The notes under the pieces are model-generated. The model did no database searches and had not been told where the DNA came from. It saw only the letters and a program-made list of their open reading frames with translations. Shown here one piece after another: positions 1 to 64,000 of a stretch of DNA of 64,000 bases; position 1 is the stretch's first letter; the number at the start of each line of letters is the position of its first letter. This DNA comes from Enterococcus malodoratus ATCC 43197 (GTDB lineage: Bacteria; Bacillota; Bacilli; Lactobacillales; Enterococcaceae), in assembly GCF_000407185.1 (NCBI RefSeq), contig NZ_KE136481.1, positions 637,136-701,135 on the forward strand. Direction: 5' to 3'. Position numbers and translations under genes: made by a program.

Positions 1-336
1 TCCGTTCAAGATCGTACTCGAGAAATCGGCCTAATGAAGGCGATGGGAATGGGACGGTTCAAGGTCTTTCTAACCTTTAGTGTCGAGGCCCTATTGATTG
101 GTTTCTGGGGCGGTGTGACAGGGATAGCTGGAGCAATCGTTGCTGGTCATTTTCTAAATGATTTTGCTATGACTTCATTTCTAGATGGCTTAACTGGGCT
201 AACCTTATTGCAGTTCTCTTGGCCATCAATGCTGATCATTTTAGTTGTTATCATGCTAATCGCATTTCTGGCGGGGACTTTCCCAGCAAATCGTGCTGCT
301 CGATTGGATCCAATTGACGCATTACGTTATGAATAG
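1..336 (+). CDS. FtsX-like ABC transporter permease, C-terminal part
   Basis: Coding sequence already open at the left edge, so only about the last 111 residues are present. The first residues read SVQDRTREIGLMKAMG, the conserved cytoplasmic segment after the extracellular domain of FtsX/MacB-type permeases. Three hydrophobic segments follow, and the protein ends in NRAARLDPIDALRYE, the typical C-terminus of this family. It would work with an ABC ATPase in export of a lipid, peptide or drug; the partner must lie to the left. A bidirectional hairpin follows the stop. The family is clear, the substrate is not. Confidence 0.85.
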   Translation, partial: SVQDRTREIGLMKAMGMGRFKVFLTFSVEALLIGFWGGVTGIAGAIVAGHFLNDFAMTSFLDGLTGLTLLQFSWPSMLIILVVIMLIAFLAGTFPANRAARLDPIDALRYE

Positions 337-340
337 AAAA

Positions 341-377
341 AGAGCCGCTGCAAAGTTTATCCTTTTGCAGCGGCTCT
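341..377. terminator. Bidirectional intrinsic terminator
   Basis: A perfect 14-bp stem (agagccgctgcaaa and its complement) with A-run on one side and T-run on the other, lying between two convergent genes: the FtsX permease on plus and the AGCS symporter on minus. Confidence 0.9.
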
Positions 378-397
378 TTTCAATTTAGATGTTCATT

Positions 398-1846
398 TTA
401 TTCATCATCAAAAGATGTATCTGCCAGTGGAACTGAGGACAAATCATCTGTTTCACTCGCTGATAATCGAGCGAAATAAGATTTTGTTTCTTTGATAACA
501 ACCGGACTCAATAAGATTAAAGCAATAATATTAGGAAATGCCATCAGACCATTAAAAATGTCAGCAATCGTCCAAACAGCCGAAACAGTTAGGTAAGGCC
601 CGATAAAAACGGCAAAAATATAAACGAAACGGAAGGCAGATGAAAATTTTGTATTTCCACCAGTCAAATAACTTAAGCAGCGCTCTGAATAATAGTTCCA
701 TCCTAAAATTGTTGTAAAAGCAAAGAACGCTAAACAAATCATTAGTAGAAGCGAAGCGACTGTTTGAGAAAGAGGTAAAGCTTCCGAAAATGCATAGATC
801 GTAACGGCAGAACCTTCCAGTCCTGTTTTCCAAGCCCTAGTTAAAATAATTGCCATTCCTGTCATATTACAAACGACTAAAGTATCAATAAAAGTACCTG
901 TCATAGATACTAAACCCTGACGCACTGGTTCTTTCGATTGCGCAGCAGCGGCTGCAATCGGAGCACTACCCAATCCGGATTCATTTGAGAAAATCCCTCG
1001 AGCCACTCCTTTTTGCATGGCAATCATCATCGCCCCCATTGCTCCGCCTGAAACAGCACGCAAACCAAAAGCACTTTGCACGATTTCTACAATTACACTT
1101 GGCAATTTTGAAATATTAATTATGATCATGAACAAGCATAAGCCTACATAGATAACGATCATTAACGGCACGATAATTTCAGATACGCGAGCTATTCGCT
1201 GTACCCCGCCAATTAGAACAATTGCTACAAGAATCGTGACCACAACTCCCGTAATAATGACTGCCCAAGAATATTCGTTTCCAAAGAGAGTAATTGTGTT
1301 TACTTTTTCCGGATCAAAAAAGGTTTCTGCTGCCGATGTAATCCCATTGATCTGCGCGATTGTACCAATTCCAATTAGACCAGCAATGGCTCCAAAGAAA
1401 GCAAACATTTTCGCCAACCATTTCCATTTATGTCCTAACCCGTTTTCAATGTAATAGAATGGTCCGCCTAGAGCTTTGCCATGGTCATCAAATGTACGAT
1501 ATTTGACTGCCAATAACCCTTCAGCATATTTTGTTGCCATCCCCAATAATCCTGCAAGTTCCAACCAAAATAATGCACCTGGTCCCCCAGCAACAATTGC
1601 TGTTGCAACCCCGACAATATTTCCAGTACCAATGGTCGCTGATAAGGCCGTACACAACGCTTGAAAGCTTGTGACATCCCCTTGTCCGCCCTCTTCATTT
1701 TTCACCATATACTTAAGTGCTAGAGGTAAGCGACGAATTTGAATCATCCGACAGCCAACAGTTAAAATAATGCCAATTCCTAGAATTAAGACAATCATTG
1801 GGGCGCCCCAAATCATAGAATTAATTTTCGTTAAATAATCACCCAT
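398..1846 (-). CDS. Alanine/glycine:cation symporter (AGCS family)
   Basis: A 482-residue polytopic membrane protein of the size usual for AGCS (AlsT/DagA) Na+- or H+-coupled alanine/glycine carriers. Family landmarks are GTGNIVGVATA near residue 75, GGPGALFW near 90 and NESGLGSAPIAAAAAQS near 290. About ten membrane segments can be drawn. The ATG at 1846 is preceded by GGGAGGG at five bases; an in-frame TTG just upstream is less well placed. A partial cre-like sequence (GTGAAAACGTTTTAT) lies near 1872-1886 upstream, so catabolite control is possible but unproven. Monocistronic. Confidence 0.93.
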   Translation of the reverse strand: MGDYLTKINSMIWGAPMIVLILGIGIILTVGCRMIQIRRLPLALKYMVKNEEGGQGDVTSFQALCTALSATIGTGNIVGVATAIVAGGPGALFWLELAGLLGMATKYAEGLLAVKYRTFDDHGKALGGPFYYIENGLGHKWKWLAKMFAFFGAIAGLIGIGTIAQINGITSAAETFFDPEKVNTITLFGNEYSWAVIITGVVVTILVAIVLIGGVQRIARVSEIIVPLMIVIYVGLCLFMIIINISKLPSVIVEIVQSAFGLRAVSGGAMGAMMIAMQKGVARGIFSNESGLGSAPIAAAAAQSKEPVRQGLVSMTGTFIDTLVVCNMTGMAIILTRAWKTGLEGSAVTIYAFSEALPLSQTVASLLLMICLAFFAFTTILGWNYYSERCLSYLTGGNTKFSSAFRFVYIFAVFIGPYLTVSAVWTIADIFNGLMAFPNIIALILLSPVVIKETKSYFARLSASETDDLSSVPLADTSFDDE

Positions 1847-1975
1847 CAAAACCCTCCCATTTTCTTGCTATTTTACCATAAAACGTTTTCACAAACTTCC
1901 TTTCAAATAAAAAAAAATCTACATATTGTTTTTGCCTACTGGAAAAGTGATCATTTCAACATTGTGAAATACAAA

Positions 1976-2018
1976 AAAACACATGAAAAACCAACAAAAG
2001 ATGGGTCTCATGTGTTTT
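1976..2018 (-). terminator. Terminator downstream of the aldo/keto reductase
   Basis: An 11-bp perfect inverted repeat (aaaacacatga) around a 21-base loop, ending in T-runs, 30 bases after the aldo/keto reductase stop. Confidence 0.75.
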
Positions 2019-2048
2019 AGTTATAATGTTTAAATAGCTAACAATTAG

Positions 2049-2864
2049 TTAAAAATCAAAATTATCCGGATCAGCACCTAATCGTTCATTGATATTTAAA
2101 CGATTAATTTTTTCCATTTCTTCAACACTTAATTCAAAATCAAATACATTAATATTTTCTTTGATCCGTTCTTCATGAACAGATTTCGGAATCACGATGA
2201 TATCACTTTGTAAATGCCAGCGAATGATTACTTGCGCTGCGGATTTTTTGTGACTCTTGCCTATTTCAACGAGTGTCGGATTTTGTAGGATTTTTCCTTG
2301 CCCCAGAGGTGACCATGCTTCAACTGCAATGCCCTCACTAGCCAAGTAGGTACGTAAATCAACTTGAGTCAACGTAGGATGCAATTCAATCTGATTAACC
2401 ATTGGTTTAATCTTGGCTGCGTTCATTAATTCTTCAATATGATGCTGTTGGAAATTCGAAACGCCGATCGCTTTTGCGCGGCCGCTCTCATAAATTTCCT
2501 CCATCGCTCGCCAAGAGTCACTGAACTTGCCTGCAACTGGCCAATGAATCAAGTAAAGATCGACATAATCCAAACCTAAGCGTTTAAGACTTTCATTAAA
2601 AGCTTGATGAGTAGAATCATAACCTTGATCCGCATTCCAAAGTTTTGTCGTTACGAATAATTCTTCTCGTTCGACACCAGATTGACGGATCCCTTCACCT
2701 ACACCCTTTTCATTCTTGTAGACCGACGCGGTATCAATCAAATGATAATCGTTTTCGATGGCCCAACGAACAGAATTGGTCGCATCTACTTCTTCTACAC
2801 GCCAAACACCCAATCCTAATCGAGGCATCTCAATACCATTTGCAAGTCGCTTATTCTTCTCCAT
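2049..2864 (-). CDS. Aldo/keto reductase, 2,5-diketo-gluconate reductase type
   Basis: A 271-residue NADPH-dependent aldo/keto reductase of normal length. The catalytic tetrad is visible as D and Y in LIDTASVY (about residues 44-51), K in TTKLWNADQG and H in LIHWP. GVSNFQQHHIEEL and the cofactor motif IPKSVHEERIKEN near the C-terminus are typical. It reduces small aldehydes or ketones in the cytoplasm; the natural substrate cannot be read from sequence. The ATG at 2864 follows GAGGAGG by seven bases. It stands alone between two unrelated genes. Confidence 0.93.
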   Translation of the reverse strand: MEKNKRLANGIEMPRLGLGVWRVEEVDATNSVRWAIENDYHLIDTASVYKNEKGVGEGIRQSGVEREELFVTTKLWNADQGYDSTHQAFNESLKRLGLDYVDLYLIHWPVAGKFSDSWRAMEEIYESGRAKAIGVSNFQQHHIEELMNAAKIKPMVNQIELHPTLTQVDLRTYLASEGIAVEAWSPLGQGKILQNPTLVEIGKSHKKSAAQVIIRWHLQSDIIVIPKSVHEERIKENINVFDFELSVEEMEKINRLNINERLGADPDNFDF

Positions 2865-2998
2865 CAACGTTCCTCCTCGTATAATAGTGATCCTAGTTCT
2901 TCAACTATATACTAATTCTACTAAATCATCGAATATCTTGACAGTATATCCGACAATTTCGTTATAGGAGATCTTGATTTCGAGAACAACTGATTTAT

Positions 2999-4258
2999 TT
3001 ATTTCTTTTTACGATCATTTTGCATAATAGAAATCGATTGTTTTAAGGCACTGAAGGTTCCGCCTTCGCTATATACCAAAACATTGGATTTATATAGTTG
3101 AGCTGAGAAAACTGTTAATAAAATCGTAAACAGTACTAGAATTCCTAATGATACGAATGCACTAGAAAGTGCTGCCGTATTTGACGCTAGACGCAATGGC
3201 ATACTATATGACGATAAGAAAGGGATGTACGAAGTGACTTTGATAATCACATTTGTCGGATCAGAAGTTCCTAAAATTAAGCCCAACATGTATCCAATCA
3301 TAGACAAGTACATTACTGGCTGAATCGCTTTAGCTGTATCTTCCGGTTTGCTGACCAAAGAGCCGCACAATGCTGAAAGTACTGCATATAAAAATAATCC
3401 CACTAACATGAAAGCGATAATAACCAGTGCACTACTACCTAATAAAGTCTTAATCGATACATTATTAATGAGGTCTTTTACCATCGGCATATCTTTGAAT
3501 TGTCGATAACCGAAGACCAATGCAACTCCATAAATCAATAATTGAGTCAGTGCCACTAGCAAGACACCCAATAATTTCCCATAATAATGAGTCTTAGCTT
3601 TCATACTTGAAAGCAATACTTCCATGATTCGCGTTCCTTTTTCCGACGCAATCTCTTGTGCGATGATTGAAGAGTAGCTGATAATAAATACAAACATGAT
3701 TATTGTTGTCAAAAAGCTTAGAATAAACTGAGTGCCCGAATCTCCGTCGTCACTCTCCATTTTTCCCTTCTCAAAGGTTACTTTAGTTGATTCAAATTTT
3801 GCCGGCTCCATGACTTTTTGAACTTGTGCTGGAGTTAGATTCAACTGATTAGCACGAATAGTTGCTTGCATTGAACTCAGAATTTGCTGTAATTGAGTTT
3901 CCGTTGAAGTTCCTAAAGAGGCTTTACTATATAATTTACCTGAAACTTGTTCTTCACCCATTTTTAAATCCAAATAGGCATCAATCTTTTTATCTTCTAA
4001 CTGCTTTTGGGCCTTCTTATCACTAGCGACCACTTTAAAGCTATAGTCCTTATTTTTAGTTTTAGCTAACTGTTCTGCTACTGCTGGTTGATCACTTACA
4101 ATACCAATTTTATTGATATCATTTGCATCACCGAAGAAATGTTGTGACAAGTAGAAAATCCCCATAAGTAAAAATGGTGCTAAAATCATGATCAAAAATG
4201 CTGTAGATTTTACATTCTTTTTATATACATCCTTAATAATAATACCCATTTTACTCAT
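2999..4258 (-). CDS. ABC-2 type exporter permease, NatB/YhaP-like
   Basis: A 419-residue membrane protein. It has an N-terminal membrane segment (about residues 18-40), a long extracytoplasmic domain (about 45-180), then five to six membrane segments. The motif ASEKGTRIMEVLLSS near residue 205 is the hallmark of NatB-like ABC-2 permeases (Na+ extrusion or drug/peptide efflux). Its start overlaps the last 8 bases of the ATPase gene upstream (ATGAGTAA), so the two are translationally coupled. Substrate unknown. Confidence 0.9.
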   Translation of the reverse strand: MSKMGIIIKDVYKKNVKSTAFLIMILAPFLLMGIFYLSQHFFGDANDINKIGIVSDQPAVAEQLAKTKNKDYSFKVVASDKKAQKQLEDKKIDAYLDLKMGEEQVSGKLYSKASLGTSTETQLQQILSSMQATIRANQLNLTPAQVQKVMEPAKFESTKVTFEKGKMESDDGDSGTQFILSFLTTIIMFVFIISYSSIIAQEIASEKGTRIMEVLLSSMKAKTHYYGKLLGVLLVALTQLLIYGVALVFGYRQFKDMPMVKDLINNVSIKTLLGSSALVIIAFMLVGLFLYAVLSALCGSLVSKPEDTAKAIQPVMYLSMIGYMLGLILGTSDPTNVIIKVTSYIPFLSSYSMPLRLASNTAALSSAFVSLGILVLFTILLTVFSAQLYKSNVLVYSEGGTFSALKQSISIMQNDRKKK

Positions 4259-5150
4259 TTACAGCACCTGCTTTCCATTTGAAGATTTCTTCTAGTGTTG
4301 GCGGTTGTTGATTGAACATCGGAATGTAGCCATCTTTGGTAGCTTGAACAAATATTTCTTGTCCTGCAGCTGGATCTTCCAAGGTGATATCGAAGCTGCC
4401 GTCCTCTTTTTGAGTCACTGTATGGACACCAGCAAAGGCTTCTAATTCTTGTTTCGTCAAATGCGAATCTAAATACAATTTACTGCGGCCAAATGATTCA
4501 CGAATTTCGTGGACCTTGCCATTCAAAACCGTTTCGCCATTTCGCAACATTATTAAATGATCGCAGATCTTCTCAACATTATCCATGTTGTGGCTAGAAA
4601 AAATGACACACGACCCTTTCTCCTTTAACTCAATAATTCCGTTTTTTAACAACTCCGCATTGACCGGATCTAACCCACTGAATGGTTCATCCAAAATAAC
4701 CAGCTTCGGTTCGTGAATCAATGTAGATATTAATTGAACCTTTTGTTGATTCCCTTTAGAAAGTGATTTCACTTTATCTGTTTTCTTTCCTTTGACTTGG
4801 AATTTCTCCATCCACTCATCGATTTTCGGTGCGATTTCTTGTTTACTCTTTCCTCGTAAAGAAGCAAAGAAAAGCAATTGATTCTCGATTGTTACCTTCG
4901 GATACAACCCTCTTTCTTCCGGTAGATAGCCAATCGTATTATAGTCCTTACCTGAGAGTGTATGTCCATCCCATAAGACACTGCCTGAATCTTTCGATAA
5001 GAAGTCTAAGATTAATCGAAACGTTGTCGTTTTACCTGCACCATTTTGACCAATCAACCCTAAAATTTTCCCATCTTCAATCGTAAAAGTCATATCATCC
5101 AAGGCTTTGTACGAACCGAAACTCTTACTTAATTTTTCAACCTGTAACAT
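4251..5150 (-). CDS. ABC transporter ATP-binding protein, NatA/YhaQ-like
   Basis: A 299-residue ATPase with Walker A GQNGAGKTTT (about residues 34-43), signature SKGNQQKVQ, Walker B LVILDEPFSGLDP and an H-loop in FSSHNMD. The C-terminal 80 residues form the DUF4162-type tail common in NatA-like subunits. A good ribosome site (AAGGAG, seven bases) precedes ATG. It forms a four-gene minus-strand operon: XRE regulator, small membrane protein, this ATPase, permease. Confidence 0.93.
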   Translation of the reverse strand: MLQVEKLSKSFGSYKALDDMTFTIEDGKILGLIGQNGAGKTTTFRLILDFLSKDSGSVLWDGHTLSGKDYNTIGYLPEERGLYPKVTIENQLLFFASLRGKSKQEIAPKIDEWMEKFQVKGKKTDKVKSLSKGNQQKVQLISTLIHEPKLVILDEPFSGLDPVNAELLKNGIIELKEKGSCVIFSSHNMDNVEKICDHLIMLRNGETVLNGKVHEIRESFGRSKLYLDSHLTKQELEAFAGVHTVTQKEDGSFDITLEDPAAGQEIFVQATKDGYIPMFNQQPPTLEEIFKWKAGAVNE

Positions 5151-5161
5151 CTTCTCACTCC

Positions 5162-5626
5162 TTATAATTTCCTTTTGTAATATAAATAACTAATTAAAAA
5201 ACTAATTAGAAATACATAAAGCAAACCAGTTGCGGTTAGCATCAGAATTCTTGAAATAAAACTACCGACGGTACTTAAAATCACCAATACAATAACCATC
5301 ATATAAGCGGAAAATTGTATCGTCTTACTTGCAATTTCCAGATTGCGTTCATCCATTCGAGCGATTCGTTGAGCCTTTAATAATTTTGGATTATTCATAA
5401 TACGATGATTCCTAAAAACGACAACAATAAATGCTAAACAAATTGAGCTGAAGAATCCTGTCAAGAAACCTAACGCATGGTCATCTATTTTTAAATCATA
5501 CCAATTTGTACCAACGAAAAGAATTCCTGCACATATGAGCAAAAATACTATTGATACTAAACAGTTTCTATTCTTTTTTTTCAACTTCTCACGATAATCG
5601 CGATCCGCTTTCGAAAGTTTCTCCAT
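5162..5626 (-). CDS. Small four-helix membrane protein of an ABC/XRE operon
   Basis: A 154-residue protein with a basic N-terminus and four hydrophobic segments in two pairs (about residues 22-38, 50-68, 105-125 and 130-148). I do not recognise a defined family beyond the small membrane proteins that often sit beside XRE regulators and Nat-type ABC genes. The ATG at 5626 overlaps the stop of the regulator as TGATG and is preceded by GGAGGAAGAGTG, so it is coupled to it. It is inferred to modulate the exporter or sense the same signal. Confidence 0.8.
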   Translation of the reverse strand: MEKLSKADRDYREKLKKKNRNCLVSIVFLLICAGILFVGTNWYDLKIDDHALGFLTGFFSSICLAFIVVVFRNHRIMNNPKLLKAQRIARMDERNLEIASKTIQFSAYMMVIVLVILSTVGSFISRILMLTATGLLYVFLISFLISYLYYKRKL

Positions 5627-5832
5627 CACTCTTCCTCCTCATCATCAAAAATAAAAATATCCTCAATCGTCAAATCAAAAAGACGAGCAATTTTGTGAGC
5701 GAGGATCAACGAAGCATTGTAGCGTCCACTCTCCAATGAAATAATTGTTTGACGTGTCACTTCCAAGTCATTTGCCAATTCGCTTTGGGTCAGCTTACGT
5801 TCTTTACGTAATTTTTGAATTCGATTTTGCAA
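5626..5832 (-). CDS. XRE-family transcriptional regulator (small, HTH_3)
   Basis: A 68-residue protein that is almost entirely one helix-turn-helix: RKERKLTQSELANDLEVT, then RQTIISLESGRYNASL, then an acidic tail. I chose the TTG at 5832 because AGAGGTGAT lies five bases upstream and family members start at this point; a longer frame running back to 5919 lacks a ribosome site and would pass through the promoter. It leads the ABC operon and probably autoregulates it through the repeated elements upstream. Confidence 0.9.
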   Translation of the reverse strand: MQNRIQKLRKERKLTQSELANDLEVTRQTIISLESGRYNASLILAHKIARLFDLTIEDIFIFDDEEEE

Positions 5833-5848
5833 ACGATCACCTCTTTTA

Positions 5849-5906
5849 TGTATAGTGCCCTTTACATTTACAAAAAAAGTATAGCACCCTTTACAATTTA
5901 TGTAAA
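5849..5906 (-). promoter_or_regulatory. Promoter of the XRE-ABC operon with repeated operator candidates
   Basis: On the minus strand TTTACA (5906-5901) and TATACT (5883-5878) are separated by exactly 17 bases. The element tatagYRccctttaca occurs as direct copies at 5851-5866 and 5880-5895, 29 bp apart, with an inverted copy in 5903-5916. One copy covers the -10 region and one lies in the leader, as expected for an autorepressor site. Confidence 0.7.
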
Positions 5907-5916
5907 GGGTGCTATA
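5880..5916 (-). terminator. uvrC terminator, superimposed on the next promoter
   Basis: A perfect 14-bp inverted repeat (tatagcacccttta) with a 9-base loop, starting three bases after the uvrC stop and followed on the minus strand by CTTTTTTTG. It shares its bases with the promoter of the XRE operon. Confidence 0.8.
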
Positions 5917-5918
5917 CA

Positions 5919-7694
5919 TTATTTTTTCTTCAACTGATTATGTGTGCTTTCTGCCACCGTTTTTGGCAATCCAACTTTTTGCAATTCTTCAATCGATGCT
6001 GCTTGAATATTCTTCAATGACTTAAATTCCTTCAGCAACATTTTTTTACGTTTTGGTCCTAAGCCCTCAATATTATCCAACTTCGAAGCAAAACTATTTT
6101 TACTCCGTAACTGACGATGAAATGTAATCGCAAAACGATGGACCTCATCTTGAATCCGCTGCAACAAGAAAAATTCTTGTGAATTGCGTTCTAACGGAAC
6201 AACATTTAACTCAGGTCCATAAAGTAACTCGCTCGTTTTATGTTTATCATCCTTCGCCAAACCGGCTATCGGAATATCGATTCCAAGTTGATTCGCTAAT
6301 ACGTCCCTTGCAACATCGACTTGACCTTTCCCACCATCGATCACAATCAAATCTGGGAAGGGCAATCCTTCCTTTAATACCCGAGAATATCGGCGATAAA
6401 TAACTTCACGCATTGAAGCATAGTCGTCCGGACCTTTGACAGTCTTTATTTTATATTTACGGTATTCCTTCTTCGCCGGCTTTCCATCAATGAATACAAC
6501 CATCGCAGATACTGGGTCAGTTCCCATAATATTAGAATTATCAAATGCTTCGATCCGAATCGGTGCAGGGATATTCATAGCATCCCCTAACTTTTCTACC
6601 GCACCAATCGTTCGCGCTTCACTACGACCTATTAAATCAAATTTCTCATTTAAAGCAACATGGGCATTTTTTCCAGCTAATTTAACAAGCTTTTTCTTTT
6701 CACCACGTTGCGGCTGTAGAACTTTTGTTTCTAACATCGCTTCGACACTAGGCTTATCAATATTATCAGGAATCAAAACTTCTTTAGGGATAAAATGTTC
6801 ATTTTCTTGGTAAAACTGTCCAATATAGGTCAAAAAATCTTCTTGCGCATCATTATAGAATGGAAACATCGACACATCTCGTTCAATCAACTTTCCTTGA
6901 CGTACAAAAAAGACTTGGACACACATCCAACCTTTATCTGTCGCATAACCAAAAATATCGCGATCGATCAAATCAGTGTTAGTCATCTTCTGTTTTGTCA
7001 TGACTGTTTCAATCGCCTTGATTTGATCACGATACTCCGCCGCCTTTTCAAATTCCATATCTGCGGCGGCCTGATTCATTTTTTCTTTCAGCTGTCTTTG
7101 AATCTCGGTATGCCCACCATTTAAAAATCGCTTGATCTCTTCCACCATGTCTTTATAGACCTGTGGATCAACATGAAAAGCATAAGGACATAGACATTGT
7201 CCTAAATGATAATAAAGACACGGCGTTTTTTGTGATGGTTTGCACTTCCGCAACGGAAACAATCGATCCAGCAGTTTTTTGGTTTCATTAGCAGCGTTCA
7301 CATCAGGATATGGCCCAAAGTAATGAGCTTTATCTTTTAAAACTTTTCTTGTAATCATTAAGCGTGGATACTTTTCATTCGTAATCTTAAGAAATGGATA
7401 GGTCTTGTCATCCTTCAACATGATATTATACTTAGGATCATTTTTTTTGATCAAGTTTATCTCAAGCAGCAATGCTTCAATGTTGGATTCCGTCACGATA
7501 TATTCAAAATCCACGATTTCACTGACTAATCGCTCTGTCTTCGTATTATGACTCCCAGTAAAGTAAGATCGTACCCTATTTTTTAAAATTTTGGCTTTAC
7601 CAACATAAATAATCGTGCCATTTTTATCCTTCATTAGGTAACAGCCCGGTTGATCTGGTAAAAGTGCTAATTTGTTTTTGATTCGCTCGTTCAT
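5919..7694 (-). CDS. uvrC: UvrABC excinuclease subunit C
   Basis: A 591-residue protein with the full UvrC architecture. It has an N-terminal GIY-YIG nuclease (PGCYLMKD and IIYVGKAK, residues 15-35), a Cys cluster near 165-180, a UVR motif ([12 protein letters not shown], near 205), the RNase H-like 5' nuclease ([19 protein letters not shown], near 385) and C-terminal helix-hairpin-helix motifs ([13 protein letters not shown]). It makes the dual incisions in nucleotide excision repair. MNERIKNKL at 7694 is the conventional start; upstream codons of the open frame look non-coding. Confidence 0.97.
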
Positions 7695-7814
7695 AAGTTG
7701 TTTCCCTTCAAACTTGAAATCACAGCTAACTTTAAAATCAATAATTATCTTCCTAGCTAGAACAAATAAAGTTAAACTGACAAAAAAGCTGGACATAAAG
7801 TCCAGCTCAAGATC

Positions 7815-8129
7815 TTACATGTGAGCTTGGATAAGCTCGTTTAATTGGTCTTTAGTATGAACACCAATAACTTTATCAACAACTTGTCCGTCTTTTTTCA
7901 AAACGAGTGTTGGAATGCTCATGATACCGAAAGATGCTGGCGTTTCTGGATTTTCATCCACATCCATTTTTACGACTCTGAATTCATCTTCGTCATACTC
8001 CTCGGATAGTTGTTCTAAGATCGGAGCTTGCATCCGACAAGGACCACACCAAGTTGCCCAAAAGTCGATCAAAACAAGACCGTTATCTGTTTCATCATTA
8101 AAAGTTTTATCAGTAACTACTTGTGACAT
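7815..8129 (-). CDS. trxA: Thioredoxin
   Basis: A 104-residue thioredoxin with the redox motif WCGPC (about residues 28-32), conserved FWATWCGPCR context and cis-Pro in SIPTL. It reduces cytoplasmic disulfides. The start MSQVVTDK at 8129 is preceded by AGGAGGAATTCAA; the longer open frame has no ribosome site. It lies between mutS2 and uvrC, a neighbourhood common in Lactobacillales. Confidence 0.97.
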   Translation of the reverse strand: MSQVVTDKTFNDETDNGLVLIDFWATWCGPCRMQAPILEQLSEEYDEDEFRVVKMDVDENPETPASFGIMSIPTLVLKKDGQVVDKVIGVHTKDQLNELIQAHM

Positions 8130-8242
8130 TTGAATTCCTCCTATATAACTCGGATGCTTTGAATTAAACATCCTTTTTTCTTACTAAAAGTAGTATATCA
8201 CGGTCGCTTTCTCTACGCCACTCTTCTGCTTACACTTGTAAA

Positions 8243-10603
8243 CTATTTAAAAGTTACCACTGTTGCACCGCTACCGCCTTGATTTGCAGGAGCAAATTCA
8301 AAACTTTTGACATTGCGATTATTTTTCAAATAATCAGTGATACCTTTGCGCAATGCGCCTGTCCCTTTACCATGAATAATTCGAACTTGTGCAAAGTTTG
8401 CGAGTAACGCTGCATCGATATATTGGTCAACTTCAGCAAGCGCCTCTTCATAACGTTTGCCACGTAAGTCTAGTTCTGGTTTCACACGAGCGCTAGCTCC
8501 TCGCTGTACACCAGTGATCACTCGTTGTTTTGGCTCTTCAATTGGTGTAGTCAGTGTCATATCCTCTTCCGAAACGGTCATCTTCAATATACCTAATTGA
8601 ACTTGCCATTCGTTGTCGCCAACTTTTTGAATTAAAGTCCCACGTTGACCATACGTTTCTACGATGACTTCATCATTTTGCTTAAATACCTTTTTAGCCT
8701 TTGCTTTTTGCAATACCTTGTTTTTCTTCAGATGTTCGTCTTGTTTTAAATCAGCTAATTGTGTTTTCGCATCAATTAATTGATGTTCCTTCACATTTCC
8801 CTGTCCATCTAGTTGCATTTGACGGATTTCTTTGATGATTTTTTCGGCATTTTCTTCCGCCTCGCCAACAATTTTGTTGGCTTCTTTACGAGCTTTTTCA
8901 ATTTCATTTTCCCGTTCATCGAAAAAGTAACTATAGGCATTTTTTAAATCGCGATACAGTTTTTCTGATTCAGCCACATAATGGCGTATCTCTAAATACT
9001 CTGTCTCTGTTGCCTTTCGTTGATTTTCCAGATCGGAAATCATTTCATTCAAATCTTGACTTTCTTCATCGATGATCTGCTTAGCATTTTCTATCACCAT
9101 TGAATCCAGACCGAGTCGTCGAGAGATTTCAAAAGCATTACTGCGTCCTGGAACCCCGATTAATAAACGATAGGTTGGACTTAACGTATCTACATCAAAT
9201 TCCATGCTGGCATTAATCGTATTAGACCGATTATAACCGTATATCTTTAATTCAGGATAATGGGTTGTTGCCATGACATATGAAGACTTCGCCCCAACTG
9301 CATCCAAAATCGCAATCGCTAGTGCCGCACCCTCTTGCGGATCGGTCCCAGCACCAAGTTCATCAAATAGAACTAGACTGTGCTCATCGATTTTATCTAA
9401 GATTGAGACAATATTAGTCATATGAGAAGAGAATGTTGATAAGCTTTGTTCGATAGACTGCTCATCCCCGATATCTGCGAAAACCTCATCAAAGATTCCC
9501 ATTTCGCTCTCTTCAGCGACAGGCAGCGGTAGGCCTGCTTGTCCCATCAATTGTAAAAGCCCTAGTGTTTTCAAGGAAATAGTTTTACCACCAGTATTCG
9601 GTCCGGTAATAACAACCGCCTGAAAATCTTGACCAATCATAAGATCATTTGCTACCGCTTTTTCTTGATCCAATAATGGATGGCGAGCCTGCTTGAAGTA
9701 CACATGATTTTCCTGATTGATCACTGGCACAATTGCTTTCAAGGCTTTTGAAAAGCGTGCTTTTGCATTCATTAAATCAAAACGCCCCAATACATAAGCG
9801 TTGTGTAAAATATCTTTGCGAGGAGCCACCAGTTCAGCTGATAATTCTGCTAAAATCCGCTCAATCTCCGTTCGTTCAGCAATCTGCTGTTGACGCAGCC
9901 GATTATTTAGTTCAACGATTTGTTTCGGCTCCATAAATAAGGTTTGTCCAGAAGCGCTTTGATCATGCACTACTCCGCCAAAGACACCGCGATATTCTTG
10001 TTTCACAGGAATTACGTAGCGATCATTTCGCATCGTAATTAATGTATCACTTAGATATTTTGCATTCTTGCCTCGTATCAAACCATCCAATTGTTCACGA
10101 ATCGTTTGCTCGCTTCGTCGAATTTGACTACGAATTGTGCGTAATTCTAAAGAAGCTTCATCGCGTATACGACCATCTTCCTCCACCGATCTACGTAATT
10201 TTCCGCTTAACTCGGGCAGTGTTGTTAACTGGTCTTCCCAAAAATAGATTCGCAGAAAATCCAACTCACTATCTTTTAAATCATCAATAAAGCGGACTAA
10301 CTCACTAGTCGTCGAAAGCACTCTAGAAACTTCTGCAAGTTCTAAACCATTCAAATTTGCGCCAATTTCAATTCGTTTCATATGCGCCTTAATATTATTT
10401 AATTTGGGGATTGGCAAGCCGCCGCGCAGACGCTGAACCTTCATCCCATCCTCGGTTTCCTCAAGCCATGACTGAACGGTTTTCCGATCGCTAGAAGGAA
10501 CCAATTGGCGAAGCTCTTCTTCCCCCTGTTCGGTTGTTAAATATTGATAAATCATTTTTTTTACTTCTTCAAACTCTAAAGTTTTTAGAATGCGTTCATT
10601 CAT
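8243..10603 (-). CDS. mutS2: Endonuclease MutS2 / ribosome-rescue factor
   Basis: A 786-residue protein of standard MutS2 length. The ATPase has Walker A GPNTGGKT (near 333) and Walker B VLFDELGAGTD (near 410). A long coiled coil covers about 510-640, a KOW-like segment lies near 650, and a C-terminal Smr nuclease domain carries LDLRGKRYEEALAEVD and IIHGKGTGALR. It acts on recombination intermediates and, in Bacillus, on collided ribosomes. It follows cvpA and zapA on the same strand. Confidence 0.97.
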   Translation of the reverse strand: MNERILKTLEFEEVKKMIYQYLTTEQGEEELRQLVPSSDRKTVQSWLEETEDGMKVQRLRGGLPIPKLNNIKAHMKRIEIGANLNGLELAEVSRVLSTTSELVRFIDDLKDSELDFLRIYFWEDQLTTLPELSGKLRRSVEEDGRIRDEASLELRTIRSQIRRSEQTIREQLDGLIRGKNAKYLSDTLITMRNDRYVIPVKQEYRGVFGGVVHDQSASGQTLFMEPKQIVELNNRLRQQQIAERTEIERILAELSAELVAPRKDILHNAYVLGRFDLMNAKARFSKALKAIVPVINQENHVYFKQARHPLLDQEKAVANDLMIGQDFQAVVITGPNTGGKTISLKTLGLLQLMGQAGLPLPVAEESEMGIFDEVFADIGDEQSIEQSLSTFSSHMTNIVSILDKIDEHSLVLFDELGAGTDPQEGAALAIAILDAVGAKSSYVMATTHYPELKIYGYNRSNTINASMEFDVDTLSPTYRLLIGVPGRSNAFEISRRLGLDSMVIENAKQIIDEESQDLNEMISDLENQRKATETEYLEIRHYVAESEKLYRDLKNAYSYFFDERENEIEKARKEANKIVGEAEENAEKIIKEIRQMQLDGQGNVKEHQLIDAKTQLADLKQDEHLKKNKVLQKAKAKKVFKQNDEVIVETYGQRGTLIQKVGDNEWQVQLGILKMTVSEEDMTLTTPIEEPKQRVITGVQRGASARVKPELDLRGKRYEEALAEVDQYIDAALLANFAQVRIIHGKGTGALRKGITDYLKNNRNVKSFEFAPANQGGSGATVVTFK

Positions 10604-10665
10604 TTTTTCACCTTCTATACATAAATAAACCGAAACCTGTCAAACAGCGTCCCGGTTTTTTTACT

Positions 10666-11214
10666 TTATCCAATAATTTTTGTAACCCATAAATTGTTAA
10701 ACTGAGAACTTAAAAATAGAGAATGCTCAATCACAAAACGTGCAGGCCAACTATTGCTCAACTGATTTTGAACCACTGCCATGGGTACAAAGCTAACCAG
10801 TTTTAAAAGCAAAAAGATGACAACATAACATATGATTAATTGTAAAATACCAGCGACAATCCCATCATATTGCGGAATTATTACTTTAAATAGTAAATCT
10901 TTGAAAAATATTGCGATGATGTGTGTTGCCAGCCAGCCAACTACTAAGATCATAACAAAAGCTACGCCTGCATAAAAAGCCTTGTCCAGATTAAAAGCTT
11001 GCTCAACAGAGTAGTAGACCATTTTAGACTCGCTTGTAACGGATGGGTATGGTACAAATAAATCTAATTGCGAGCCCAATCTTTGATAAAACATTCTCGC
11101 AACGATAAATGATACTAGATACCCGATCGAAAATACTATCTGATAGGCCGCACCACGTCGATAACCCACATAAAAAGATAGCAATAGTGCAAATAAAATT
11201 ACCAATGTCAACAT
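10666..11214 (-). CDS. cvpA: CvpA family membrane protein
   Basis: About 182 residues with four membrane segments and the family start MLTLVILFALLLSFYVGYR. I use the ATG at 11214, since GTGAGGGA lies just upstream; the GTG at 11226 would itself be part of that ribosome site. CvpA proteins have been linked to envelope function and colicin V export in enterobacteria; in Firmicutes the role is unclear. The conserved zapA-cvpA-mutS2 order supports the assignment. Confidence 0.92.
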   Translation of the reverse strand: MLTLVILFALLLSFYVGYRRGAAYQIVFSIGYLVSFIVARMFYQRLGSQLDLFVPYPSVTSESKMVYYSVEQAFNLDKAFYAGVAFVMILVVGWLATHIIAIFFKDLLFKVIIPQYDGIVAGILQLIICYVVIFLLLKLVSFVPMAVVQNQLSNSWPARFVIEHSLFLSSQFNNLWVTKIIG

Positions 11215-11226
11215 AGTATCCCTCAC

Positions 11227-11661
11227 TTATTTATTTGCCGCTCTTTTTTGAATCTCACGTTTACGGTTTTCGTTGACGATTTGTTGCGCTTCTACATGAT
11301 TCCGAATCGGAACATTTTCTTTTCCGTTTTTTCGCATGATTTCTTTTGCTTCGGCTTCAATTGCTTCAATTTTCTTTATGCGATTCTCTAATTCTAAATT
11401 GTGAGCAGCCTGCCCATCAAGTGTGAATTGCTTTTTTTCTAACTGCATTAGCGCCTCTTGTCTTTTTAATTGATCTGAGACTGCATTAATTGCCAACAAC
11501 ATCGCAGCCTTTTCTTGTGTGATTCCAGGCGATAAAGACATAATTTCATTTAACTGTTCATTGACTAAAGCAGTAACCATATCCATATGTTGCTTGGATT
11601 CTTGTCCAATGATAGTATAAGTCTGACCGGCAACGATTGCCTTATAGCGATTTTGCGCCAT
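11227..11661 (-). CDS. zapA: Cell division protein ZapA
   Basis: A 144-residue protein. The N-terminal half (KAIVAGQTYTIIGQES) matches the FtsZ-binding domain of ZapA, followed by a long charged coiled coil from about residue 60 to the end. It bundles FtsZ filaments at the division site. It is longer than the 85-residue Bacillus form because of the extended coiled coil, as in other enterococci. ATG at 11661 follows AGGAAGG by nine bases. Divergent from rnhC. Confidence 0.9.
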   Translation of the reverse strand: MAQNRYKAIVAGQTYTIIGQESKQHMDMVTALVNEQLNEIMSLSPGITQEKAAMLLAINAVSDQLKRQEALMQLEKKQFTLDGQAAHNLELENRIKKIEAIEAEAKEIMRKNGKENVPIRNHVEAQQIVNENRKREIQKRAANK

Positions 11662-11795
11662 ACTGATCAACCTTCCTAAATCGATTTTTTTAATGTTCTG
11701 GTAACAAAAATACTAATATATTATATGCTAAAACCCATCATATGTACAACTTTCATCAATTATCGCGAATTAACTTAAAGAAAAGAGAAAAAATT

Positions 11796-12698
11796 ATGAG
11801 TTCAGCTGTATTAAAACTATCCAAAAGCGAGATTCAAAAACTGAAAACCTACTATACAGATTATTTATTAAACAAAAAGGTTCCTTACAGTGATTTTTCC
11901 GCCAAAAAAAATGGCATAAGCATAACGGCCTATACTTCAGGCAAGGTTTTGTTTCAGGGAAACAATGCGGAACAAGAAGCCGCTCGCTGGGGAAATGCAA
12001 CTGGTTCGCCCGCAAAAAAAAGCAGCAATTTACCCAAAAACTTTGCCTCGCTTTCCGTTCTCGGTAGCGATGAAGTTGGTAATGGCAGCTACTTTGGTCC
12101 GCTATGTGTCTGCGCGGCCTATGCGGACAAAGAACAGCTTGCCGTGTTAAAACAGCTTGGTGTAAAGGATTCGAAGATGCTGACAGACGATCAAATCCGT
12201 AAAATGTCAATCACGATCAAAGAACTAATTCCTTATCGGTTGCTGGTTGTTAACCCAGAGAAGTACAATGAGATTCAGCCGAAGTATAATGCTGTTCGCA
12301 TGAAAGTCGCTCTGCATAACCAAGCGATCCGTTTATTGTTAGAACAAATTGCTCCAACGAAACCAGATGCGATTTTGATCGATCAATTCACTTCAGAAGC
12401 TAATTACATGAAGTATGTTAAACAAGAACCGCAATGGGTTGAAGAGAAAATTTATTTCGTTACCAAAGGAGAACAATACCATCTTTCTGTTGCAGCAGCT
12501 TCAATTATCAGTCGAGCAAGTTTTCTTGAAGAACTGGATAAAGCTTCTCTGGAACTAGGGAGGAAAGTTCCTTCTGGTGCAGGCAAACCCTCTGATGAGC
12601 TTGCAGCAAAATTACTCCGTCAAGGTGGAATCGACTTATTAAAGAAATATGTCAAACTACACTTTGCTAATACTGAGAAAGCACAAAAAATGGTTTAA
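11796..12698 (+). CDS. rnhC: Ribonuclease HIII
   Basis: A 300-residue protein with the N-terminal TBP-like substrate-binding domain (about 1-80) and the RNase H fold that begins GSDEVGNGSYFGPL (near 90). Catalytic residues include D and E of that motif and D in AILIDQF. KDSKMLTDDQI is typical of HIII. It removes RNA from RNA/DNA hybrids. MSSAVLKLSK at 11796 is the likely start. The gene diverges from zapA, as in Bacillus and Enterococcus. Confidence 0.95.
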   Translation: MSSAVLKLSKSEIQKLKTYYTDYLLNKKVPYSDFSAKKNGISITAYTSGKVLFQGNNAEQEAARWGNATGSPAKKSSNLPKNFASLSVLGSDEVGNGSYFGPLCVCAAYADKEQLAVLKQLGVKDSKMLTDDQIRKMSITIKELIPYRLLVVNPEKYNEIQPKYNAVRMKVALHNQAIRLLLEQIAPTKPDAILIDQFTSEANYMKYVKQEPQWVEEKIYFVTKGEQYHLSVAAASIISRASFLEELDKASLELGRKVPSGAGKPSDELAAKLLRQGGIDLLKKYVKLHFANTEKAQKMV

Positions 12699-12703
12699 CC
12701 AAT

Positions 12704-12739
12704 AACTCCCCACCAAAATGGTCATCATGGTGGGGAGTT
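12704..12739. terminator. Bidirectional terminator after rnhC
   Basis: A 12-bp inverted repeat (aactccccacca) with a 12-base loop between convergent rnhC and the amidohydrolase gene. Confidence 0.85.
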
Positions 12740-12742
12740 TGT

Positions 12743-13933
12743 CTATATTTCCACGCCGGCTAAGAAAACCTGCTTAACATCACGCAATGCTTCAATATTT
12801 TTAGTCGCGTCACCCTCGACAATCAAAATATCCGCTTGCAATCCCGCTTTTAACTCCCCAGTAACTTCCGATAACTCAAAGACCTTAGCAGGATTTTGTG
12901 TCGCAGTTTGGATTGCTTCAACTGGTGTTAGTCCATAACGCACCATCAATTCTAATTCTTCCACTATTGGTACACTTGGTGCTTCTAGCATAACCATGTC
13001 TGTTCCCGCCAAAATAGTTACACCTTTATCATAAATTGCTTTGAAGTTTTGCGAATAAGCTTCAACAGAACTTTCAAAGAAATCTAAATGATGGGAATAG
13101 GTTTCGGTAGATTGATTGGAATGATCTATTCCAACTTCTTGAACTTTTTGATTGTATTCAGCTAGGAAATGATACGCAAACATCGTCGGCGTCCAAGATT
13201 GATGATTTTTCGCCATTTGTTCTCCTTGTTCTACTGTTAAGAAGTTACCATGCTCAATTGTATCAAAACCAGCATCGATGCACATTTGAATCCCTGGTTG
13301 AGTTCCCGAATGTACAACACACTTCATTCCGAGACGATGAGTCTCCTCTACGCCTGCGTTCAACTCCTCTTGAGTGAACTCACAAATATCATCGCGATTA
13401 GTCGTTAATAGTTTGATCCAATCAGCACCGTCTTTCTTTTGTCGACGAACTGTGTGACGTATATTTTCTACACCATCAACTTCTTCAATTCCATCCTCAT
13501 GACCATGCCCCCCAGTAATACAGATGCCGCGATCCGTATGCAGAATTCTCGGTGCCCTAACAAACCCTTTTTCTGCAGCTAGCCGCAGCGTTTCCAAAAG
13601 AAATCGAGGTCCGCAGCAATCACGAATCGTTGTCACTCCTTTTGCAAGACATGTTTCCGCCTGTTTTTGTGCGTAATATGCAATCATAAAATCGTTGTAC
13701 CGATGTAAATCGGGTTGTGTCCAATAATAGCCCAGATGGATATGGGCATCCATTAACCCCGGCAAAATTGTTCCATCACCATAATCACGAATCTCTGCCT
13801 GTGGGAACTCCTTAAATAGTTCCTCCGCATTTCCTACAGCTAAAATCGTGTCCTTAGCGTATACGACCCCACCATTCTCAATGATGGTTTTTCCGTCACC
13901 AAGGATTACTCTCTGTGCCCTCAATAAAATCAT
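12743..13933 (-). CDS. Metal-dependent amidohydrolase (imidazolonepropionase-like)
   Basis: A 396-residue amidohydrolase. Metal ligands appear as DAHIHLG (near 62), a mid-barrel K in WIKLLTT, H in CVVHSGTQPG, H in TIEHGNF and D in LAGTDMVML (near 315). The family covers Xaa-Pro dipeptidases, imidazolonepropionases and carboxypeptidases, so the exact amide substrate is open. A near-perfect cre lies upstream, and an amidase gene precedes it on the same strand behind a strong terminator. Together they suggest scavenging of amides or peptides. Confidence 0.88.
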   Translation of the reverse strand: MILLRAQRVILGDGKTIIENGGVVYAKDTILAVGNAEELFKEFPQAEIRDYGDGTILPGLMDAHIHLGYYWTQPDLHRYNDFMIAYYAQKQAETCLAKGVTTIRDCCGPRFLLETLRLAAEKGFVRAPRILHTDRGICITGGHGHEDGIEEVDGVENIRHTVRRQKKDGADWIKLLTTNRDDICEFTQEELNAGVEETHRLGMKCVVHSGTQPGIQMCIDAGFDTIEHGNFLTVEQGEQMAKNHQSWTPTMFAYHFLAEYNQKVQEVGIDHSNQSTETYSHHLDFFESSVEAYSQNFKAIYDKGVTILAGTDMVMLEAPSVPIVEELELMVRYGLTPVEAIQTATQNPAKVFELSEVTGELKAGLQADILIVEGDATKNIEALRDVKQVFLAGVEI

Positions 13934-13955
13934 TTTCCTACTCTCCCTCTTATCG

Positions 13956-13970
13956 AAACGTTTTCATTTA
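13956..13970 (-). promoter_or_regulatory. cre-like site upstream of the amidohydrolase
   Basis: The minus-strand sequence ATGAAAACGTTTCGA matches the CcpA consensus WTGNAANCGNWNNCW at all but one fixed position. Confidence 0.45.
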
Positions 13971-13986
13971 CTCCTTCAAGTGTACC

Positions 13987-14029
13987 AAAAGAACCATAAA
14001 AATTGATAGTCAATTTTTATGGTTCTTTT
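13987..14029. terminator. Strong hairpin terminator after the amidase
   Basis: A 20-bp perfect stem (aaaagaaccataaaaattga) with a three-base loop between the amidase stop and the amidohydrolase promoter. It works on either strand. Confidence 0.85.
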
Positions 14030-14048
14030 AGTAAAGATTATTCATATT

Positions 14049-15509
14049 TTATTGATAATACTCTGGCAGTTTGAACCCATAACTTTTTTCAAATAATTTT
14101 CCTATTTGCAGGAGCAAGTCTTCTCTTCCACGTGCCGCTGTAAACTGAATTCCTAGCGGCAGACCTGTCTTTGCAAGATATGTTGGTAAGCTAATGGCTG
14201 GCTGGCCCGTCAAATTAGCCAACTGCGTGTATGGCGTAATCTGCAAACTTCGTTCAAACATTTGATCAATCAAATGAAGCAGTTCGTTTTCTGATAATAA
14301 TGCGGAAGCTTCCAAAGCATCACGGATTTCATCACTTTGTAAATCATCATTTATCTTAGGAGCAGTTGCTGCTGCGGTTGGCGTCAGCAACAAATCATAC
14401 TCTGTAAGCAAGGTTTCCATTTTAAAAGCTGCTTGATCCCAGAGATTTAATGCGTTGACAAAATGGCTGGCTGGAACTTTTTTACCATATTGATAGATTC
14501 CCCATGTCATTAACTCCATATCGTTCTTTTCTACAGGTCTGTTTAGTCCCTGTTCTATTCCCGCAAACATCGCAGCAGTTTCCGCACCATTCATTAAATA
14601 GTAACTAGCTATCAGTGCTTTTCCATCAACTGGATAAGAAATCAATTCTACTTGATGTCCCTGCTCTGATAAAAAGTCGCACGCCTTCTCCACTGCCTTG
14701 ATTGCTTCCGGAGTAACTTTTGAATTAATTGGAGAATCAATGATTACTGCTATTTTCAATTTCTCTTGTTGAGCGGCCTTAGTATGCTGCCATTCTGTTT
14801 TTGGGGCCTGATACGGTGCCGCACTATCAATGCCTCGCATCCCATAAAAGAGTCTCTCCGTATCACGCATTGAGACGGTCAAGGCAAAATCAATCGCCGC
14901 TCCTTGCCAGCCCCGCCAACCGCTCGGCCCTACAGGCATTGCTCCCCGAGTCGGTTTCAAACCGATTAGTCCGCAAAACGATGCTGGAATTCGAATTGAG
15001 CCGCCGCCATCGCTTGCTCCCGCTATTGGAACAATTCCTGAAGCTACAGCGCTGGCAGCACCACCACTAGATCCGCCGGAAAAATAATCAAGGTTCCAAG
15101 GATTTTTTGCCGGACCATATATTTGTGCATCCGTAACATTTTTAAATCCAAATTCTGGTGCATTGGTTTGAGCGAATGGAATCAAACCGTTTGTTATTAG
15201 TCGATTAGTAAAGTTACTGTTACGACTGGCACGGTGCTCCAAAAATAATTTAGACCCCGAAGTACTCAACCAATTCTTTTTTTCTTGTCCTAACATTTTT
15301 AACGGGATCGGCAGACCCGCGAAAGGACGGTTCAATAAATCTTCTTGTTTTTGATATTCTGCGAGTGCATCTTGATCCATCATAGTAACGAAAGCATTTA
15401 ACATTGGATTTTGTTTTCGTGCCTTTTCTTCAAAAGCTTCCAGTAATTCTTGAAAACTTATTTCTTTATTTCGTAATTTCTCAGCCCAATAAACCCCGTC
15501 TTTCAACAT
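14049..15509 (-). CDS. Amidase (amidase signature family)
   Basis: A 486-residue amidase. The Gly/Ser-rich signature GGSSGGAASAVASG (near 158) supplies the catalytic Ser pair, continued by ASDGGGSIRIPASFCGL; the general base Lys is probably in PIPLKMLGQ (near 72). The family hydrolyses amides; in enterococci such proteins are annotated amidase or 6-aminohexanoate-cyclic-dimer hydrolase-like. The start at 15509 (MLKDGVYWA) is preceded by GAAGAGGTG; the upstream in-frame ATGs have no ribosome site. Confidence 0.92.
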   Translation of the reverse strand: MLKDGVYWAEKLRNKEISFQELLEAFEEKARKQNPMLNAFVTMMDQDALAEYQKQEDLLNRPFAGLPIPLKMLGQEKKNWLSTSGSKLFLEHRASRNSNFTNRLITNGLIPFAQTNAPEFGFKNVTDAQIYGPAKNPWNLDYFSGGSSGGAASAVASGIVPIAGASDGGGSIRIPASFCGLIGLKPTRGAMPVGPSGWRGWQGAAIDFALTVSMRDTERLFYGMRGIDSAAPYQAPKTEWQHTKAAQQEKLKIAVIIDSPINSKVTPEAIKAVEKACDFLSEQGHQVELISYPVDGKALIASYYLMNGAETAAMFAGIEQGLNRPVEKNDMELMTWGIYQYGKKVPASHFVNALNLWDQAAFKMETLLTEYDLLLTPTAAATAPKINDDLQSDEIRDALEASALLSENELLHLIDQMFERSLQITPYTQLANLTGQPAISLPTYLAKTGLPLGIQFTAARGREDLLLQIGKLFEKSYGFKLPEYYQ

Positions 15510-15673
15510 CAACACCTCTTCCATATTTTTATTCATTATCACAAATTCCCTTTGAGAATACTAGCAACTGACTCCAATTATAAAAAAGAACTCTAACACA
15601 ATGATAATTATCGTCAATAAATTATTCTGTTTTATACAGATTAAGAGGTTATATTAGATACATCTAAAAAGAA

Positions 15674-15718
15674 TAAAAAACCCGATGAATCAGATCTCAA
15701 CGATCCCTTCATCAGGCT
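15674..15718 (-). terminator. Terminator of the 67-residue small gene
   Basis: Minus-strand stem CCTGATGAA...TTCATCGGG followed by TTTTTTATTC, 15 bases downstream of the small gene. Its position supports that gene being transcribed. Confidence 0.75.
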
Positions 15719-15732
15719 CTACTACTCTTATA

Positions 15733-15936
15733 TTAATTTTTTTCCAAAACGTCATACTCTGGGACATGAGCAAAAGAACAACCGCGCTCCTCAACAAAAA
15801 TACTGTAAGAATGGTACGCTCTTCTAGGAGAATGAGCAAAATCTGCAAACTCAATTACGCCAGTCAAAATATCATTCGCAATTCTAAATTGTACACTATC
15901 GTTCAAAGAAAATTTTAAAGGTGGCAAATGTCCCAT
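15733..15936 (-). CDS. Small conserved-looking protein, unknown function
   Basis: A 67-residue protein that I do not recognise. It begins MGHLPPLKFSLNDSVQFRI, continues with a Thr-Gly turn and a His/Tyr-rich strand region, and ends VPEYDVLEKN. The pattern of short beta strands resembles a small SH3- or KOW-like barrel. GGATG lies upstream of ATG, and an intrinsic terminator follows on the same strand, so it appears to be a free-standing transcription unit. It has the same general layout as the 57-residue protein at 34.1 kb. Confidence 0.65.
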   Translation of the reverse strand: MGHLPPLKFSLNDSVQFRIANDILTGVIEFADFAHSPRRAYHSYSIFVEERGCSFAHVPEYDVLEKN

Positions 15937-16037
15937 AGATTACACATCCAATCTTTTATTCTTACTTATAGTTTAACAACTCAGCTGAGTTAATTTCATA
16001 TTTTACCTAAAACTAACTGGAAATCAAGAAAAAAGAA

Positions 16038-16832
16038 TTATTCTTTGATTCGCTCAGCTAAACTGTGTTTACTAGATGATCTCATTACCAGATAAGGTGT
16101 TAAAAGACAGATTGCGAGCATTAATATTAAGGATATTCCGATTTCTACTATGGGAAAATTAAAACTAGCATAAGTTGCTGACTTTTTAACGATTGAAAAT
16201 AGAATGTACGTGACACCTAATCCAAAAGTCATTACTAACCCGCTAACAATCAGTGCATAATACCCACCCTCAAACATCAACACCTTATTCGTTTGCTTGC
16301 GAGTCATACCGATGCTTTCTAAGGTCGCCAATTCTTGTTTTCTGGCTAAAATACTCGTGGTGATAATATTGACGAAATTTAATAACCCGATCAATGCCAA
16401 AATTAGAGCCAAAGTATTCCCTAGCATTCTCATGGTACTGATTTCTTCAACCGCTCGTTTTTTCATTTCTAATTTTGTCATTATTTTATAGACCGATTGT
16501 TCATCAATAAATTGTTGGAACTGTTCAGAGACTCGATCAGCATTCTTATCTTTCAAATTGAAATAAGCATTCCAAATTCCTGCATCCGGTGCAATTTTGT
16601 CTAGATACTGCTTTGATACAAACATCGGTGGTGCTCCGCGAGTCTGAAATTCCAAATAGTCATTGGGGATAAAACCACCGATTTTGATTTGATGCTTCTG
16701 CTTGTCGCTAGTAGTAAATTGTAAATCCGAAACATTTGCAAAATCTTTTGGTTGATCAGATTGCACAAAAGCAATCTTTCCGTTCTCAAATGCTGGTTTA
16801 TCAAACGATTTTTGGTCTTTTTTTGTGAGCAA
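16038..16832 (-). CDS. FtsX-like permease, C-terminal fragment after in-frame stop
   Basis: 264 codons in the same frame as the preceding gene, separated from it only by TAA and five sense codons. It contains part of the extracytoplasmic domain, then the second FtsX core (ILARKQELATLESIGMTRKQ) and four membrane segments, ending SSSKHSLAERIKE, a typical FtsX C-terminus. The TTG at 16832 is the first possible restart and has no good ribosome site. Best read as the second half of one 826-codon permease, broken by a nonsense change or read through. Confidence 0.75.
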   Translation of the reverse strand: MLTKKDQKSFDKPAFENGKIAFVQSDQPKDFANVSDLQFTTSDKQKHQIKIGGFIPNDYLEFQTRGAPPMFVSKQYLDKIAPDAGIWNAYFNLKDKNADRVSEQFQQFIDEQSVYKIMTKLEMKKRAVEEISTMRMLGNTLALILALIGLLNFVNIITTSILARKQELATLESIGMTRKQTNKVLMFEGGYYALIVSGLVMTFGLGVTYILFSIVKKSATYASFNFPIVEIGISLILMLAICLLTPYLVMRSSSKHSLAERIKE

Positions 16833-16847
16833 CTTTTCTAATTCATC

Positions 16848-18512
16848 TTAATCAATGCTGATTACTTCACCGTTAAAATTATTCGGATCAATCTGCTTCT
16901 CGTTAATCTTGGAATACTTGAAAAATTGATTATAGGACCGAATATAATTCGAAAATTTTTGCTTGTCATAAGTGACCGAAACAGGCGCTGAAAAATATAA
17001 TTTTGCTGAGGTAATATTATCGTTTTCCTTTGCCAGCTGGGCTAAACGTTGACTTACATGCTGCTTTTCCAACATTTTTGATTCAGATGAGTCTTTCTCG
17101 AATTGAGTGTAGCTTGGGCTGATCACAATATCATAATCCATTTCGCTTAGTACGAATTTCTCAAAATCCATACTCTTAACAATTGAATTGACCGCTACAA
17201 AAGAAGTAATCCCTAATGTCATGGAAATGATAACTACTAATGCACGTTTTCTATCACGAAAGATGTTTCTCCAAGCCATTAAATATAATTTACCGCCATT
17301 GCGTGAGCGAACATCACCTTTTCTCACTTTTGACTCTGTAAAATTGATGGCTGATACTGGTGAGACCCTGGCTGCGTAATTTGCTGGTTTAATCGAGCTT
17401 AAGAGCATCACTAACAATGCGAATAATCCCGCACCCAGATAAATCAGTGGTCGTGTCGAAACCACTACGGCTTCTGAAAAATTCGTTGCCTTCATGACTA
17501 CAGGAATCAAAACGTGCGAAATAGCAAATCCAATAATTAATCCAGAAGGAATACCAACAGCAGATAAAAGCAATGATTGATTAAAGATAATTTTCCTGAG
17601 CTGTTTCTTTGTGGTACCCAAGGCCTTTAATAATCCATAAAAACGAATATCATTGGCAATTGAAATGTACAGAACATTATAGATCAGCAAACCTCCAGAG
17701 ATTAGAATGATCGCCAAAAACATCCCTACTCCGATAATAACTGACGTTGCACTTTGCGAGGATTCTCTCAACGTCGTTTTTATTTCTTGCATTTCGGTCA
17801 GCTTTAATTTTTTTGCGAGAGCCTTGTTTTGTTTTCCAAGATTGTTGCTGTCTTTATATTTAATCGAATAGGTTTTGCTGTTGACTGCTGTCCCATACTT
17901 GTCGGCAAACGACTTTGAAACTAAAACATAACTAAAATCAACTACACGCGCAATCACATATTCTTTATAATATCCTGATAAAACAAATTCCTTTTGATAC
18001 ATTTTGCCATCTATCTGACACGGCAAAGAAATTTTTTGACCAATTTTCGGTTGCGTTATTCCCAGCTCTTTTAACGCAGCCAGCGGTGCCATCAGCTCGT
18101 TATCCTTCTCTGGGAACTTGCCAGTAAAATTATTGATGGCTTCTTTTCTAAGTCCGTTCCATTCGTCCTTGCTATACCAATGTAATGCCATTTGAACTTT
18201 TTTATTCTTTAATCGCTGACTATCAACCGCACCAACCGTCTGCTGTGTTCCGATTATTTCGATAGAAGGATCTTTTTTTAAAAGTTGAACCTGCCTTTTT
18301 GTCAGATCATTGAGATTTGCATCAGCTACTGTTCCCACTCTTTGGACGGTTTGCTTATTACTAGCTTCAATAAAACTCATCCCTAATCCAATGACCGATG
18401 TAATCAACAAGGTGGTCAATGCAAGTGCTAAGATAACAAAAAGATTTCGTCTCCGATTATTCCTAAAACTGTTTATCCATAAATTGTGAATCGCCTGCCG
18501 TTGTTCTTTCAT
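16848..18512 (-). CDS. FtsX-like ABC permease, N-terminal part (interrupted by TAA)
   Basis: 554 codons. One membrane segment near residue 30, an extracytoplasmic domain, an FtsX core with [15 protein letters not shown] and three to four membrane segments, then the linker and the segment opening the second half ([17 protein letters not shown]). The ATG at 18512 overlaps the ATPase stop as ATGA. It ends ...[13 protein letters not shown], after which the same frame reads DELEKLL into the downstream fragment. Intact homologues with two FtsX cores are about 800-850 residues, so the stop probably inactivates or splits the transporter. Confidence 0.8.
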
Positions 18513-19201
18513 GACCAATCACCGCCTGTTACACGTATATCAAATAATTTTCCATCTTCAATACGAATAACTCGATCGGCCAATTGTGCAATCTGATCAT
18601 TATGAGTAATCATTATGACTGTTTGATTAAACTTTTTTGCCGATTGCTTTAACAAACCCAGAACATCTTGGCTGCTTTTACTATCTAAATTTCCTGTGGG
18701 TTCATCTGCAAGTATGATTGCCGGTTTTGCAGCCAATGCTCTGGCAATCGCAACCCGCTGCTGTTGTCCGCCTGAGAGCATTGCGGGCAAGCTGTTTTCT
18801 CTTCCTTTTAACCCTAACGTTCCAATGACTTCTTCGACAAACTCTTCATCGACTGTATTCCCATCTAATTGAATCGGCAAAACGATGTTCTCGTACACAC
18901 TTAAAATCGGTACTAGATTATACTGTTGGAAAACAAATCCGACATTTCTTCTTCTAAAAATCGTCAGTTCCTCTTCGCTTAAATTTTCTAATTGCTTTCC
19001 TGAAACTTCAATTTTCCCTGTCGTTGGTCGATCCAAGCCTCCCAATAGATTCAACAATGTACTCTTTCCTGATCCCGAGGTACCAACAATCGTTACAAAC
19101 TCTTTGTCCTCGATCACCAAATTGACATTATCAACTGCATGAACTTGGTTTTCCCCTTCACCATAAGTTTTTGTTAGATGACTCGTTTTTACTACGTTCA
19201 T
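18509..19201 (-). CDS. ABC transporter ATP-binding protein (MacB/LolD type)
   Basis: A 230-residue ATPase with Walker [13 protein letters not shown] (near 36), Q-loop FVFQQYNL, signature [16 protein letters not shown] and Walker [13 protein letters not shown]. These are the features of ATPases that partner FtsX/MacB-type permeases, here encoded immediately downstream with an ATGA overlap. A two-component system is immediately upstream, as is usual for antimicrobial-peptide or envelope-stress transporters of Firmicutes. Confidence 0.93.
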
Positions 19202-19245
19202 ACCAACAACCTCCCTTCTTCATACTCTCAATATAGCAAGGGACT

Positions 19246-19294
19246 CTTACAGCAGAATGTCAGTCTTCGACAATAAATCTGTCAATTCTGTAAG
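19246..19294 (-). promoter_or_regulatory. Probable response-regulator binding site of the ABC promoter
   Basis: Minus strand CTTACAG-AATTGACAG...CTGACATTCTGCTGTAAG is an imperfect inverted repeat covering the histidine-kinase stop codon and lying just upstream of a weak promoter (TTCTGC, 16 bases, TATATT). The position fits activation of the ABC genes by the adjacent OmpR-type regulator; this is inference. Confidence 0.45.
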
Positions 19295-20187
19295 AATAGC
19301 GAGATCGTAGTCACTTCGGACTGTGAATCAGCCAATACATATCCTCCCTGCGCTTCACAAATCAATTTTGTCAGATACAGTCCAATACCAAATCCTTCTA
19401 TTGTATTCCGATACTGCGATCCGCGATAATATTTTGAAAAAAGATTGGGCAACTCTTCTCTAGAGATCGTTTTGCCTCGATTTTTGATGGATATTCTAGT
19501 ATATGAAATCAAACGATCAATCGATAGCTCAATTTTTGAATCTTCATAAGCGTATTTCAATGCATTTTCTAGTACATTGCTGATTGCCTCACGAGTCCAT
19601 TTGACATCGTGAGGAAGCTCATAATCATTTTCGTTAACGATGAAACGTTTTTTTTGATACTCTTTTTCACTGTTTTGATGAATTGCCTGTTGAATCGTCT
19701 CATTGATTTTTTGATTTACTATAGTTAATTGCATCGATTCCGTTTCAAACTTTGACATATGCAAAAATTCTTCTACCAGCCAGTTTAAACGATTGGAGTC
19801 GAAGGACAAGCGAGCTAGAAACTCTTGCGATTCACTTGCAGTTAGCTGATCACTTTGTAATAGTTCCGCAAACATGACCATACTGGTAATCGGTGTTCGC
19901 ATTTGATGTGCAGCATCAACCATCAATTCCTGCACTCGATTCTTTTCACGTTTCGCTGTTTCTTGGTACTGTTGATTTATTTCTGCGATCCTTAGCGTTT
20001 TAAAGATCAATTTACTTTCTTGCCCCTCTTGATAAATTGTTGCATTTTCTGGATGATCGCCTTTCAAAACAGCGTCCAAAACTTCTTCGATATTGGATAA
20101 TTCTTCCTCGTGCTGCTTTCGCATTTGAAATAAAAATAAAATCAGTATCACTAAAAAGAATAGAATGGTGAGAGCATATAAAAACAT
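19282..20187 (-). CDS. Sensor histidine kinase
   Basis: A 301-residue kinase with only one N-terminal membrane segment (about residues 2-20) and no extracellular sensor domain. The H-box is DAAHQMRTPITSM (His near residue 96), the N-box ISNVLENALKYA (near 208), and the G-box GFGIGLYLTKLI (near 265). Such short kinases usually take their signal from a partner membrane protein, here plausibly the adjacent ABC transporter. The gene starts seven bases after the regulator stop. Confidence 0.92.
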   Translation of the reverse strand: MFLYALTILFFLVILILFLFQMRKQHEEELSNIEEVLDAVLKGDHPENATIYQEGQESKLIFKTLRIAEINQQYQETAKREKNRVQELMVDAAHQMRTPITSMVMFAELLQSDQLTASESQEFLARLSFDSNRLNWLVEEFLHMSKFETESMQLTIVNQKINETIQQAIHQNSEKEYQKKRFIVNENDYELPHDVKWTREAISNVLENALKYAYEDSKIELSIDRLISYTRISIKNRGKTISREELPNLFSKYYRGSQYRNTIEGFGIGLYLTKLICEAQGGYVLADSQSEVTTISLFLQN

Positions 20188-20194
20188 TCTACAT

Positions 20195-20872
20195 TCACTC
20201 CTTTTTCCAGGTATATCCTACACCTCGAACAGTCTCGATGTATTGCGGATTTTTTGGATCATCTTCGATCTTCAAGCGGATTCTGCGAATATTTACCGAT
20301 AACGCGTTTTCATCAACAAACTTCCCTTGATCATCCCATAACGTTTCCAGCAGCAGCTCTTTTTCTAATACAACTCCTGCATTCTTCATTAAATAATTAA
20401 TCAAACGAAATTCTGTCGAACTCATTGGGATTTCCTGATCATTTTTAAACAATCGATGCGTATCCAAATTTAAAACAAAAGGAAGCAGTTCAATTGTTTT
20501 CGCGCGATCAATTTGCTTTTTAACTATTAATGCGACCTTTGCTTTCAAAATTGCCAAAGAAAATGGCTTGGTCAAATAATCATCTCCACCAATCGACAAT
20601 CCAGTCAGAATATCAGACTCTAAATCATGCGCCGTCAAGAAAAAGATTGGAGCAGTAGAAAATGTCCGAATTTTTTTACAAAGTTCAAAACCGTTACCGT
20701 CAGGAAGAGTCACATCTAAAATAATCAAATCTGGTGATGTATCTTTGATCAACTCAATTGCTCCTGATACACGACTGTTTATCAAAACTTGATAGCCTTC
20801 CTGTTCCAAGTAAAAGGAAATTCCTCTGCGAAGATTTTCGTCATCTTCGATCAAAATGATTTTCTTTTTCAT
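20195..20872 (-). CDS. OmpR-family response regulator
   Basis: A 225-residue regulator. Receiver domain: acidic pair EDDE (near 10), phospho-acceptor Asp in LIILDVTLPDG (near 53), Lys in YLTKPF (near 103). The C-terminal winged helix ends with IRRIRLKIEDDPKNPQYI and VRGVGYTWKKE. The start MKKKIILIEDD at 20872 has GGCGAGGAC upstream; a longer frame to 20935 has none. It is paired with the kinase directly downstream. Confidence 0.95.
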   Translation of the reverse strand: MKKKIILIEDDENLRRGISFYLEQEGYQVLINSRVSGAIELIKDTSPDLIILDVTLPDGNGFELCKKIRTFSTAPIFFLTAHDLESDILTGLSIGGDDYLTKPFSLAILKAKVALIVKKQIDRAKTIELLPFVLNLDTHRLFKNDQEIPMSSTEFRLINYLMKNAGVVLEKELLLETLWDDQGKFVDENALSVNIRRIRLKIEDDPKNPQYIETVRGVGYTWKKE

Positions 20873-20962
20873 CCTATAGTCCTCGCCTTTTTTGTTTATA
20901 GCTTTTATTATCCTGTTTCTTAAGCCATTTATCAATGTTCGATCGGTTTCATGATGAACAAA

Positions 20963-20991
20963 AAGGCAAGACCCATTTAGGATCTTGCCTT
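20963..20991 (-). terminator. Terminator of the NmrA-like gene
   Basis: Nine-bp stem aaggcaaga with an 11-base loop, T-rich on the minus side, directly after the NmrA-like gene stop. Confidence 0.75.
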
Positions 20992-21004
20992 CGAACAGTT
21001 GTTA

Positions 21005-21925
21005 TTAGTCAACAATCATCGATGACCGATGATTCTCTTGAGTATTTTCAATCGCTTGTGCGTATTGTTGAACAAAATCTGCAAGCTTTACTGTGCCAAC
21101 AGTTGTGTTGTCTTCATTGAGGGCAGCATAAATGTCCGCAGAACTTTTTTGATATTTACTAGTTTTTACAAACGCCTCAACGATGGCTTCGGGTACATGG
21201 TTGGCTAACATTCCCTGTTTCATCTGTTCATCTGTAATTTCGATAAAATGCAAATCTGAAATCTTCGTGACTCTAGCTAGTTCATCGATGAAATCTTTCA
21301 GCGAAAATGTATCACTGACAGCAAATCGAACGCTGACTCCTTTTGGCGTATCCAAGATTAAAGGCAAAACAACTGTTGCAATATCACTTGGAGCGACATA
21401 CTTTTGCTTAACATCTGCTGGTATATTGGAATAAATCGCATGTTCATTCTTAATACTATTTAGGTTGCTGTATAGATTGTTGTAAAATCCAACCGGTCTG
21501 ACAAATGCAATGTCAACGTTAGTCATTTTTTTGAGTTCGTCTTCCAAATAATGGTAGGCATGTAACGAACCCGCCTCGGGACCGGCGTCAGCCCCTACAC
21601 TGCTTAATTGAACAATCTTATGAACATTTGCATCGGTAATTGCTTCTCTGAATATTATTGCTTGTCTCTGCATCTCTCGATTTAAATCAACCCCAGCACC
21701 CGCGCCAGAAATCATTAAATAAACGACGTCCATTCCAGTGAATATCTCAGTTAAAAATGTGATATCCGTCATTGTTCCGACTGCTGGTATTGCCCCCAAT
21801 GCTTCAATTTGGGAGACTCGTTTATCTGTCGAGGTGACCACAGTAACCTCATGGCCTAATTTGATCAATTCAGGAATGACATAACTGTTAATATTTCCAA
21901 GTGAACCTAGCATTGCGATTTTCAT
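21005..21925 (-). CDS. NmrA-like NAD(P)-binding protein
   Basis: A 306-residue Rossmann-fold protein of the atypical short-chain dehydrogenase type (NmrA/YtfG). The dinucleotide motif at the N-terminus reads MLGSLGNINSYVIPEL, a degenerate GxxGxxG, and IVQLSSVGAD lies near 107. The canonical Tyr-x3-Lys is not obvious, so it may be a redox sensor or a quinone/aldehyde reductase. It diverges from a TetR regulator across two perfect operator-like palindromes, so it is probably induced by a ligand of that repressor. Confidence 0.85.
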   Translation of the reverse strand: MKIAMLGSLGNINSYVIPELIKLGHEVTVVTSTDKRVSQIEALGAIPAVGTMTDITFLTEIFTGMDVVYLMISGAGAGVDLNREMQRQAIIFREAITDANVHKIVQLSSVGADAGPEAGSLHAYHYLEDELKKMTNVDIAFVRPVGFYNNLYSNLNSIKNEHAIYSNIPADVKQKYVAPSDIATVVLPLILDTPKGVSVRFAVSDTFSLKDFIDELARVTKISDLHFIEITDEQMKQGMLANHVPEAIVEAFVKTSKYQKSSADIYAALNEDNTTVGTVKLADFVQQYAQAIENTQENHRSSMIVD

Positions 21926-21951
21926 AAATCGTTCCTTCTTTCTGTTTTAAA

Positions 21952-21999
21952 AAAGATAGACATATCTTTAAAAGAATTATAAAAGATAGAATTATCTTT
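21952..21999. promoter_or_regulatory. Twin TetR-type operators
   Basis: Two 18-bp palindromes, AAAGATAGACATATCTTT (21952-21969) and AAAGATAGAATTATCTTT (21982-21999), share the half-site AAAGATA/TATCTTT and are 30 bp centre to centre, on one DNA face. They lie between the divergent NmrA-like and TetR genes. Confidence 0.8.
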
Positions 22000-22041
22000 G
22001 TCAATCTTGAAATACTGTAAAATTCGTTTTATACTATTGTT

Positions 22042-22608
22042 ATGAAAAAGAAAGATAATACAAAAATCGTAAAAATATTAGATGCTACTGTCAAAATTAT
22101 CCTGAATGAAGGTGCGGCTGCCGTTTCCACAGTGAAGGTAGCGAAAATCGTAGGCATCGCGCAATCCAATGTCTATCTATATTTCAAAAATAAAAATGAC
22201 TTACTTTTGAGCGCCTATCAGCGAGAACTTGATCAGATAAAATCAATGGGAGATATAGAATCCTTAAATGACCAGAGTATTCCAATCAAAACAAGGATCG
22301 ACAATTATGTTCATTCAGTCTTTGACTACTCGATTCAACATCCAGATGGTTTGACCCTAATTGAACAAATCAAGATGTTGAATATTTCGGGAGATCATCT
22401 TTATGATAATAATACGATCGTTACTGACCTATTGAACGAAGCGATTGAGGTCGGATATTTAAAAAAATTACCAGTCAATTTACTAATGGCTACAGTTTTT
22501 AATGTGATGCACCGCCATGGATTGAATATCAAAGAAGGTCTCTACGATGAAAAGGAATATCCTTACGAATTGATTGCGCAGTTAGTTCTAGATGCGATTA
22601 AAAACTAA
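22042..22608 (+). CDS. TetR/AcrR-family repressor
   Basis: A 188-residue regulator. The N-terminal HTH covers about residues 8-52: ILDATVKIILNEGAAAVS, then VAKIVGIAQSNVYLYFKNKN. The C-terminal ligand domain is not diagnostic. Divergent from the NmrA-like gene, it very probably binds the twin palindromes between them and also controls itself. Confidence 0.92.
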   Translation: MKKKDNTKIVKILDATVKIILNEGAAAVSTVKVAKIVGIAQSNVYLYFKNKNDLLLSAYQRELDQIKSMGDIESLNDQSIPIKTRIDNYVHSVFDYSIQHPDGLTLIEQIKMLNISGDHLYDNNTIVTDLLNEAIEVGYLKKLPVNLLMATVFNVMHRHGLNIKEGLYDEKEYPYELIAQLVLDAIKN

Positions 22609-22612
22609 AAAA

Positions 22613-22650
22613 AGCCAAGGATTCACGACAATAATCGTAACCCCTTGGCT
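22613..22650. terminator. Bidirectional terminator
   Basis: Stem agccaagg/ccttggct with flanking A- and T-runs between the convergent tetR and amino-acid permease genes. Confidence 0.85.
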
Positions 22651-22653
22651 TTT

Positions 22654-23313
22654 TTACACGTATTTTTTTTGAAAGGATTTTTCTAGACGATGTTGAATAT
22701 GCCCAATGCCGATACAAAGCAGCCAGTAAATTAATGCGACTAAGATGTACATCGATAAATAATCAAAGGTTCGTCCACCAATGATTTTCGCTTTTTGAAA
22801 AATATCTGGCACCGTGATCATTGCCGCTAAGGAAGTTCCCTTGAGAAGATCCATCGCTACATTGCTCAGCGCTGGGATTGAGATACGGATTGCTTGCGGC
22901 AAAATGATTGTTCGCATCGTTGGAAAGAACCGGTTGCCTAAAGCGTACGCCGCATCCCATTGTCCCGCATCAACCCCTGCAATTGACCCGCGGTATATCT
23001 CTCCAATAAAAGCGCTACTAGTCAAACTAAAACAAATGATCGCCGCTACTACCGCATTCAGTTGAATAGGTAATCCAAAATATAGCAGAAACAATAGTAC
23101 TAGCGCTGGGGTTCCACGCAAAAAAGATAAATAGAAACGAACGAAAATTTTAACGGGCAGCCATGGAATAAATCCCAGCACTGTCATGACTATTCCGAGC
23201 AAATTGCCAAAGAAAAATGCAGCCAGACTGATTCCTAATGTATAGCCCAATCCGCTCAAGAGAAAAGGAATCGACTCCACCATTAATGGCAAATCAATCG
23301 TTGGAATAAACAT
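22654..23313 (-). CDS. Amino-acid ABC transporter permease
   Basis: A 219-residue His/Glu/Gln/Arg-type permease with about five membrane segments. The EAA-loop signature appears as AYALGNRFFPTMRTIILPQA (near 125). RGTPALVLLFLLYFGLP near 65 is also typical. Its ATG overlaps the stop of the binding-protein gene upstream (TAATG). No ATPase gene is next to the pair, so it must use an ATPase encoded elsewhere. Confidence 0.93.
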   Translation of the reverse strand: MFIPTIDLPLMVESIPFLLSGLGYTLGISLAAFFFGNLLGIVMTVLGFIPWLPVKIFVRFYLSFLRGTPALVLLFLLYFGLPIQLNAVVAAIICFSLTSSAFIGEIYRGSIAGVDAGQWDAAYALGNRFFPTMRTIILPQAIRISIPALSNVAMDLLKGTSLAAMITVPDIFQKAKIIGGRTFDYLSMYILVALIYWLLCIGIGHIQHRLEKSFQKKYV

Positions 23314-24149
23314 TACTCCGCTGAAACTTTCTCAGTTACTTCTTGTTTTGGTTTTACCGAAACATCCGTACCAAAGTATTGATTTGAGATTTTCTTGAGC
23401 GTCCCATCTTTTTTTAACGTAGTCAAAGCATCATCGATTTTAGCTTTTAAGGCTTGATTCTTTTTAGCGAACAGGAAGCCAGTAGAGTTCGCATTGAAAT
23501 AAACATCTTCCAAAATTTTAACAGGAATATCTGGTAAAGCACCTATGGACATCTTTTGTAAATAATAATCATTAAGAATTACATCTGTACGTCCATTTGC
23601 TACATCGGTCAAGTATTGATCGTTTGTAGCATTATCATAAGTCACAGCTTTTGCTCCGTACTTTTCGGCTAATTTCATATAGCTGGTATTCGGCTCACCT
23701 GCTGCCTTCTTACCTTTCAAATCTTTCAAGGAATGAATTCCTGAGTCATCGCTTTTTCTTACGATCATACTGTCAAAAGAGTGTTTGATTGGTGAGGACA
23801 ATGAAAATTTCTTACCGCGCTCTTTAGTCATTCCAAAATCATTTGCCGCAAAATCCGCCTCGCCACGATTGACCGCAGTTACTTGTCCATCGACATTATA
23901 TTCTTTAAAATTGATCTTCAAATCTAATTTTTTAGCGACTGCTTTTGCAACATCCACATCATAACCAACCAACTTATTCTCATCATTATAATAAGATGAA
24001 GGAAAAAGTGTTCCTGACGTTGCCACCGTTAACTCTTTTTGATCTTTTACTTTTGTCCAGCTATCATCCTCACTGGATTGACCGCTTCCACAAGCTGTCA
24101 AAATAACTCCTGCTGTAACAAGTGCTAAACCTACCAACCATTTTTTCAA
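23313..24149 (-). CDS. Amino-acid ABC transporter substrate-binding lipoprotein
   Basis: A family-3 periplasmic-type binding protein (PBPb). The TTG at 24149 gives LKKWLVGLALVTAG then lipobox LTAC; GGAG lies nine bases upstream. An ATG five codons earlier has no ribosome site. Mature domain: VATSGTLFPSSYYND, GYDVDVAKAVAKKL, GEADFAANDFGMT. It delivers a polar amino acid to the permease downstream; the specificity cannot be read off. The lysine-rich C-terminus is unstructured. Confidence 0.92.
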   Translation of the reverse strand: MKKWLVGLALVTAGVILTACGSGQSSEDDSWTKVKDQKELTVATSGTLFPSSYYNDENKLVGYDVDVAKAVAKKLDLKINFKEYNVDGQVTAVNRGEADFAANDFGMTKERGKKFSLSSPIKHSFDSMIVRKSDDSGIHSLKDLKGKKAAGEPNTSYMKLAEKYGAKAVTYDNATNDQYLTDVANGRTDVILNDYYLQKMSIGALPDIPVKILEDVYFNANSTGFLFAKKNQALKAKIDDALTTLKKDGTLKKISNQYFGTDVSVKPKQEVTEKVSAE

Positions 24150-24333
24150 CACTATCGTCTCCATTCAATATGATTTATAAACATCGATTTATTTATACCA
24201 TAAAAGAACATCAACGCGTAAAAACTTGCCTATGAAAAACAGTTATTATTACAGATTTCATCAAAGATAAATGTGTGTTAGAACAACAGTAAAATAACGA
24301 TAGATATTTTGTGGGAAAGTTTCTATAAAAGAA

Positions 24334-25437
24334 TTATAAATATCTGTTTTCTCGTAAAGTAATTTTCTTAATATCATTTACTGTCTGTGCCCCCGCCAAC
24401 TGCATCACCATTTCCAATTCTTTTTTGAAAAAATCAAAGACTTGTTGAACACCTGTAGCGCCGCCTAATGCCAATCCATAAATTGCTGGACGCCCAATCG
24501 CGACAAGATCTGCACCAGAAGCGAGAGCTTTGAAAATATGCTGGCCACGGCGCACACCGCTATCAAAAACAATCGGAGCTCTTCCTGCCGCAGCTTCCGC
24601 AACATATTCCAGCGAATCAAAAGAAGCTGGGCCTCCATCTAATTGACGACCTCCATGATTTGAAACCCATAATCCTGAAGCGCCAGACCCCAAAGCTCTC
24701 TCTACATCCTCTTCCGACTGGACCCCTTTTACATAAACAGGTAAATCTGAATAACTGGCAATGAATTCAACATCCTTTGGACTCAATTTTTGTTTCGATG
24801 AGCCATAAACAGTATCCATTGTTTGTCCGATACCAGATTGATATGCTTGAACGATCGGCATTGCCAGCGGAAAAGTAAAATTATTCCGACGATCCGTCTC
24901 ACGATTACCCCCAACCGTTGCATCAGCTGTTAGGACAATTGCCTCTGCGCCGTTTCGTTTGGCCATATCTAAAATATCACGATTAATTCCATTATCCTTA
25001 CTCATATAGAATTGAAACCATTGTGGAGTGTTCGCTCCTCCGGCCTCGCGAATTTCCTCTAGTGTGCATGAGGCATACGAACTGGCCGTGTAAATTGTTC
25101 CGAAACGTGCAACTCCTTTTGCTGATGCTCTCTCGGCAGCTACGTTCGCTAACCCATGAGCGGCCACCGGTGCCATAATGATCGGCGCACTCAACTGTTC
25201 TCCTGCAAATTTTGTTGTTGTGTCTGGCAATTCTACATCTCGCAAAACATGAGGAATGATCAGTTTATGATTAAAAGCCTTTTCATTTTCTCGATACGTA
25301 AAGATATCTCCCGCACCGCTGCTGATATAACCATACCCGCCTTTTGGGATGACCTCCTTTGCAGCTTCCTCTAAATCGTACATATTAATAAAATCGATGG
25401 CACCTTCCGCTGTACTCGCCTGATAAATCATTTCCAT
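24334..25437 (-). CDS. L-lactate oxidase (FMN-dependent alpha-hydroxyacid oxidase)
   Basis: A 367-residue protein aligned end to end with Aerococcus-type lactate oxidase: MYDLEEAAKEVIPKGGYGYI near the start, IIMAPVAAHGLA (near 90), ILTADATVGGNRETD (near 175), FMN-contact Lys in VYVKGVQS, catalytic His and Arg in SNHGGRQLDGG (near 260) and FDSGVRRG. It converts lactate and O2 to pyruvate and H2O2. AGGTGGG six bases upstream sets ATG 25437. A perfect cre lies 20 bases upstream, so glucose should repress it. Confidence 0.92.
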   Translation of the reverse strand: MEMIYQASTAEGAIDFINMYDLEEAAKEVIPKGGYGYISSGAGDIFTYRENEKAFNHKLIIPHVLRDVELPDTTTKFAGEQLSAPIIMAPVAAHGLANVAAERASAKGVARFGTIYTASSYASCTLEEIREAGGANTPQWFQFYMSKDNGINRDILDMAKRNGAEAIVLTADATVGGNRETDRRNNFTFPLAMPIVQAYQSGIGQTMDTVYGSSKQKLSPKDVEFIASYSDLPVYVKGVQSEEDVERALGSGASGLWVSNHGGRQLDGGPASFDSLEYVAEAAAGRAPIVFDSGVRRGQHIFKALASGADLVAIGRPAIYGLALGGATGVQQVFDFFKKELEMVMQLAGAQTVNDIKKITLRENRYL

Positions 25438-25456
25438 CTAAATCCCACCTTTAATT

Positions 25457-25471
25457 TGATAACGTTTACAA
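25457..25471 (-). promoter_or_regulatory. Catabolite-responsive element (cre) of the lactate oxidase gene
   Basis: Minus-strand TTGTAAACGTTATCA fits WTGNAANCGNWNNCW at every fixed position. It ends 20 bases before the ATG, where bound CcpA would block initiation or elongation. Confidence 0.8.
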
Positions 25472-25570
25472 AAATAATGTTACGCTTACTGTCGACAGGT
25501 GACAAACGATTTGTTTGCACGGTATTTTTAATGATAAATCATAAATATTTAGCATAATTCCGAAAAAAAA

Positions 25571-25594
25571 CGGAACCTTAATTACAAGGCCCCG
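25571..25594 (-). terminator. Terminator of the ireB-yqgF-DUF1292 operon
   Basis: Minus-strand stem CGGGGCCTT...AAGGTTCCG followed by TTTTTTTT, 14 bases after the DUF1292 stop. Confidence 0.8.
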
Positions 25595-25607
25595 CTTTTA
25601 AAAATTT

Positions 25608-25925
25608 CTATTCTTCTTCAGTCATAAAGGTGTTGAAGACTTCTTCAATCATATCCCATTCAGCATCTGTTTCGATTTGTTGCAATTCGCCTTCGCTGCC
25701 GTCTTCATTTTCAACGTATGCATAGGCCTGTAATTCAACGTCCTCATCTTCAGGTGCACCTGCTGGATAAAGCAGTACATAGTTGCGTTTAAATTCTTCT
25801 TGACCATCAATTGTCAAAAGAATTTCGTATAGCGTTTCATTTCCTTCGTCATCTACTAAAGTAATCACTTCGTGTTCCTCATGATCATGCTCGTGATCGT
25901 GGTCATGTGTGTGTTCATGTGCCAT
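25608..25925 (-). CDS. DUF1292 (YrzB) family protein
   Basis: A 105-residue very acidic cytoplasmic protein. It opens with a His/Asp/Glu-rich tract ([17 protein letters not shown]), which could bind metal, followed by the DUF1292 core [16 protein letters not shown] and [11 protein letters not shown]. The function is unknown. The conserved position after ireB and yqgF in one operon is the main support. Confidence 0.93.
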
Positions 25926-25941
25926 AATTTATTCCTCTTTT

Positions 25942-26370
25942 CTAAAGTTTGTTGCTGGTGCGGTCAAGATAATTTTGTAAGATCATGACTGCTGCAAGTT
26001 TATCGATAACTTTTTTTCTTTTCGAACGTGATACGTCCGCTTGCTCTACTAACATTCGTTCAGCCTGTACGGTGGTTAACCGTTCATCTTGAAAATCGAC
26101 TGGCAAATCAAAAAGTGCTTTGATTTTTTCGCCATAAGCCATAGATGCTTCCGCCCGTGGTCCGATCGAATTATTCATATTTTTAGGAAGTCCCACTACA
26201 AACTTAGTAACTTGGTACTCTTTGACAAGCTCTCCTAAGCGTTCAAAGCCAAACTCCCCTTGTTCTTCGTCGATTCGGATAATCTCGACGCCTTGCGCTG
26301 TCCAACCAAATGGATCACTTACAGCGATCCCAACAGTTTTTGAGCCGACATCTAGTCCCATTACTCTCAT
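25942..26370 (-). CDS. yqgF: Putative pre-16S rRNA nuclease / YqgF-RuvX family
   Basis: A 142-residue RNase H-fold protein. Catalytic acidic residues are in [16 protein letters not shown] (Asp6) and FQDERLTT (near 97), with a C-terminal Asp region. In E. coli it matures the 16S 5' end. The ATG overlaps the ireB stop as ATGA. Confidence 0.95.
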
Positions 26371-26636
26371 CGAATATCAATACCATGATCTTTCAAATAG
26401 TATTTTACCAAAACTTCCATGACTTCATCGCGTTCGTGACGACGAATCAAGTTTCGGGCATCTTGATAACGAGGAATATACGCAGGATCGCCTGATAATA
26501 AATAGCCGACGATTTGGTTAATCGGGTTATAGCCTTTTTCAGCTAAAGCATTATAGACAATCGTCAGTGTTTCGCTAATCTCTTTCTTACGATTGTCATC
26601 AAAATCAAAACGGACTGTTTCATCTGTGTATCCCAT
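26367..26636 (-). CDS. ireB: IreB family regulatory phosphoprotein
   Basis: An 89-residue protein, near-identical in style to enterococcal Ire[21 protein letters not shown], then [20 protein letters not shown]. In E. faecalis, IreB is phosphorylated by the PASTA kinase IreK on N-terminal threonines and lowers intrinsic cephalosporin resistance; the threonines at positions 4 and 7 are present here. First gene of the three-gene operon with yqgF and the DUF1292 gene. Confidence 0.95.
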
Positions 26637-26888
26637 TTTCTCACACCTCTCCTTGAAATTATCAACAATTACATTTTACTAAAAGAAGACAAAACTTACA
26701 AATTTTGCAAGTTGCCAATCTCTTGGCTTTAGAAAATCTTCCGAATTATTATAACATGCTTTCACTAAGAATATGTTGCTTTTCTCAAGCATCTTTTTTT
26801 CTTTTAAGGATAATGCTCGTTATACTTAATAAGTAACAGGTACTTCAGAATGAAATTCTAACCTATAAAAAACAAAGGAGGTCGTAAT

Positions 26889-27356
26889 ATGTTAAATAAA
26901 TTTTTGAAGTTACTCGCGTGTATTATTGGTGTAGAACTAATCGGTTCCATCTCCGGATTTTTTGCTGGCGATATTCCCACTATCTACGCTCAGTTAAATA
27001 AGCCCTTCTTAGCACCCCCAGGGAATATTGTAGGTCCTATCTGGATAGTGCTATATGCGTTGATTGGTCTAGCACTATTTTTAGTTCTCGACAGCAAGGA
27101 AGCTCGAAATAAAACGCGGGCCTATCTTCTCTTTGCTATCCAACTGATCCTTAACTTTATTTGGAGTATTATTTTCTTTGGTGGGTCTCACTTTTGGATT
27201 GCTTCATTTATCAGCTTGTTACTATTGATTAGTATCATTTTCAGCGTTCGAGAATTCCGCAACATATCGATGGGAGCAGTAATTTGTTTTGTCCCATATC
27301 TAATTTGGATTATTTATGCCACTTATCTTTCATTTGGTTTGGCCTTTTTAAATTAG
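26889..27356 (+). CDS. tspO: TspO/MBR family protein
   Basis: A 155-residue membrane protein with five hydrophobic helices and family residues NKPFLAPPGNIVGPIW (near 38-53), WSIIFFGG and a C-terminal PYLIWIIYATYLSFGLA. TspO binds tetrapyrroles and can degrade protoporphyrin IX or modulate stress. AAAGGAGGTCGTAAT precedes ATG, and a terminator follows. Monocistronic. Confidence 0.93.
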   Translation: MLNKFLKLLACIIGVELIGSISGFFAGDIPTIYAQLNKPFLAPPGNIVGPIWIVLYALIGLALFLVLDSKEARNKTRAYLLFAIQLILNFIWSIIFFGGSHFWIASFISLLLLISIIFSVREFRNISMGAVICFVPYLIWIIYATYLSFGLAFLN

Positions 27357-27363
27357 AAAATTT

Positions 27364-27392
27364 AAAGACATCAGACATGCGCTGATGTCTTT
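27364..27392 (+). terminator. Terminator of tspO
   Basis: Eleven-bp stem aaagacatcag/ctgatgtcttt followed by a T-run, seven bases after the tspO stop. Confidence 0.88.
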
Positions 27393-27500
27393 TTAGTTTA
27401 TCGAAAGAACTTACCAACCTAAGTGTCCCACACACCATACCTCGTTTCCGTATAACACTGCAAAATCATATTTCTCATTCTTACCACCTCTTGACTCGAT

Positions 27501-27530
27501 TTGACCTTTGCTGATAAGACTTGCTATACT
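27501..27530 (+). promoter_or_regulatory. Promoter of the LytTR-DUF3021 operon
   Basis: TTGACC, 18-base spacer, TATACT, about 38 bases before the TTG start. A further TTGACT 10 bases upstream may belong to a LytTR-binding repeat. Confidence 0.65.
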
Positions 27531-27568
27531 TTTTAAGAATAGAAACCACTTATAGAAAGGGTGCCGAA

Positions 27569-28018
27569 TTGAAGACATCTGTTGAAATCATTGAAACATC
27601 TAAAGAAGAGCGTGTTGACTTTAAAGTTCATGAAGTAACAGATACGCTGCAAAATGTTTTGGCTATTCTTAAAGAGGAAAAACTTTTTTTAGTCGGTGAA
27701 GAAAATGGAGATCACTACAAGATTCCTTTCTCAAAAATTCTGTATATAGAAGTAGTAGATAAAAAGAGCTTTATTTATACTAAAAACAGAGTGTGTCAAA
27801 GCACTGAAAAACTGTATCAGCTTGAAGAAAAGCTGCTTCCCCATAAGTTTATTCGAGTCGGCAAGTCAATGCTGCTTAATATCGATGCTATAAAAGCCGT
27901 TTCCCCTACATTAAGCGGACGCTTTGAAGCCACTTTGATTAACGATGAACGAGTCGCCGTTTCAAGAAAATATGTTCCGGATTTGAAAAAGGGCTTAGGA
28001 ATGAGGAAACGAATATGA
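27569..28018 (+). CDS. LytTR DNA-binding domain regulator
   Basis: A 149-residue stand-alone LytTR protein without a receiver domain. The domain runs from about residue 55: KILYIEVVDKKSFIYT, then LPHKFIRVGKSMLLN and VSRKYVPDLKKGLG. The TTG at 27569 is preceded by GAAAGGGTG at five bases and removes a 16-codon non-conserved extension. The following DUF3021 membrane gene overlaps as ATGA. Such LytTR-DUF3021 pairs resemble LytTR regulatory systems, where the membrane protein inhibits the regulator. Confidence 0.92.
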   Translation: MKTSVEIIETSKEERVDFKVHEVTDTLQNVLAILKEEKLFLVGEENGDHYKIPFSKILYIEVVDKKSFIYTKNRVCQSTEKLYQLEEKLLPHKFIRVGKSMLLNIDAIKAVSPTLSGRFEATLINDERVAVSRKYVPDLKKGLGMRKRI

Positions 28019-28440
28019 GAATAGTCGAGTATTTAAAAAATGTGTTTCGATTGTCATCTATGATCTTTACTCTATTAGCCGCGATAAATTTACTTATTGA
28101 TAAACAAACATTATTCGAAATCATTGAATATATGCTGGTTGTTTCCGTAATATCTGGTTTGCTGCATTTTATTATTGAAGACAATGAGAATTATACAAAT
28201 CGGCGAATTGTTTTAAATCAACTTCTCTACATCGGACTGATTTTCTTGCAAATCATTATCGGTGATATTTGGTATAGGTGGGATTTAGGCGTTGTGGGTC
28301 TCATAAAAAATTTTGGAATTACTTTGTTCATTTATGCTTTTATCAAATTTTTCATCTACAGCAACGATAAAAAAGAAGCCGCTGAAATAAATCAACAAAT
28401 TCAACTAAAAAAAAGAACAAATGAAAGAGAATCGGAGTAA
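28015..28440 (+). CDS. DUF3021 family membrane protein
   Basis: A 141-residue protein with four membrane segments (about 12-30, 36-54, 68-86 and 96-112) and a charged C-terminus. It is translationally coupled to the LytTR gene. By analogy with LytTR regulatory systems it probably tethers or inhibits that regulator; the signal is unknown. Confidence 0.88.
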   Translation: MRIVEYLKNVFRLSSMIFTLLAAINLLIDKQTLFEIIEYMLVVSVISGLLHFIIEDNENYTNRRIVLNQLLYIGLIFLQIIIGDIWYRWDLGVVGLIKNFGITLFIYAFIKFFIYSNDKKEAAEINQQIQLKKRTNERESE

Positions 28441-28459
28441 TCTGATTCTCTTTCATTTG
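28418..28459. terminator. Bidirectional terminator overlapping the DUF3021 stop
   Basis: A 16-bp perfect stem (caaatgaaagagaatc) with a ten-base loop that includes the DUF3021 stop codon. It serves both convergent genes. Confidence 0.85.
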
Positions 28460-28461
28460 TT

Positions 28462-29196
28462 TTAACGAGCTACGACAACCAGTCGTTTACTTTTCTGATC
28501 ATAGGGACTTCTATCATAATCCCCATAAATTTGAATTTGGTTGAATCCCGCGTTAGTCAGCAATGAACGGTATTCCTCATCGAGAATAATTTTATAAACG
28601 ATATCGTATTGATTACTTTCCATTCGCTTTGTTGAGTGATACAAATCCAATACATGAATTGTTTGAAACTGATCATCCTGTTCCTTTACGAACACGCGCG
28701 AAAAATCCTCCCGATTCACCACCACCTCAATCGCCGGCAACGACAAATTGTAGTGGGTCGTCCCCTGTGTCAAAATCAGCATGCCCTTATCACTTAATCT
28801 TGCCTTCATAGATTTAAGAGCAGTTATCAAATCTGTCTCCGAATGCAAATGCGGCAGGGCAGTTGTTAGACAAACGACAGCATCGAATTTCTCCGTGTAG
28901 ACTTTTTCTAAATACCGGAAATCACACTGTTGCAGCGGAAGTTCTTTCCCCCTTGCAGCTAAATTCTTTTCTGCCATCTCCAGCATCGCTTCAGAATAAT
29001 CCGAACCTGCAACATCTAACCCCATTTCAGATAACATATAGAGATGTTGCCCGGTCCCACAAGCACAATCTAAAACATTTTGGATTCCAAACTCACTGAA
29101 CAGGTTTTCAAAAAAGACCTTTTCTGCACCAAGATATTCATTAATTTCCCCAAACTCATCATAGTCATAAGCAAATGTACGATACTTATCCTCCAT
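28462..29196 (-). CDS. Class I SAM-dependent methyltransferase
   Basis: A 244-residue methyltransferase. Motif I is VLDCACGTGQHL (near 38), the acidic end of strand 2 is GSDYSEAMLEMA, motif IV is FDAVVCLTTALPHL, and strands 6-7 are at the C-terminus. The substrate is unknown. The ATG at 29196 is preceded by GGGGTGAG; a GTG three codons earlier is less well placed. Monocistronic and convergent with DUF3021. Confidence 0.9.
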   Translation of the reverse strand: MEDKYRTFAYDYDEFGEINEYLGAEKVFFENLFSEFGIQNVLDCACGTGQHLYMLSEMGLDVAGSDYSEAMLEMAEKNLAARGKELPLQQCDFRYLEKVYTEKFDAVVCLTTALPHLHSETDLITALKSMKARLSDKGMLILTQGTTHYNLSLPAIEVVVNREDFSRVFVKEQDDQFQTIHVLDLYHSTKRMESNQYDIVYKIILDEEYRSLLTNAGFNQIQIYGDYDRSPYDQKSKRLVVVAR

Positions 29197-29435
29197 CCTT
29201 CTCACCCCACACCAATTTTTCTCATTATATCAAATAAGTCTCGTCAATTTTGCTCTCTCACCTATTTTGTTCATCTTAGAAAGAGTTAACGACCACTTGG
29301 AGAAATCTCGTTGTTTCAGTTAGAGAACTTGATTATAGTGGGTTTATCAAGAAGAACACAGGCTTTGAGCCAGACATCACTGACATTTTGCGGTGAAAAT
29401 AGTTCAACTAAAAAAATAGAATAGGAGTAATCATT

Positions 29436-30191
29436 ATGACAGAACTCGTAAAAATCACAGATCTAGGAAAGCAATACAATCAGCAAGAAGTACTAAAAGC
29501 CATTTCATTTTCTATTATGGATGGAGAATTATTTTCCATTCTTGGACCTAATGGTGCAGGAAAATCAACGTTAATTTCATTGATCCTCGGCCTAACAAAA
29601 CCGGATACTGGTGACATTCTATTTGAAGGAGTTAAACTCGATTCCGATTCTATCCAACATAAATCCATGATCTCCGTAGTCTTTCAAAATAGTATTTTGG
29701 ATTCAGATTTATCGGTCAGAGAGAATCTATTCTTACGTGCCTATTTTTATACCAATAATTGGAAGGAAGCCAAAAAATTAGCGAAAGAAAAATTGGCCGA
29801 TGTACAAGCTAGCCACCTCTTAGATAAACGTTACGGTGTGTTATCTGGCGGTGAAAGAAGAAAAGTCGATATTGCACGAGCGTTGTTGAACACACCTAAA
29901 TTATTATTCTTGGACGAACCAACAACTGGACTTGATATCAGTTCGAGAGCTGAAATGTGGCGATTAATCCATCAATTAAAAGAAAAATATTCCATGACCA
30001 TTGTTTTGACCACGCATTATATGGAGGAAGCAAGAGATTCCGACAATATATTGATGCTGGATGGTGGAAAAGTGATGGCTTATGATGCGCCAGAGATGCT
30101 GAAACAAACGTATCAATGCTTAACACTAGAAGATGTCTTTTTAGCAATTATCGAAAAAGGGAGAGAAAATTATGAATGCATTAGTCTATAG
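29436..30191 (+). CDS. ABC-2 exporter ATP-binding protein
   Basis: A 251-residue ATPase with Walker A GPNGAGKSTLIS (near 37), Q-loop SVVFQNSIL, signature LSGGERRKVDIARAL (near 136), Walker B LLFLDEPTTGLD and an H-loop in LTTHYMEEA. It belongs to the daunorubicin/multidrug-resistance subclass. AGGAGTAATCATT precedes ATG. The permease gene begins within its last 20 bases. The 230 bases upstream hold no clear gene. Confidence 0.93.
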   Translation: MTELVKITDLGKQYNQQEVLKAISFSIMDGELFSILGPNGAGKSTLISLILGLTKPDTGDILFEGVKLDSDSIQHKSMISVVFQNSILDSDLSVRENLFLRAYFYTNNWKEAKKLAKEKLADVQASHLLDKRYGVLSGGERRKVDIARALLNTPKLLFLDEPTTGLDISSRAEMWRLIHQLKEKYSMTIVLTTHYMEEARDSDNILMLDGGKVMAYDAPEMLKQTYQCLTLEDVFLAIIEKGRENYECISL

Positions 30192-31014
30192 AGGTCTATT
30201 ATTATTTTTCAAAAACAAACAAGCCGTGATCGGTTCATTTATCGGAGCACTGATTATGATTATTTTATATGTCTTTTTACTGGATGACTCTTTAGTAAAC
30301 TCATTATCAGTACTTTCTCATCCTAAATTGGTTGTGGACACATGGATGCTGGCAGGTGTTATTGGTATCTCGTCGGCAAGCTCTACTCTTGGCTCAGTCA
30401 GTTTGATGATCCGTGACAAAGAACGGAGTGTTTATACTGATTTTATGATTTCACCGATTTCAAAAAGCAAAATTATGCTTGGTTACTTCTTTAGTACTTT
30501 CCTAATCTCATTATTAGTTACTTCCGTCGTAATCATCGTTGCTGAAATTTATATTGTTACTCTCTCAAAAGGAACATTATTATCCTTGCCCCAATTTGGG
30601 TTGCTATTTCTTGTAAGTCTTTTGACAGTTTTTTGTTCATCGGCTTTCATGTTCTTTATCGCCAGCTTTTTCCGTCGCATTGACACCTTTTCAACTATGA
30701 CTTCTATCATTGGTCCATTGATCGGTTTTCTAACGGGCTGTTATGTTCCTATCGGCAGTCTGCCTGAAACAGCTCAAACGGTTGTCCAGTACTTCCCTTT
30801 AACTAGTGGTGTCGTTCTGATTCGCCGTATTCTAACCGAAAATGTTTTTACCGCCGCAGATAAACCAGCGATGGACACAATAAAAGAAGAATTAGGTATT
30901 GTGATGAATGGACAAAATGACGTTCTGCTGCCTATCGCAATTTTAATTCTCTCAAGCCTTCTATTCTTAGTACTCGCTCTTTGGAATGTTAAACGAGTAG
31001 AAGTAAAACGTTAA
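30172..31014 (+). CDS. ABC-2 type permease
   Basis: A 280-residue membrane protein with six hydrophobic segments. The motif MIRDKERSVYTDFMISPIS near residue 82 and a late TGCYVPIGSLPETAQ are typical of DrrB/YadH-type ABC-2 permeases. It is coupled to the ATPase upstream; the pair probably exports a drug or glycolipid. The IS30 element begins 16 bases after the stop, so any third gene of this operon has been displaced. Confidence 0.92.
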   Translation: MNALVYRGLLLFFKNKQAVIGSFIGALIMIILYVFLLDDSLVNSLSVLSHPKLVVDTWMLAGVIGISSASSTLGSVSLMIRDKERSVYTDFMISPISKSKIMLGYFFSTFLISLLVTSVVIIVAEIYIVTLSKGTLLSLPQFGLLFLVSLLTVFCSSAFMFFIASFFRRIDTFSTMTSIIGPLIGFLTGCYVPIGSLPETAQTVVQYFPLTSGVVLIRRILTENVFTAADKPAMDTIKEELGIVMNGQNDVLLPIAILILSSLLFLVLALWNVKRVEVKR

Positions 31015-31030
31015 TTTTTTAATGACGCCG

Positions 31031-32082
31031 ATTGTAAAATTAAGCTAGACAACTAAAAAAGCCATTTGTGCTACACTCAAAATAGTTCTGACCAAAGAAT
31101 TATAAGGAGTGAGTACAAATGACCTATACCCATCTTACAACGGATGAACTTGTAATGATAGAGTCTTATTTCAAAATAAATCAATCTGTTGCGAAAACTG
31201 CGCATTGCTTGAATCGTTCAAGACAAACGATCCATAAAGTATACCTATTCTTCAAGCAAGGAAAATCAGCCTTAGAATACTATCAACAGTATAAGAAAAA
31301 CAAATCAAACTGTGGTAGACGCCCGCTTGTTTTACCCGAGGAACAATCAGAATATATTCAAAGAAAGGTTGTTCAAGGATGGACACCCGATGTGATTGTT
31401 GGTCGTGCAGCGTTTCCTATTCGTTGTTCTGCTCGTACCATTTATCGTATGTTCAAAAAGGGGCTATTTAATCCTTCTGACTTACCGATGAAAGGCAAGC
31501 GTAAACCGAATGGACATCAAGAAAGGCGTGGAAAACAAGCTTTCCGCCGATCTATTCATGAACGTGAAAAAGATTATAGCCAATTCTCAAATGAGTTTGG
31601 TCACCTTGAAGGTGACACTATCGTAGGTCTGAAACATAAAAGTGCTGTAATTACCTTAGTTGAACGATTATCAAAAGTTATCATCACATTGAAACCGTGT
31701 GGTAGACAAGCGATTGATATTGAAAAAAAATTAAATCATTGGTTTGAATCTGTACCGAAAAATCTATTCAAATCCATCACTTTTGATTGTGGAAAGGAAT
31801 TTTCAAATTGGAAACAAATCAGTAATGCCAATGATATTGCCATTTATTTCGCTGATCCAGGAACGCCGTCTCAAAGAGGCCTAAACGAGAATTCTAACGG
31901 ATTGTTACGTAGAGATGGTTTATTGAAATCTATGGATTTCAATTCAGTAGATGAATCTTTTATTCAATCTGTCACATCTAAACGAAATAATATTCCTAGA
32001 AAATCACTGGATTATCGAACACCTTTGGAAGTATTTTTGAGTTACGTAAGTATTGATGATTTGTCTAACTTAATTTGACAAT
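31031..32082 (+). mobile_element. IS30-family insertion sequence (IS6770-like)
   Basis: A complete element of about 1052 bp. Left end attgtaaaattaagctagac (from 31031) and the right end, ending at 32082, form 22-bp inverted repeats differing at two positions. One transposase gene fills the interior. I cannot see a convincing target duplication. It sits between the ABC-2 permease gene and the glnA terminator. Confidence 0.9.
31119..32078 (+). CDS. IS30-family transposase
   Basis: A 319-residue transposase, apparently intact. It has an N-terminal HTH (AKTAHCLNRSRQTIHKVY), a second HTH region (GWTPDVIVGRA), and the DDE core with D in HLEGDTIVG, D in ITFDCGKEFSNW and E in GLNENSNGLLRRD (spacing typical of IS30). 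AAGGAGTGAGTACAA precedes ATG. The amino-acid pattern is that of enterococcal IS6770. Confidence 0.95.
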   Translation: MTYTHLTTDELVMIESYFKINQSVAKTAHCLNRSRQTIHKVYLFFKQGKSALEYYQQYKKNKSNCGRRPLVLPEEQSEYIQRKVVQGWTPDVIVGRAAFPIRCSARTIYRMFKKGLFNPSDLPMKGKRKPNGHQERRGKQAFRRSIHEREKDYSQFSNEFGHLEGDTIVGLKHKSAVITLVERLSKVIITLKPCGRQAIDIEKKLNHWFESVPKNLFKSITFDCGKEFSNWKQISNANDIAIYFADPGTPSQRGLNENSNGLLRRDGLLKSMDFNSVDESFIQSVTSKRNNIPRKSLDYRTPLEVFLSYVSIDDLSNLI

Positions 32083-32094
32083 TAAGATGACAAA

Positions 32095-32124
32095 AAAACT
32101 CTTGAGGATGCCCTCAAGAGTTTT
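32095..32124 (-). terminator. glnA terminator
   Basis: Thirteen-bp stem aaaactcttgagg/cctcaagagtttt with a four-base loop, T-run on the minus strand, 12 bases after the glnA stop and 13 bases from the IS end. Confidence 0.9.
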
Positions 32125-32135
32125 GCGAGTTTGGA

Positions 32136-33476
32136 TTAGTAAAGTTCTAAATATTGATCGCGTTCCCATTCTGAGACAGTTTGACGGAAAGCTGCCCATT
32201 CCATACGTTTTGCTTCATTGAAATTCGTATAGATATGATTACCTAAAGCATCGACCATGATTTGATCCTTACGCAATGCTTTGATCGCATTGTGGATAGT
32301 AGATGGTAAATCATAGATTTCTGCTTCTTTGCGTTCTTCTTCTGTCATCACATAGATGTTACGATCAACCGCTGCAGGCGGTGTTAGATCATTACGGATA
32401 CCATCTAAGCCTGCTTCTAATAAAACAGCCATCGTCAAGTATGGATTAGCAGCCGGATCAACTGAACGTAATTCTAGACGAGTTGATAGTCCACGTGATT
32501 CTGGAATACGAATCAGTGGTGAACGGTTGCGACCGCTCCAAGCTACATAAACGGGTGCTTCAAAACCAGGAACTAAACGTTTATAAGAGTTAACGATTGG
32601 ATTACATACTGCCGTGTATGCGCGTGCGTGTTTCAATAAGCCTGCTAAAAATTGGTAAGCAGTTTTGCTTAATTTCATTGGACCGTCTTCATCGTAGAAT
32701 ACATTGCCTTCGTCATTGAACAATGACATGTTGCAGTGCATACCTGATCCATTGATACCATAAAGAGGTTTTGGCATAAATGTCGCATGTAGTCCATGTT
32801 TGCGAGCAATTGTCTTAACAACTAATTTAAAGGTTTGGATATTATCACAAGCTTCGATCGCGTCCGCATATTTAAAGTCAATTTCATGTTGTCCAGGAGC
32901 TACTTCATGGTGCGAAGCTTCTACTTCAAAGCCTAAACTTTCAAGTTCTAACACGATGTCGCGACGACAATTTTCACCTAAATCCGTTGGAGCAAAGTCA
33001 AAGTATCCACCTTTGTCATTCAAGTCTAATGTTGGATCGCCATTTTCGTCCATCTTGAATAAGAAGAACTCTGGTTCAGGACCTAAGTTGAATGAAGTGA
33101 AACCAAATTCATCCATTCCCTTTAACACACGCTTCAAGTTTCCGCGCGGATCTCCAGCAAACGGTTCGCCATCCGGACCATAAATATCACAAATCAAACG
33201 TCCAACTTTTCCATGATCACTTTCCCATGGGAAGATCATCCAAGTAGTCAAATCTGGATATAAATACATATCGCTTTCTTCGATTCGTACAAACCCTTCG
33301 ATAGATGAACCGTCGAACATCATTTTATCATCCAGAACTTTATCCATTTGACTAACTGGTACTTCAACATTTTTTATAGTCCCCATAATATCTGTAAACA
33401 TCAGACGTAAAAAGCGGACGTTTTCTTCTTCGACAATTCGTTTGATATCCTCTTTACTTAGATCTCTTTTCGGCAT
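32136..33476 (-). CDS. glnA: Glutamine synthetase type I
   Basis: A 446-residue GSI-alpha enzyme of Gram-positive type. Landmarks: FDGSSIEGF (near 54), [16 protein letters not shown] (near 185, metal-binding), [10 protein letters not shown] (near 240), the ATP-site motif [20 protein letters not shown] and [15 protein letters not shown]. It makes glutamine from glutamate, ammonia and ATP. There is no adenylylation insert, consistent with feedback regulation through GlnR. Cotranscribed with glnR. Confidence 0.97.
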
Positions 33477-33524
33477 AATATCTAATCCCTTCCTCGCACT
33501 TCATTTTTTTATATTCCACAATCA

Positions 33525-33905
33525 CTACAGCTTTGGGCCTTGTGATTGATATGGATTTTGCTGTTGTAACCCACCTTGGGTTAACATTTCGTCATAAAAA
33601 ATACGGCGGACATCTTTGTCGGTCAATGACGGTTTCTCTTTGGCAGCTTTGATTTCTTCTTGACGCATTTGATAGACCCGTTTAATTCCTGCCATATTAA
33701 GTCCATCGGATAAATAATCTTTTATTTCTAACAACACATCAATGTCATTTAGAGAATACATCCTACGGTTACCTTCACTTCGTTCTGGATGAATCAGTTC
33801 TTGCTCCTCATAGTACCGAATCTGCCTTGCAGTCAAATCTGTTAGCTTCATAACTGTACCAATTGGAAAAACAGCAAGTGAACGTCGCAATTCTTTTTCC
33901 CGCAT
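33525..33905 (-). CDS. glnR: GlnR, MerR-family nitrogen repressor
   Basis: A 126-residue MerR-type regulator. HTH: IGTVMKLTDLTARQIRYYEE (near 16-35), then ERSEGNRRMYSLNDIDVLLE. The Gln/Pro-rich C-terminal tail matches the GlnR autoinhibitory tail that interacts with feedback-inhibited glutamine synthetase. It represses glnRA and other nitrogen genes at TGTNA-N7-TNACA sites, one of which lies upstream. Confidence 0.96.
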   Translation of the reverse strand: MREKELRRSLAVFPIGTVMKLTDLTARQIRYYEEQELIHPERSEGNRRMYSLNDIDVLLEIKDYLSDGLNMAGIKRVYQMRQEEIKAAKEKPSLTDKDVRRIFYDEMLTQGGLQQQNPYQSQGPKL

Positions 33906-33938
33906 AACATCTCCTCCTTGTTTTTTGATGTTGAAAAA

Positions 33939-33991
33939 AGGATACCACCCGATAGACCAATCGTCAAGGGCTAATGTCAGATTTCCTTACA
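33939..33991 (-). promoter_or_regulatory. glnRA promoter with GlnR operator
   Basis: Minus-strand TTGACG (33967-33962), 17 bases, TATCCT (33944-33939). Just upstream, 33975-33991 reads TGTCA-GATTTCC-TTACA, a perfect GlnR/TnrA box. Confidence 0.88.
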
Positions 33992-34097
33992 TAGAATTCC
34001 GGAATGTTCGTTTTTTCAAAGCGAAGCTGATTAAATCAACGTTTAAAAAGAGAAAAAAATTGTTATAATAGATAAAAAGAAGCGAGAAGGTGTAATA

Positions 34098-34271
34098 TTG
34101 CCAAAATTCAAAATTGGTGAGACCGTTCAAATAAAGAAGAAACATTCAATGACGGGATATATTGGAATAGTTGTAGCTTATCAAAATGAGAACCATACCT
34201 ATCTTGTACGTTTCAGTCATGATCAAGTATTAATTTTTCTTGAAGAAGAGTTGGCTAAAATGAATGCATAA
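34098..34271 (+). CDS. Small protein of unknown function, 57 residues
   Basis: TTG start preceded by AGAAGGTG at five bases; the stop is followed at once by a terminator. The sequence starts MPKFKIGETVQIKKKHSMTG and continues with alternating hydrophobic strands (YIGIVVAY, YLVRF) and an acidic helix (FLEEELAKM). This resembles a small KOW/SH3-like barrel. Not recognised further. The gene sits between the glnRA promoter and the PLP-enzyme operon as its own unit. Confidence 0.75.
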   Translation: MPKFKIGETVQIKKKHSMTGYIGIVVAYQNENHTYLVRFSHDQVLIFLEEELAKMNA

Positions 34272-34276
34272 AAAAA

Positions 34277-34296
34277 CGAAGTCGTTTGGACTTCGG
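34277..34296. terminator. Bidirectional terminator
   Basis: Stem cgaagtc/gacttcg with A- and T-runs between the small gene and the convergent PLP-enzyme gene. Confidence 0.85.
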
Positions 34297-34301
34297 TTTT
34301 T

Positions 34302-35558
34302 TTATGATTGATGATAGACCTCATTCACAGCATTCGCTACTGCAACCTTGACATGTTCAAAGGTCAAACCGCCTTGAAGATATAATGAATATGGTTCTCT
34401 CAACGGTCCATCCGCACTTAATTCGATACTTGCGCCTTGAATAAACGTTCCTGCCGCCATGATAATATCGTCTTCATACCCAGCCATATAAGAGGGTATC
34501 GGCGCAACATAAGCATCGATTGGTGAATATTTTTGAATTGCCTGACAGAATTGAATCATTTTTTCACGATTATGGAAATCAATCAACTGAATCAAGTCCG
34601 TTCGCGGTTCATCCCACTTCGGTGTTGAGTCTAAGTTGTACTCCGCTAATAAGGCAGCAGAAAAAATGGCTCCTTGAACAGCTTGACTGACTACATGCGG
34701 CGCTAAGAAAAAGCCTTGCAGCATATCAAAAACACTGCCCAACATTGCCCCGCCTTCCGCTCCTACACCTGGTGTAGTTAAACGATAAGCGCAGCGCTCA
34801 ATCAAATCCTGTTTTCCAGCAATATATCCACCTGTTTTGGCAATCCCACCACCTGGATTCTTGATCAATGAACCCGCCATCAAGTCTGCCCCGACTTGCG
34901 TTGGTTCCATTAGTTCTGCAAACTCGCCATAGCAATTATCACCGAAAATAACGATATTCGGTGCGATGGTTTTAACGAAATCACACATCTCTTTGATTTT
35001 TTCTATAGTAAATGATGGTCGCGATGCATAACCACGTGATCTTTGAATCGCTATGACCTTCGTTTTATCAGTTATTTTCTGCTTAATCCCATCAAAATCA
35101 ACATTTCCGTCCGCTAAAAGATCCACTTCATCGTATCCAATATTATATTCCTTAAAAGATCCGATTCCATTTCCCTGCACCCCTATGACTTCTAACAAAG
35201 TATCATAAGGAGTTCCAGTAATATAAAGCAAATCATCACCCGGCCGCAGCACGCCGAATAGTGCAGTAGAAATCGCATGGGTCCCTGAAACGATTTGCGG
35301 ACGAACTAAAACGGCTTCCGCCTCAAACGTTTGCGCATAAACAGCTTCTAAAACATCGCGCCCTTGGTCGTCGTTTCCATACCCAGTTGACGCTAAAAAA
35401 TGACTTTCCGAAACATGATTCTCTCTAAAAGCCGATAATACTTTAGCTTGATTCGACAAAGCAACTTCTCGTACTGCCTGAAGCCGGTCAGCAATTTTGT
35501 GGTCAACTTTATCGATCTTTTCAACTAACTCTGGCGCCAGCTCAGTTGTCCAATTCAT
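34302..35558 (-). CDS. PLP-dependent aluminium-resistance/methionine gamma-lyase-like protein (YnbB)
   Basis: A 418-residue fold-type I PLP enzyme of the YnbB group, found next to hflX and glnRA in Bacillus and Enterococcus. The Schiff-base lysine is probably in GSLIKNPGGGIAKTGGYIAG (near 245), and VSGTHAISTALFGVL (near 90) forms the cofactor site. The actual substrate is unknown despite the historical names. ATG 35558 lies inside the last codons of hflX and follows GGAG by nine bases, so the two are coupled. Confidence 0.88.
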   Translation of the reverse strand: MNWTTELAPELVEKIDKVDHKIADRLQAVREVALSNQAKVLSAFRENHVSESHFLASTGYGNDDQGRDVLEAVYAQTFEAEAVLVRPQIVSGTHAISTALFGVLRPGDDLLYITGTPYDTLLEVIGVQGNGIGSFKEYNIGYDEVDLLADGNVDFDGIKQKITDKTKVIAIQRSRGYASRPSFTIEKIKEMCDFVKTIAPNIVIFGDNCYGEFAELMEPTQVGADLMAGSLIKNPGGGIAKTGGYIAGKQDLIERCAYRLTTPGVGAEGGAMLGSVFDMLQGFFLAPHVVSQAVQGAIFSAALLAEYNLDSTPKWDEPRTDLIQLIDFHNREKMIQFCQAIQKYSPIDAYVAPIPSYMAGYEDDIIMAAGTFIQGASIELSADGPLREPYSLYLQGGLTFEHVKVAVANAVNEVYHQS

Positions 35559-36786
35559 CTTCCATTCTCCTAATCCAGAGAGACTTCTTCTTTGCAAATC
35601 CTCGTACGATATATTGTTCCTTTTCCTCATCAAAGGTTTCGCTCAAGACAAGAGTCTCTCGTTTCATCTCACTTAACGCCTGACCTTCATCAGCATTCAA
35701 GGTAAGCAAGTACGGATCCAGCAGGTCCATAATCTCACGTTTGATCGCCTCAGCCAGCAATTCTTTCCCTTTGGTCGTTTTTGCAGAAATCAAAACATTT
35801 GGAAACAACGTCGGCGTAAAAGTAAACTCATCGATTCGATCAGCCTTATTATAGATAGTCAGCATTGGAATGGTATCCATCTCAAGCTCTTTCAACAAAT
35901 TCATCACTGTTCTTTCTTCTTGTTGACGATCTTCAGCACTGGCATCTACGATATGTAACAAAAGATCCATACCCCTGCTTTCTTCCAAAGTTGATTGAAA
36001 GGCATCGACTAATTGTGTCGGCAAGTCCTGAATAAACCCAACCGTATCAGTAATGGTTGTTTCCATTCCTTGAGGCAAATGCCATCGCTTCGTTAGCGGA
36101 TCTAAGGTCGCAAATAATTGATCTTCAGAGTACGTATCCGCATTTGTCAATAAATTCAAAATTGTTGACTTTCCAGCATTCGTATAACCAATCAGTCCCA
36201 TCTGGAAAACACTGGATTGTTGGCGTTTTTGACGACTGCGTTCACGGTGAGCCCCAACTTCTTTTAATTCCTTTTTAATTGCTGAAATACGTCGACGAAT
36301 GTGCCGACGATCAGTTTCCAGCTTAGTTTCTCCGGGACCACGCGTACCGATACCGCCACCTAGACGTGATAAACTATGGCCTTGACCTACTAAACGTGGT
36401 AATAAATAATCTAACTGCGCTAATTCAACCTGAAGTTTTCCTTCTTTCGAACGCGCACGCTGTGCAAAGATATCCAAAATCAACTGAATTCGATCAATTA
36501 CCGGAACACCGACTTGCTCTTCGATTGTTTGGCTTTGACGTGGTGATAAGGCGTGGTTAAAGATCACAAGTTCTGCTTCATGGGCATCAACCAGTTGCGC
36601 CAATTCTTCCACCTTTCCCTTGCCGATAATCGTTTGTCGATCAACTTTTGGACGTTTTTGTGTTAATGAAAAAACTATCTCGCCATGAGCCGTCTTGGTT
36701 AGTCCGGCCAACTCATGCATTGATTCTAAATAGTTATATTTACTCTCGTCTGTCTCGACGCCGACTAAAATGACTCTTTCTGACAA
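35542..36786 (-). CDS. hflX: GTPase HflX
   Basis: A 414-residue HflX with the N-terminal nucleotide-binding domain, a GTPase domain with G1 GYTNAGKSTILN (near 200), G3 DTVGFIQDLP, G4 NKAD, and the glycine-rich linker LGGGIGTRGPGETKLE (near 142). HflX binds and splits stalled 70S ribosomes, notably under heat or antibiotic stress. TTG start after AGGGGGAAGCGGA. Confidence 0.95.
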   Translation of the reverse strand: MSERVILVGVETDESKYNYLESMHELAGLTKTAHGEIVFSLTQKRPKVDRQTIIGKGKVEELAQLVDAHEAELVIFNHALSPRQSQTIEEQVGVPVIDRIQLILDIFAQRARSKEGKLQVELAQLDYLLPRLVGQGHSLSRLGGGIGTRGPGETKLETDRRHIRRRISAIKKELKEVGAHRERSRQKRQQSSVFQMGLIGYTNAGKSTILNLLTNADTYSEDQLFATLDPLTKRWHLPQGMETTITDTVGFIQDLPTQLVDAFQSTLEESRGMDLLLHIVDASAEDRQQEERTVMNLLKELEMDTIPMLTIYNKADRIDEFTFTPTLFPNVLISAKTTKGKELLAEAIKREIMDLLDPYLLTLNADEGQALSEMKRETLVLSETFDEEKEQYIVRGFAKKKSLWIRRMEDELDN

Positions 36787-36921
36787 TCCGCTTCCCCCTT
36801 GCTTATACTAAAAACGATTCTCTTATCTAATGTGCCTCTCAGAATGTAGCATTCAAACAGATTCTTAATTTCATATTTCCAATACTAGTTCCATGTGAAA
36901 ATATTTTCGTCTCGACCATGA

Positions 36922-37857
36922 CTAGCGGCAAAAATCAGAAGTGTCATCCGCTAACCAATCGGCTAAAGTTTCTTCGATTTCTGTAATTAATTCTGGTTGT
37001 TGTACCAGATCGAACCAATGAACAGACATACGATTGTGAAACCATGTCAATTGTCGCTTAGCATAACGGCGCGAATGCAGCTTCACTTCTTCAAGCGACT
37101 CCGACAGTGAAGAATCCCCCGCTAAATAAGGAAACAATTCTTTGTAGCCAATCCCTTGCGCAGCTTGGACATTCGGATTTTTTGCAAGCATTTCGACCTC
37201 ACTTAAAAGGCCCCGTTCAACCATCAAATCTACGCGTTGATTGATTCGTTGATACAAAACAGCTCGGTCCGTATTCAAACCGATCAAAAAACTATCGTAA
37301 AGTTTCTTTGGCCGATCCTTTGGCTTCAAGATTGAGTGCCCTGTCAGTTCGAAAACCTCTAACGCACGAACTATTTTTTTTCGATTATTATAATGAATTT
37401 TTTCTGCAGCTAAGGAATCAACTATTTGCAGTTTTTTCCACAAAGCTTGGTTTCCATTTTTCTCTGCAAAGGCTTCGTACTTTTCCCGTAACGAGTCATC
37501 CTCTGGTTCGCCCTCGCTGCCAAGTTTGAAATCCCATAGCAAAGACTGAATATACAGTCCTGTACCACCTACAATAATTGGCAACTTATTTCGTTGACTG
37601 ATTTCTTGAATCGCCTGTCTAGCCGCTTTTTGAAAATCAGCTGCCGAATAGCTTTCATCAATATCACGTACATCAATCAGATGATGCGGAATTCCTTCCA
37701 TCTCTTCTACCGTAACTTTAGCAGTTCCGATATCCAATCCACGATACACTTGCATAGAATCACCGCTAATAATTTCCCCATTAAAACGTTTGGCCAAGTC
37801 AATACTCAGGCTCGTTTTGCCTACAGCAGTCGGGCCCACGATTGCGATTACTTTCAT
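36922..37857 (-). CDS. miaA: tRNA dimethylallyltransferase
   Basis: A 311-residue MiaA with P-loop GPTAVGKTSL (residues 7-16), GDSMQVYRGLDIGTAK (near 33), GGTGLYIQSLLWDF (near 96) and FHNRMSVHWFD at the C-terminus. It adds the dimethylallyl group to A37 of tRNAs reading UNN codons. Its ATG overlaps the stop of the phosphodiesterase gene as ATGA. Confidence 0.96.
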   Translation of the reverse strand: MKVIAIVGPTAVGKTSLSIDLAKRFNGEIISGDSMQVYRGLDIGTAKVTVEEMEGIPHHLIDVRDIDESYSAADFQKAARQAIQEISQRNKLPIIVGGTGLYIQSLLWDFKLGSEGEPEDDSLREKYEAFAEKNGNQALWKKLQIVDSLAAEKIHYNNRKKIVRALEVFELTGHSILKPKDRPKKLYDSFLIGLNTDRAVLYQRINQRVDLMVERGLLSEVEMLAKNPNVQAAQGIGYKELFPYLAGDSSLSESLEEVKLHSRRYAKRQLTWFHNRMSVHWFDLVQQPELITEIEETLADWLADDTSDFCR

Positions 37858-38588
37858 TTATTATACCTGCTTCTTGCTCGAATCGCCTTTTCTGGGAAGT
37901 CAGTAATGATTCCAGCTAGTTTGTTTTCAAAACAAGCCATCATCGTTTCATATAAATTAGGTGTCCATGGACGAATCGCCTTTTCATATTCCTTGACGAT
38001 ACTAGGATTTTGCTTCACCCAATCATAACTCGGATGAACCCCTTCAATAAAATCGCTATCCAAAACAGTCTTATATTTTTCTAAATCATTTTTCTGGATC
38101 AGATCATATTGTGCATCTGGTTCATATTCGTGCATGATCCGTAACGAATCAATATTAAAACTCGTATACCAATAGGTAAAGGGCCATTCTTTACTAGTCA
38201 TGACCGATGAAATTTTTTCTTCAATACCTGGATAATGAAACTTATTCGTCTTAATTTCAATACATAAAAAACCACGAAAACGCATCTGCAACAATAAATT
38301 CAAAACTTCTTGCAACGTTGAAATTTTCGTCGCTTGATATTTTTCATCGAACCAACTGCCAGCGTCTAATTCTTTTATTTCTTCTAATGTCAATTCACGA
38401 ATCAGACCTTTGCCGTCTGTCGTACGATCAACACTCTCATCATGAATCACAACTAATTGCTGATCAGCCGTCAAATGGACATCCAACTCGATACCGTCCG
38501 CACCTGTCCGCACTGCTTCCATAAACGCAGGTAATGTATTCTCTGGGTGAGTCCCAGCACTCCCGCGATGAGCAATAATCACTGTCAT
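37854..38588 (-). CDS. Glycerophosphodiester phosphodiesterase
   Basis: A 244-residue TIM-barrel GDPD of cytoplasmic type (no signal peptide). Catalytic motifs: AHRGSAGTHPENTLPAF (residues 6-22), ELDVHLTAD (near 38), HDESVDRTTDG (near 52) and EIKTN. It cleaves glycerophosphodiesters from lipid turnover to glycerol-3-phosphate plus alcohol. GAGGTGATAATAG precedes ATG. First gene before miaA. Confidence 0.94.
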   Translation of the reverse strand: MTVIIAHRGSAGTHPENTLPAFMEAVRTGADGIELDVHLTADQQLVVIHDESVDRTTDGKGLIRELTLEEIKELDAGSWFDEKYQATKISTLQEVLNLLLQMRFRGFLCIEIKTNKFHYPGIEEKISSVMTSKEWPFTYWYTSFNIDSLRIMHEYEPDAQYDLIQKNDLEKYKTVLDSDFIEGVHPSYDWVKQNPSIVKEYEKAIRPWTPNLYETMMACFENKLAGIITDFPEKAIRARSRYNK

Positions 38589-38666
38589 CTATTATCACCT
38601 CGTCTGTAATCACAGATTATAAAATACAATCTGATTTAAATCTGTTCACGTTTTTTCGTGAACTTA

Positions 38667-39182
38667 CTATTGCACATTGAAATGGCGTAAAGGCTGTTTT
38701 GTCAAACGAGACAATTGTTGTTTCTTTTCATCCAAGATCTCCAAAAGCTGTTCGGAAAAAGTTTCCATGACAATTCGTCCGCCTTTATACGTATACCCGC
38801 CAATCTTAACTGTTTCCTCGGGAGATAAAATAACTTTACGATGTGAAATATTTTTGAAGAACTCTTCAATCAAATAATTAGGCAGATAAAAATTATTTTG
38901 TGCGGCGAATGAGTTCAAATAAATGAAATCATCGATTGTGATGTAACAGTCGTCAAATGAATTGAACGCCACATAATCTTGCATTAAAACATTACGTTTA
39001 GATAAGATCTCATTGACTTTCTTATTTAAGAGATTAATCGTTTCGATTTCTTTTACCTGATGTTCCAATTCTCTTTCACGATGATGGCGCAGGTCAATAT
39101 ATTTGAAGACAAAAAAGACCGCGATCCCCGTTAATCCTGCCCCAATTAATACGCCGATAAGTCCAATAAATGCGATTTCCAC
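38667..39182 (-). CDS. Membrane-anchored protein of unknown function
   Basis: 171 residues; an N-terminal membrane segment (about 3-27), then a coiled-coil stretch (HREREL to NLLNKKVNEILSKR) and a compact domain with aromatic residues (FDDCYITIDDFIYLN, YKGGRIVMETFSEQLL). I do not recognise the domain. GTG start with GGAGGGAAAAAC. Predicted topology puts the domain in the cytoplasm. Divergent from clpP across a 330-base spacer. Confidence 0.75.
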   Translation of the reverse strand: MEIAFIGLIGVLIGAGLTGIAVFFVFKYIDLRHHRERELEHQVKEIETINLLNKKVNEILSKRNVLMQDYVAFNSFDDCYITIDDFIYLNSFAAQNNFYLPNYLIEEFFKNISHRKVILSPEETVKIGGYTYKGGRIVMETFSEQLLEILDEKKQQLSRLTKQPLRHFNVQ

Positions 39183-39410
39183 GTTTTTCCCTCCTATTTC
39201 ATAATTACGGAATTATTTTTTAAATAAAACCGGTCTCCGGCACGTTTGCACTCCGCTAAATTATTGAAAGTGCGGCAATATCAGCCGAAAAAAAATAAAT
39301 TTTTTAAAAAATTTTAAGTTCAACCACACACTGTTCTATGCGCTATTAATAGTACCATATTTTCATGAATCTAGGATAGTTTGACCTGTTTAAAAAAACG
39401 GAGCCTTCTA

Positions 39411-39440
39411 TTTGACCAAAACTGACCAAGGATGTATACT
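39411..39440 (+). promoter_or_regulatory. clpP promoter with CtsR-type operator
   Basis: TTGACC (39412-39417), 17 bases, TATACT (39435-39440). The repeat tttgaccaaaactgacca (39411-39428) matches the CtsR heptad pair GGTCAAA-N3-GGTCAAA with two changes in one half. A third ttgacc lies near 39381. The rest of the 39183-39514 spacer is AT-rich and has no gene. Confidence 0.75.
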
Positions 39441-39514
39441 TTCCTTAAGTTTTAGCAATCTAACCTTGTTTGTGCTAAAATAATCTACGAACAATATTTT
39501 AAGGAGGATTCACT

Positions 39515-40108
39515 ATGAATTTAGTTCCTACAGTCATTGAACAATCATCTCGTGGCGAACGTGCTTACGACATTTATTCTCGTTTATTGAAAGACCGTAT
39601 CATCATGTTAAGCGGCGAGGTAAACGACGATATGGCGAACACTATCATCGCCCAATTACTTTTCTTGGATGCCCAAGATTCTGAAAAAGATATTTATCTT
39701 TACATCAACTCACCAGGCGGTAGCGTATCTGCCGGCTTAGCAATTTTTGATACAATGAATTTTGTTAAAGCTGATGTACAAACAATCGTTCTTGGTATGG
39801 CTGCTTCAATGGGTAGCTTCCTATTAACAGCTGGTGCAAAAGGCAAACGTTTCGCTTTGCCTAATGCTGAGATCATGATTCACCAACCTCTTGGCGGTGC
39901 ACAAGGTCAAGCAACTGAAATCGAAATCGCTGCACGTCACATTTTAAAAACACGCGAACGTTTGAACAATATTTTGTCTGAACGTACTGGACAACCGATC
40001 GAAGTCATTGAACGTGACACTGATCGTGATAACTTTATGAGCGCCGATGAAGCAAAAGCTTATGGGTTGATTGATGAAGTTATGGAAAATAGCAGCTCAT
40101 TAAGTTAA
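39515..40108 (+). CDS. clpP: ATP-dependent Clp protease proteolytic subunit
   Basis: 197 residues, standard length. Catalytic Ser in [11 protein letters not shown] (near 98), His in [10 protein letters not shown] (near 123) and Asp in [10 protein letters not shown] (near 172). It forms the 14-mer protease core with ClpC/ClpX/ClpE. AAGGAGGATTCACT precedes ATG, and a CtsR-type site overlaps the promoter, as usual for clpP in this group. A terminator follows. Confidence 0.98.
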
Positions 40109-40118
40109 GCAATAAAAA

Positions 40119-40140
40119 AACCGAGGAGTTTTCCTCGGTT
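40119..40140 (+). terminator. clpP terminator
   Basis: Nine-bp stem aaccgagga/tcctcggtt with a T-run, just after clpP. Confidence 0.88.
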
Positions 40141-40226
40141 TTTTTATTTTTCTCTATATCTTGCTAGATCAACGGTTTTCAATTATCAATAGCAAATACG
40201 ATTCTTTTTACGTTTAATAATTATTT

Positions 40227-40868
40227 TTACAATCCAATCTCATCAATAATTAGAAAGACTATGATACGTTCCTTAGACATCGAACGTCTTGTTACCGCAA
40301 TTGTATTGCAAATACATTCAGACTGTAAACAATCTCCGCAATTTCCCCTTTTGATACAGGGTGTTTTTTCCAATCCTAGACGATGAGCATTCAATGGCGC
40401 AGTGTTCTTACGGACCATCTCAAGAGTTGTGGCCAGATTACCATAGACTTTCCTCATACTTACAAATGCCAATACTTTATCCGGTCCAAAAGTTAAAGCA
40501 GCTACACGATTTCCTACGCTATCGATGTTCACTAACTCCCCGTCTTCTGTGACACCATTGATACTCGTCAAAAAGTAGTCGGCTGTTAATGCTTGTTTCA
40601 TGACTTGATGTCGTTCTTCCGCTGAACTTGTTTTTTCACGGTCAATCATCTTTTGGTTTCGTTGATACAACTCATCAATAATTCCAGACTGTTCAACCGT
40701 GATCGAACCGCCAAAACCAACTGATTTATCCTGATCGATCAATTCTAAAGCTTGATTCTTCGCCGCCGTCAAATTTTGACAAATAATCGCGACAAAATTT
40801 CTTCGTTCTAATTTTTTACTCAATGTTAATGCAGCCGCATTATAGCGTTCCCTCTGATAATCCTTCAT
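40227..40868 (-). CDS. LUD-domain protein (lactate utilization C-like, with Cys cluster)
   Basis: A 213-residue LUD (DUF162) protein. SVGFGGSITVEQSGI (near 55), DYFLTSINGVTEDGELVNID and RVAALTFGPDKVLAF are family features. Unlike LutC it carries a C-terminal cluster with five Cys in CIKRGNCGDCLQSECIC, which may bind Fe-S or zinc. ATG 40868 follows AAGGAG by six bases. No LutA or LutB gene is adjacent, so a role in lactate oxidation is not assured. Confidence 0.88.
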   Translation of the reverse strand: MKDYQRERYNAAALTLSKKLERRNFVAIICQNLTAAKNQALELIDQDKSVGFGGSITVEQSGIIDELYQRNQKMIDREKTSSAEERHQVMKQALTADYFLTSINGVTEDGELVNIDSVGNRVAALTFGPDKVLAFVSMRKVYGNLATTLEMVRKNTAPLNAHRLGLEKTPCIKRGNCGDCLQSECICNTIAVTRRSMSKERIIVFLIIDEIGL

Positions 40869-41025
40869 ATACTTCTCCTTAACCATAACTATTCCTATTT
40901 AATTGTATAGCATCATTCTTATATTAAATAATAGATATAGGATGGCATCTTTTCAAATCCCATATCCATTTTCGATTATATATCTCTCATTGACAATAGC
41001 ATTTTAAAAATTAATAAAAAAATGC

Positions 41026-41043
41026 CTAAGAAAATTCTCTTAG
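41026..41043 (-). terminator. Terminator of the DUF3788 gene
   Basis: Short stem ctaaga/tcttag with T-rich minus side (ATTTTTTTATTAATTTTT), overlapping the stop codon. Confidence 0.55.
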
Positions 41044-41501
41044 ACACTCTGAAGCTTATTCTTTTTTGTCGAACGAGCTCTCAGTGCAGCAAGTTCTTTT
41101 ATATCTTGTAAAATATCTTCATTTGTTACCTCGAAGGATATCGATTTACCTAACTTACTGGATTTTGCCTGTTGGTACTTATTTTTAGTATATTCATCGC
41201 AAATTTGCACCAATAAATCCGCTTCATCTAATTCCTTCGCGCTAAAAGAGACCATCGCAACAAAGTAACCTTCCTTTGGATAAACCGTACATAGCGCTTT
41301 TCCGCTTTTTTTAAATTTTATGTTCCAGCCTTTCCAATAATCATCGCCCATTGAACAACCACTATAGACACTTTTAGGTTTCACTTGATAGGTTTGGATC
41401 AAATGATTAGCTAAATCGTGCCATAAAGGACTCGAAATAAACTCTGTAATTTGTCGTTCAGTCGGCTCTTGATCAGCGTTGAATAATTCATTCCATTGCA
41501 T
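41040..41501 (-). CDS. DUF3788 family protein
   Basis: A 153-residue cytoplasmic protein; KGWNIKFKKSGKALCTVYP followed by KEGYFVAMVSF is the family core (near 60-90). Function unknown; the fold resembles small ligand-binding YdhG-like domains. GGGTG lies five bases before the chosen ATG at 41501; the ATG just before it is equally possible. A longer frame to 41594 has no ribosome site. Confidence 0.8.
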   Translation of the reverse strand: MQWNELFNADQEPTERQITEFISSPLWHDLANHLIQTYQVKPKSVYSGCSMGDDYWKGWNIKFKKSGKALCTVYPKEGYFVAMVSFSAKELDEADLLVQICDEYTKNKYQQAKSSKLGKSISFEVTNEDILQDIKELAALRARSTKKNKLQSV

Positions 41502-41598
41502 CATAACACCCGCTTTCTTATTATTTATTGATATATACATCCATTTTACCTGATAGTGGTTTGAGCGGCTTGTCTCACAGTGTCTTTTTTGCAAAAAA

Positions 41599-41622
41599 AA
41601 TCATCCAAAAAAATGGATGATT
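41599..41622 (-). terminator. Terminator of the nuclease gene
   Basis: Stem aatcatcc/ggatgatt with TTTTTTTT on the minus side, immediately downstream of the nuclease gene. Confidence 0.8.
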
Positions 41623-41629
41623 CTCTTTT

Positions 41630-42286
41630 CTATTCCTTTTGTGAATACCCGTTCTGATAATCGATCTTGATGCCGTCCTGAACATTATAAACGAAGAGAT
41701 TAAATGAGATTTGATCATCTTCAATGCTCTGAGCCTCCATCTGAACACCCCGAGCAATTAACTCTTCCCCTTTAAAATAAGGAGTCACACGGTAGCGCAC
41801 ATGATGATTGGTTTTTCGAATATAGTTTCCGATTGCAATTTCATGCTCATTCATCCCTGGATCATTCAAGGATGCTGTACCGGTCATTAAATTTTTCAGA
41901 TTATTGTTTTCTCCCGAAAATTGAAACGCGATCAGATGTGCTCGATTATATAGTGGCTTATCATTATAAAATTTTTGATGCCAGCCAGTCGGCTTCACAT
42001 ATAATCGCTCGCGCTCTTGATGAGGCATCAACTCTTTGCCCAACATTGCATTAGCCGAGCCTACACGATTCAGCTGATCCAGGTCAGAAAAGCGCGTCCA
42101 AGTTCCATCTTCTAATGAAAGATCGTTTTTAGAAAAATTAGGACGGTTATGATTCAATTGAATCGTTTGATGTTTACCATCATAATCTGGAACTTCTGAA
42201 ATTTTGCTGACACTGACTTCTTTTACTTCATTACTTGAATCATTATTGGATCCTACCTGTGAGTAGACACCGTAGAGCCCCGCCAA
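41630..42286 (-). CDS. DNA/RNA non-specific endonuclease (EndA-like), membrane-anchored
   Basis: At least 218 residues. NRAHLIAFQFSGENNNLKN (near 115) replaces the DRGH nuclease motif and keeps the catalytic His. The C-terminal VRYRVTPYFKGEELIARGVQ and FVYNVQDGIKIDYQNG match EndA of pneumococcus. The TTG at 42286 is the first conventional start but has no ribosome site. The same open frame continues to 42340, where a basic segment and hydrophobic anchor (IVSAIVVLLAGLYGVYSQ) are encoded behind a perfect AGGAG; the codon there is ATC. Likely surface nuclease. Confidence 0.85.
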   Translation of the reverse strand: MAGLYGVYSQVGSNNDSSNEVKEVSVSKISEVPDYDGKHQTIQLNHNRPNFSKNDLSLEDGTWTRFSDLDQLNRVGSANAMLGKELMPHQERERLYVKPTGWHQKFYNDKPLYNRAHLIAFQFSGENNNLKNLMTGTASLNDPGMNEHEIAIGNYIRKTNHHVRYRVTPYFKGEELIARGVQMEAQSIEDDQISFNLFVYNVQDGIKIDYQNGYSQKE

Positions 42287-42434
42287 TAGAACAACGATTG
42301 CCGAAACTATTTTAGGTGCTTGTTTCTTTGTTGCGATGATACTTCAGCTCCTAGTTCATTTAAAAATAAGTTAATGCCTGATCACGTCATTCGATCTACT
42401 AGAACTGCCGAAACTGAAAAACAGAACCAACAGT

Positions 42435-43379
42435 CTATTTAGTTTGTTGCCAAATTTCTTTAATTGCCGGAACGTTGCCAAGCTCGGTCAAATTACTTGG
42501 CATAATGACGGTATTGCCATTATTCTCAACCACATGTTTAAATGCCTCAATGCCTAGATAAGCAATCATTTCATCAGTTAGGTTGCTTTCGGCAATCGCT
42601 TTATTAATTTCTTTGATTCTTGCCGTCTCTGCTTCCGTAATTTTGGCAATTCGATCAGCTTCCGCCGCTGCATCAATTCGTGTACGGTCTGCTCGTGCAT
42701 CCGCATCAATTTTGGTTTGTCTTGCTCGCGCTTCTGCATCAATCTGCATTTCAGAGGATTTTGCTTCAGATTCTAAAATGACCGATTGTTTTTTCCCCTC
42801 AGAAATTGTAATCAGCGATTCCTTATCTCGACTTGCCGTAATTAATTTATTCATTGAGTTCACGATCTCATCAGAAACCGAAATTTCACCAATATTGATT
42901 CGATCAATCGACAAACCGTAGCCTGCAGTAATATCTTTGACACTCTCATAAAGATTTACGTTGATTTCTTCAGTTCCGTTTAATACTTCGTTTAATTCCA
43001 TCTTACCAATAATTCCTCGTAAGTTGGATTGACAATCCTGGATCATTGACGTGACAGAGTCTTCGTTATCATATACAAAAGCTCTTGCATCTGTCACATG
43101 ATACTTGATTGCTTCATCAATCTCAACAATTACATTATCACGAGTAATGACACTTTGAGGCTCAATTTGGATCGGCGTTTGCTTTAACGACACTCGACGG
43201 CGAACCACATATAAAATTGGAACCAAAAAGTGTAACCCTGGATCTAGCGTCTTGACGTATTTCCCAAAACTTTCAACGACCTTAACCTCACCTTGTTGAA
43301 CGATTACAATCAATTGACTTACAACAAACAAAACTACAACAACAGCTAATACTAATAAAATAATATTAAATACTACCAA
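42435..43379 (-). CDS. SPFH/Band 7 domain membrane protein
   Basis: 314 residues: an N-terminal membrane segment (about 5-26), an SPFH domain beginning QQGEVKVVESFGKYVKTLDP, then an Ala/Arg/Asp-rich coiled coil with repeats such as ARARQTKIDADARADRTRID (about 215-255). It resembles stomatin/QmcA proteins that organise membrane microdomains and proteases. TTG start inside the end of the small gene upstream. No NfeD partner is adjacent. Confidence 0.92.
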   Translation of the reverse strand: MVVFNIILLVLAVVVVLFVVSQLIVIVQQGEVKVVESFGKYVKTLDPGLHFLVPILYVVRRRVSLKQTPIQIEPQSVITRDNVIVEIDEAIKYHVTDARAFVYDNEDSVTSMIQDCQSNLRGIIGKMELNEVLNGTEEINVNLYESVKDITAGYGLSIDRINIGEISVSDEIVNSMNKLITASRDKESLITISEGKKQSVILESEAKSSEMQIDAEARARQTKIDADARADRTRIDAAAEADRIAKITEAETARIKEINKAIAESNLTDEMIAYLGIEAFKHVVENNGNTVIMPSNLTELGNVPAIKEIWQQTK

Positions 43380-43596
43380 TATAATTCACATCACTTTCTT
43401 TTAGATTATTATTGATGACCACTAACAATTCCCGACTAGTAAAGTCAATTACTTCCAGCATATCCTCAGGCTCGGGCGGCCCGTAAATCACTTTATAATC
43501 ATACCAGCTACCCAAAATCCGAATAATTCCAGTTATACTGGACCCTTTACTGCGGAAACATTTCCCCATCGTTTTTTGCATTTGATAATCCGACAA
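43366..43596 (-). CDS. Small protein upstream of the SPFH gene, unknown function
   Basis: 76 residues when started at TTG 43596, which follows AAAGGAG by eight bases; other in-frame starts at 43620 and 43677 lack ribosome sites. Sequence features: GKCFRSKGSSITGIIRILGS, YDYKVIYGPPEPEDM and a hydrophobic strand LLVVINNN. It is soluble and resembles a small NfeD- or OB-like strand set. It overlaps the SPFH gene by 14 bases, so the products probably act together. Confidence 0.65.
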   Translation of the reverse strand: MSDYQMQKTMGKCFRSKGSSITGIIRILGSWYDYKVIYGPPEPEDMLEVIDFTSRELLVVINNNLKESDVNYIGSI

Positions 43597-43709
43597 ACCC
43601 TCAACTCCTTTTAAACTCATATACTGCGCTAAAACAAAAAAGCGAAATACGTTCCAAGTACTAGTATACCAAAACAATCAAAGTCGAAATCTATAATGTT
43701 CCATATTGC

Positions 43710-43738
43710 TTTACACTTTCACTCTATTTTTTTACACT
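43710..43738 (+). promoter_or_regulatory. Promoter of the CPBP protease gene
   Basis: TTTACA, 17 bases, TACACT, 23 bases upstream of the ATG, with GGGGGA as ribosome site. Confidence 0.6.
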
Positions 43739-43761
43739 ATGAAAAGAATGGGGGATAAAAT

Positions 43762-44454
43762 ATGGTAACAAATAAAAAACAATGGTGGGGACTTCTAGTT
43801 ATTCCATTAGAATTACTGATTGGAAATGTCCTTTTTCCACTTCTTCACGTTGATAAAAATCCAAAAATTGCCTTGTTAGTTTCAACGCTGCTTTTTTTAA
43901 CAGGATTTTTAGTCATGATTTATCTGTTCCGAGATTTTTTAAAGGCTCAATGGCAACTTTTCCGACAAAAACTTTTTCGACGGTTGTTGCTGAGCATCCT
44001 TTTAGTTGCTGGTGCTTTCATATTGCTGCAGGTCGTTCGTAATTTAATTCCTAGTGAACTCCTTCAAGTTCGCTCCTCGACAAACGATTCTTCAAAAACA
44101 CTTAGTTCAGGATGGGTACTTTTAGCTGCGGTTGCACCTTTTCTTGCTCCTTTTGCTGAAGAATTGACCTTTCGCTACTTATTGTTAGGAAGCTTTTCTA
44201 GCAAAGCACTGCAAGTGATCATGCTTTTTGTCCAAGGTATTTTATTTGGATTGATTCATTGGAACAATTTTAATGGGAATATATACGCTATGGTCCCTTA
44301 CATGGTTATAGGCGTCTATTTCGGTTTAATTTATCTGATTTCCAAAAATATTTGGAGCTCTATCATGGTTCATTGGATGCTAAACACGATGAATTCAATG
44401 CTGCCGGCCCTACTGCTTTTGATCTTAAGTCTATTTGGCATCACTACTTCTTAG
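43762..44454 (+). CDS. CPBP family intramembrane metalloprotease (Abi/CAAX-like)
   Basis: 230 residues with six to seven membrane segments. Catalytic motifs are FAEELTFRYLLLG (Glu-Glu, near 133), FGLIHWNNF (His, near 165) and MVHWMLNTMNS (His, near 198). Members process prenylated or bacteriocin-related peptides or confer immunity. No bacteriocin gene is nearby, so the substrate is open. Confidence 0.92.
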   Translation: MVTNKKQWWGLLVIPLELLIGNVLFPLLHVDKNPKIALLVSTLLFLTGFLVMIYLFRDFLKAQWQLFRQKLFRRLLLSILLVAGAFILLQVVRNLIPSELLQVRSSTNDSSKTLSSGWVLLAAVAPFLAPFAEELTFRYLLLGSFSSKALQVIMLFVQGILFGLIHWNNFNGNIYAMVPYMVIGVYFGLIYLISKNIWSSIMVHWMLNTMNSMLPALLLLILSLFGITTS

Positions 44455-44474
44455 TCCTCCCTGTGAGGATTTTT

Positions 44475-44822
44475 TTATTTCAACATCTGTGCATACAAGA
44501 GAAATAAATACATTCCAACGCCGCATATTAATATCAAACACCCACACATAATAATTTTATGCAGGTGATTCTGACCACTCGCTGTAGAATATTTCATATC
44601 AATATAATTACTTCTGCCGATCAACGCAACCAGTAATAAAAGTATCGGAAATAAAAAGACGGCTGGCTTGCTACCAAAGTTATTCACGCTTCCATCAAAA
44701 CCAAACTGGATCGGAATCCTATTTGGAAGACGAGAATAGAAAATAATTCCCCACCCAAAGAAAAATGCCGCTAATGCAATGCTGATTCGAATTACCCAAC
44801 GATATACTCCCTCAAACATCAT
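44475..44822 (-). CDS. DUF1648 domain membrane protein (SdpI-like fragment family)
   Basis: 115 residues with three membrane segments. Between the first two lies the DUF1648 motif RLPNRIPIQFGFDGSVNNFG, found in the SdpI immunity protein family. It is shorter than SdpI. GGAGGAAGAAA precedes ATG 44822. It is the last ordinary chromosomal gene before the small-RNA-like region. Confidence 0.85.
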   Translation of the reverse strand: MMFEGVYRWVIRISIALAAFFFGWGIIFYSRLPNRIPIQFGFDGSVNNFGSKPAVFLFPILLLLVALIGRSNYIDMKYSTASGQNHLHKIIMCGCLILICGVGMYLFLLYAQMLK

Positions 44823-45002
44823 TTTCTTCCCTCCTTCAATTTAGCAATTAGTATATTCTTACAATCAAGAGAACTCTAGTAATTTCAAATACAAAAAGGG
44901 CTATTTTTTATACAAACAAATCCCTTCATTAAAGTAAGCCCTTTCTACAAATCAACGGCAATTTTAAATATTCTTTTTCGCATAATTCATTTTATGGAAG
45001 CA

Positions 45003-45115
45003 TAAAAAAACCAACGCTCAGCCACAAACGTTGGTTTAATCAGGATAAATTACCCTAAGTGAGAGTTGCCTCTCACATCACCCTTAGCATACATCAATCA
45101 TCGTTTGAATAGCAA
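45003..45115 (-). ncRNA. Candidate small RNA (unit 7) with GCAA-capped hairpin
   Basis: Minus strand TTGCTA (45115-45110), 18 bases, TATGCT (45091-45086), then a predicted transcript from about 45079. It contains GTGAGAG-GCAA-CTCTCAC (45059-45076) and ends in the terminator stem aaccaacg/cgttggtt at 45009-45036 plus TTTTTTT. No ORF of note lies inside. Confidence 0.45.
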
Positions 45116-45122
45116 GGGGCCT

Positions 45123-45287
45123 TTAAAAGAAAAGTAAAAGATACCAAAAAACACCACAGCTTAGCAAAACCAAAGCTGCAGTGTTCAAAATAAAGCGGGT
45201 GACGGGTTTCTTCTTTAAATTAAGCTCAAATAATTTAAATCTGAAATACTTTAAACACCTTGTTTTTAAGATGTTTGGATTACTCAC
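45123..45287 (-). CDS. Candidate small cationic membrane peptide, 54 codons
   Basis: GTG start. Sequence opens MSNPNILKTRCLKYFRFKL, continues with ELNLKKKPVTR, then one membrane segment (FILNTAALVLLSCGVFWYLL) to the end. A basic half plus one helix is the layout of type I toxin-like or membrane-regulating peptides, but I recognise no family. The GTG overlaps the stop of a 16-codon ORF upstream that has GAGAGGTG, so translation could be coupled. No ribosome site of its own is seen. Confidence 0.45.
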   Translation of the reverse strand: MSNPNILKTRCLKYFRFKLFELNLKKKPVTRFILNTAALVLLSCGVFWYLLLFF

Positions 45288-45330
45288 CGAATGAAATTTT
45301 TGGGTAACTCATAGGTAATTCAATACTCAC
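45280..45330 (-). CDS. Candidate 16-codon leader ORF
   Basis: GTG at 45330, ten bases after GAGAGGTG, encodes MSIELPMSYPKISFGE and stops at TAA 45282-45280. The stop region (GGTGAGTAA) contains the GTG start of the 54-codon peptide. It could be a leader that couples or attenuates the second ORF. Confidence 0.35.
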   Translation of the reverse strand: MSIELPMSYPKISFGE

Positions 45331-45482
45331 TTTAAAATCACACCTCTCAGAAATTTATCTGCTATCTTTGAAATACTTAAGAATATGTTCGTATAACGTT
45401 CGCGAGTTGATTGGGATAATGAGAATATAAAAATAAACCCTCTACATCCAACTAAGGCTGTAGAGGGTGTTTGCTGCATACG

Positions 45483-45581
45483 AAAACCCACTCCCTAGCA
45501 AGGGTAAAGAGTGGGCAAAAGAAAATGTGAGAGCGGATTACTCTCTACTTAGCAGTATATCACTTTTAGGTTTCAGCGCAA
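45483..45581 (-). ncRNA. Candidate small RNA, unit 5
   Basis: TTGCGC (45581-45576), 16 bases, extended TGATATACT (-10 at 45559-45554). Leader contains CACATTTTCTTTTGCCC, then stem CCCACTC/GAGTGGG and TTTTC. Related to units 1-4 by layout only. Confidence 0.4.
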
Positions 45582-45684
45582 TAAAAAAACAGGCACCTTT
45601 CGCCAGGGTGCCTGCCCCTCCTGTTAGTTGAGGTATGAGGATACTTAGTATTTCTATGATAATATAAAGCGGTTACAATGGCAA
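45581..45684 (-). ncRNA. Candidate small RNA, unit 4
   Basis: TTGCCA (45684-45679), 17 bases, TATCAT (45661-45656), spacer motif TTGTAACCGCTTTAT. The leader has ATACTAAGTAT and AGGAGGGGC instead of the CU tract, then hairpin AGGCACC/GGTGCCT and TTTTTTT. Confidence 0.45.
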
Positions 45685-45699
45685 ATAAAATGATTTCTG

Positions 45700-45799
45700 A
45701 AATAAAAAGGAGCACCCGATTATTCGAGTGCACGCAGATAAAATGAAAGAAAAGTTTCTAGGATACTGACATTTTAATATAAAACGCTTACATAAGCAA
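45700..45799 (-). ncRNA. Candidate small RNA, unit 3
   Basis: TTGCTT (45799-45794), 17 bases, TAAAAT (45776-45771), spacer motif ATGTAAGCGTTTTAT. Leader ends CTTTTCTTTCATTTTATC before hairpin GCACTCGA/TCGGGTGC and CCTTTTTATTT. Confidence 0.5.
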
Positions 45800-45814
45800 G
45801 GCATAAGCAATACA

Positions 45815-45908
45815 AATAAAAAGAAGCACCCGATCACTCAGGTGCTCCACAGAAATAAAAGATTCTCTAGAATAAATTTAGTATACAATGAAACGGTTAC
45901 ATTGAAAA
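45815..45908 (-). ncRNA. Candidate small RNA, unit 2
   Basis: -10 TATACT (45885-45880), weak -35 TTTTCA at 17 bases, spacer motif ATGTAACCGTTTCAT. Predicted RNA of about 58 nt with CTTTTATTTCTG before the hairpin GAGCACC...GGGTGCTT and TTTTTATTT. Confidence 0.5.
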
Positions 45909-45927
45909 GCAATATGATGATATCGCA

Positions 45928-46019
45928 CCAAAAAGGGACGCTCAATTATTGAGCGCCCCTAGAGAAAATAAAAGATTCACTTGGATCTTTAGTATATAAT
46001 GTTAAGGTTACATATGCAA
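45928..46019 (-). ncRNA. Candidate small RNA, unit 1
   Basis: TTGCAT (46019-46014), 17 bases, TATACT (45996-45991). Predicted RNA of about 57 nt from near 45984: a 5' AAAGAT/ATCTTT stem, single-stranded CTTTTATTTTCTCT, then hairpin GGGGCGCTC/GAGCGTCCC and TTTTT. Confidence 0.5.
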
Positions 46020-46102
46020 TAGAAAAAACAGCTTAGTTTAGAAGTCTTTACTATAACTATTTAACTTAAAATCAGTTTTCTAGATTACATTTAGTTTTTT
46101 TA

Positions 46103-46174
46103 TGTACTCCGCAGGCCTCGAACCCGCATCTTCCGATATGAACCGGAGTATTCTACCAATTGAACTAAGGGTAC
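46103..46174 (-). tRNA. tRNA-like gene with irregular anticodon arm
   Basis: 72 bases on the minus strand. Acceptor GTACCCT/GGAGTAC (one mismatch), D arm GTTC-AATTGGTA-GAAT, T arm GCGGG-TTCGAGG-CCTGC. The anticodon arm TCCGGTTCATATCGGA folds with a 6- or 8-base loop rather than 7; the nearest reading is CAT. CCA is not encoded. Probably a phage-type or decayed tRNA. It is next to the prophage late end, so it could also be an attachment site. Confidence 0.55.
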
Positions 46175-46221
46175 TTTAAATGAGTATTATTATTTTTTAA
46201 ACGTGTTACAATAAAGAAATA

Positions 46222-46283
46222 GAACGTCAGATCTTCCCCACAGTCCACTTCCCCAAGTAACTGTATCTGACGTTCCCTTTTTT
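46222..46283. other. Nested hairpin with repeated cttcccca
   Basis: Outer stem gaacgtcagat (46222-46232) with atctgacgttc (46265-46275), inner stem acagt/actgt, and two copies of cttcccca (46233-46240, 46248-46255) in the interior. TTTTTTT follows on the plus side. No gene is seen across 46175-46376. Confidence 0.5.
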
Positions 46284-46376
46284 TATGGGCGAGTGACTTC
46301 CCAATAGAGTAGATGTTACATAGAAACCGATTTCTTTGCAAATGATACACTCATGTTTCTAAGTTCCACAAAAAAA

Positions 46377-46401
46377 CAACCAGCCTGCACACGACTGGTT
46401 G
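46377..46401 (-). terminator. Terminator of the prophage lysis genes
   Basis: Stem CAACCAG/CTGGTTG followed on the minus strand by TTTTTTTGTGG, about 95 bases after the endolysin stop. It marks the end of the late operon. Confidence 0.85.
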
Positions 46402-46495
46402 CTGAAAGATGAAACTTAGTTATGAAAAAGAAGTAAGTTCTGGCAAAACTTACACATTCATAATAGCTCTTTTGTTAATATCTTGCAAGCGCATT

Positions 46496-47509
46496 CTAAT
46501 ACTTAAATCCTTTCATATGCGTTGGATTAATTCCAACATCCTTTGCTTTGCCCATTTCTTGAATCTCTTTCAATACAATAGGCGCATCTGTATTGTTAAA
46601 TCCTTCCCCTTTAACGCGAACGTCATAGGTTCCATAAGAGTTCGCTTCTGCATACGTCTGCTGGTCTAATAGCACATCCTTCAAGAAATTGCGCACGTGG
46701 CCTTCCATCTTCTTGCTTTGCTCATCATTCAAATTCCGTGCCTCGATCTTGATTATAGGTTTGTCTCCATCAACGATCGCAATGTTTTGCTGCATGTAGC
46801 CTGGATAGTATGTTTTAAGCTCTTGCTTCAAACGATTGACCGCATTCTCATACTTCCATTTTGAATCGCAAGTGATAACCAGCGTATAGACTTTGTTCGG
46901 CTGCAACACACGTTTCACTTGGTCACGAAGCAACGTCCAGGCGTATTTCGTTTGAATACGCTGAACCATTTTTACCGCCTGATCTTTGGTGACATTATCG
47001 ATCGCAATACCATTCTTATTTCCAGAAGGTTGAGGCTTAGGTGCTGGTGCTGGACTTGGATTCGGTTTAGGCGTGGACTTCAACCGATAGGCATAAAAAT
47101 AAGGACACCCAGCCATTACCCATCGTTGATCATGATTGGCAATAATTGTTGTATCCTTCCATCCTGTGCATTCTATCCAATTTTGATTATCTAGTGCAAT
47201 CCCTGTGTGACCGCCGGCACCGGCAGAGTATCCTTTTTGTCCCCAGATGATGATATCTCCGCGTTGCATCGGAAAGTCACTGTTCTCGGCGATTTTTTCA
47301 TATCCTAACTTCGTAAGGTAATCGTGCAACGTTTCGGTACTCGGAATATATCCATAATCAAAACCGCCTGATTCACGTAAAATACGATAGACAGACCCCG
47401 AACAATCACAAGTGCCGTCCGTATAATATCGCGAGCCATACATGCTGTAGCTGCAGTTGTTTACGAAACGCTGAACAACAGCTAAACCCGTTTCAATATT
47501 AATGGCCAT
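46496..47509 (-). CDS. Endolysin (Amidase_5/NlpC-P60-like peptidoglycan hydrolase)
   Basis: 337 residues. The N-terminal catalytic domain (about 1-145) has the nucleophile in TCDCSGSVYRIL (near 34) and His in GGHTGIALDNQNW (near 100), the layout of phage Amidase_5 enzymes. A Pro-rich linker (PKPNPSPAPAPKPQPSG) follows. The C-terminal 180 residues form a separate wall-binding domain I do not recognise. No signal peptide, so holin-dependent. AAGGAGG precedes ATG, which overlaps the stop of the small gene upstream. Confidence 0.92.
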   Translation of the reverse strand: MAINIETGLAVVQRFVNNCSYSMYGSRYYTDGTCDCSGSVYRILRESGGFDYGYIPSTETLHDYLTKLGYEKIAENSDFPMQRGDIIIWGQKGYSAGAGGHTGIALDNQNWIECTGWKDTTIIANHDQRWVMAGCPYFYAYRLKSTPKPNPSPAPAPKPQPSGNKNGIAIDNVTKDQAVKMVQRIQTKYAWTLLRDQVKRVLQPNKVYTLVITCDSKWKYENAVNRLKQELKTYYPGYMQQNIAIVDGDKPIIKIEARNLNDEQSKKMEGHVRNFLKDVLLDQQTYAEANSYGTYDVRVKGEGFNNTDAPIVLKEIQEMGKAKDVGINPTHMKGFKY

Positions 47510-47613
47510 TATTTTTCCTCCTTCTTTTCTTCGATCTCTTTCGGTTGAGGCTGCAAACCGACATTTTTATCATCGGATTTTTCGTAAGCTTCTTTTGCTT
47601 TTTTCATATCCAT
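47509..47613 (-). CDS. 34-residue charged protein between holin and endolysin
   Basis: ATG 47613, nine bases after AAGGAGG; the stop overlaps the endolysin start as TAATG. The sequence MDMKKAKEAYEKSDDKN, then VGLQPQPKEIEEKKEEK is highly charged and has no membrane segment. Tight packing and coupling show it is translated. Function unknown; possibly a modulator of holin or lysin, or only a coupling cistron. Confidence 0.7.
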   Translation of the reverse strand: MDMKKAKEAYEKSDDKNVGLQPQPKEIEEKKEEK

Positions 47614-47614
47614 G

Positions 47615-48025
47615 TTATTTGTCCTCCTTTTCATCATGTGTTCCTCTAATTTGCAAAAAAGCATCTTTAATTTGATCTGGAAAATTAATGAACACTGAAA
47701 TGTTTTCTAAGAAGCTAATGCCTTCGTTAGCTAGATAAAACATAATGACGATCTCACGAAGCGGAATCGAGCTACCGATCACCTTTTCTACTTCCACTGC
47801 TACTGCAATAACTACAAAGATCAATACCTTTCGAATCAATCCAATAAATCCGATTCTGCTACTGATTTCTTTCAAATTCCATGCTTTTAATAATCCAGTT
47901 AAGTAATCCACAATTACCAAATATACCAACGCGTGCAAAATTGCATCCATCCCTCCAAGCCAACTAACCATTACACCGCCCAACACCCCTGTTACAATAG
48001 ATGCTGCATTTAAATATTTTTCCAA
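47615..48025 (-). CDS. Phage holin (toxin secretion/phage lysis family)
   Basis: 136 residues with three to four membrane segments (about 6-24, 28-48, 65-85 and 90-110) and the family pattern YLVIVDYLTGLLKAW near residue 36. A charged C-terminus ends GTHDEKEDK. It opens the membrane for the endolysin. Followed by the 34-residue gene and endolysin. Confidence 0.93.
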   Translation of the reverse strand: MEKYLNAASIVTGVLGGVMVSWLGGMDAILHALVYLVIVDYLTGLLKAWNLKEISSRIGFIGLIRKVLIFVVIAVAVEVEKVIGSSIPLREIVIMFYLANEGISFLENISVFINFPDQIKDAFLQIRGTHDEKEDK

Positions 48026-48055
48026 AATAAATTCCCCCTTCCAATCAAAATAAAA

Positions 48056-48075
48056 AGCACACTCGAAAGTGTGCT
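48056..48075 (-). terminator. Terminator just upstream of the holin gene
   Basis: Minus-strand stem AGCACACT/AGTGTGCT with tetraloop TTCG and TTTTTATTTTG, overlapping the stop of the small gene before it. It sits inside the late operon. Confidence 0.8.
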
Positions 48076-48199
48076 ACTGTGCCAATTCAGGTAAATCCAT
48101 ATCCACCAATATTTCTCTCACTTGTTCGCGGATCAGACCAGGTACTTGTTCGATCGTTTTCCTACCTTTGATAATCAACGTCGCGTAGACTACTGCCAT
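48074..48199 (-). CDS. CD1375-like small phage protein (copy 2)
   Basis: 41 residues: MAVVYATLIIKGRKTIEQVP, then LIREQVREILVDMDLPELAQ. GAGGTGAATACA precedes ATG 48199. Same short family as the gene directly upstream; such proteins follow baseplate genes in many Firmicutes phages. No known function. Confidence 0.78.
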   Translation of the reverse strand: MAVVYATLIIKGRKTIEQVPGLIREQVREILVDMDLPELAQ

Positions 48200-48236
48200 T
48201 GTATTCACCTCTTTTCTGAGCAAATAAAAAGCAATC

Positions 48237-48350
48237 TTAATCCGCAATGTCTGCATCCAAGATCGCTTGTACTTCTTTTCTAATTGTCTTTGGTACTTCC
48301 TCAATAGTTTTCAGACCTTTCTGAATCAAATTGACGTAAATATTTGCCAT
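48237..48350 (-). CDS. CD1375-like small phage protein (copy 1)
   Basis: 37 residues: MANIYVNLIQKGLKTIEEVP, then KTIRKEVQAILDADIAD. Preceded by GGGAGGTTAATTAG; its ATG follows the TAG of the gene upstream directly. About 45 percent identical by eye to copy 2, so the pair is probably a tandem duplication. Confidence 0.78.
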   Translation of the reverse strand: MANIYVNLIQKGLKTIEEVPKTIRKEVQAILDADIAD

Positions 48351-48695
48351 CTAATTAACCTCCCTGTCTGCTGGAACGAGCATTTCATACACTTCAGCTA
48401 ACGCTAATTGAGTATCAGTCAATTGGTTTTCTTGGACTTCTGCCTTTTCTTTTAAGAATTCATTTTCCTTTTGGACAGTTTCTGTTAAAGTCTCAATCAA
48501 CTCTAATTTTTCTGCGTAATTTGGAGTAACCGTCTCTTCCCATCTGTTCTTAGAAAAATTAAAGAACTGAGATTGTGGATTTTCCAAATTTTGAATAGGT
48601 ACTTCTTCAACAAATGGCAACACCGTTGGAAAATCATCCGACACCTCGTGTTCTTCGTAACCTACTGGATATAGGACCTTATAAATAGTTTTCAT
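48351..48695 (-). CDS. Phage protein with C-terminal coiled coil
   Basis: 114 residues; MKTIYKVLYPVGYEEHEVSD at the start and a coiled coil (KLELIETLTETVQKEN to TQLALAEVYEML) in the second half. AGGAGGAAAGAA precedes ATG 48695; the upstream extension to 48725 is inside the preceding gene. Position after the baseplate gene suggests a baseplate accessory or tail-fibre chaperone; not recognised further. Confidence 0.75.
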   Translation of the reverse strand: MKTIYKVLYPVGYEEHEVSDDFPTVLPFVEEVPIQNLENPQSQFFNFSKNRWEETVTPNYAEKLELIETLTETVQKENEFLKEKAEVQENQLTDTQLALAEVYEMLVPADREVN

Positions 48696-48705
48696 TTCTT
48701 TCCTC

Positions 48706-50523
48706 CTATAATTTATTCTTCGCAAAGTACGTAGCAGAGCCAGTATAATATTTATTTGCTTCCAACCCCCATAATGCTGTTACTTTACCTGAAGCATCAA
48801 TAGTCAGTGCCTTATCAAAAGTAACATCTACCTGAATAGATCCGGATGGAACTATATCTGCTTCTAAAGAATCGATAAGGTTCCCGCCAGAGGCAATATC
48901 CGTACTTCTACACTGGAAGTTAAAATTGACTAAAATCCAATCTCCGTATCGTTTAAATCTAACTATTCCAGATTGAATAGACGAATCTGTTTCGCTAGTA
49001 TGATCAAATACAATTTCTCCTTTTTGGGACAGCACGTTTCTCCCATTAACCTGAAGTCCGTTCGCAAAATTCTTGATCCCCAATACTGTTTCATTTTCAG
49101 TCATAGATACGAACTTATCTTTCGTCCATTTAGCAATTGATTGAAAAACCCGAAGTGGAGTCATCGTTTTAGTATTGTCTTCGCTTGCTTCTGCCTCTTC
49201 TTGAGCTGCTAAATTTTCTATGTGATTGGCAGCTATCATGGATTGAATAAACTCATTCATAGAAAGCTCAATCGTAAATTGATAATTTGCATAATCTAAG
49301 TTTGCTGCCGACGCTGTACTATCATCTGAAACCGGCGCATATGCTATAAAATGACAATTGCCATCACTATCTATATATTCCTTAGCATTATTAATTGGAA
49401 TAGAAATGTTTGAAACAGTGGCAGTTGTACGTGATTTTGTTCCGGACCAATTAAGCCAGCGAACATTCCATACCGCGAAAGTCAGCTTATTTCCCCCAGC
49501 ACCTACTCCATAACCATAAACATTACCCTGATCATTCGTTATTTTCGGCTTGATTAGTTCAACCTGTTCAGAATTACTCAACGCTCCTTGAGCTGTAAAA
49601 TATTCTTCGCCAAGCTGTTTCTTTAAAAAGTCCAATACATTGTAAGATAGAAGCACTTGCCTTATATATCCGGCTCCGGTTGTAGGATATGAAGATAAGT
49701 TATTATCCAGTTTTGCAATTTTATTGTAACTATTCTGATCAATTTCACTCGTGAAATTTGAGGGTACACCTAAAGAAGTTCCTCCATACGCTTTGTAAGT
49801 ATTGGCGTTGTTAGTCATGACCCCAGCTTCTTTACCTAAAAAATCAAGAGTAAAGGTCATTCGAACTTTTTCTTTACCAATTACTTGATAGATCACGTTT
49901 GCAGAACTTTCTTGTTTAGTGAAAACGTCATTATCTTCAATACTTTTCAATATCTCTGCTTGTTTGCTTTTTATATCTGATGTCTGAATTTCTAAGGAAG
50001 TGACTTTTGAAGACAGATCATTTAGAACAGTTTCGCAGTTACTCTCTACTTGATCGATTAAACGTTTTGATTCTTGTATAATCTCGTTGAATCCTTGCCA
50101 ATAATAATCCTCCAATTCAGGAACATCCTCATCGATAGGGCTTCGTTTAATGTCAAAAGTAAACCTCCCGGCAGTATCAAGTGATCGTGAATCAGGTAAT
50201 TCAATATAAACCGAACCATCTACACGGCCAACGTACCCCAAAATATTGTCTTCTAAAACAATAGAGACTATTCCTTCTAAAGCATTCTCAATTACCGCAT
50301 GGTAAATATGACGTCCTTTTCCCTTAGCCGCTGTGTCTGAATTGAACTCTAAAAGGATCGGAACGATTGTTCCTTGAGGTAAGGTCTGATTTATATGATC
50401 TTTTTTCAACTGAATGATCAGTTTAGCAGTCCCTTTGTCATGGGACCAAAAAACCACTCCTGTAGGTATAGGAGTGGTTGCTTCAGCTTGAATCACAATT
50501 ATTTCTTCGCTTGTTTTGAACAA
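48706..50523 (-). CDS. Phage baseplate upper protein (BppU-like), receptor-binding C-terminus
   Basis: 605 residues. The N-terminal domain (about 1-140, with VVFWSHDKGTAKLIIQLKK and TAGRFTFDIKRSPIDED) matches the BppU N-terminal domain. A coiled coil follows (about 150-205), then a long beta-rich region that probably contacts the host. TTG start directly after the upstream stop. A terminator-like hairpin lies inside codons 15-24. Confidence 0.82.
   Translation of the reverse strand: MFKTSEEIIVIQAEATTPIPTGVVFWSHDKGTAKLIIQLKKDHINQTLPQGTIVPILLEFNSDTAAKGKGRHIYHAVIENALEGIVSIVLEDNILGYVGRVDGSVYIELPDSRSLDTAGRFTFDIKRSPIDEDVPELEDYYWQGFNEIIQESKRLIDQVESNCETVLNDLSSKVTSLEIQTSDIKSKQAEILKSIEDNDVFTKQESSANVIYQVIGKEKVRMTFTLDFLGKEAGVMTNNANTYKAYGGTSLGVPSNFTSEIDQNSYNKIAKLDNNLSSYPTTGAGYIRQVLLSYNVLDFLKKQLGEEYFTAQGALSNSEQVELIKPKITNDQGNVYGYGVGAGGNKLTFAVWNVRWLNWSGTKSRTTATVSNISIPINNAKEYIDSDGNCHFIAYAPVSDDSTASAANLDYANYQFTIELSMNEFIQSMIAANHIENLAAQEEAEASEDNTKTMTPLRVFQSIAKWTKDKFVSMTENETVLGIKNFANGLQVNGRNVLSQKGEIVFDHTSETDSSIQSGIVRFKRYGDWILVNFNFQCRSTDIASGGNLIDSLEADIVPSGSIQVDVTFDKALTIDASGKVTALWGLEANKYYTGSATYFAKNKL
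50452..50479 (-). terminator. Terminator-like hairpin inside the baseplate gene start
   Basis: Perfect 10-bp stem AACCACTCCT/AGGAGTGGTT, eight-base loop, followed by TTTTGG on the minus strand, about 45 bases after the start codon. Confidence 0.5.
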
Positions 50524-51573
50524 TTAGATCACCGACCCCTTTGTTAATATCAATCCTCTTTCGATCGTTCTAGTATTTGTTGTAGCGATATTTAAATCAC
50601 TTGGGATTCTTCCGGTGCCGTTCCAAACCACTAACAGTTCGCTATTTGAAGACCCTTTAATACCGGATACATTTACCTCAGCCATCCCTACTGCATACAA
50701 GCACATCAATTGATTAATAAAAGTTGTATCTGACCCAACGGTGGCTTTCGAACTTCCTCCAACATAAATAGATTTGTGATTGGCAATTGATTTTGTATTC
50801 TCTGCAAACTTACACTTCGCCAAACTCATGTATCCGCCTTGTTCTTGATACAACGAATACCTTGTATTACCTATAGACGGTGCATTTCCTTGATCTATGA
50901 ATTGGATCCCTCGTAATTGAAGGTACCCAGTGCAATACATAAACGACATTGACCGAACTTTAACTGGACAATCAGTTGTTGATGGATCAAGATTCGTCGT
51001 ATCTTGGACCGATCGAATATAAATACCACCAGAATAGATGTTTCTAAAGCGAACATCTTCAAGAAACGTACCATCTTCAACGAGGATAACGACTTGGCTC
51101 GACGTTAATAGTGGAATCGTGTTCACTGCGGCTTGGAGTGTCTTAAACGGTAATGCTTGCGACCCATCCGCTGTACTATTGTTGCCTCGCTCCGTTGAAA
51201 CATAGATAGTTAGTGTACCACCGTATTCCCCAAGTATTTTATCAAGCTTCTTATTTATTTCTGAGATACTTACATTCTGATTTTCCAATTCTGATCGTGT
51301 TTCCGCCATGTCTTCATCATGCGTGAACTCCCCAGCGAGTAGTCTCCCTTGAAGTGTATCGAATTGTTGTGCTCGGTTATTTACCCGTGCGTCCACTACT
51401 TCGTTTGGGGAATCGCCGCCCGAATGCAGGACTAAATTGTCAATTCTCTTGTCAACGACGTCAATTTTTTGATTTTGGTCACTTGTAATACCGTTCAAAA
51501 TATCCACATTATCGTTGAACGTTTTTTTCCATTCTGTTGAAATCCGATTTTTAATGAGTTTTAGTAGTTCCAC
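50524..51573 (-). CDS. Tail protein with coiled coil and beta-helix domain
   Basis: 349 residues. An N-terminal coiled-coil region (about 1-115) is followed by a right-handed beta-helix (pectate-lyase-like) from about 120: GGTLTIYVSTERGNNSTADG, ALPFKTLQAAVNTIP, then repeated short strands. Such proteins are side fibres or receptor-binding proteins, sometimes polysaccharide-degrading. No catalytic residues are evident. GTG start overlapping the preceding stop. Confidence 0.75.
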   Translation of the reverse strand: MELLKLIKNRISTEWKKTFNDNVDILNGITSDQNQKIDVVDKRIDNLVLHSGGDSPNEVVDARVNNRAQQFDTLQGRLLAGEFTHDEDMAETRSELENQNVSISEINKKLDKILGEYGGTLTIYVSTERGNNSTADGSQALPFKTLQAAVNTIPLLTSSQVVILVEDGTFLEDVRFRNIYSGGIYIRSVQDTTNLDPSTTDCPVKVRSMSFMYCTGYLQLRGIQFIDQGNAPSIGNTRYSLYQEQGGYMSLAKCKFAENTKSIANHKSIYVGGSSKATVGSDTTFINQLMCLYAVGMAEVNVSGIKGSSNSELLVVWNGTGRIPSDLNIATTNTRTIERGLILTKGSVI

Positions 51574-52595
51574 TAAATCACTCCTTTCCTAGCTAAGTTC
51601 GCTAGTATTGATGTCATTGTTTTCTTCGTATTTGATAACGTGATTTCAGGCGGTTTATCAGGCAATGCAGGGTAACAAGTTATACCTACCACTCGTATAA
51701 GCGAATTAATATTTAAAGGTTCATAGATAAATGGAACTCTATCGCCTTTTTCCAATTCAATAACCCACTTTAGTGAGATTGAGCCAGAAATATCAGGAAA
51801 GTCATGTATTTCTTGCTTTAGCCGTGCAGACATATTTCCCGGTATTGTATATCTTTGATCCTCAACCGGATCTTGAACTCTAATACCATATTTCTCAGCC
51901 AGAGGACTTGTATAAGTTATTGGACTAAAAATATAGTTATCTTTGTCATCCGTTTTACCAAAACCACGTATTTGAGTCTTTAAAGCAAACGTGTCAATAT
52001 CAAACTTCACTTCATCAGTATTAAATTTATATCGGATTTGTTTTTCTGTGGTTTGTCCATAGTCCTCTCTAGGATAGAATCTAAGGTGTTTATTGTCAGG
52101 AATAACTACACATTTGTAATCATCTATAACCTCATTAATAAGATCCAAATAGTTACCATTTCCAAAGTTTTCCTGCTCAACTTTACTAAATACACCGATC
52201 GGATCTATAACCTCCCAGGTAAAACCATTGTTTCCTGATTTGAAAATGTGTGATAAAACTTGATTAATTGTCAAATTCCCGGTCAGTGAACCATCATATT
52301 GTCTACAGTCCTGAATCGTATAGTAAATATGAGTAGCTGTCACATCCTTATATATTTTTGAGCCTGAAGCATAACTAGCCATTTGCTTTATTACAAAGCG
52401 TTGGCCATTCCAAATCAAAATGTTTTCGTAATCAATCAAATCAAAACTAATCCCGTTAAAATTTGTTCTTTGTATAGTAAAACTGACTTCCCATGTTTCA
52501 TTTTCTTGCCAAGATTCATAGAAAGAATCCTTATCATAACCGATAAGGATTTCTTCATTGCTCTCCTCTAAATTTCCAACTAACAAATCAGTCAT
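51573..52595 (-). CDS. Tal-like phage tail protein (prophage tail family)
   Basis: 340 residues of the gp27/Tal-like fold: WEVSFTIQRTNFNGISFDLI early, KDVTATHIYYTIQD (near 85), then GDRVPFIYEPLN and a C-terminal IRVVGITCYPA. It forms the hub under the tail tube; no peptidase domain is attached. ATG 52595 follows AGGTGGTATC. It lies directly after Dit, as expected. Confidence 0.82.
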   Translation of the reverse strand: MTDLLVGNLEESNEEILIGYDKDSFYESWQENETWEVSFTIQRTNFNGISFDLIDYENILIWNGQRFVIKQMASYASGSKIYKDVTATHIYYTIQDCRQYDGSLTGNLTINQVLSHIFKSGNNGFTWEVIDPIGVFSKVEQENFGNGNYLDLINEVIDDYKCVVIPDNKHLRFYPREDYGQTTEKQIRYKFNTDEVKFDIDTFALKTQIRGFGKTDDKDNYIFSPITYTSPLAEKYGIRVQDPVEDQRYTIPGNMSARLKQEIHDFPDISGSISLKWVIELEKGDRVPFIYEPLNINSLIRVVGITCYPALPDKPPEITLSNTKKTMTSILANLARKGVI

Positions 52596-52603
52596 GATAC
52601 CAC

Positions 52604-53428
52604 CTACTTGTATAAGTAACGAAAATCCCAAAAAGATTTAACGTTAGCTACATTTTGAATTTCAATTTTGTTGATACCTTCGACTAGGGTGATTAATCCG
52701 TGATTTGTATCAATACCCCGACTAACACCGTTTAGTTTCGGGTATACACGATCTAAAGTGACTGTTTGCCCTAAGTTAGTAGAGAATTCAGGAAAATAGA
52801 TGAATCTTTCCCCAGTAGTTCTATTAAAGATGGTTGCATTTCCTCCAGACTCACCTTGTAAAGTGATTTTTAAATACACTTCTCTAGGATCTACAGGAAA
52901 ACTCCCAGCGTTAAAGATAGTAAAACGACTAGTTTCATGAGTATATTTATAATCTCCATCCACAAGTCCCTGACTGAATTGCCATTCATTATTCAGACTA
53001 AAATCAGATAGCGTTGAGGTAATCGATTCAGCGTACCCTTTAAACACATTAAAAGATACAGTGAAATGAGACATGAAAAACGCTTTTTTTGTAACCGATA
53101 TACTGTCTAAAGACACCGGATAACGTTTTCCCGGCTCTTTCGAATAGATGAAATAGTATTCAGCTTCTCGAGAAAACAATTCTCTCAACTCAGTTTCTCT
53201 TAAAACGAGGTCGTCTAAAGTGCTGACCTTTAAATCAAAATCAAGCATGATTGGAAATGAATCAAATGAATGATTAACTAATCTTTGGCCGACGGATCCT
53301 TGAAATGATGTAAATTCATTTTTTGGGACTGGCATTCCAATGACAATTGAAGCAACTTTAATATCATGATCATTCGTCAAACAGTAATCACAATCACTAA
53401 ATCTTAATAAGACATCTGTTTTTACCAT
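52604..53428 (-). CDS. Distal tail protein (Dit)
   Basis: 274 residues, Sipho_tail family. Early strands with VGQRLVNHSFDSFPIMLDFD (near 45), and a second, galectin-like half with IFNAGSFPVDPREVYLKITL (near 170). Dit forms the hexameric ring joining tail tube and baseplate. AAGGAGGGCTTAG precedes ATG. Placed between tape measure and Tal-like genes. Confidence 0.85.
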   Translation of the reverse strand: MVKTDVLLRFSDCDYCLTNDHDIKVASIVIGMPVPKNEFTSFQGSVGQRLVNHSFDSFPIMLDFDLKVSTLDDLVLRETELRELFSREAEYYFIYSKEPGKRYPVSLDSISVTKKAFFMSHFTVSFNVFKGYAESITSTLSDFSLNNEWQFSQGLVDGDYKYTHETSRFTIFNAGSFPVDPREVYLKITLQGESGGNATIFNRTTGERFIYFPEFSTNLGQTVTLDRVYPKLNGVSRGIDTNHGLITLVEGINKIEIQNVANVKSFWDFRYLYK

Positions 53429-56400
53429 CTAAGCCCTCCTTGCCATATATAGCTTACGTTTTAAAGTTCCCGCATTCGTTTGATCAACTGAATGTCCAAC
53501 TTGTTTTCCATCCAAAATACTATTCACTTTAACTGGTCGTTCGTTAATCTTATTTATCAACTGATTCAAATCAGTTTGAGTCACAAAGCGACCGGTTGAG
53601 TTATTGTTTGAAGAATAGTTTTGAGAAGAAGGTGTTGGCTTATACTGTTCTCTAGCTGCTATCGCTTTTTGAATAAGCAAATCAGCACTGTCTTTAGCAG
53701 GATTGATAATAAATTCTTTAGCATAATTAGGATCTTCACCAATCCAAGCAAGAGTAGGACTATTTACTTCGCCTCCTTCGGCGAATCGCCTAGGGCCGTT
53801 CGGACTCCACCCGCCCATTGGATTAAATTCGGAACGCCATCGAGCATTATTAAAAAATGCCAATAGTTGATCATACCCACTAAAAATATTGCCATGACCT
53901 GGCATAGCGTATCTTGCAAATGTTTGCGGAATAAATTGAAGCAATCCTTTCGCTGGATTTCCCGATGCGGTATTTACATCCCATACGGCAGAGCTCTGAA
54001 TTACTTTCTCATTTCCAGTTGATTCATGTTGAATCAGACTAAGAATATTCCTTATATCAGAGGCTGTTACGGATACCTTCATTTGTGCCGCTGCTGTACT
54101 GATAGCTTGATCCCACTTACCTTGAAAACTTTTGCCTGGTCCTCCGCCACCATCGCTCAGTTGCTTTATTCTTGCAAATCCTAATAAATCAGGTGCAGCA
54201 TAAGGACTATAACCGATACCATTTCCAGGACCATAAGCATTAGGAGAAGAAGCATTAAACATTTCTCCAGGTTTTGTATACATTCCAACATGTCGACTTG
54301 CTCCAGGCCCGAAGAAAACCAAGTCGCCAGGACGCGCTTCTTTTTCGTTGATATGGTCTGTCGCTCCCCATTGATCTCCTGTGTAATGTGGGAATTGGAT
54401 TCCGACTTGTTTTAACGCCCACATAATTAATCCAGAGCAGTCAAATGTGTCTGGACCTTCAGCTCCCCAAACATATTGTTTACCTTGTTGAGCCAACACG
54501 TATTTAATGAATTCGCCCCTGCTACCTGAACCACCTATTTCGCTCTGATACTTATCAAAAAGTTCTTGGACGTATTTGACAACATTGTCTTTAACGTAAT
54601 TCAGTCCGCCTTTGGCTGTTTGAAACTCTGCGTTTCCTTCTCCTCCCAGTGAACCTAAGAATTTTGAAACGCCTAATTTATCTGTTATTGTTTCATACAA
54701 TTTGTCAGCACCATCGCTAACGAAGTCAGCAGCATTTTCGGCTTTCTCTTTTACCCAGTCAGCAATGTTATTAATGGTCCCCCACACGCCATCCGCATGG
54801 GCAGGAAGTCCTTTTGTCATAGATAAGAACTGTTTCGATGCTTCGTGAGGTAAAATAGACGTACCTGCTTGTAAAGGTCTAATTTCGGGACCATTTACAC
54901 CGACCGCGAAAATTCCCTTAGATGGATGATGCGCCATTTCAAACCCTTCTTCACCAACTAGCGCAATTTCATCTTCCGGTAATCCGCTTGTCCCTTTTGC
55001 ATGGGCGCCAAATTTGAAATTTTTGAGACCTTTGCCCCAATCCTTGTTCAGTCCATTTATCAAACTACCTATACCGTGTGCGATCGCTTCAACAATACTT
55101 GACAGATTTCTTTTTAAGCCTTCCCAAGACCCCTGAACAGTTCTTGATTCATTTTGTGATGCACCAATATGTTCTCTAGCTTGCTCTTGAGCGTTTCTTA
55201 CAACTGAATTTTTTTGCGCATTAATTTCTGAACTAACCCTATTTTTTTGATCACGTGCTTTTGAGGTTACTTTGCTGAATTGGTCATTCGCAGCATCTCT
55301 AGTCCCATCACGTTGCCTTCTTGCTTCTTTTACAACTTTCTCATACTGTTCTTGAGAAAGAGTACCCGTCTCGTCTCGTTGACGTTTAGCTGCTTTAACA
55401 GTCTCTTTGTACTTTTTGTCAGCCGCATTGATAATATCGTCCCGAGCTTTTCTTGCTGGTTTAACAGAGGCGTCGTATAGTTTGTCAGCTTCTTCTTGAG
55501 TGGCTTCTAAATCTTTAGCGTTTAATTTACCTTTTTGTTTACGTAGATGTTTAAGCAAATCTTCTTGTTCTTTAGCTCCGCTTTCAATTGCTTCGACCGC
55601 TTTTCCATTCATGGCAAATTGATAAGCTACATACTCCTTAACAAACTGTTTTCTTAGCTTGTTTAGTTCTTTATTTTTTTGCTTTTCACTCTTACTAGAA
55701 TCGTTTTGAATTTCTTCAACCTTCTTGTAGTACTCGTTGACGGTCGTCTGCATTTTTATGAGCGCATCTTTTTTACTTTTTTTGGAAGCATCATTGTTTT
55801 CTTGTTCTTTTTTTAGGAGTTTGTCAGCTTCTTTACGTGTCATAACCCCTTGTTTAACAAGTAAATCTAGATCCTTTTTGGATCTTTTTTGTTTGCTGTC
55901 ATAGTAATCATCGATGTCTTTGCCCATCTCTTCAAAAAGTTTGTCGGATTCTTTTTTTGCTTTTTGAGCACTCTTAGTATCAATTCCCATCTTAATAAGA
56001 AGTTTTTTGTTTAACTTGTTAATTGCAGGGGTAATCTTTTTGCTGATTTTCTTTTCGTCTATTTCGACCTCGATCTCAGCTTTTGTTTTTTCTACTTTAG
56101 GCTTCAATGGTTTTCCATTCAGAGACTTTTGAATGCTGTCTCCAAATCCCTCACCAAACTTGCTGCCAGCCCAAGCGCCTGCTGCGGCTCCAAGAGCTGT
56201 TCCGATACCGGGCAATATAGCTGTCCCTATTGCTGCACCTGCAGCAGTCCCTCCAACTGATCCAGCAAACCCGCCTACTTTCTGTCCTGTTGATCCTTCT
56301 TTAAAAAGTTCAGGGAGACTACCCAAAATACCAATAAATGGAACTAATTTTGATAACCCAGCAGTTAAGTTGGACAATTTAGCTAAACCGCTAAATCGCC

Positions 56401-58096
56401 CTAATAATCCAGCCGTAACAGCAGTTTCAGCTCCACCTATAGCAGCAGGCGCTACTGTTGTAGCCGTTTGAGCGACCGTTTCCGTCACTCCTGCTTTAGT
56501 GGCGTTTCCAAATCCTCCGCTTAAAAAGCTAGTGGCTTTTTCGACTGCAGTAAATTCAAGTAGAGATTTACGAGCTTGATTGATCATCGAAATGAATTCA
56601 AAACCTTTTTTTACTGCGAACATAGTCACAAGTGCTTTACCCAGTAATTCAACTTTATCTTTATTGTCAGCTAGATTTTCAATGATTTTATCCAACTGTT
56701 TAAGAGGATCTTTGATTTTCTTTGTATTACCATCGATCAAGCCGAACACATCTGCGACGGCAAGGAGAATATCCTTTCCTTGCTCCCAAGCGCCTGAGGC
56801 TAACGCTTTTGCTAAATCTTTAACGTTGCCTGTGATATTTCCAATCGTGGACTTGTTTCGATCCAAATAAGAAAAGACATCAGAAACATGTTGGAATAAC
56901 CCGACAACAGAATCAGATGCACCGTTGATTATACCTGTAAGCTTATCTTTACCTAAATGCTTAATAATATCATTAATTCCGCCAACGATATTCGCTTGCA
57001 AATTTCCAATTGCCCCTTCAAAAGTTGTAGTTGTTTTAGCGGCTTGAATTGCGCCATCGTTCATTCCTAGTTTAGTAATTGCTTGGTTAAACTCATCAGC
57101 CGAAATCTCGCCTTTTTCCATTGCATCACGGAAATTACCTGTGTATGCACCGTTATCGACCATCGCTTTTTGTAACACGCCTGATGCACCAGGTATTGCA
57201 TCTGCCAACTGATTCCAGTTTTCAGTAGTAAGTTTCCCTGCCCCAGCTGTTTGGGTAAGCATCATTGCTACTGCTTTAAATGTCTCAGCACTACCGCCTG
57301 CTTGGGCGTTTAAGTTCCCTGCTGCTTGAGTTAATTCGGTATAATTTTTAATACCGTTTGCCGCTAATTGAGCAGTTGTGTTAGAAACTGTAGAAAGGTC
57401 ATATACAGTATCATCTGCATATTTTTGTACAATTTTAGTCGCTTCGTTGATCTCTTTTTCACCAAATCCACCTAGTTTCATAGTGGATTTAAATTTATCG
57501 ATTGAGTCAGAGGCTTCTACAGATTCACCGATTAATTCACTAAAACTACCAGTGATTACTTGAATTGCATTAGAAGCAATGCCTGCAACGGCACCAATTG
57601 TCAGTTTATCTTTAAGGCTCATAAACTTCGATTCTGTTCTTTCTGCTGTACGTCCTAGCTCTTGAGTCTCGGTCTTCGCTTGAGTAGCATCTGCGTTCAA
57701 TGTTGTATTTTTTTTATCAGGAACACCCGCTATTTCGCTTTTAATAGACTTTATTTTCAGACTAGCGCCATCGTTATCAGCTTTTAATTCTGTAATCTTG
57801 CTTTTGGGGATGTCCTTCAAGAACGCTTTGGTTTCTTTGATATCCCTTTCCGCATCTGAATTATCGGCTTTAATAGTGAACTTAACTGGTTTATCAAGAG
57901 TTTGGTCAACATCTTTTTTCATGGATTTAGCAATTGTTTCAATTTTTGCTGTCTCACTTTTGAACGAGTCGTCAATCTTTGATCCAGTATTCATACCAAG
58001 CTTAGTCAAAACATCATCCACAAAAGAAACATCGTTCTTGAATTTAGGTAAATTAGCCAGCATGACATCAATGTTAATCGTTGCATCTGCTCCCAT
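53429..58096 (-). CDS. Tape measure protein with NlpC/P60 and lytic-transglycosylase-like domains
   Basis: 1555 residues. The N-terminus is helical; a TP901-type core around 190-380 is followed by a hydrophobic Gly/Ala-rich stretch (about 585-650) and a lysine-rich coiled coil (about 690-1000). Near 1219 an NlpC/P60 domain has Cys in DTFDCSGLIMWAL and His in SRHVGMYTKPG. Near 1357 a transglycosylase-like domain has Glu in LIQHESTG and NPAKGLLQFIPQTFARYA. It sets tail length and probably digests peptidoglycan during DNA entry. AGGAGGTACATAT precedes ATG. Confidence 0.93.
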   Translation of the reverse strand: MGADATINIDVMLANLPKFKNDVSFVDDVLTKLGMNTGSKIDDSFKSETAKIETIAKSMKKDVDQTLDKPVKFTIKADNSDAERDIKETKAFLKDIPKSKITELKADNDGASLKIKSIKSEIAGVPDKKNTTLNADATQAKTETQELGRTAERTESKFMSLKDKLTIGAVAGIASNAIQVITGSFSELIGESVEASDSIDKFKSTMKLGGFGEKEINEATKIVQKYADDTVYDLSTVSNTTAQLAANGIKNYTELTQAAGNLNAQAGGSAETFKAVAMMLTQTAGAGKLTTENWNQLADAIPGASGVLQKAMVDNGAYTGNFRDAMEKGEISADEFNQAITKLGMNDGAIQAAKTTTTFEGAIGNLQANIVGGINDIIKHLGKDKLTGIINGASDSVVGLFQHVSDVFSYLDRNKSTIGNITGNVKDLAKALASGAWEQGKDILLAVADVFGLIDGNTKKIKDPLKQLDKIIENLADNKDKVELLGKALVTMFAVKKGFEFISMINQARKSLLEFTAVEKATSFLSGGFGNATKAGVTETVAQTATTVAPAAIGGAETAVTAGLLGRFSGLAKLSNLTAGLSKLVPFIGILGSLPELFKEGSTGQKVGGFAGSVGGTAAGAAIGTAILPGIGTALGAAAGAWAGSKFGEGFGDSIQKSLNGKPLKPKVEKTKAEIEVEIDEKKISKKITPAINKLNKKLLIKMGIDTKSAQKAKKESDKLFEEMGKDIDDYYDSKQKRSKKDLDLLVKQGVMTRKEADKLLKKEQENNDASKKSKKDALIKMQTTVNEYYKKVEEIQNDSSKSEKQKNKELNKLRKQFVKEYVAYQFAMNGKAVEAIESGAKEQEDLLKHLRKQKGKLNAKDLEATQEEADKLYDASVKPARKARDDIINAADKKYKETVKAAKRQRDETGTLSQEQYEKVVKEARRQRDGTRDAANDQFSKVTSKARDQKNRVSSEINAQKNSVVRNAQEQAREHIGASQNESRTVQGSWEGLKRNLSSIVEAIAHGIGSLINGLNKDWGKGLKNFKFGAHAKGTSGLPEDEIALVGEEGFEMAHHPSKGIFAVGVNGPEIRPLQAGTSILPHEASKQFLSMTKGLPAHADGVWGTINNIADWVKEKAENAADFVSDGADKLYETITDKLGVSKFLGSLGGEGNAEFQTAKGGLNYVKDNVVKYVQELFDKYQSEIGGSGSRGEFIKYVLAQQGKQYVWGAEGPDTFDCSGLIMWALKQVGIQFPHYTGDQWGATDHINEKEARPGDLVFFGPGASRHVGMYTKPGEMFNASSPNAYGPGNGIGYSPYAAPDLLGFARIKQLSDGGGGPGKSFQGKWDQAISTAAAQMKVSVTASDIRNILSLIQHESTGNEKVIQSSAVWDVNTASGNPAKGLLQFIPQTFARYAMPGHGNIFSGYDQLLAFFNNARWRSEFNPMGGWSPNGPRRFAEGGEVNSPTLAWIGEDPNYAKEFIINPAKDSADLLIQKAIAAREQYKPTPSSQNYSSNNNSTGRFVTQTDLNQLINKINERPVKVNSILDGKQVGHSVDQTNAGTLKRKLYMARRA

Positions 58097-58113
58097 ATAT
58101 GTACCTCCTCTCC

Positions 58114-58743
58114 TTATTTATTTGATTGTGCTTGAGCAGCTAACATATCGAACATGCTGCCTAATTGATTATCTAAGTTATCCACAGTTTTTTCGGACTC
58201 CAAAGCATAATACTGTTGCAACTCCAAAAGATTTGTCAGTGATTCTCCTTCTAATCCGCTAACTGTTCTAGATCGAATAGATAGAATTCGTTGAAATTGT
58301 GTTTTATCACTTAATCCGGCCAACAGTGATTTGAACGTAATGTAATGCATCTTCCCTCGTTCTTTCAGCAAATCAATTCCGTAATCAGAAAAAAAAGAGG
58401 CGTAAATTGCCCCTGCATCTTGCGTATAGGAGTACAATTTTTCAGGTTCAACACCTTCGAACCCAGAATCTCCGCTCTCTTCATTTCCGTATGGATTTCT
58501 CTGAATATAATTGCTGATATCTTCAACAGCCTTACTCTTTTGCTCGAAAGTAAAGGTTTTGGACAGCGTTTCATCTCCAAAATAAAATAGATCAAAAGCT
58601 TTATATATTTTCTCGAAGGATTGTAAACGATTGTCCTCCAATAGTTCGTAAAATTTCAGCACTGTATCAAAAGACAGATCCAAAGGGATTTCATGGTCTT
58701 CAATCAAAATGGTTGTTTCAAGATCATCAATTAAATCAAACAA
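58114..58743 (-). CDS. Phage Gp15 family protein (tail assembly chaperone)
   Basis: 209 residues, mostly helical; matches the Gp15 family found just upstream of tape-measure genes (PLDLSFDTVLKFYELLEDN near 20, then YITFKSLLAGLSDKTQFQRI). It probably acts with the preceding protein as a G/GT-like chaperone of the tape measure. The two are separate genes here, with no visible frameshift link. TTG start. Confidence 0.82.
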   Translation of the reverse strand: MFDLIDDLETTILIEDHEIPLDLSFDTVLKFYELLEDNRLQSFEKIYKAFDLFYFGDETLSKTFTFEQKSKAVEDISNYIQRNPYGNEESGDSGFEGVEPEKLYSYTQDAGAIYASFFSDYGIDLLKERGKMHYITFKSLLAGLSDKTQFQRILSIRSRTVSGLEGESLTNLLELQQYYALESEKTVDNLDNQLGSMFDMLAAQAQSNK

Positions 58744-58748
58744 TTAAA

Positions 58749-59198
58749 TCACTTCTTTTTATTGTTTTTATGTCGATTACTGTAATGTTTGTCGGCAGCT
58801 TTTTTGCGTTCGACCATTACTTTATCCAATTCTGTTCGAAGGAGACCAATAACGGTATTAACGGCTTTCGTACTTTGCCCATAATGCTCGTAAATACGTT
58901 TGCCTTCTCCTTCTCCTAAAACAACGTCAAGCGTCGCTAAAGCGCCATTCCTCATTGAGATCATTTCTTCTTGAGTAAATGATTTATATTGATCAGCAGT
59001 AGTAGTTTCCACACCATCTAACTTCTCAAGTTTGGATGCCATATCTCTCAATTGAACTGTTACATCAATATTCGCGTAATCAGAAAGCGCACAATCAATT
59101 TCGTCGGAAATTGAAATATCATAATTCTTACCAGCGATTTTCACTGTTTTAGTGAGTGCTAATTTAGCATCTAAGTCGATAATGTTATTAATAGCCAT
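58749..59198 (-). CDS. Tail assembly chaperone-like protein
   Basis: 149 residues: ALTKTVKIAGKNYDISISDE at the start, then helical; C-terminus lysine-rich (NRHKNNKKK). Position between major tail and tape measure, together with Gp15, fits the gpG-type chaperone role. AGGAGGAACATAA precedes ATG. I recognise it by context and general pattern rather than by strong motifs. Confidence 0.75.
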   Translation of the reverse strand: MAINNIIDLDAKLALTKTVKIAGKNYDISISDEIDCALSDYANIDVTVQLRDMASKLEKLDGVETTTADQYKSFTQEEMISMRNGALATLDVVLGEGEGKRIYEHYGQSTKAVNTVIGLLRTELDKVMVERKKAADKHYSNRHKNNKKK

Positions 59199-59225
59199 TT
59201 ATGTTCCTCCTAAATTCAAATAAAA

Positions 59226-59249
59226 AAGGCTAACCGATTGGTTAACCTT
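59226..59249 (-). terminator. Terminator after the tail-tube genes
   Basis: Minus-strand stem AAGGTTAACC/GGTTAGCCTT, four-base loop, TTTTTTATTTG, overlapping the last codons of the 65-residue gene. Separates head/tube genes from chaperone and tape-measure genes. Confidence 0.78.
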
Positions 59250-59439
59250 CTTCTGTTTTAACTGTAAAAGCCGGGATATCAGTCGGAATTGACTTTGTGC
59301 CATTCTCAACTGCTACCGCAACATAATCACCTTTCTTAACTGCTGTTCCAGCAGCCAACCCAGTGATAGTCAATGGACTTGCTCCTGCTGGAACCACATT
59401 TGTTCCATCTTTTTTATTAATTTCAAAAGTTCGCGCCAT
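59242..59439 (-). CDS. Small Ig-like/decoration protein, 65 residues
   Basis: MARTFEINKKDGTNVVPAG, then SPLTITGLAAGTAVKKGDY and a final strand AFTVKTEEG: a compact beta-sandwich-like domain similar to Ig/Fn3-type additions on major tail proteins. AAGGAAGCTTAAA precedes ATG. It follows the -1-frame tail extension by a few bases, so it may decorate the tail tube. Confidence 0.7.
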   Translation of the reverse strand: MARTFEINKKDGTNVVPAGASPLTITGLAAGTAVKKGDYVAVAVENGTKSIPTDIPAFTVKTEEG

Positions 59440-59453
59440 TTTAAGCTTCCTTT

Positions 59454-59528
59454 CTATGTTAGTTCGATTACTGCCCCATCGGCTGTTGGTGTTATTTTCC
59501 CTACAACAGCCGGGCTAACTACTCCCCC
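59454..59528 (-). promoter_or_regulatory. Candidate -1 frameshift site and extension of the major tail gene
   Basis: Five G (59528-59524) lie just before the tail stop. A -1 slip gives GGVVSPAVVGKITPTADG then AVIELT, stopping at 59454. A 9-bp stem CGGCTGTTG (59512-59504) with CAACAGCCG (59488-59480) follows 11 bases after the G-run. Confidence 0.7.
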
Positions 59529-60010
59529 GCTTTCACCAATGTAGGTTTGCCGTTGAAGGCTAACGTAAAGCTGAATGTTTGCTTAGCATTCGCAGCTCCA
59601 CCAAAAGGCACGATAGCCGTCAATGTAACCACAGCTTGAACTTTGTTGCCTTTGGCATCCGTCCATTGAGCTAGTGTACGTAACTCATCCCCAATAGCTA
59701 AGAATTTGGCAGCAACAAAATCTTGCGCTTTATCGCCAAATACTCGATGTCCGGCAACTGCAAAGGTAATATTTTTACCTGTTACTGTTGAGTCAGTAAA
59801 ACCTTCTCCATCGTAATATGGGGAAGCATCCGTTGTATCGGCCGCCGCAGGAGTGATGGTAGTAATACCTGCTGCTAAAAGTGCAAAATCCGCATTAGCA
59901 ATTTCTGCGAGGTCTGTTTTCCCCGAAACATCGATCTCCACTTTGTTTTTGAAGTTTAGTAAAAATTCTTTTTTTGGTTCCTCGGCAAATTTTTGTAAAT
60001 CCATTTTCAT
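59519..60010 (-). CDS. Major tail protein (short form)
   Basis: 163 residues: MKMDLQKFAEEPKKEFLLNF, then a Thr/Ala-rich beta region typical of siphovirus tail-tube subunits (YYDGEGFTDSTVTGKNITFA, VAGHRVFGDKAQDFVAAKF), ending KPTLVKAGE. AGGAGGAATTACAC precedes ATG. The -1 frame after the stop encodes a peptide similar to one behind the capsid gene, so a longer form probably also exists. Confidence 0.88.
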   Translation of the reverse strand: MKMDLQKFAEEPKKEFLLNFKNKVEIDVSGKTDLAEIANADFALLAAGITTITPAAADTTDASPYYDGEGFTDSTVTGKNITFAVAGHRVFGDKAQDFVAAKFLAIGDELRTLAQWTDAKGNKVQAVVTLTAIVPFGGAANAKQTFSFTLAFNGKPTLVKAGE

Positions 60011-60022
60011 GTGTAATTCCTC

Positions 60023-60415
60023 CTAATTTTTAAATTGATGAATTGTGATTTTGATGCCTAGTAAATAAGTTGATATCCCTTGAACGTCCTGTTCGCTAAC
60101 AAATGGCGTCTCACTTATTTCGATGCCTAAAAAGACAAAACTCTCATCCTCTGAATTCAGAGTTGAGAGCTCGTCTAAATGATTTGATATAAGCCATAAT
60201 GTTTTGTTGGCTTTTTCTTGATCTTTTGTATTAAATCCTACTTCGTAAAGCATTTCTCTTTCTTTCGTGCCGTCAAAGTATTCTTCGACTGTTCGGCTAC
60301 CCGGCATTGAATAAACGCAGAGTGTATCCTCTCCATCGAGGAACCCCATTGAGCACGGCATCGGAAGGCCCTGTATAGAATCTATCGAATCGGACAGTCT
60401 TTCCCATAAATCCAT
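60023..60415 (-). CDS. Phage minor capsid / tail terminator protein (Minor_capsid_3-like)
   Basis: 130 residues: MDLWERLSDSIDSIQGLPMP near the start and TYLLGIKITIHQF at the end. It is the fourth connector-module gene, corresponding by position to the tail terminator. ATG overlaps the preceding stop (TAATG). Confidence 0.8.
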   Translation of the reverse strand: MDLWERLSDSIDSIQGLPMPCSMGFLDGEDTLCVYSMPGSRTVEEYFDGTKEREMLYEVGFNTKDQEKANKTLWLISNHLDELSTLNSEDESFVFLGIEISETPFVSEQDVQGISTYLLGIKITIHQFKN

Positions 60416-60750
60416 TACAGGTTTCCTCCTTTGATAAACGCTTTACGCCAAGCATTCATATGATTTGCTTTTGCCCTAAGATCCCAACGTCGACTTGTCC
60501 CTGGCGTTGTATAATTCTTAACCCTACTGCCGTTAACCATCCCTCTAAATTGAGGTTTAGCGTAAGGAACGGTGTATGTGATTCGGTTCTTATTAACAAA
60601 GGATTTGTCTCTTAAATTACCTTGTCTTTTCGGAGCATAAAGGTTCATATCTGGATGCATTTGCGCGGTCATATAGTAAAGTGCTGAATTGATGTTCATT
60701 ACGGATAACTTGCGATCTACACCGCCGTTTTCAACCTTCACATAAAGCAT
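60415..60750 (-). CDS. Phage minor capsid protein (Minor_capsid_2 / gp10-like)
   Basis: 111 residues: LYAPKRQGNLRDKSFV and TPGTSRRWDLRAKANHMNAW are typical of this head-tail joining family. It overlaps both neighbours by one base, showing coupled translation. Confidence 0.83.
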   Translation of the reverse strand: MLYVKVENGGVDRKLSVMNINSALYYMTAQMHPDMNLYAPKRQGNLRDKSFVNKNRITYTVPYAKPQFRGMVNGSRVKNYTTPGTSRRWDLRAKANHMNAWRKAFIKGGNL

Positions 60751-61097
60751 TACAACACCTCCAGTTCATACGAGTAAACTTCATTGCTGAAAGGGTTACG
60801 ATTATCTACGATCGTTGTGATGGTGTAGGTTTCGCCTTCAAAATCAAGTTCTGACCCAACATGGTTCTTATTGATCGCTGGCATTGGATCAGAAACACCA
60901 CCAAATAGAAAAGCGATAGCGTTCGCTACCACTTGCCTATTGTTATTCGTACCACTATATACTGTCTGCGGTTGAAAGATCATGTTTTTAATCGTAATTG
61001 GATCGGAAAAAATAGGCTTCTGCCATTTGTCTTTCCCTTGTATTAGACGCAGCACAATGGATTGATTGCAGTACTCCTTTGGCATTAATGGAATCAT
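60750..61097 (-). CDS. Phage minor capsid protein (Minor_capsid_1 / head closure)
   Basis: 115 residues; IPLMPKEYCNQSIVLRLIQG at the start, then IKNMIFQPQTVYSGTNNNRQ and GETYTITTIVDNRNPFS. Position and pattern fit the stopper/head-closure protein. GGAGTTGATTATAG precedes ATG; it overlaps the connector gene by four bases. Confidence 0.83.
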   Translation of the reverse strand: MIPLMPKEYCNQSIVLRLIQGKDKWQKPIFSDPITIKNMIFQPQTVYSGTNNNRQVVANAIAFLFGGVSDPMPAINKNHVGSELDFEGETYTITTIVDNRNPFSNEVYSYELEVL

Positions 61098-61489
61098 CTA
61101 TAATCAACTCCTTTGTAAAGAAGCCCTGTATAAATCAATTCGTTATACGCCTCTGTAGCAACCATCGTTCTACCGACCGTTGCTGCATTAGTATTTCCTG
61201 ATTCAATGCGCATACGACCGACACTAACACTGGCAGGCGAAGCACTTAAAACCTCCGATAATGAAGTAACTCCAACGGATTTAAGGTATTCAATTTGAAC
61301 AGCCATTGCGATTTTGAACTTGTCTACGCGATACTTGAAAGTATCAGCTGACAAAGAGTTTTTCATGTAAAAATCACCGGTAACACGATTTAGTTGGCGC
61401 TCAGCGTATGGTTCTAATTCGTCGAATACTTTTGCTTCAGCTACCTTGCTGAAGCCTAGGGACATATACTCGCTGTGAGTAAGGTACAT
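61094..61489 (-). CDS. Head-tail connector (adaptor) protein
   Basis: 131 residues, helical: MYLTHSEYMSLGFSKV, then YAERQLNRVTGDFYMKNSL and VQIEYLKSVGVTSLSEV. Placed right after the major capsid gene, where gp6-like adaptors lie. Confidence 0.8.
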   Translation of the reverse strand: MYLTHSEYMSLGFSKVAEAKVFDELEPYAERQLNRVTGDFYMKNSLSADTFKYRVDKFKIAMAVQIEYLKSVGVTSLSEVLSASPASVSVGRMRIESGNTNAATVGRTMVATEAYNELIYTGLLYKGVDYR

Positions 61490-61503
61490 AAAATCAATCC
61501 CTT

Positions 61504-61578
61504 CTAAGAAAGCGTGATTTTAGCCCCATCAGTTGTAGCTTCTACTTTTCCAACTTTCGCTGGGGCTACGCTTTTGGG
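61504..61578 (-). promoter_or_regulatory. Candidate -1 frameshift site and extension of the capsid gene
   Basis: Slippery heptamer C CCA AAA (61578-61572) one codon before the capsid stop fits X XXY YYZ exactly. The -1 frame reads SVAPAKVGKVEATTDG then AKITLS and stops at 61504. TAGCCCC after it could pair with GGGGCTA near the end of the extension. Confidence 0.72.
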
Positions 61579-62438
61579 GTTAAAGATACAGAAACTCCGT
61601 CTTTTTGTTTTTCTTTAATAAAGCAATCGTGGTACAGACGGTTTTGGTACAAGTACCCGTCGCCTTGAGAATGTTCGCCTGGAGCAAACAAGAAAACAGT
61701 GTTTTCTTTAACGATTGGAATAACTGATTGCTTAGCTACAACCAAGATATTAATGTCTTGCGCGTCAGCTGTAGCAGCGTATCCATCTGAAAAATTGTAT
61801 TTTGTTTTAAAACAAGTATCGTCCCAAACCTCGACTAACAACACACCATCCAACGAAGTTACTCGGGATTCCAAGGCGGTTTGACCAACGTTTTGATTGG
61901 TAATGTTACGAGTGAACTCAGCAGATCGTTCTAGTGCATCCATTACCGTTGTTGATACAAACGCTACTAGGTTTTGTGGGCCGAATTTACGTGCTGGTAA
62001 AATAGCAGCTTTAATTGCAGAATAAGCATTTTTCTCAGTAATTGTTTCTTCCTTAGTCTTGCCTGCTCCTACAGCTAAAGTAGAGAAACGATAAGCATCA
62101 ATTTCAGGTTGCACGTGTTCTGTAATAAATACATTCGAGATATTAGCTACTGCCAAATCTTGATTTGTTTCATCAACATCTTGTTTATCGATGTAAAACT
62201 CAACGTCACGGTCTTGACCCATTGTGTACACTTTTTTGTCGTTTCCATAGGTACCGCTGTTAAATCCTTTGTTACGCGTGTGATCTTTCAAACCTGATGT
62301 TGAAATAGTAGTAAGGGTGAATGATTTACCACCGTTTACTAATTCTACTTGTGGAACACCTAAGATAGTAGTTAACAGCCCTTGGGTGATTTTTTGATCG
62401 AAAATTCCATTGTCTTTTGTGATGTAATTAATTGCCAT
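61566..62438 (-). CDS. Major capsid protein (short form)
   Basis: 290 residues of HK97-like capsid type: MAINYITKDNGIFDQKITQG, KVYTMGQDRDVEFYIDKQDV (near 70), VFITEHVQPEIDAYRFSTLA (near 105), ending KDGVSVSLTPKA. It follows the scaffold gene. ATG follows GGAGGGAATAAAAC. A C-terminally longer form through -1 frameshifting is likely. Confidence 0.9.
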   Translation of the reverse strand: MAINYITKDNGIFDQKITQGLLTTILGVPQVELVNGGKSFTLTTISTSGLKDHTRNKGFNSGTYGNDKKVYTMGQDRDVEFYIDKQDVDETNQDLAVANISNVFITEHVQPEIDAYRFSTLAVGAGKTKEETITEKNAYSAIKAAILPARKFGPQNLVAFVSTTVMDALERSAEFTRNITNQNVGQTALESRVTSLDGVLLVEVWDDTCFKTKYNFSDGYAATADAQDINILVVAKQSVIPIVKENTVFLFAPGEHSQGDGYLYQNRLYHDCFIKEKQKDGVSVSLTPKA

Positions 62439-62455
62439 GTTTTATTCCCTCCAAT

Positions 62456-63031
62456 TTAATTTTTGTTTGGCATGATTCCTAATGCTTTAGCAAAAGCATC
62501 TTCTTCAACGTTTTGCGCAGAACTAGCATTCCCAGAAAAGGTAGCCTTCTTACCGTCGGGATTAGGTGGAACCTGTTCAGATTGGCCAAATAAATAACCG
62601 TCGCTTTCTTTAAGCGCGGCCAGTTGGTCATCTAATCCTTTTAATCCATCCTCTGCTAATTCCAGTGACTCGCCATCTATTAAAGCTTTAGCAGCTTTAA
62701 TATTCTTTGCCCCTGCTTGTGTTAGGGCTAAGTCGATTGCTGATGATTTCTTAATATCTGCAATCTGTTGCTCAGAATCGGTTTTGTTTTGGTCAAGACG
62801 CGTTTGTAAATCAGTCACTTTTTGTTCCAATTCTTCGTTCCCTTTTGACTTTGCTTTAAAGTCATCAAGCTCACTTTGATTTTTGTCTAATTGCTCTTGA
62901 TACTGAGTCGCTTGCTGTTCCGCGGTAGACACCTTGCTGTTCAGTTCGTTTACAGTTACGCCATGTAAAGCCATTACTGATCCAATCTGTTCGTCTGTTA
63001 AACCTAATTCTTTCAGTTCTTCACGTTTCAT
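62456..63031 (-). CDS. Phage scaffolding protein (GP20 family)
   Basis: 191 residues: MKREELKELGLTDEQIGSVM then a long coiled coil (about 25-105), ALTQAGAKNIKAAKALIDGE and a flexible C-terminus with KKATFSGNASS. Typical GP20 scaffold that is removed on capsid maturation. I prefer the ATG at 63031 (AAAGG at nine bases); the ATG at 63040 overlaps that ribosome site. Confidence 0.88.
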   Translation of the reverse strand: MKREELKELGLTDEQIGSVMALHGVTVNELNSKVSTAEQQATQYQEQLDKNQSELDDFKAKSKGNEELEQKVTDLQTRLDQNKTDSEQQIADIKKSSAIDLALTQAGAKNIKAAKALIDGESLELAEDGLKGLDDQLAALKESDGYLFGQSEQVPPNPDGKKATFSGNASSAQNVEEDAFAKALGIMPNKN

Positions 63032-63113
63032 TTCATTCATCCTTTCGTTGTTTAACGAGGCTACGCCCTCGATGGATTGAACAGTTTAACGCCGTATTCG
63101 GGGCAAAATAAAA

Positions 63114-63131
63114 AGTCCTATTTCTAGGACT
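63114..63131 (-). terminator. Terminator upstream of the scaffold gene
   Basis: Minus-strand stem AGTCCTA/TAGGACT with loop GAAA and TTTTTATTTTG, overlapping the stop of the 73-residue gene, inside the late operon. Confidence 0.72.
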
Positions 63132-63345
63132 GCATATCATCAATTATTTGCATTTTTCCAACTTCCATCATTCCTATTATCGGAAAAGTCCCTTCTTGGC
63201 TAAAAAATGTTTCAACTCTTCCGGAAGGGTACTGCACTGTAACGCATATTTGCTCGAAGTCCTTAGCATCATCAAATACCCATTTCAAAAATTCTTCGTT
63301 CGTTTGCCCACGTTCTTTTCTTCTTTTCGCTTGTTTGAAGTCCAC
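63124..63345 (-). CDS. Phage hypothetical protein, 73 residues
   Basis: GTG start just after GAGGCTAAATAA. Basic N-terminus (MDFKQAKRRKERGQTNEEF), then a small beta region (ICVTVQYPSGRVETFFS, FPIIGMMEVGKMQII). Not recognised. It lies between minor head and scaffold genes and ends in a terminator. Confidence 0.7.
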   Translation of the reverse strand: MDFKQAKRRKERGQTNEEFLKWVFDDAKDFEQICVTVQYPSGRVETFFSQEGTFPIIGMMEVGKMQIIDDMQS

Positions 63346-63573
63346 TTATTTAGCCTCCCCTTTAGGAATACCAATTACTAACCCATCTATCTCTATCTCT
63401 TTAGGTCTATATTCAAGAGATACAGTGGGATATTCAAAAGCACCAGCCTCAATCTTGATGTTTATCAAACGTTTATCATCGATTGGTTCACCATCAACTA
63501 AAATGTCGTAATTTCCGGTGTGCATTACATCTCCTTGAGCTACCCTTTTCTTTTTGATGGTCAATTTTTTCAA
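63346..63573 (-). CDS. Phage hypothetical protein, 75 residues
   Basis: TTG start after GAAAGGA; MKKLTIKKKRVAQGDVMH then NYDILVDGEPIDDKRLINIK and VSLEYRPKEIEIDGLVIGIP. Beta-rich; I do not recognise the family. Its stop abuts the next gene's GTG. Confidence 0.7.
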   Translation of the reverse strand: MKKLTIKKKRVAQGDVMHTGNYDILVDGEPIDDKRLINIKIEAGAFEYPTVSLEYRPKEIEIDGLVIGIPKGEAK

Positions 63574-63588
63574 AATGCATCAATCCTT

Positions 63589-64000
63589 TCAGTCTGAATA
63601 AACCTGTTCTCTACTGTAATCACGGACCAAGAACTCATTGTCATTAATAAGTTCTCTTAATTGTTTCTGCTTGTTAGAAATCACTTGCTTACACATTTGT
63701 ACAGTTTCGGGGTCTTCTAATTCTAACGCCGCATTCATTCGCTTCTTCTGGTAACGAATATCACGCTCTAATCTTCTTTGCTTCTGCTGGATCTCAGCAT
63801 TTCTTTGTACTTCTTCTGGATCATATCGCGGCTGATTGTTTGTGTTCACATCAGGACGGCCAGGATAAAGAATATGTGTACAGTTAATTCCTTGCGTTCC
63901 GCTTGGCTCGCCGTAACCATGATCATAAATAGAGGGTAGATGTCTGAATTCTTCTGGCGCTTCATTTTTCGGCACAGTCAACACCCAACCGCCTTGTATC
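63589..64000 (-). CDS. Phage minor head protein (Phage_min_cap2 family), C-terminal part
   Basis: Open at the right edge; about 136 residues are seen. IQGGWVLTVPKNEAPEEF, EPSGTQGINCTHILYPGRPD and a basic helical C-terminus (QQKQRRLERDIRYQKKRM) match the end of phage minor capsid 2 proteins, which lie after portal. The portal and terminase genes should lie to the right. Confidence 0.8.
   Translation of the reverse strand, partial: IQGGWVLTVPKNEAPEEFRHLPSIYDHGYGEPSGTQGINCTHILYPGRPDVNTNNQPRYDPEEVQRNAEIQQKQRRLERDIRYQKKRMNAALELEDPETVQMCKQVISNKQKQLRELINDNEFLVRDYSREQVYSD

Follow-up and report, generated by a model that had tools for sequence, protein, structure and literature searches.

A row of short genes near one end of an Enterococcus malodoratus prophage very probably makes small regulatory RNAs

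Five short units between lysis genes and attachment site

The window analysed here (64,000 nucleotides of Enterococcus malodoratus ATCC 43197) carries an array of small-RNA-like units on the minus strand at 45482-46019, in which reading of the strand reveals four alike units, A to D, and a diverged unit, E. The array sits in a prophage of about 42 kb integrated in tRNA-Gly, between the lysis genes and the attachment site. At this end of the prophage lies the 13-bp attachment repeat AAAGCGGGTGACG (45192-45204), a copy of the 3' end of tRNA-Gly(CCC); its second copy is the 3' end of the tRNA-Gly(CCC) gene (L021:4730-4800), about 42.4 kb from 45192. On the other side, domain matches identify a phage holin (Phage_holin_4_1, 47615-48025, minus strand) and a phage endolysin (Amidase_5, 46496-47509, minus strand), the last lysis gene ahead of the array. 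At 46103-46174 on the minus strand, ARAGORN calls a tRNA-like gene whose anticodon ('ca') is unreadable, and such a gene is also called in two further prophages (L013:7611-7682 and L016:6507-6578).

Units A to D share the design that the initial annotation had described for the minus strand at this place: promoter, leader, GC hairpin and T-run. The promoter spacer measures 17 nt in all four, and the leaders are 24-35 nt long. The operator-like repeats in the spacers start at 46012, 45901, 45792 and 45677, which gives spacings of 111, 109 and 115 bp. All RNA ends given below are predicted. In unit A (45930-46019), the -35 box TTGCAT (46019-46014) is followed by the repeat TGTAACCTTAACA (46012-46000) and the -10 box TATACT (45996-45991). 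The predicted RNA (about 45984-45930) would comprise, by reading of the strand, a 24-nt leader, the hairpin AGGGGCGCTCAATAATTGAGCGTCCCT (45960-45934) and the T-run. Unit B (45818-45908) has the boxes TTTTCA (45908-45903) and TATACT (45885-45880) around the repeat TGTAACCGTTTCA (45901-45889), with a predicted RNA of about 45873-45818 and its hairpin at 45848-45823. Unit C (45704-45799) has TTGCTT (45799-45794), TGTAAGCGTTTTA (45792-45780) and TAAAAT (45776-45771); its predicted RNA (about 45764-45704) opens with the csRNA-like leader ATCCTAGAAACTTTTCTTTCATTTTATC and forms a hairpin at 45731-45712. Unit D (45584-45684) has TTGCCA (45684-45679), TGTAACCGCTTTA (45677-45665) and TATCAT (45661-45656), and a predicted RNA of about 45649-45584 with a hairpin at 45614-45590. 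Homologues of unit D occur at five other places. Unit E (45482-45581) is next in the row, at a spacing of 102 bp, and its 16-nt spacer TGAAACCTAAAAGTGA, between TTGCGC (45581-45576) and TATACT (45559-45554), is unlike those of A to D. Two hairpins follow at 45545-45529 and 45516-45486, according to strand reading and the terminator and promoter scan. Unit E and the terminator of unit D are kept together in three other genomes (G006, G009 and G015).

In the region 44500-47200, seven terminator-like sites were found compared with 2.1 +- 1.4 in shuffled sequences, and five of the seven belong to the array, two of them to E and one each to A, B and C. The hairpin of unit D is absent from this list because the scan permits only shorter loops, and this hairpin rests on folding. 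Promoter-like sites show no excess in the same region (7 versus 9.0 +- 2.8 in shuffles), so that the promoters rest on their likeness to each other and to relatives. The initial annotation had counted four to six tandem units; four alike units and one diverged unit stand, and six do not, as only five lie inside the prophage and the sixth hairpin (45037-45008) is beyond its end at 45192. The hairpins and T-run at 45008-45110 on the minus strand possibly belong to a host small RNA or leader.

The window prophage carries two further units in tandem, M1 and M2, near its middle (L020:5949-6133, plus strand). Middle units lie upstream of, and divergent from, genes that by reading encode packaging functions. 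Downstream of M2, tRNA-like remnants were recognised by eye on the minus strand (L020:6290-6880); ARAGORN called no tRNA in L020. Near the middle-type units of another genome (G005), the Listeria sRNA rli28 of Rfam gave a match of 134.3 bits (L129:2027-2206, minus strand). The prophage location, the operator-like spacer repeat, the further unit elsewhere in the prophage and the absence of C's anti-AUG from the A and B leaders go beyond the initial annotation.

Arrays in five other loci (L012 to L016) likewise lie, by reading of the open reading frames, after the endolysin and before host-like genes. The array of L017 lies elsewhere in its prophage, and L018 has no lysis genes within its 15 kb. 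Genes adjoining the arrays include Abi_2 in L013 and DUF3800 in L014. An 84-aa ORF (L015:8416-8667, plus strand, and relatives) adjoins the array in 22 of the 27 loci searched, among which several represent one and the same place. It has no match in Pfam, PHROGs or NCBIfam and none within the window; a LexA-like box lies upstream of it in 4 of the 22 loci.

Covariance searches of Enterococcus genomes, which the initial annotation had proposed, find relatives of the units. At E <= 0.001, model R1, which includes the window units, found matches in 8 of the 20 genomes searched for the genus and in 12 of the 105 for the family; six of these 12 are training genomes, leaving six new ones. Since R1 is circular for the window units, we built model R2 from units of other prophages and of viral contigs, 12 in all, with none from the window array or its counterpart in genome G012. 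Over the 64-kb window, R2 ranks unit A (E 1.1e-9), unit B (9.5e-9), unit C (9.8e-9) and unit D (0.13) ahead of the next match (0.67). These E-values are rough, and part of the score is promoter similarity because the consensus fold has the DNA repeat as a stem. In an even draw of the order, R2 matched 8 of 395 genomes at E <= 0.001, namely six Enterococcaceae (own genome included) and two of genus g8; the large searches used stricter filters, which lose weak matches. Model R3, built from middle-type units, matched 14 of 105 genomes at E <= 0.01, some via end-type units. Similarity searches of named phages and plasmid records gave no match. A prophage region of G016 (L017:8350-9540, plus strand) is dense in terminator units, with 10 terminator-like sites in 1.3 kb compared with 0.9 +- 1.2 in shuffles, a count that takes in one overlap and two opposite-strand sites. 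An operator-type promoter precedes two of the units in this region (1 and 3 mismatches), and in others, by reading, the -10 box lies right behind the preceding T-run.

A 13-bp operator-like repeat and its candidate regulator

The conserved promoter spacers reported by the initial annotation contain, in all of units A to D, TGTAA-SCG-TTACA or a degenerate version of this 13-bp inverted repeat (2, 0, 1 and 2 mismatches to TGWAASCGTTWCA, respectively). Among the 18 units listed, seven match TGWAASCGTTWCA exactly and two have four mismatches. When the whole window prophage was scanned in three pieces, the repeat with up to two mismatches and a suitably spaced -10 box occurred at five sites: A, B, C, D and M1. 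The copy in M1 is perfect and lies on the other strand than the array (L020:5955); M2 has no perfect copy. In the own genome, zero-mismatch sites number three, in unit B, in M1 and in an M-type unit at C1:1158876, and the 13 sites with at most one mismatch are at control level (11).

The strict pattern TGTAASCGTTACA-N3-4-TATAAT was found in 31 stretches on 29 IMG/VR contigs, all at such promoters and each with a single strict match. Of these, 21 are middle-type and ten end-type, three of the latter being truncated by a contig end ahead of their terminator; many stretches are near-identical and thus not independent. A looser pattern, searched in viral sequence, matched 13 stretches, of which 11 lie at such units and two elsewhere. 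In the genome collection, the strict pattern gave 14 stretches, of which four are Enterococcus end-type units and ten, by reading, are not such units. The phage repressor CI was considered as regulator and rejected, since the presumed cI/cro switch regions of three prophages are without this operator.

A protein bound to the repeat, between the -35 and -10 boxes of A to D, would block RNA polymerase, and release of this regulator would cause the sibling RNAs to be made together. Clostridial CcpA accepts TGTAAA-Yx-TTTACA with variable spacers, according to the accessible part of PMC5263246. Within the window, outside the prophage, a promoter-like site at 1891 (minus strand) resembles the operator in sequence. 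The 14-bp cre consensus of CcpA is TGWNANCGNTNWCA. Units A to D have 5, 3, 2 and 2 mismatches to it, which is a poor fit, the exact 13-bp spacing is found in 7 of 18 units, and the strict 14-bp pattern occurs at few places in the own genome (four versus one in the control). The AANCGNTT-like core and the TGTAA half-sites are of LacI type. These features, the site at 1891 and the spacer tolerance of the clostridial protein make CcpA the first candidate. Near-confinement of the 13-bp form to phage units, within the sequences searched, fits a phage regulator equally. The likeliest regulator is a LacI-type protein, with CcpA first, and a phage-encoded regulator is nearly as likely. If CcpA is the regulator, the RNAs would be carbon-repressed. 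CcpA-repressed small RNAs exist, for example RsaI of Staphylococcus aureus, which would be a regulatory parallel if CcpA binds the predicted operator; RsaI differs from the array in being a single RNA of unrelated sequence.

Relation to streptococcal csRNAs and possible targets

The accessible text of Marx 2010 (PMC3091779) lists a nonamer, an anti-Shine-Dalgarno (anti-SD) and an anti-start element as csRNA features, and states that enterococci and streptococci are without hfq. It also notes that streptococcal phages show a limited similarity to csRNAs, and names csRNA9 on plasmid pST0. Tandem csRNA genes are described in S. sanguinis in the portion of Jabbour 2021 (PMC8186281) available to us. 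The array units resemble csRNAs in being short predicted RNAs with their own promoter and terminator, present as several paralogues, with a putative 5' element near AUCCUAAAA, a U-rich leader and, in some units, an anti-start. A terminator that would end a short RNA, one of the marks of csRNAs, is recognisable in the units at the sequence level. In contrast to csRNAs, the array has no CiaR box and carries the 13-bp inverted repeat in the spacer, it lies on prophages of Enterococcaceae, and only some units keep both csRNA elements. The csRNA-like sequences of streptococcal phages and the csRNA9 of pST0 share with the array their location on mobile DNA.

The csRNA comparison had been drawn by the initial annotation, and it holds up in searches in both directions. 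In a wider search of genus g8, which we infer to be Streptococcus because CiaR promoters are present, R2 matched 17 of 98 genomes at E <= 0.05; with the two g8 genomes of the order search, the loci number 24. By reading, 21 of these loci have the csRNA leader type ATCCTAAA...TTTTTCATAATCTCC followed by a terminator; L139 and L148 have no csRNA leader, and L154 was not readable. The CiaR box at the 21 loci has 0-1 mismatches in nine, 2 in three and 3 in one, and is lacking in eight (4-5 mismatches; L136, L142, L145, L146, L149, L150, L156 and L157). Several of the csRNA-like RNAs of g8 that are without the box have an upstream sequence like ATCAGCCCTAGGACCGATG, possibly another operator, and some lie in pairs.

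A CiaR-type promoter pattern was present in 56 of 59 g8 genomes, while the reversed control gave six matches in all. For a less biased set, 30 loci were chosen by the CiaR promoter alone; by reading, 16 are clear csRNAs and two are uncertain. At E <= 1, R2 gave seven matches among them (E 0.013 to 0.58), all csRNAs by reading: six of the 16 clear csRNAs plus a second csRNA in L205. R2 missed the other ten, so that the relationship, though detectable, is weak. In the reverse direction, a leader profile made only from csRNAs (11 csRNAs, themselves found by R2) was searched against 32 Enterococcus sequences (374 kb in total). Unit C and its G012 counterpart shared the first rank, at a modest E of 0.023. 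Two matches outside units (E 0.056 and 0.29) precede unit 2 of L042 and its copies (0.61), and four units with csRNA features (L042 unit 1, L036, L125 and L129) are not among the matches at E <= 10. Sequence and structure similarity thus links the two groups, as R2 finds some csRNAs and the csRNA profile ranks unit C first.

The CiaR box NTTAAG-N5-TTTAAG is absent from the array region, where the best site has 3 mismatches of 11, so that the units would be csRNA-like RNAs under another switch rather than csRNAs. In csRNAs, the nonamer [A/C]UCCUAAA[A/C] stands at the 5' end or behind the first stem-loop. Mismatches to it number 4, 3, 1 and 2 in A to D, 0 in unit 1 of L042, and 1 in both unit 2 of L042 and L125. 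Over 18 hand-picked units, the nonamer has 43 mismatches versus 51.1 +- 2.9 in shuffles (5/500 as good). A U-run with CAT, a pattern chosen after seeing the sequences, is found in 7 of the 18 units versus 1.5 +- 1.1 in shuffles (0/500). The anti-AUG after the U-run is present in unit C and six others, and not in A, B or D; by reading, unit C has no clear anti-SD. The CU-rich tracts that the initial annotation quoted are common to the leaders of units A to C. The same layout exists in genus g8: in genome G369 (L210:9961-10640, plus strand), six tandem CiaR-driven csRNA units are spaced by 114-116 bp and adjoin, by reading, a restriction-modification locus.

By analogy with csRNAs, which block translation at its start, the U-rich leaders may base-pair with mRNAs at their translation initiation regions. 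In unit C, most of the 5' csRNA element (ATCCTAGAA) and the anti-AUG are preserved, and the reverse complement of this unit, AGATAAAATGAAAGAAAAG, has an AUG in A-rich surroundings. The leaders of A, B and D gave no convincing target reading of this kind; units other than C have drifted and may serve other targets. Across 267 initiation regions, the mean duplex energies of 10 of 11 leaders did not differ from shuffled leaders, including the csRNA positive control (z 0.05). For D (z -1.5) and the leader of D' (z -1.2), the difference points in the expected direction, and only L125 stood out (z -4.3, 0/60). In a search for the best target among 494 initiation regions, the real leaders were no better than shuffled ones (shuffles as good: A 16/40, B 28/40, C 10/40, D 15/40, E 27/40, M1 31/40, M2 3/40), and no phage target stood out.

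Explanations for the array

The units, their repeat and terminators, the prophage setting, the recurrence in other phages and the conservation of the RNA parts can be read from the DNA itself. On balance, and with moderate confidence, we favour the explanation that a temperate phage carries small-RNA genes in tandem, each transcribed on its own, whose RNAs are either diverged relatives of the streptococcal csRNAs or analogous to them. A temperate phage of Enterococcus-type bacteria would thereby carry, between its lysis genes and attachment site, an array of RNAs of about 55-70 nt. More tentatively, we propose that temperate phages of Enterococcaceae possess a dedicated small-RNA regulon with one phage-associated 13-bp operator at two prophage places, beside the packaging genes and beside the attachment site. 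Its RNAs would descend from or mimic csRNAs, with CiaR exchanged for a LacI-type switch of phage or host, and would tune translation in the lysogen.

A competing explanation, less probable than the favoured one and on the whole unlikely, is that the small RNAs act mainly within the phage, in late-gene timing or in control of superinfecting phages, under a phage-encoded regulator and not on host mRNAs. It would account for the placing of all strict operator-promoter matches in viral contigs at such units, and for the restriction of perfect operators in the own genome to two in this prophage and one at an M-type unit elsewhere. The position of the middle units next to packaging genes, and several prophage proteins that match phage transcription regulators, would also suit it. 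However, the operator is found at no other phage promoter in the own prophage, the presumed cI/cro regions of three prophages are without it, and the target search singled out no phage mRNA.

Quite improbable is the view that the array consists of remnants of terminators and promoters which recombination has accumulated at the end of the phage, with no RNA function. Phage ends are recombination hot spots, and by reading, a block A'-D-E is nearly identical across species while the neighbouring ORF differs at up to 31% of amino acids. Against this, promoter, leader and terminator keep their register in different prophages, and leaders and hairpins are conserved where the sequence between them is not. 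Between the window array and its 94%-identical G012 counterpart, changes affect 2/118 leader positions, 1/99 in hairpins, 3/52 in operators, 3/24 in -10 boxes, 1/22 in T-runs and 3/85 in the RNA of unit E, versus 22/157 in everything between. Leader and hairpin together (3/217) differ from the between-unit sequence at Fisher p 1.9e-6, and the leader alone at p 1.8e-4.

The initial annotation had seen selection on RNA in hairpins whose bases vary while pairing is kept, and this holds in part. In terminator alignment A2, the share of paired cells (82.9% versus 75.0% shuffled) and the covariation score (0.449 versus 0.293) exceed the shuffles (0/500 each); pairs changed on both sides (4 versus 2.4, 68/500) and further pair types (13 versus 12.1, 182/500) do not stand out. 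In alignment A5, the paired share (98.8% versus 91.5%) and the covariation score are likewise above all 500 shuffles, and the same two counts do not stand out (61/500 and 497/500). The aligned terminators are related, and pairing is expected of any terminator family. Selection on RNA is better supported, at the sequence level, by the conservation of leaders and hairpins against the sequence between them than by hairpin covariation.

We regard it as very improbable that the array acts as DNA, its clustered operators titrating a host or phage regulator and its transcripts being by-products: four operators in about 350 bp would serve this purpose, but they lie within promoter-like sequences, behind which come conserved leaders and terminators, and the 31 viral stretches have one strict match each. 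LhrC is an Rfam family of Listeria RNAs with UCCC motifs and the regulator LisR; its siblings lie partly in tandem and have single-stranded CU tracts, and the initial annotation had compared them with the array. Membership in this family is scarcely credible, as no Rfam LhrC match was found in the window at gathering score or in 44400-46500 at E <= 5, and by reading the leaders of A to D contain no UCCC.

In the literature searched, which covered few subscription journals, we found no description of such a prophage small-RNA array, and the accessible part of PMC7724050 describes none. The predictions of PMC3091779 rest on the CiaR promoter consensus, and its accessible text mentions neither an Enterococcus prophage array nor an alternative operator. 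To our knowledge, how prophages of Gram-positive lysogens exert control through small RNAs is little known. If the favoured explanation is true, a phage lineage uses csRNA-like RNAs as lysogeny genes and the csRNA design would not be tied to CiaR. The shared operator would then allow the set to be found by sequence alone, and would also give a route to naming the regulator. Very probably, the short genes in a row near this end of the integrated phage make small regulatory RNAs.
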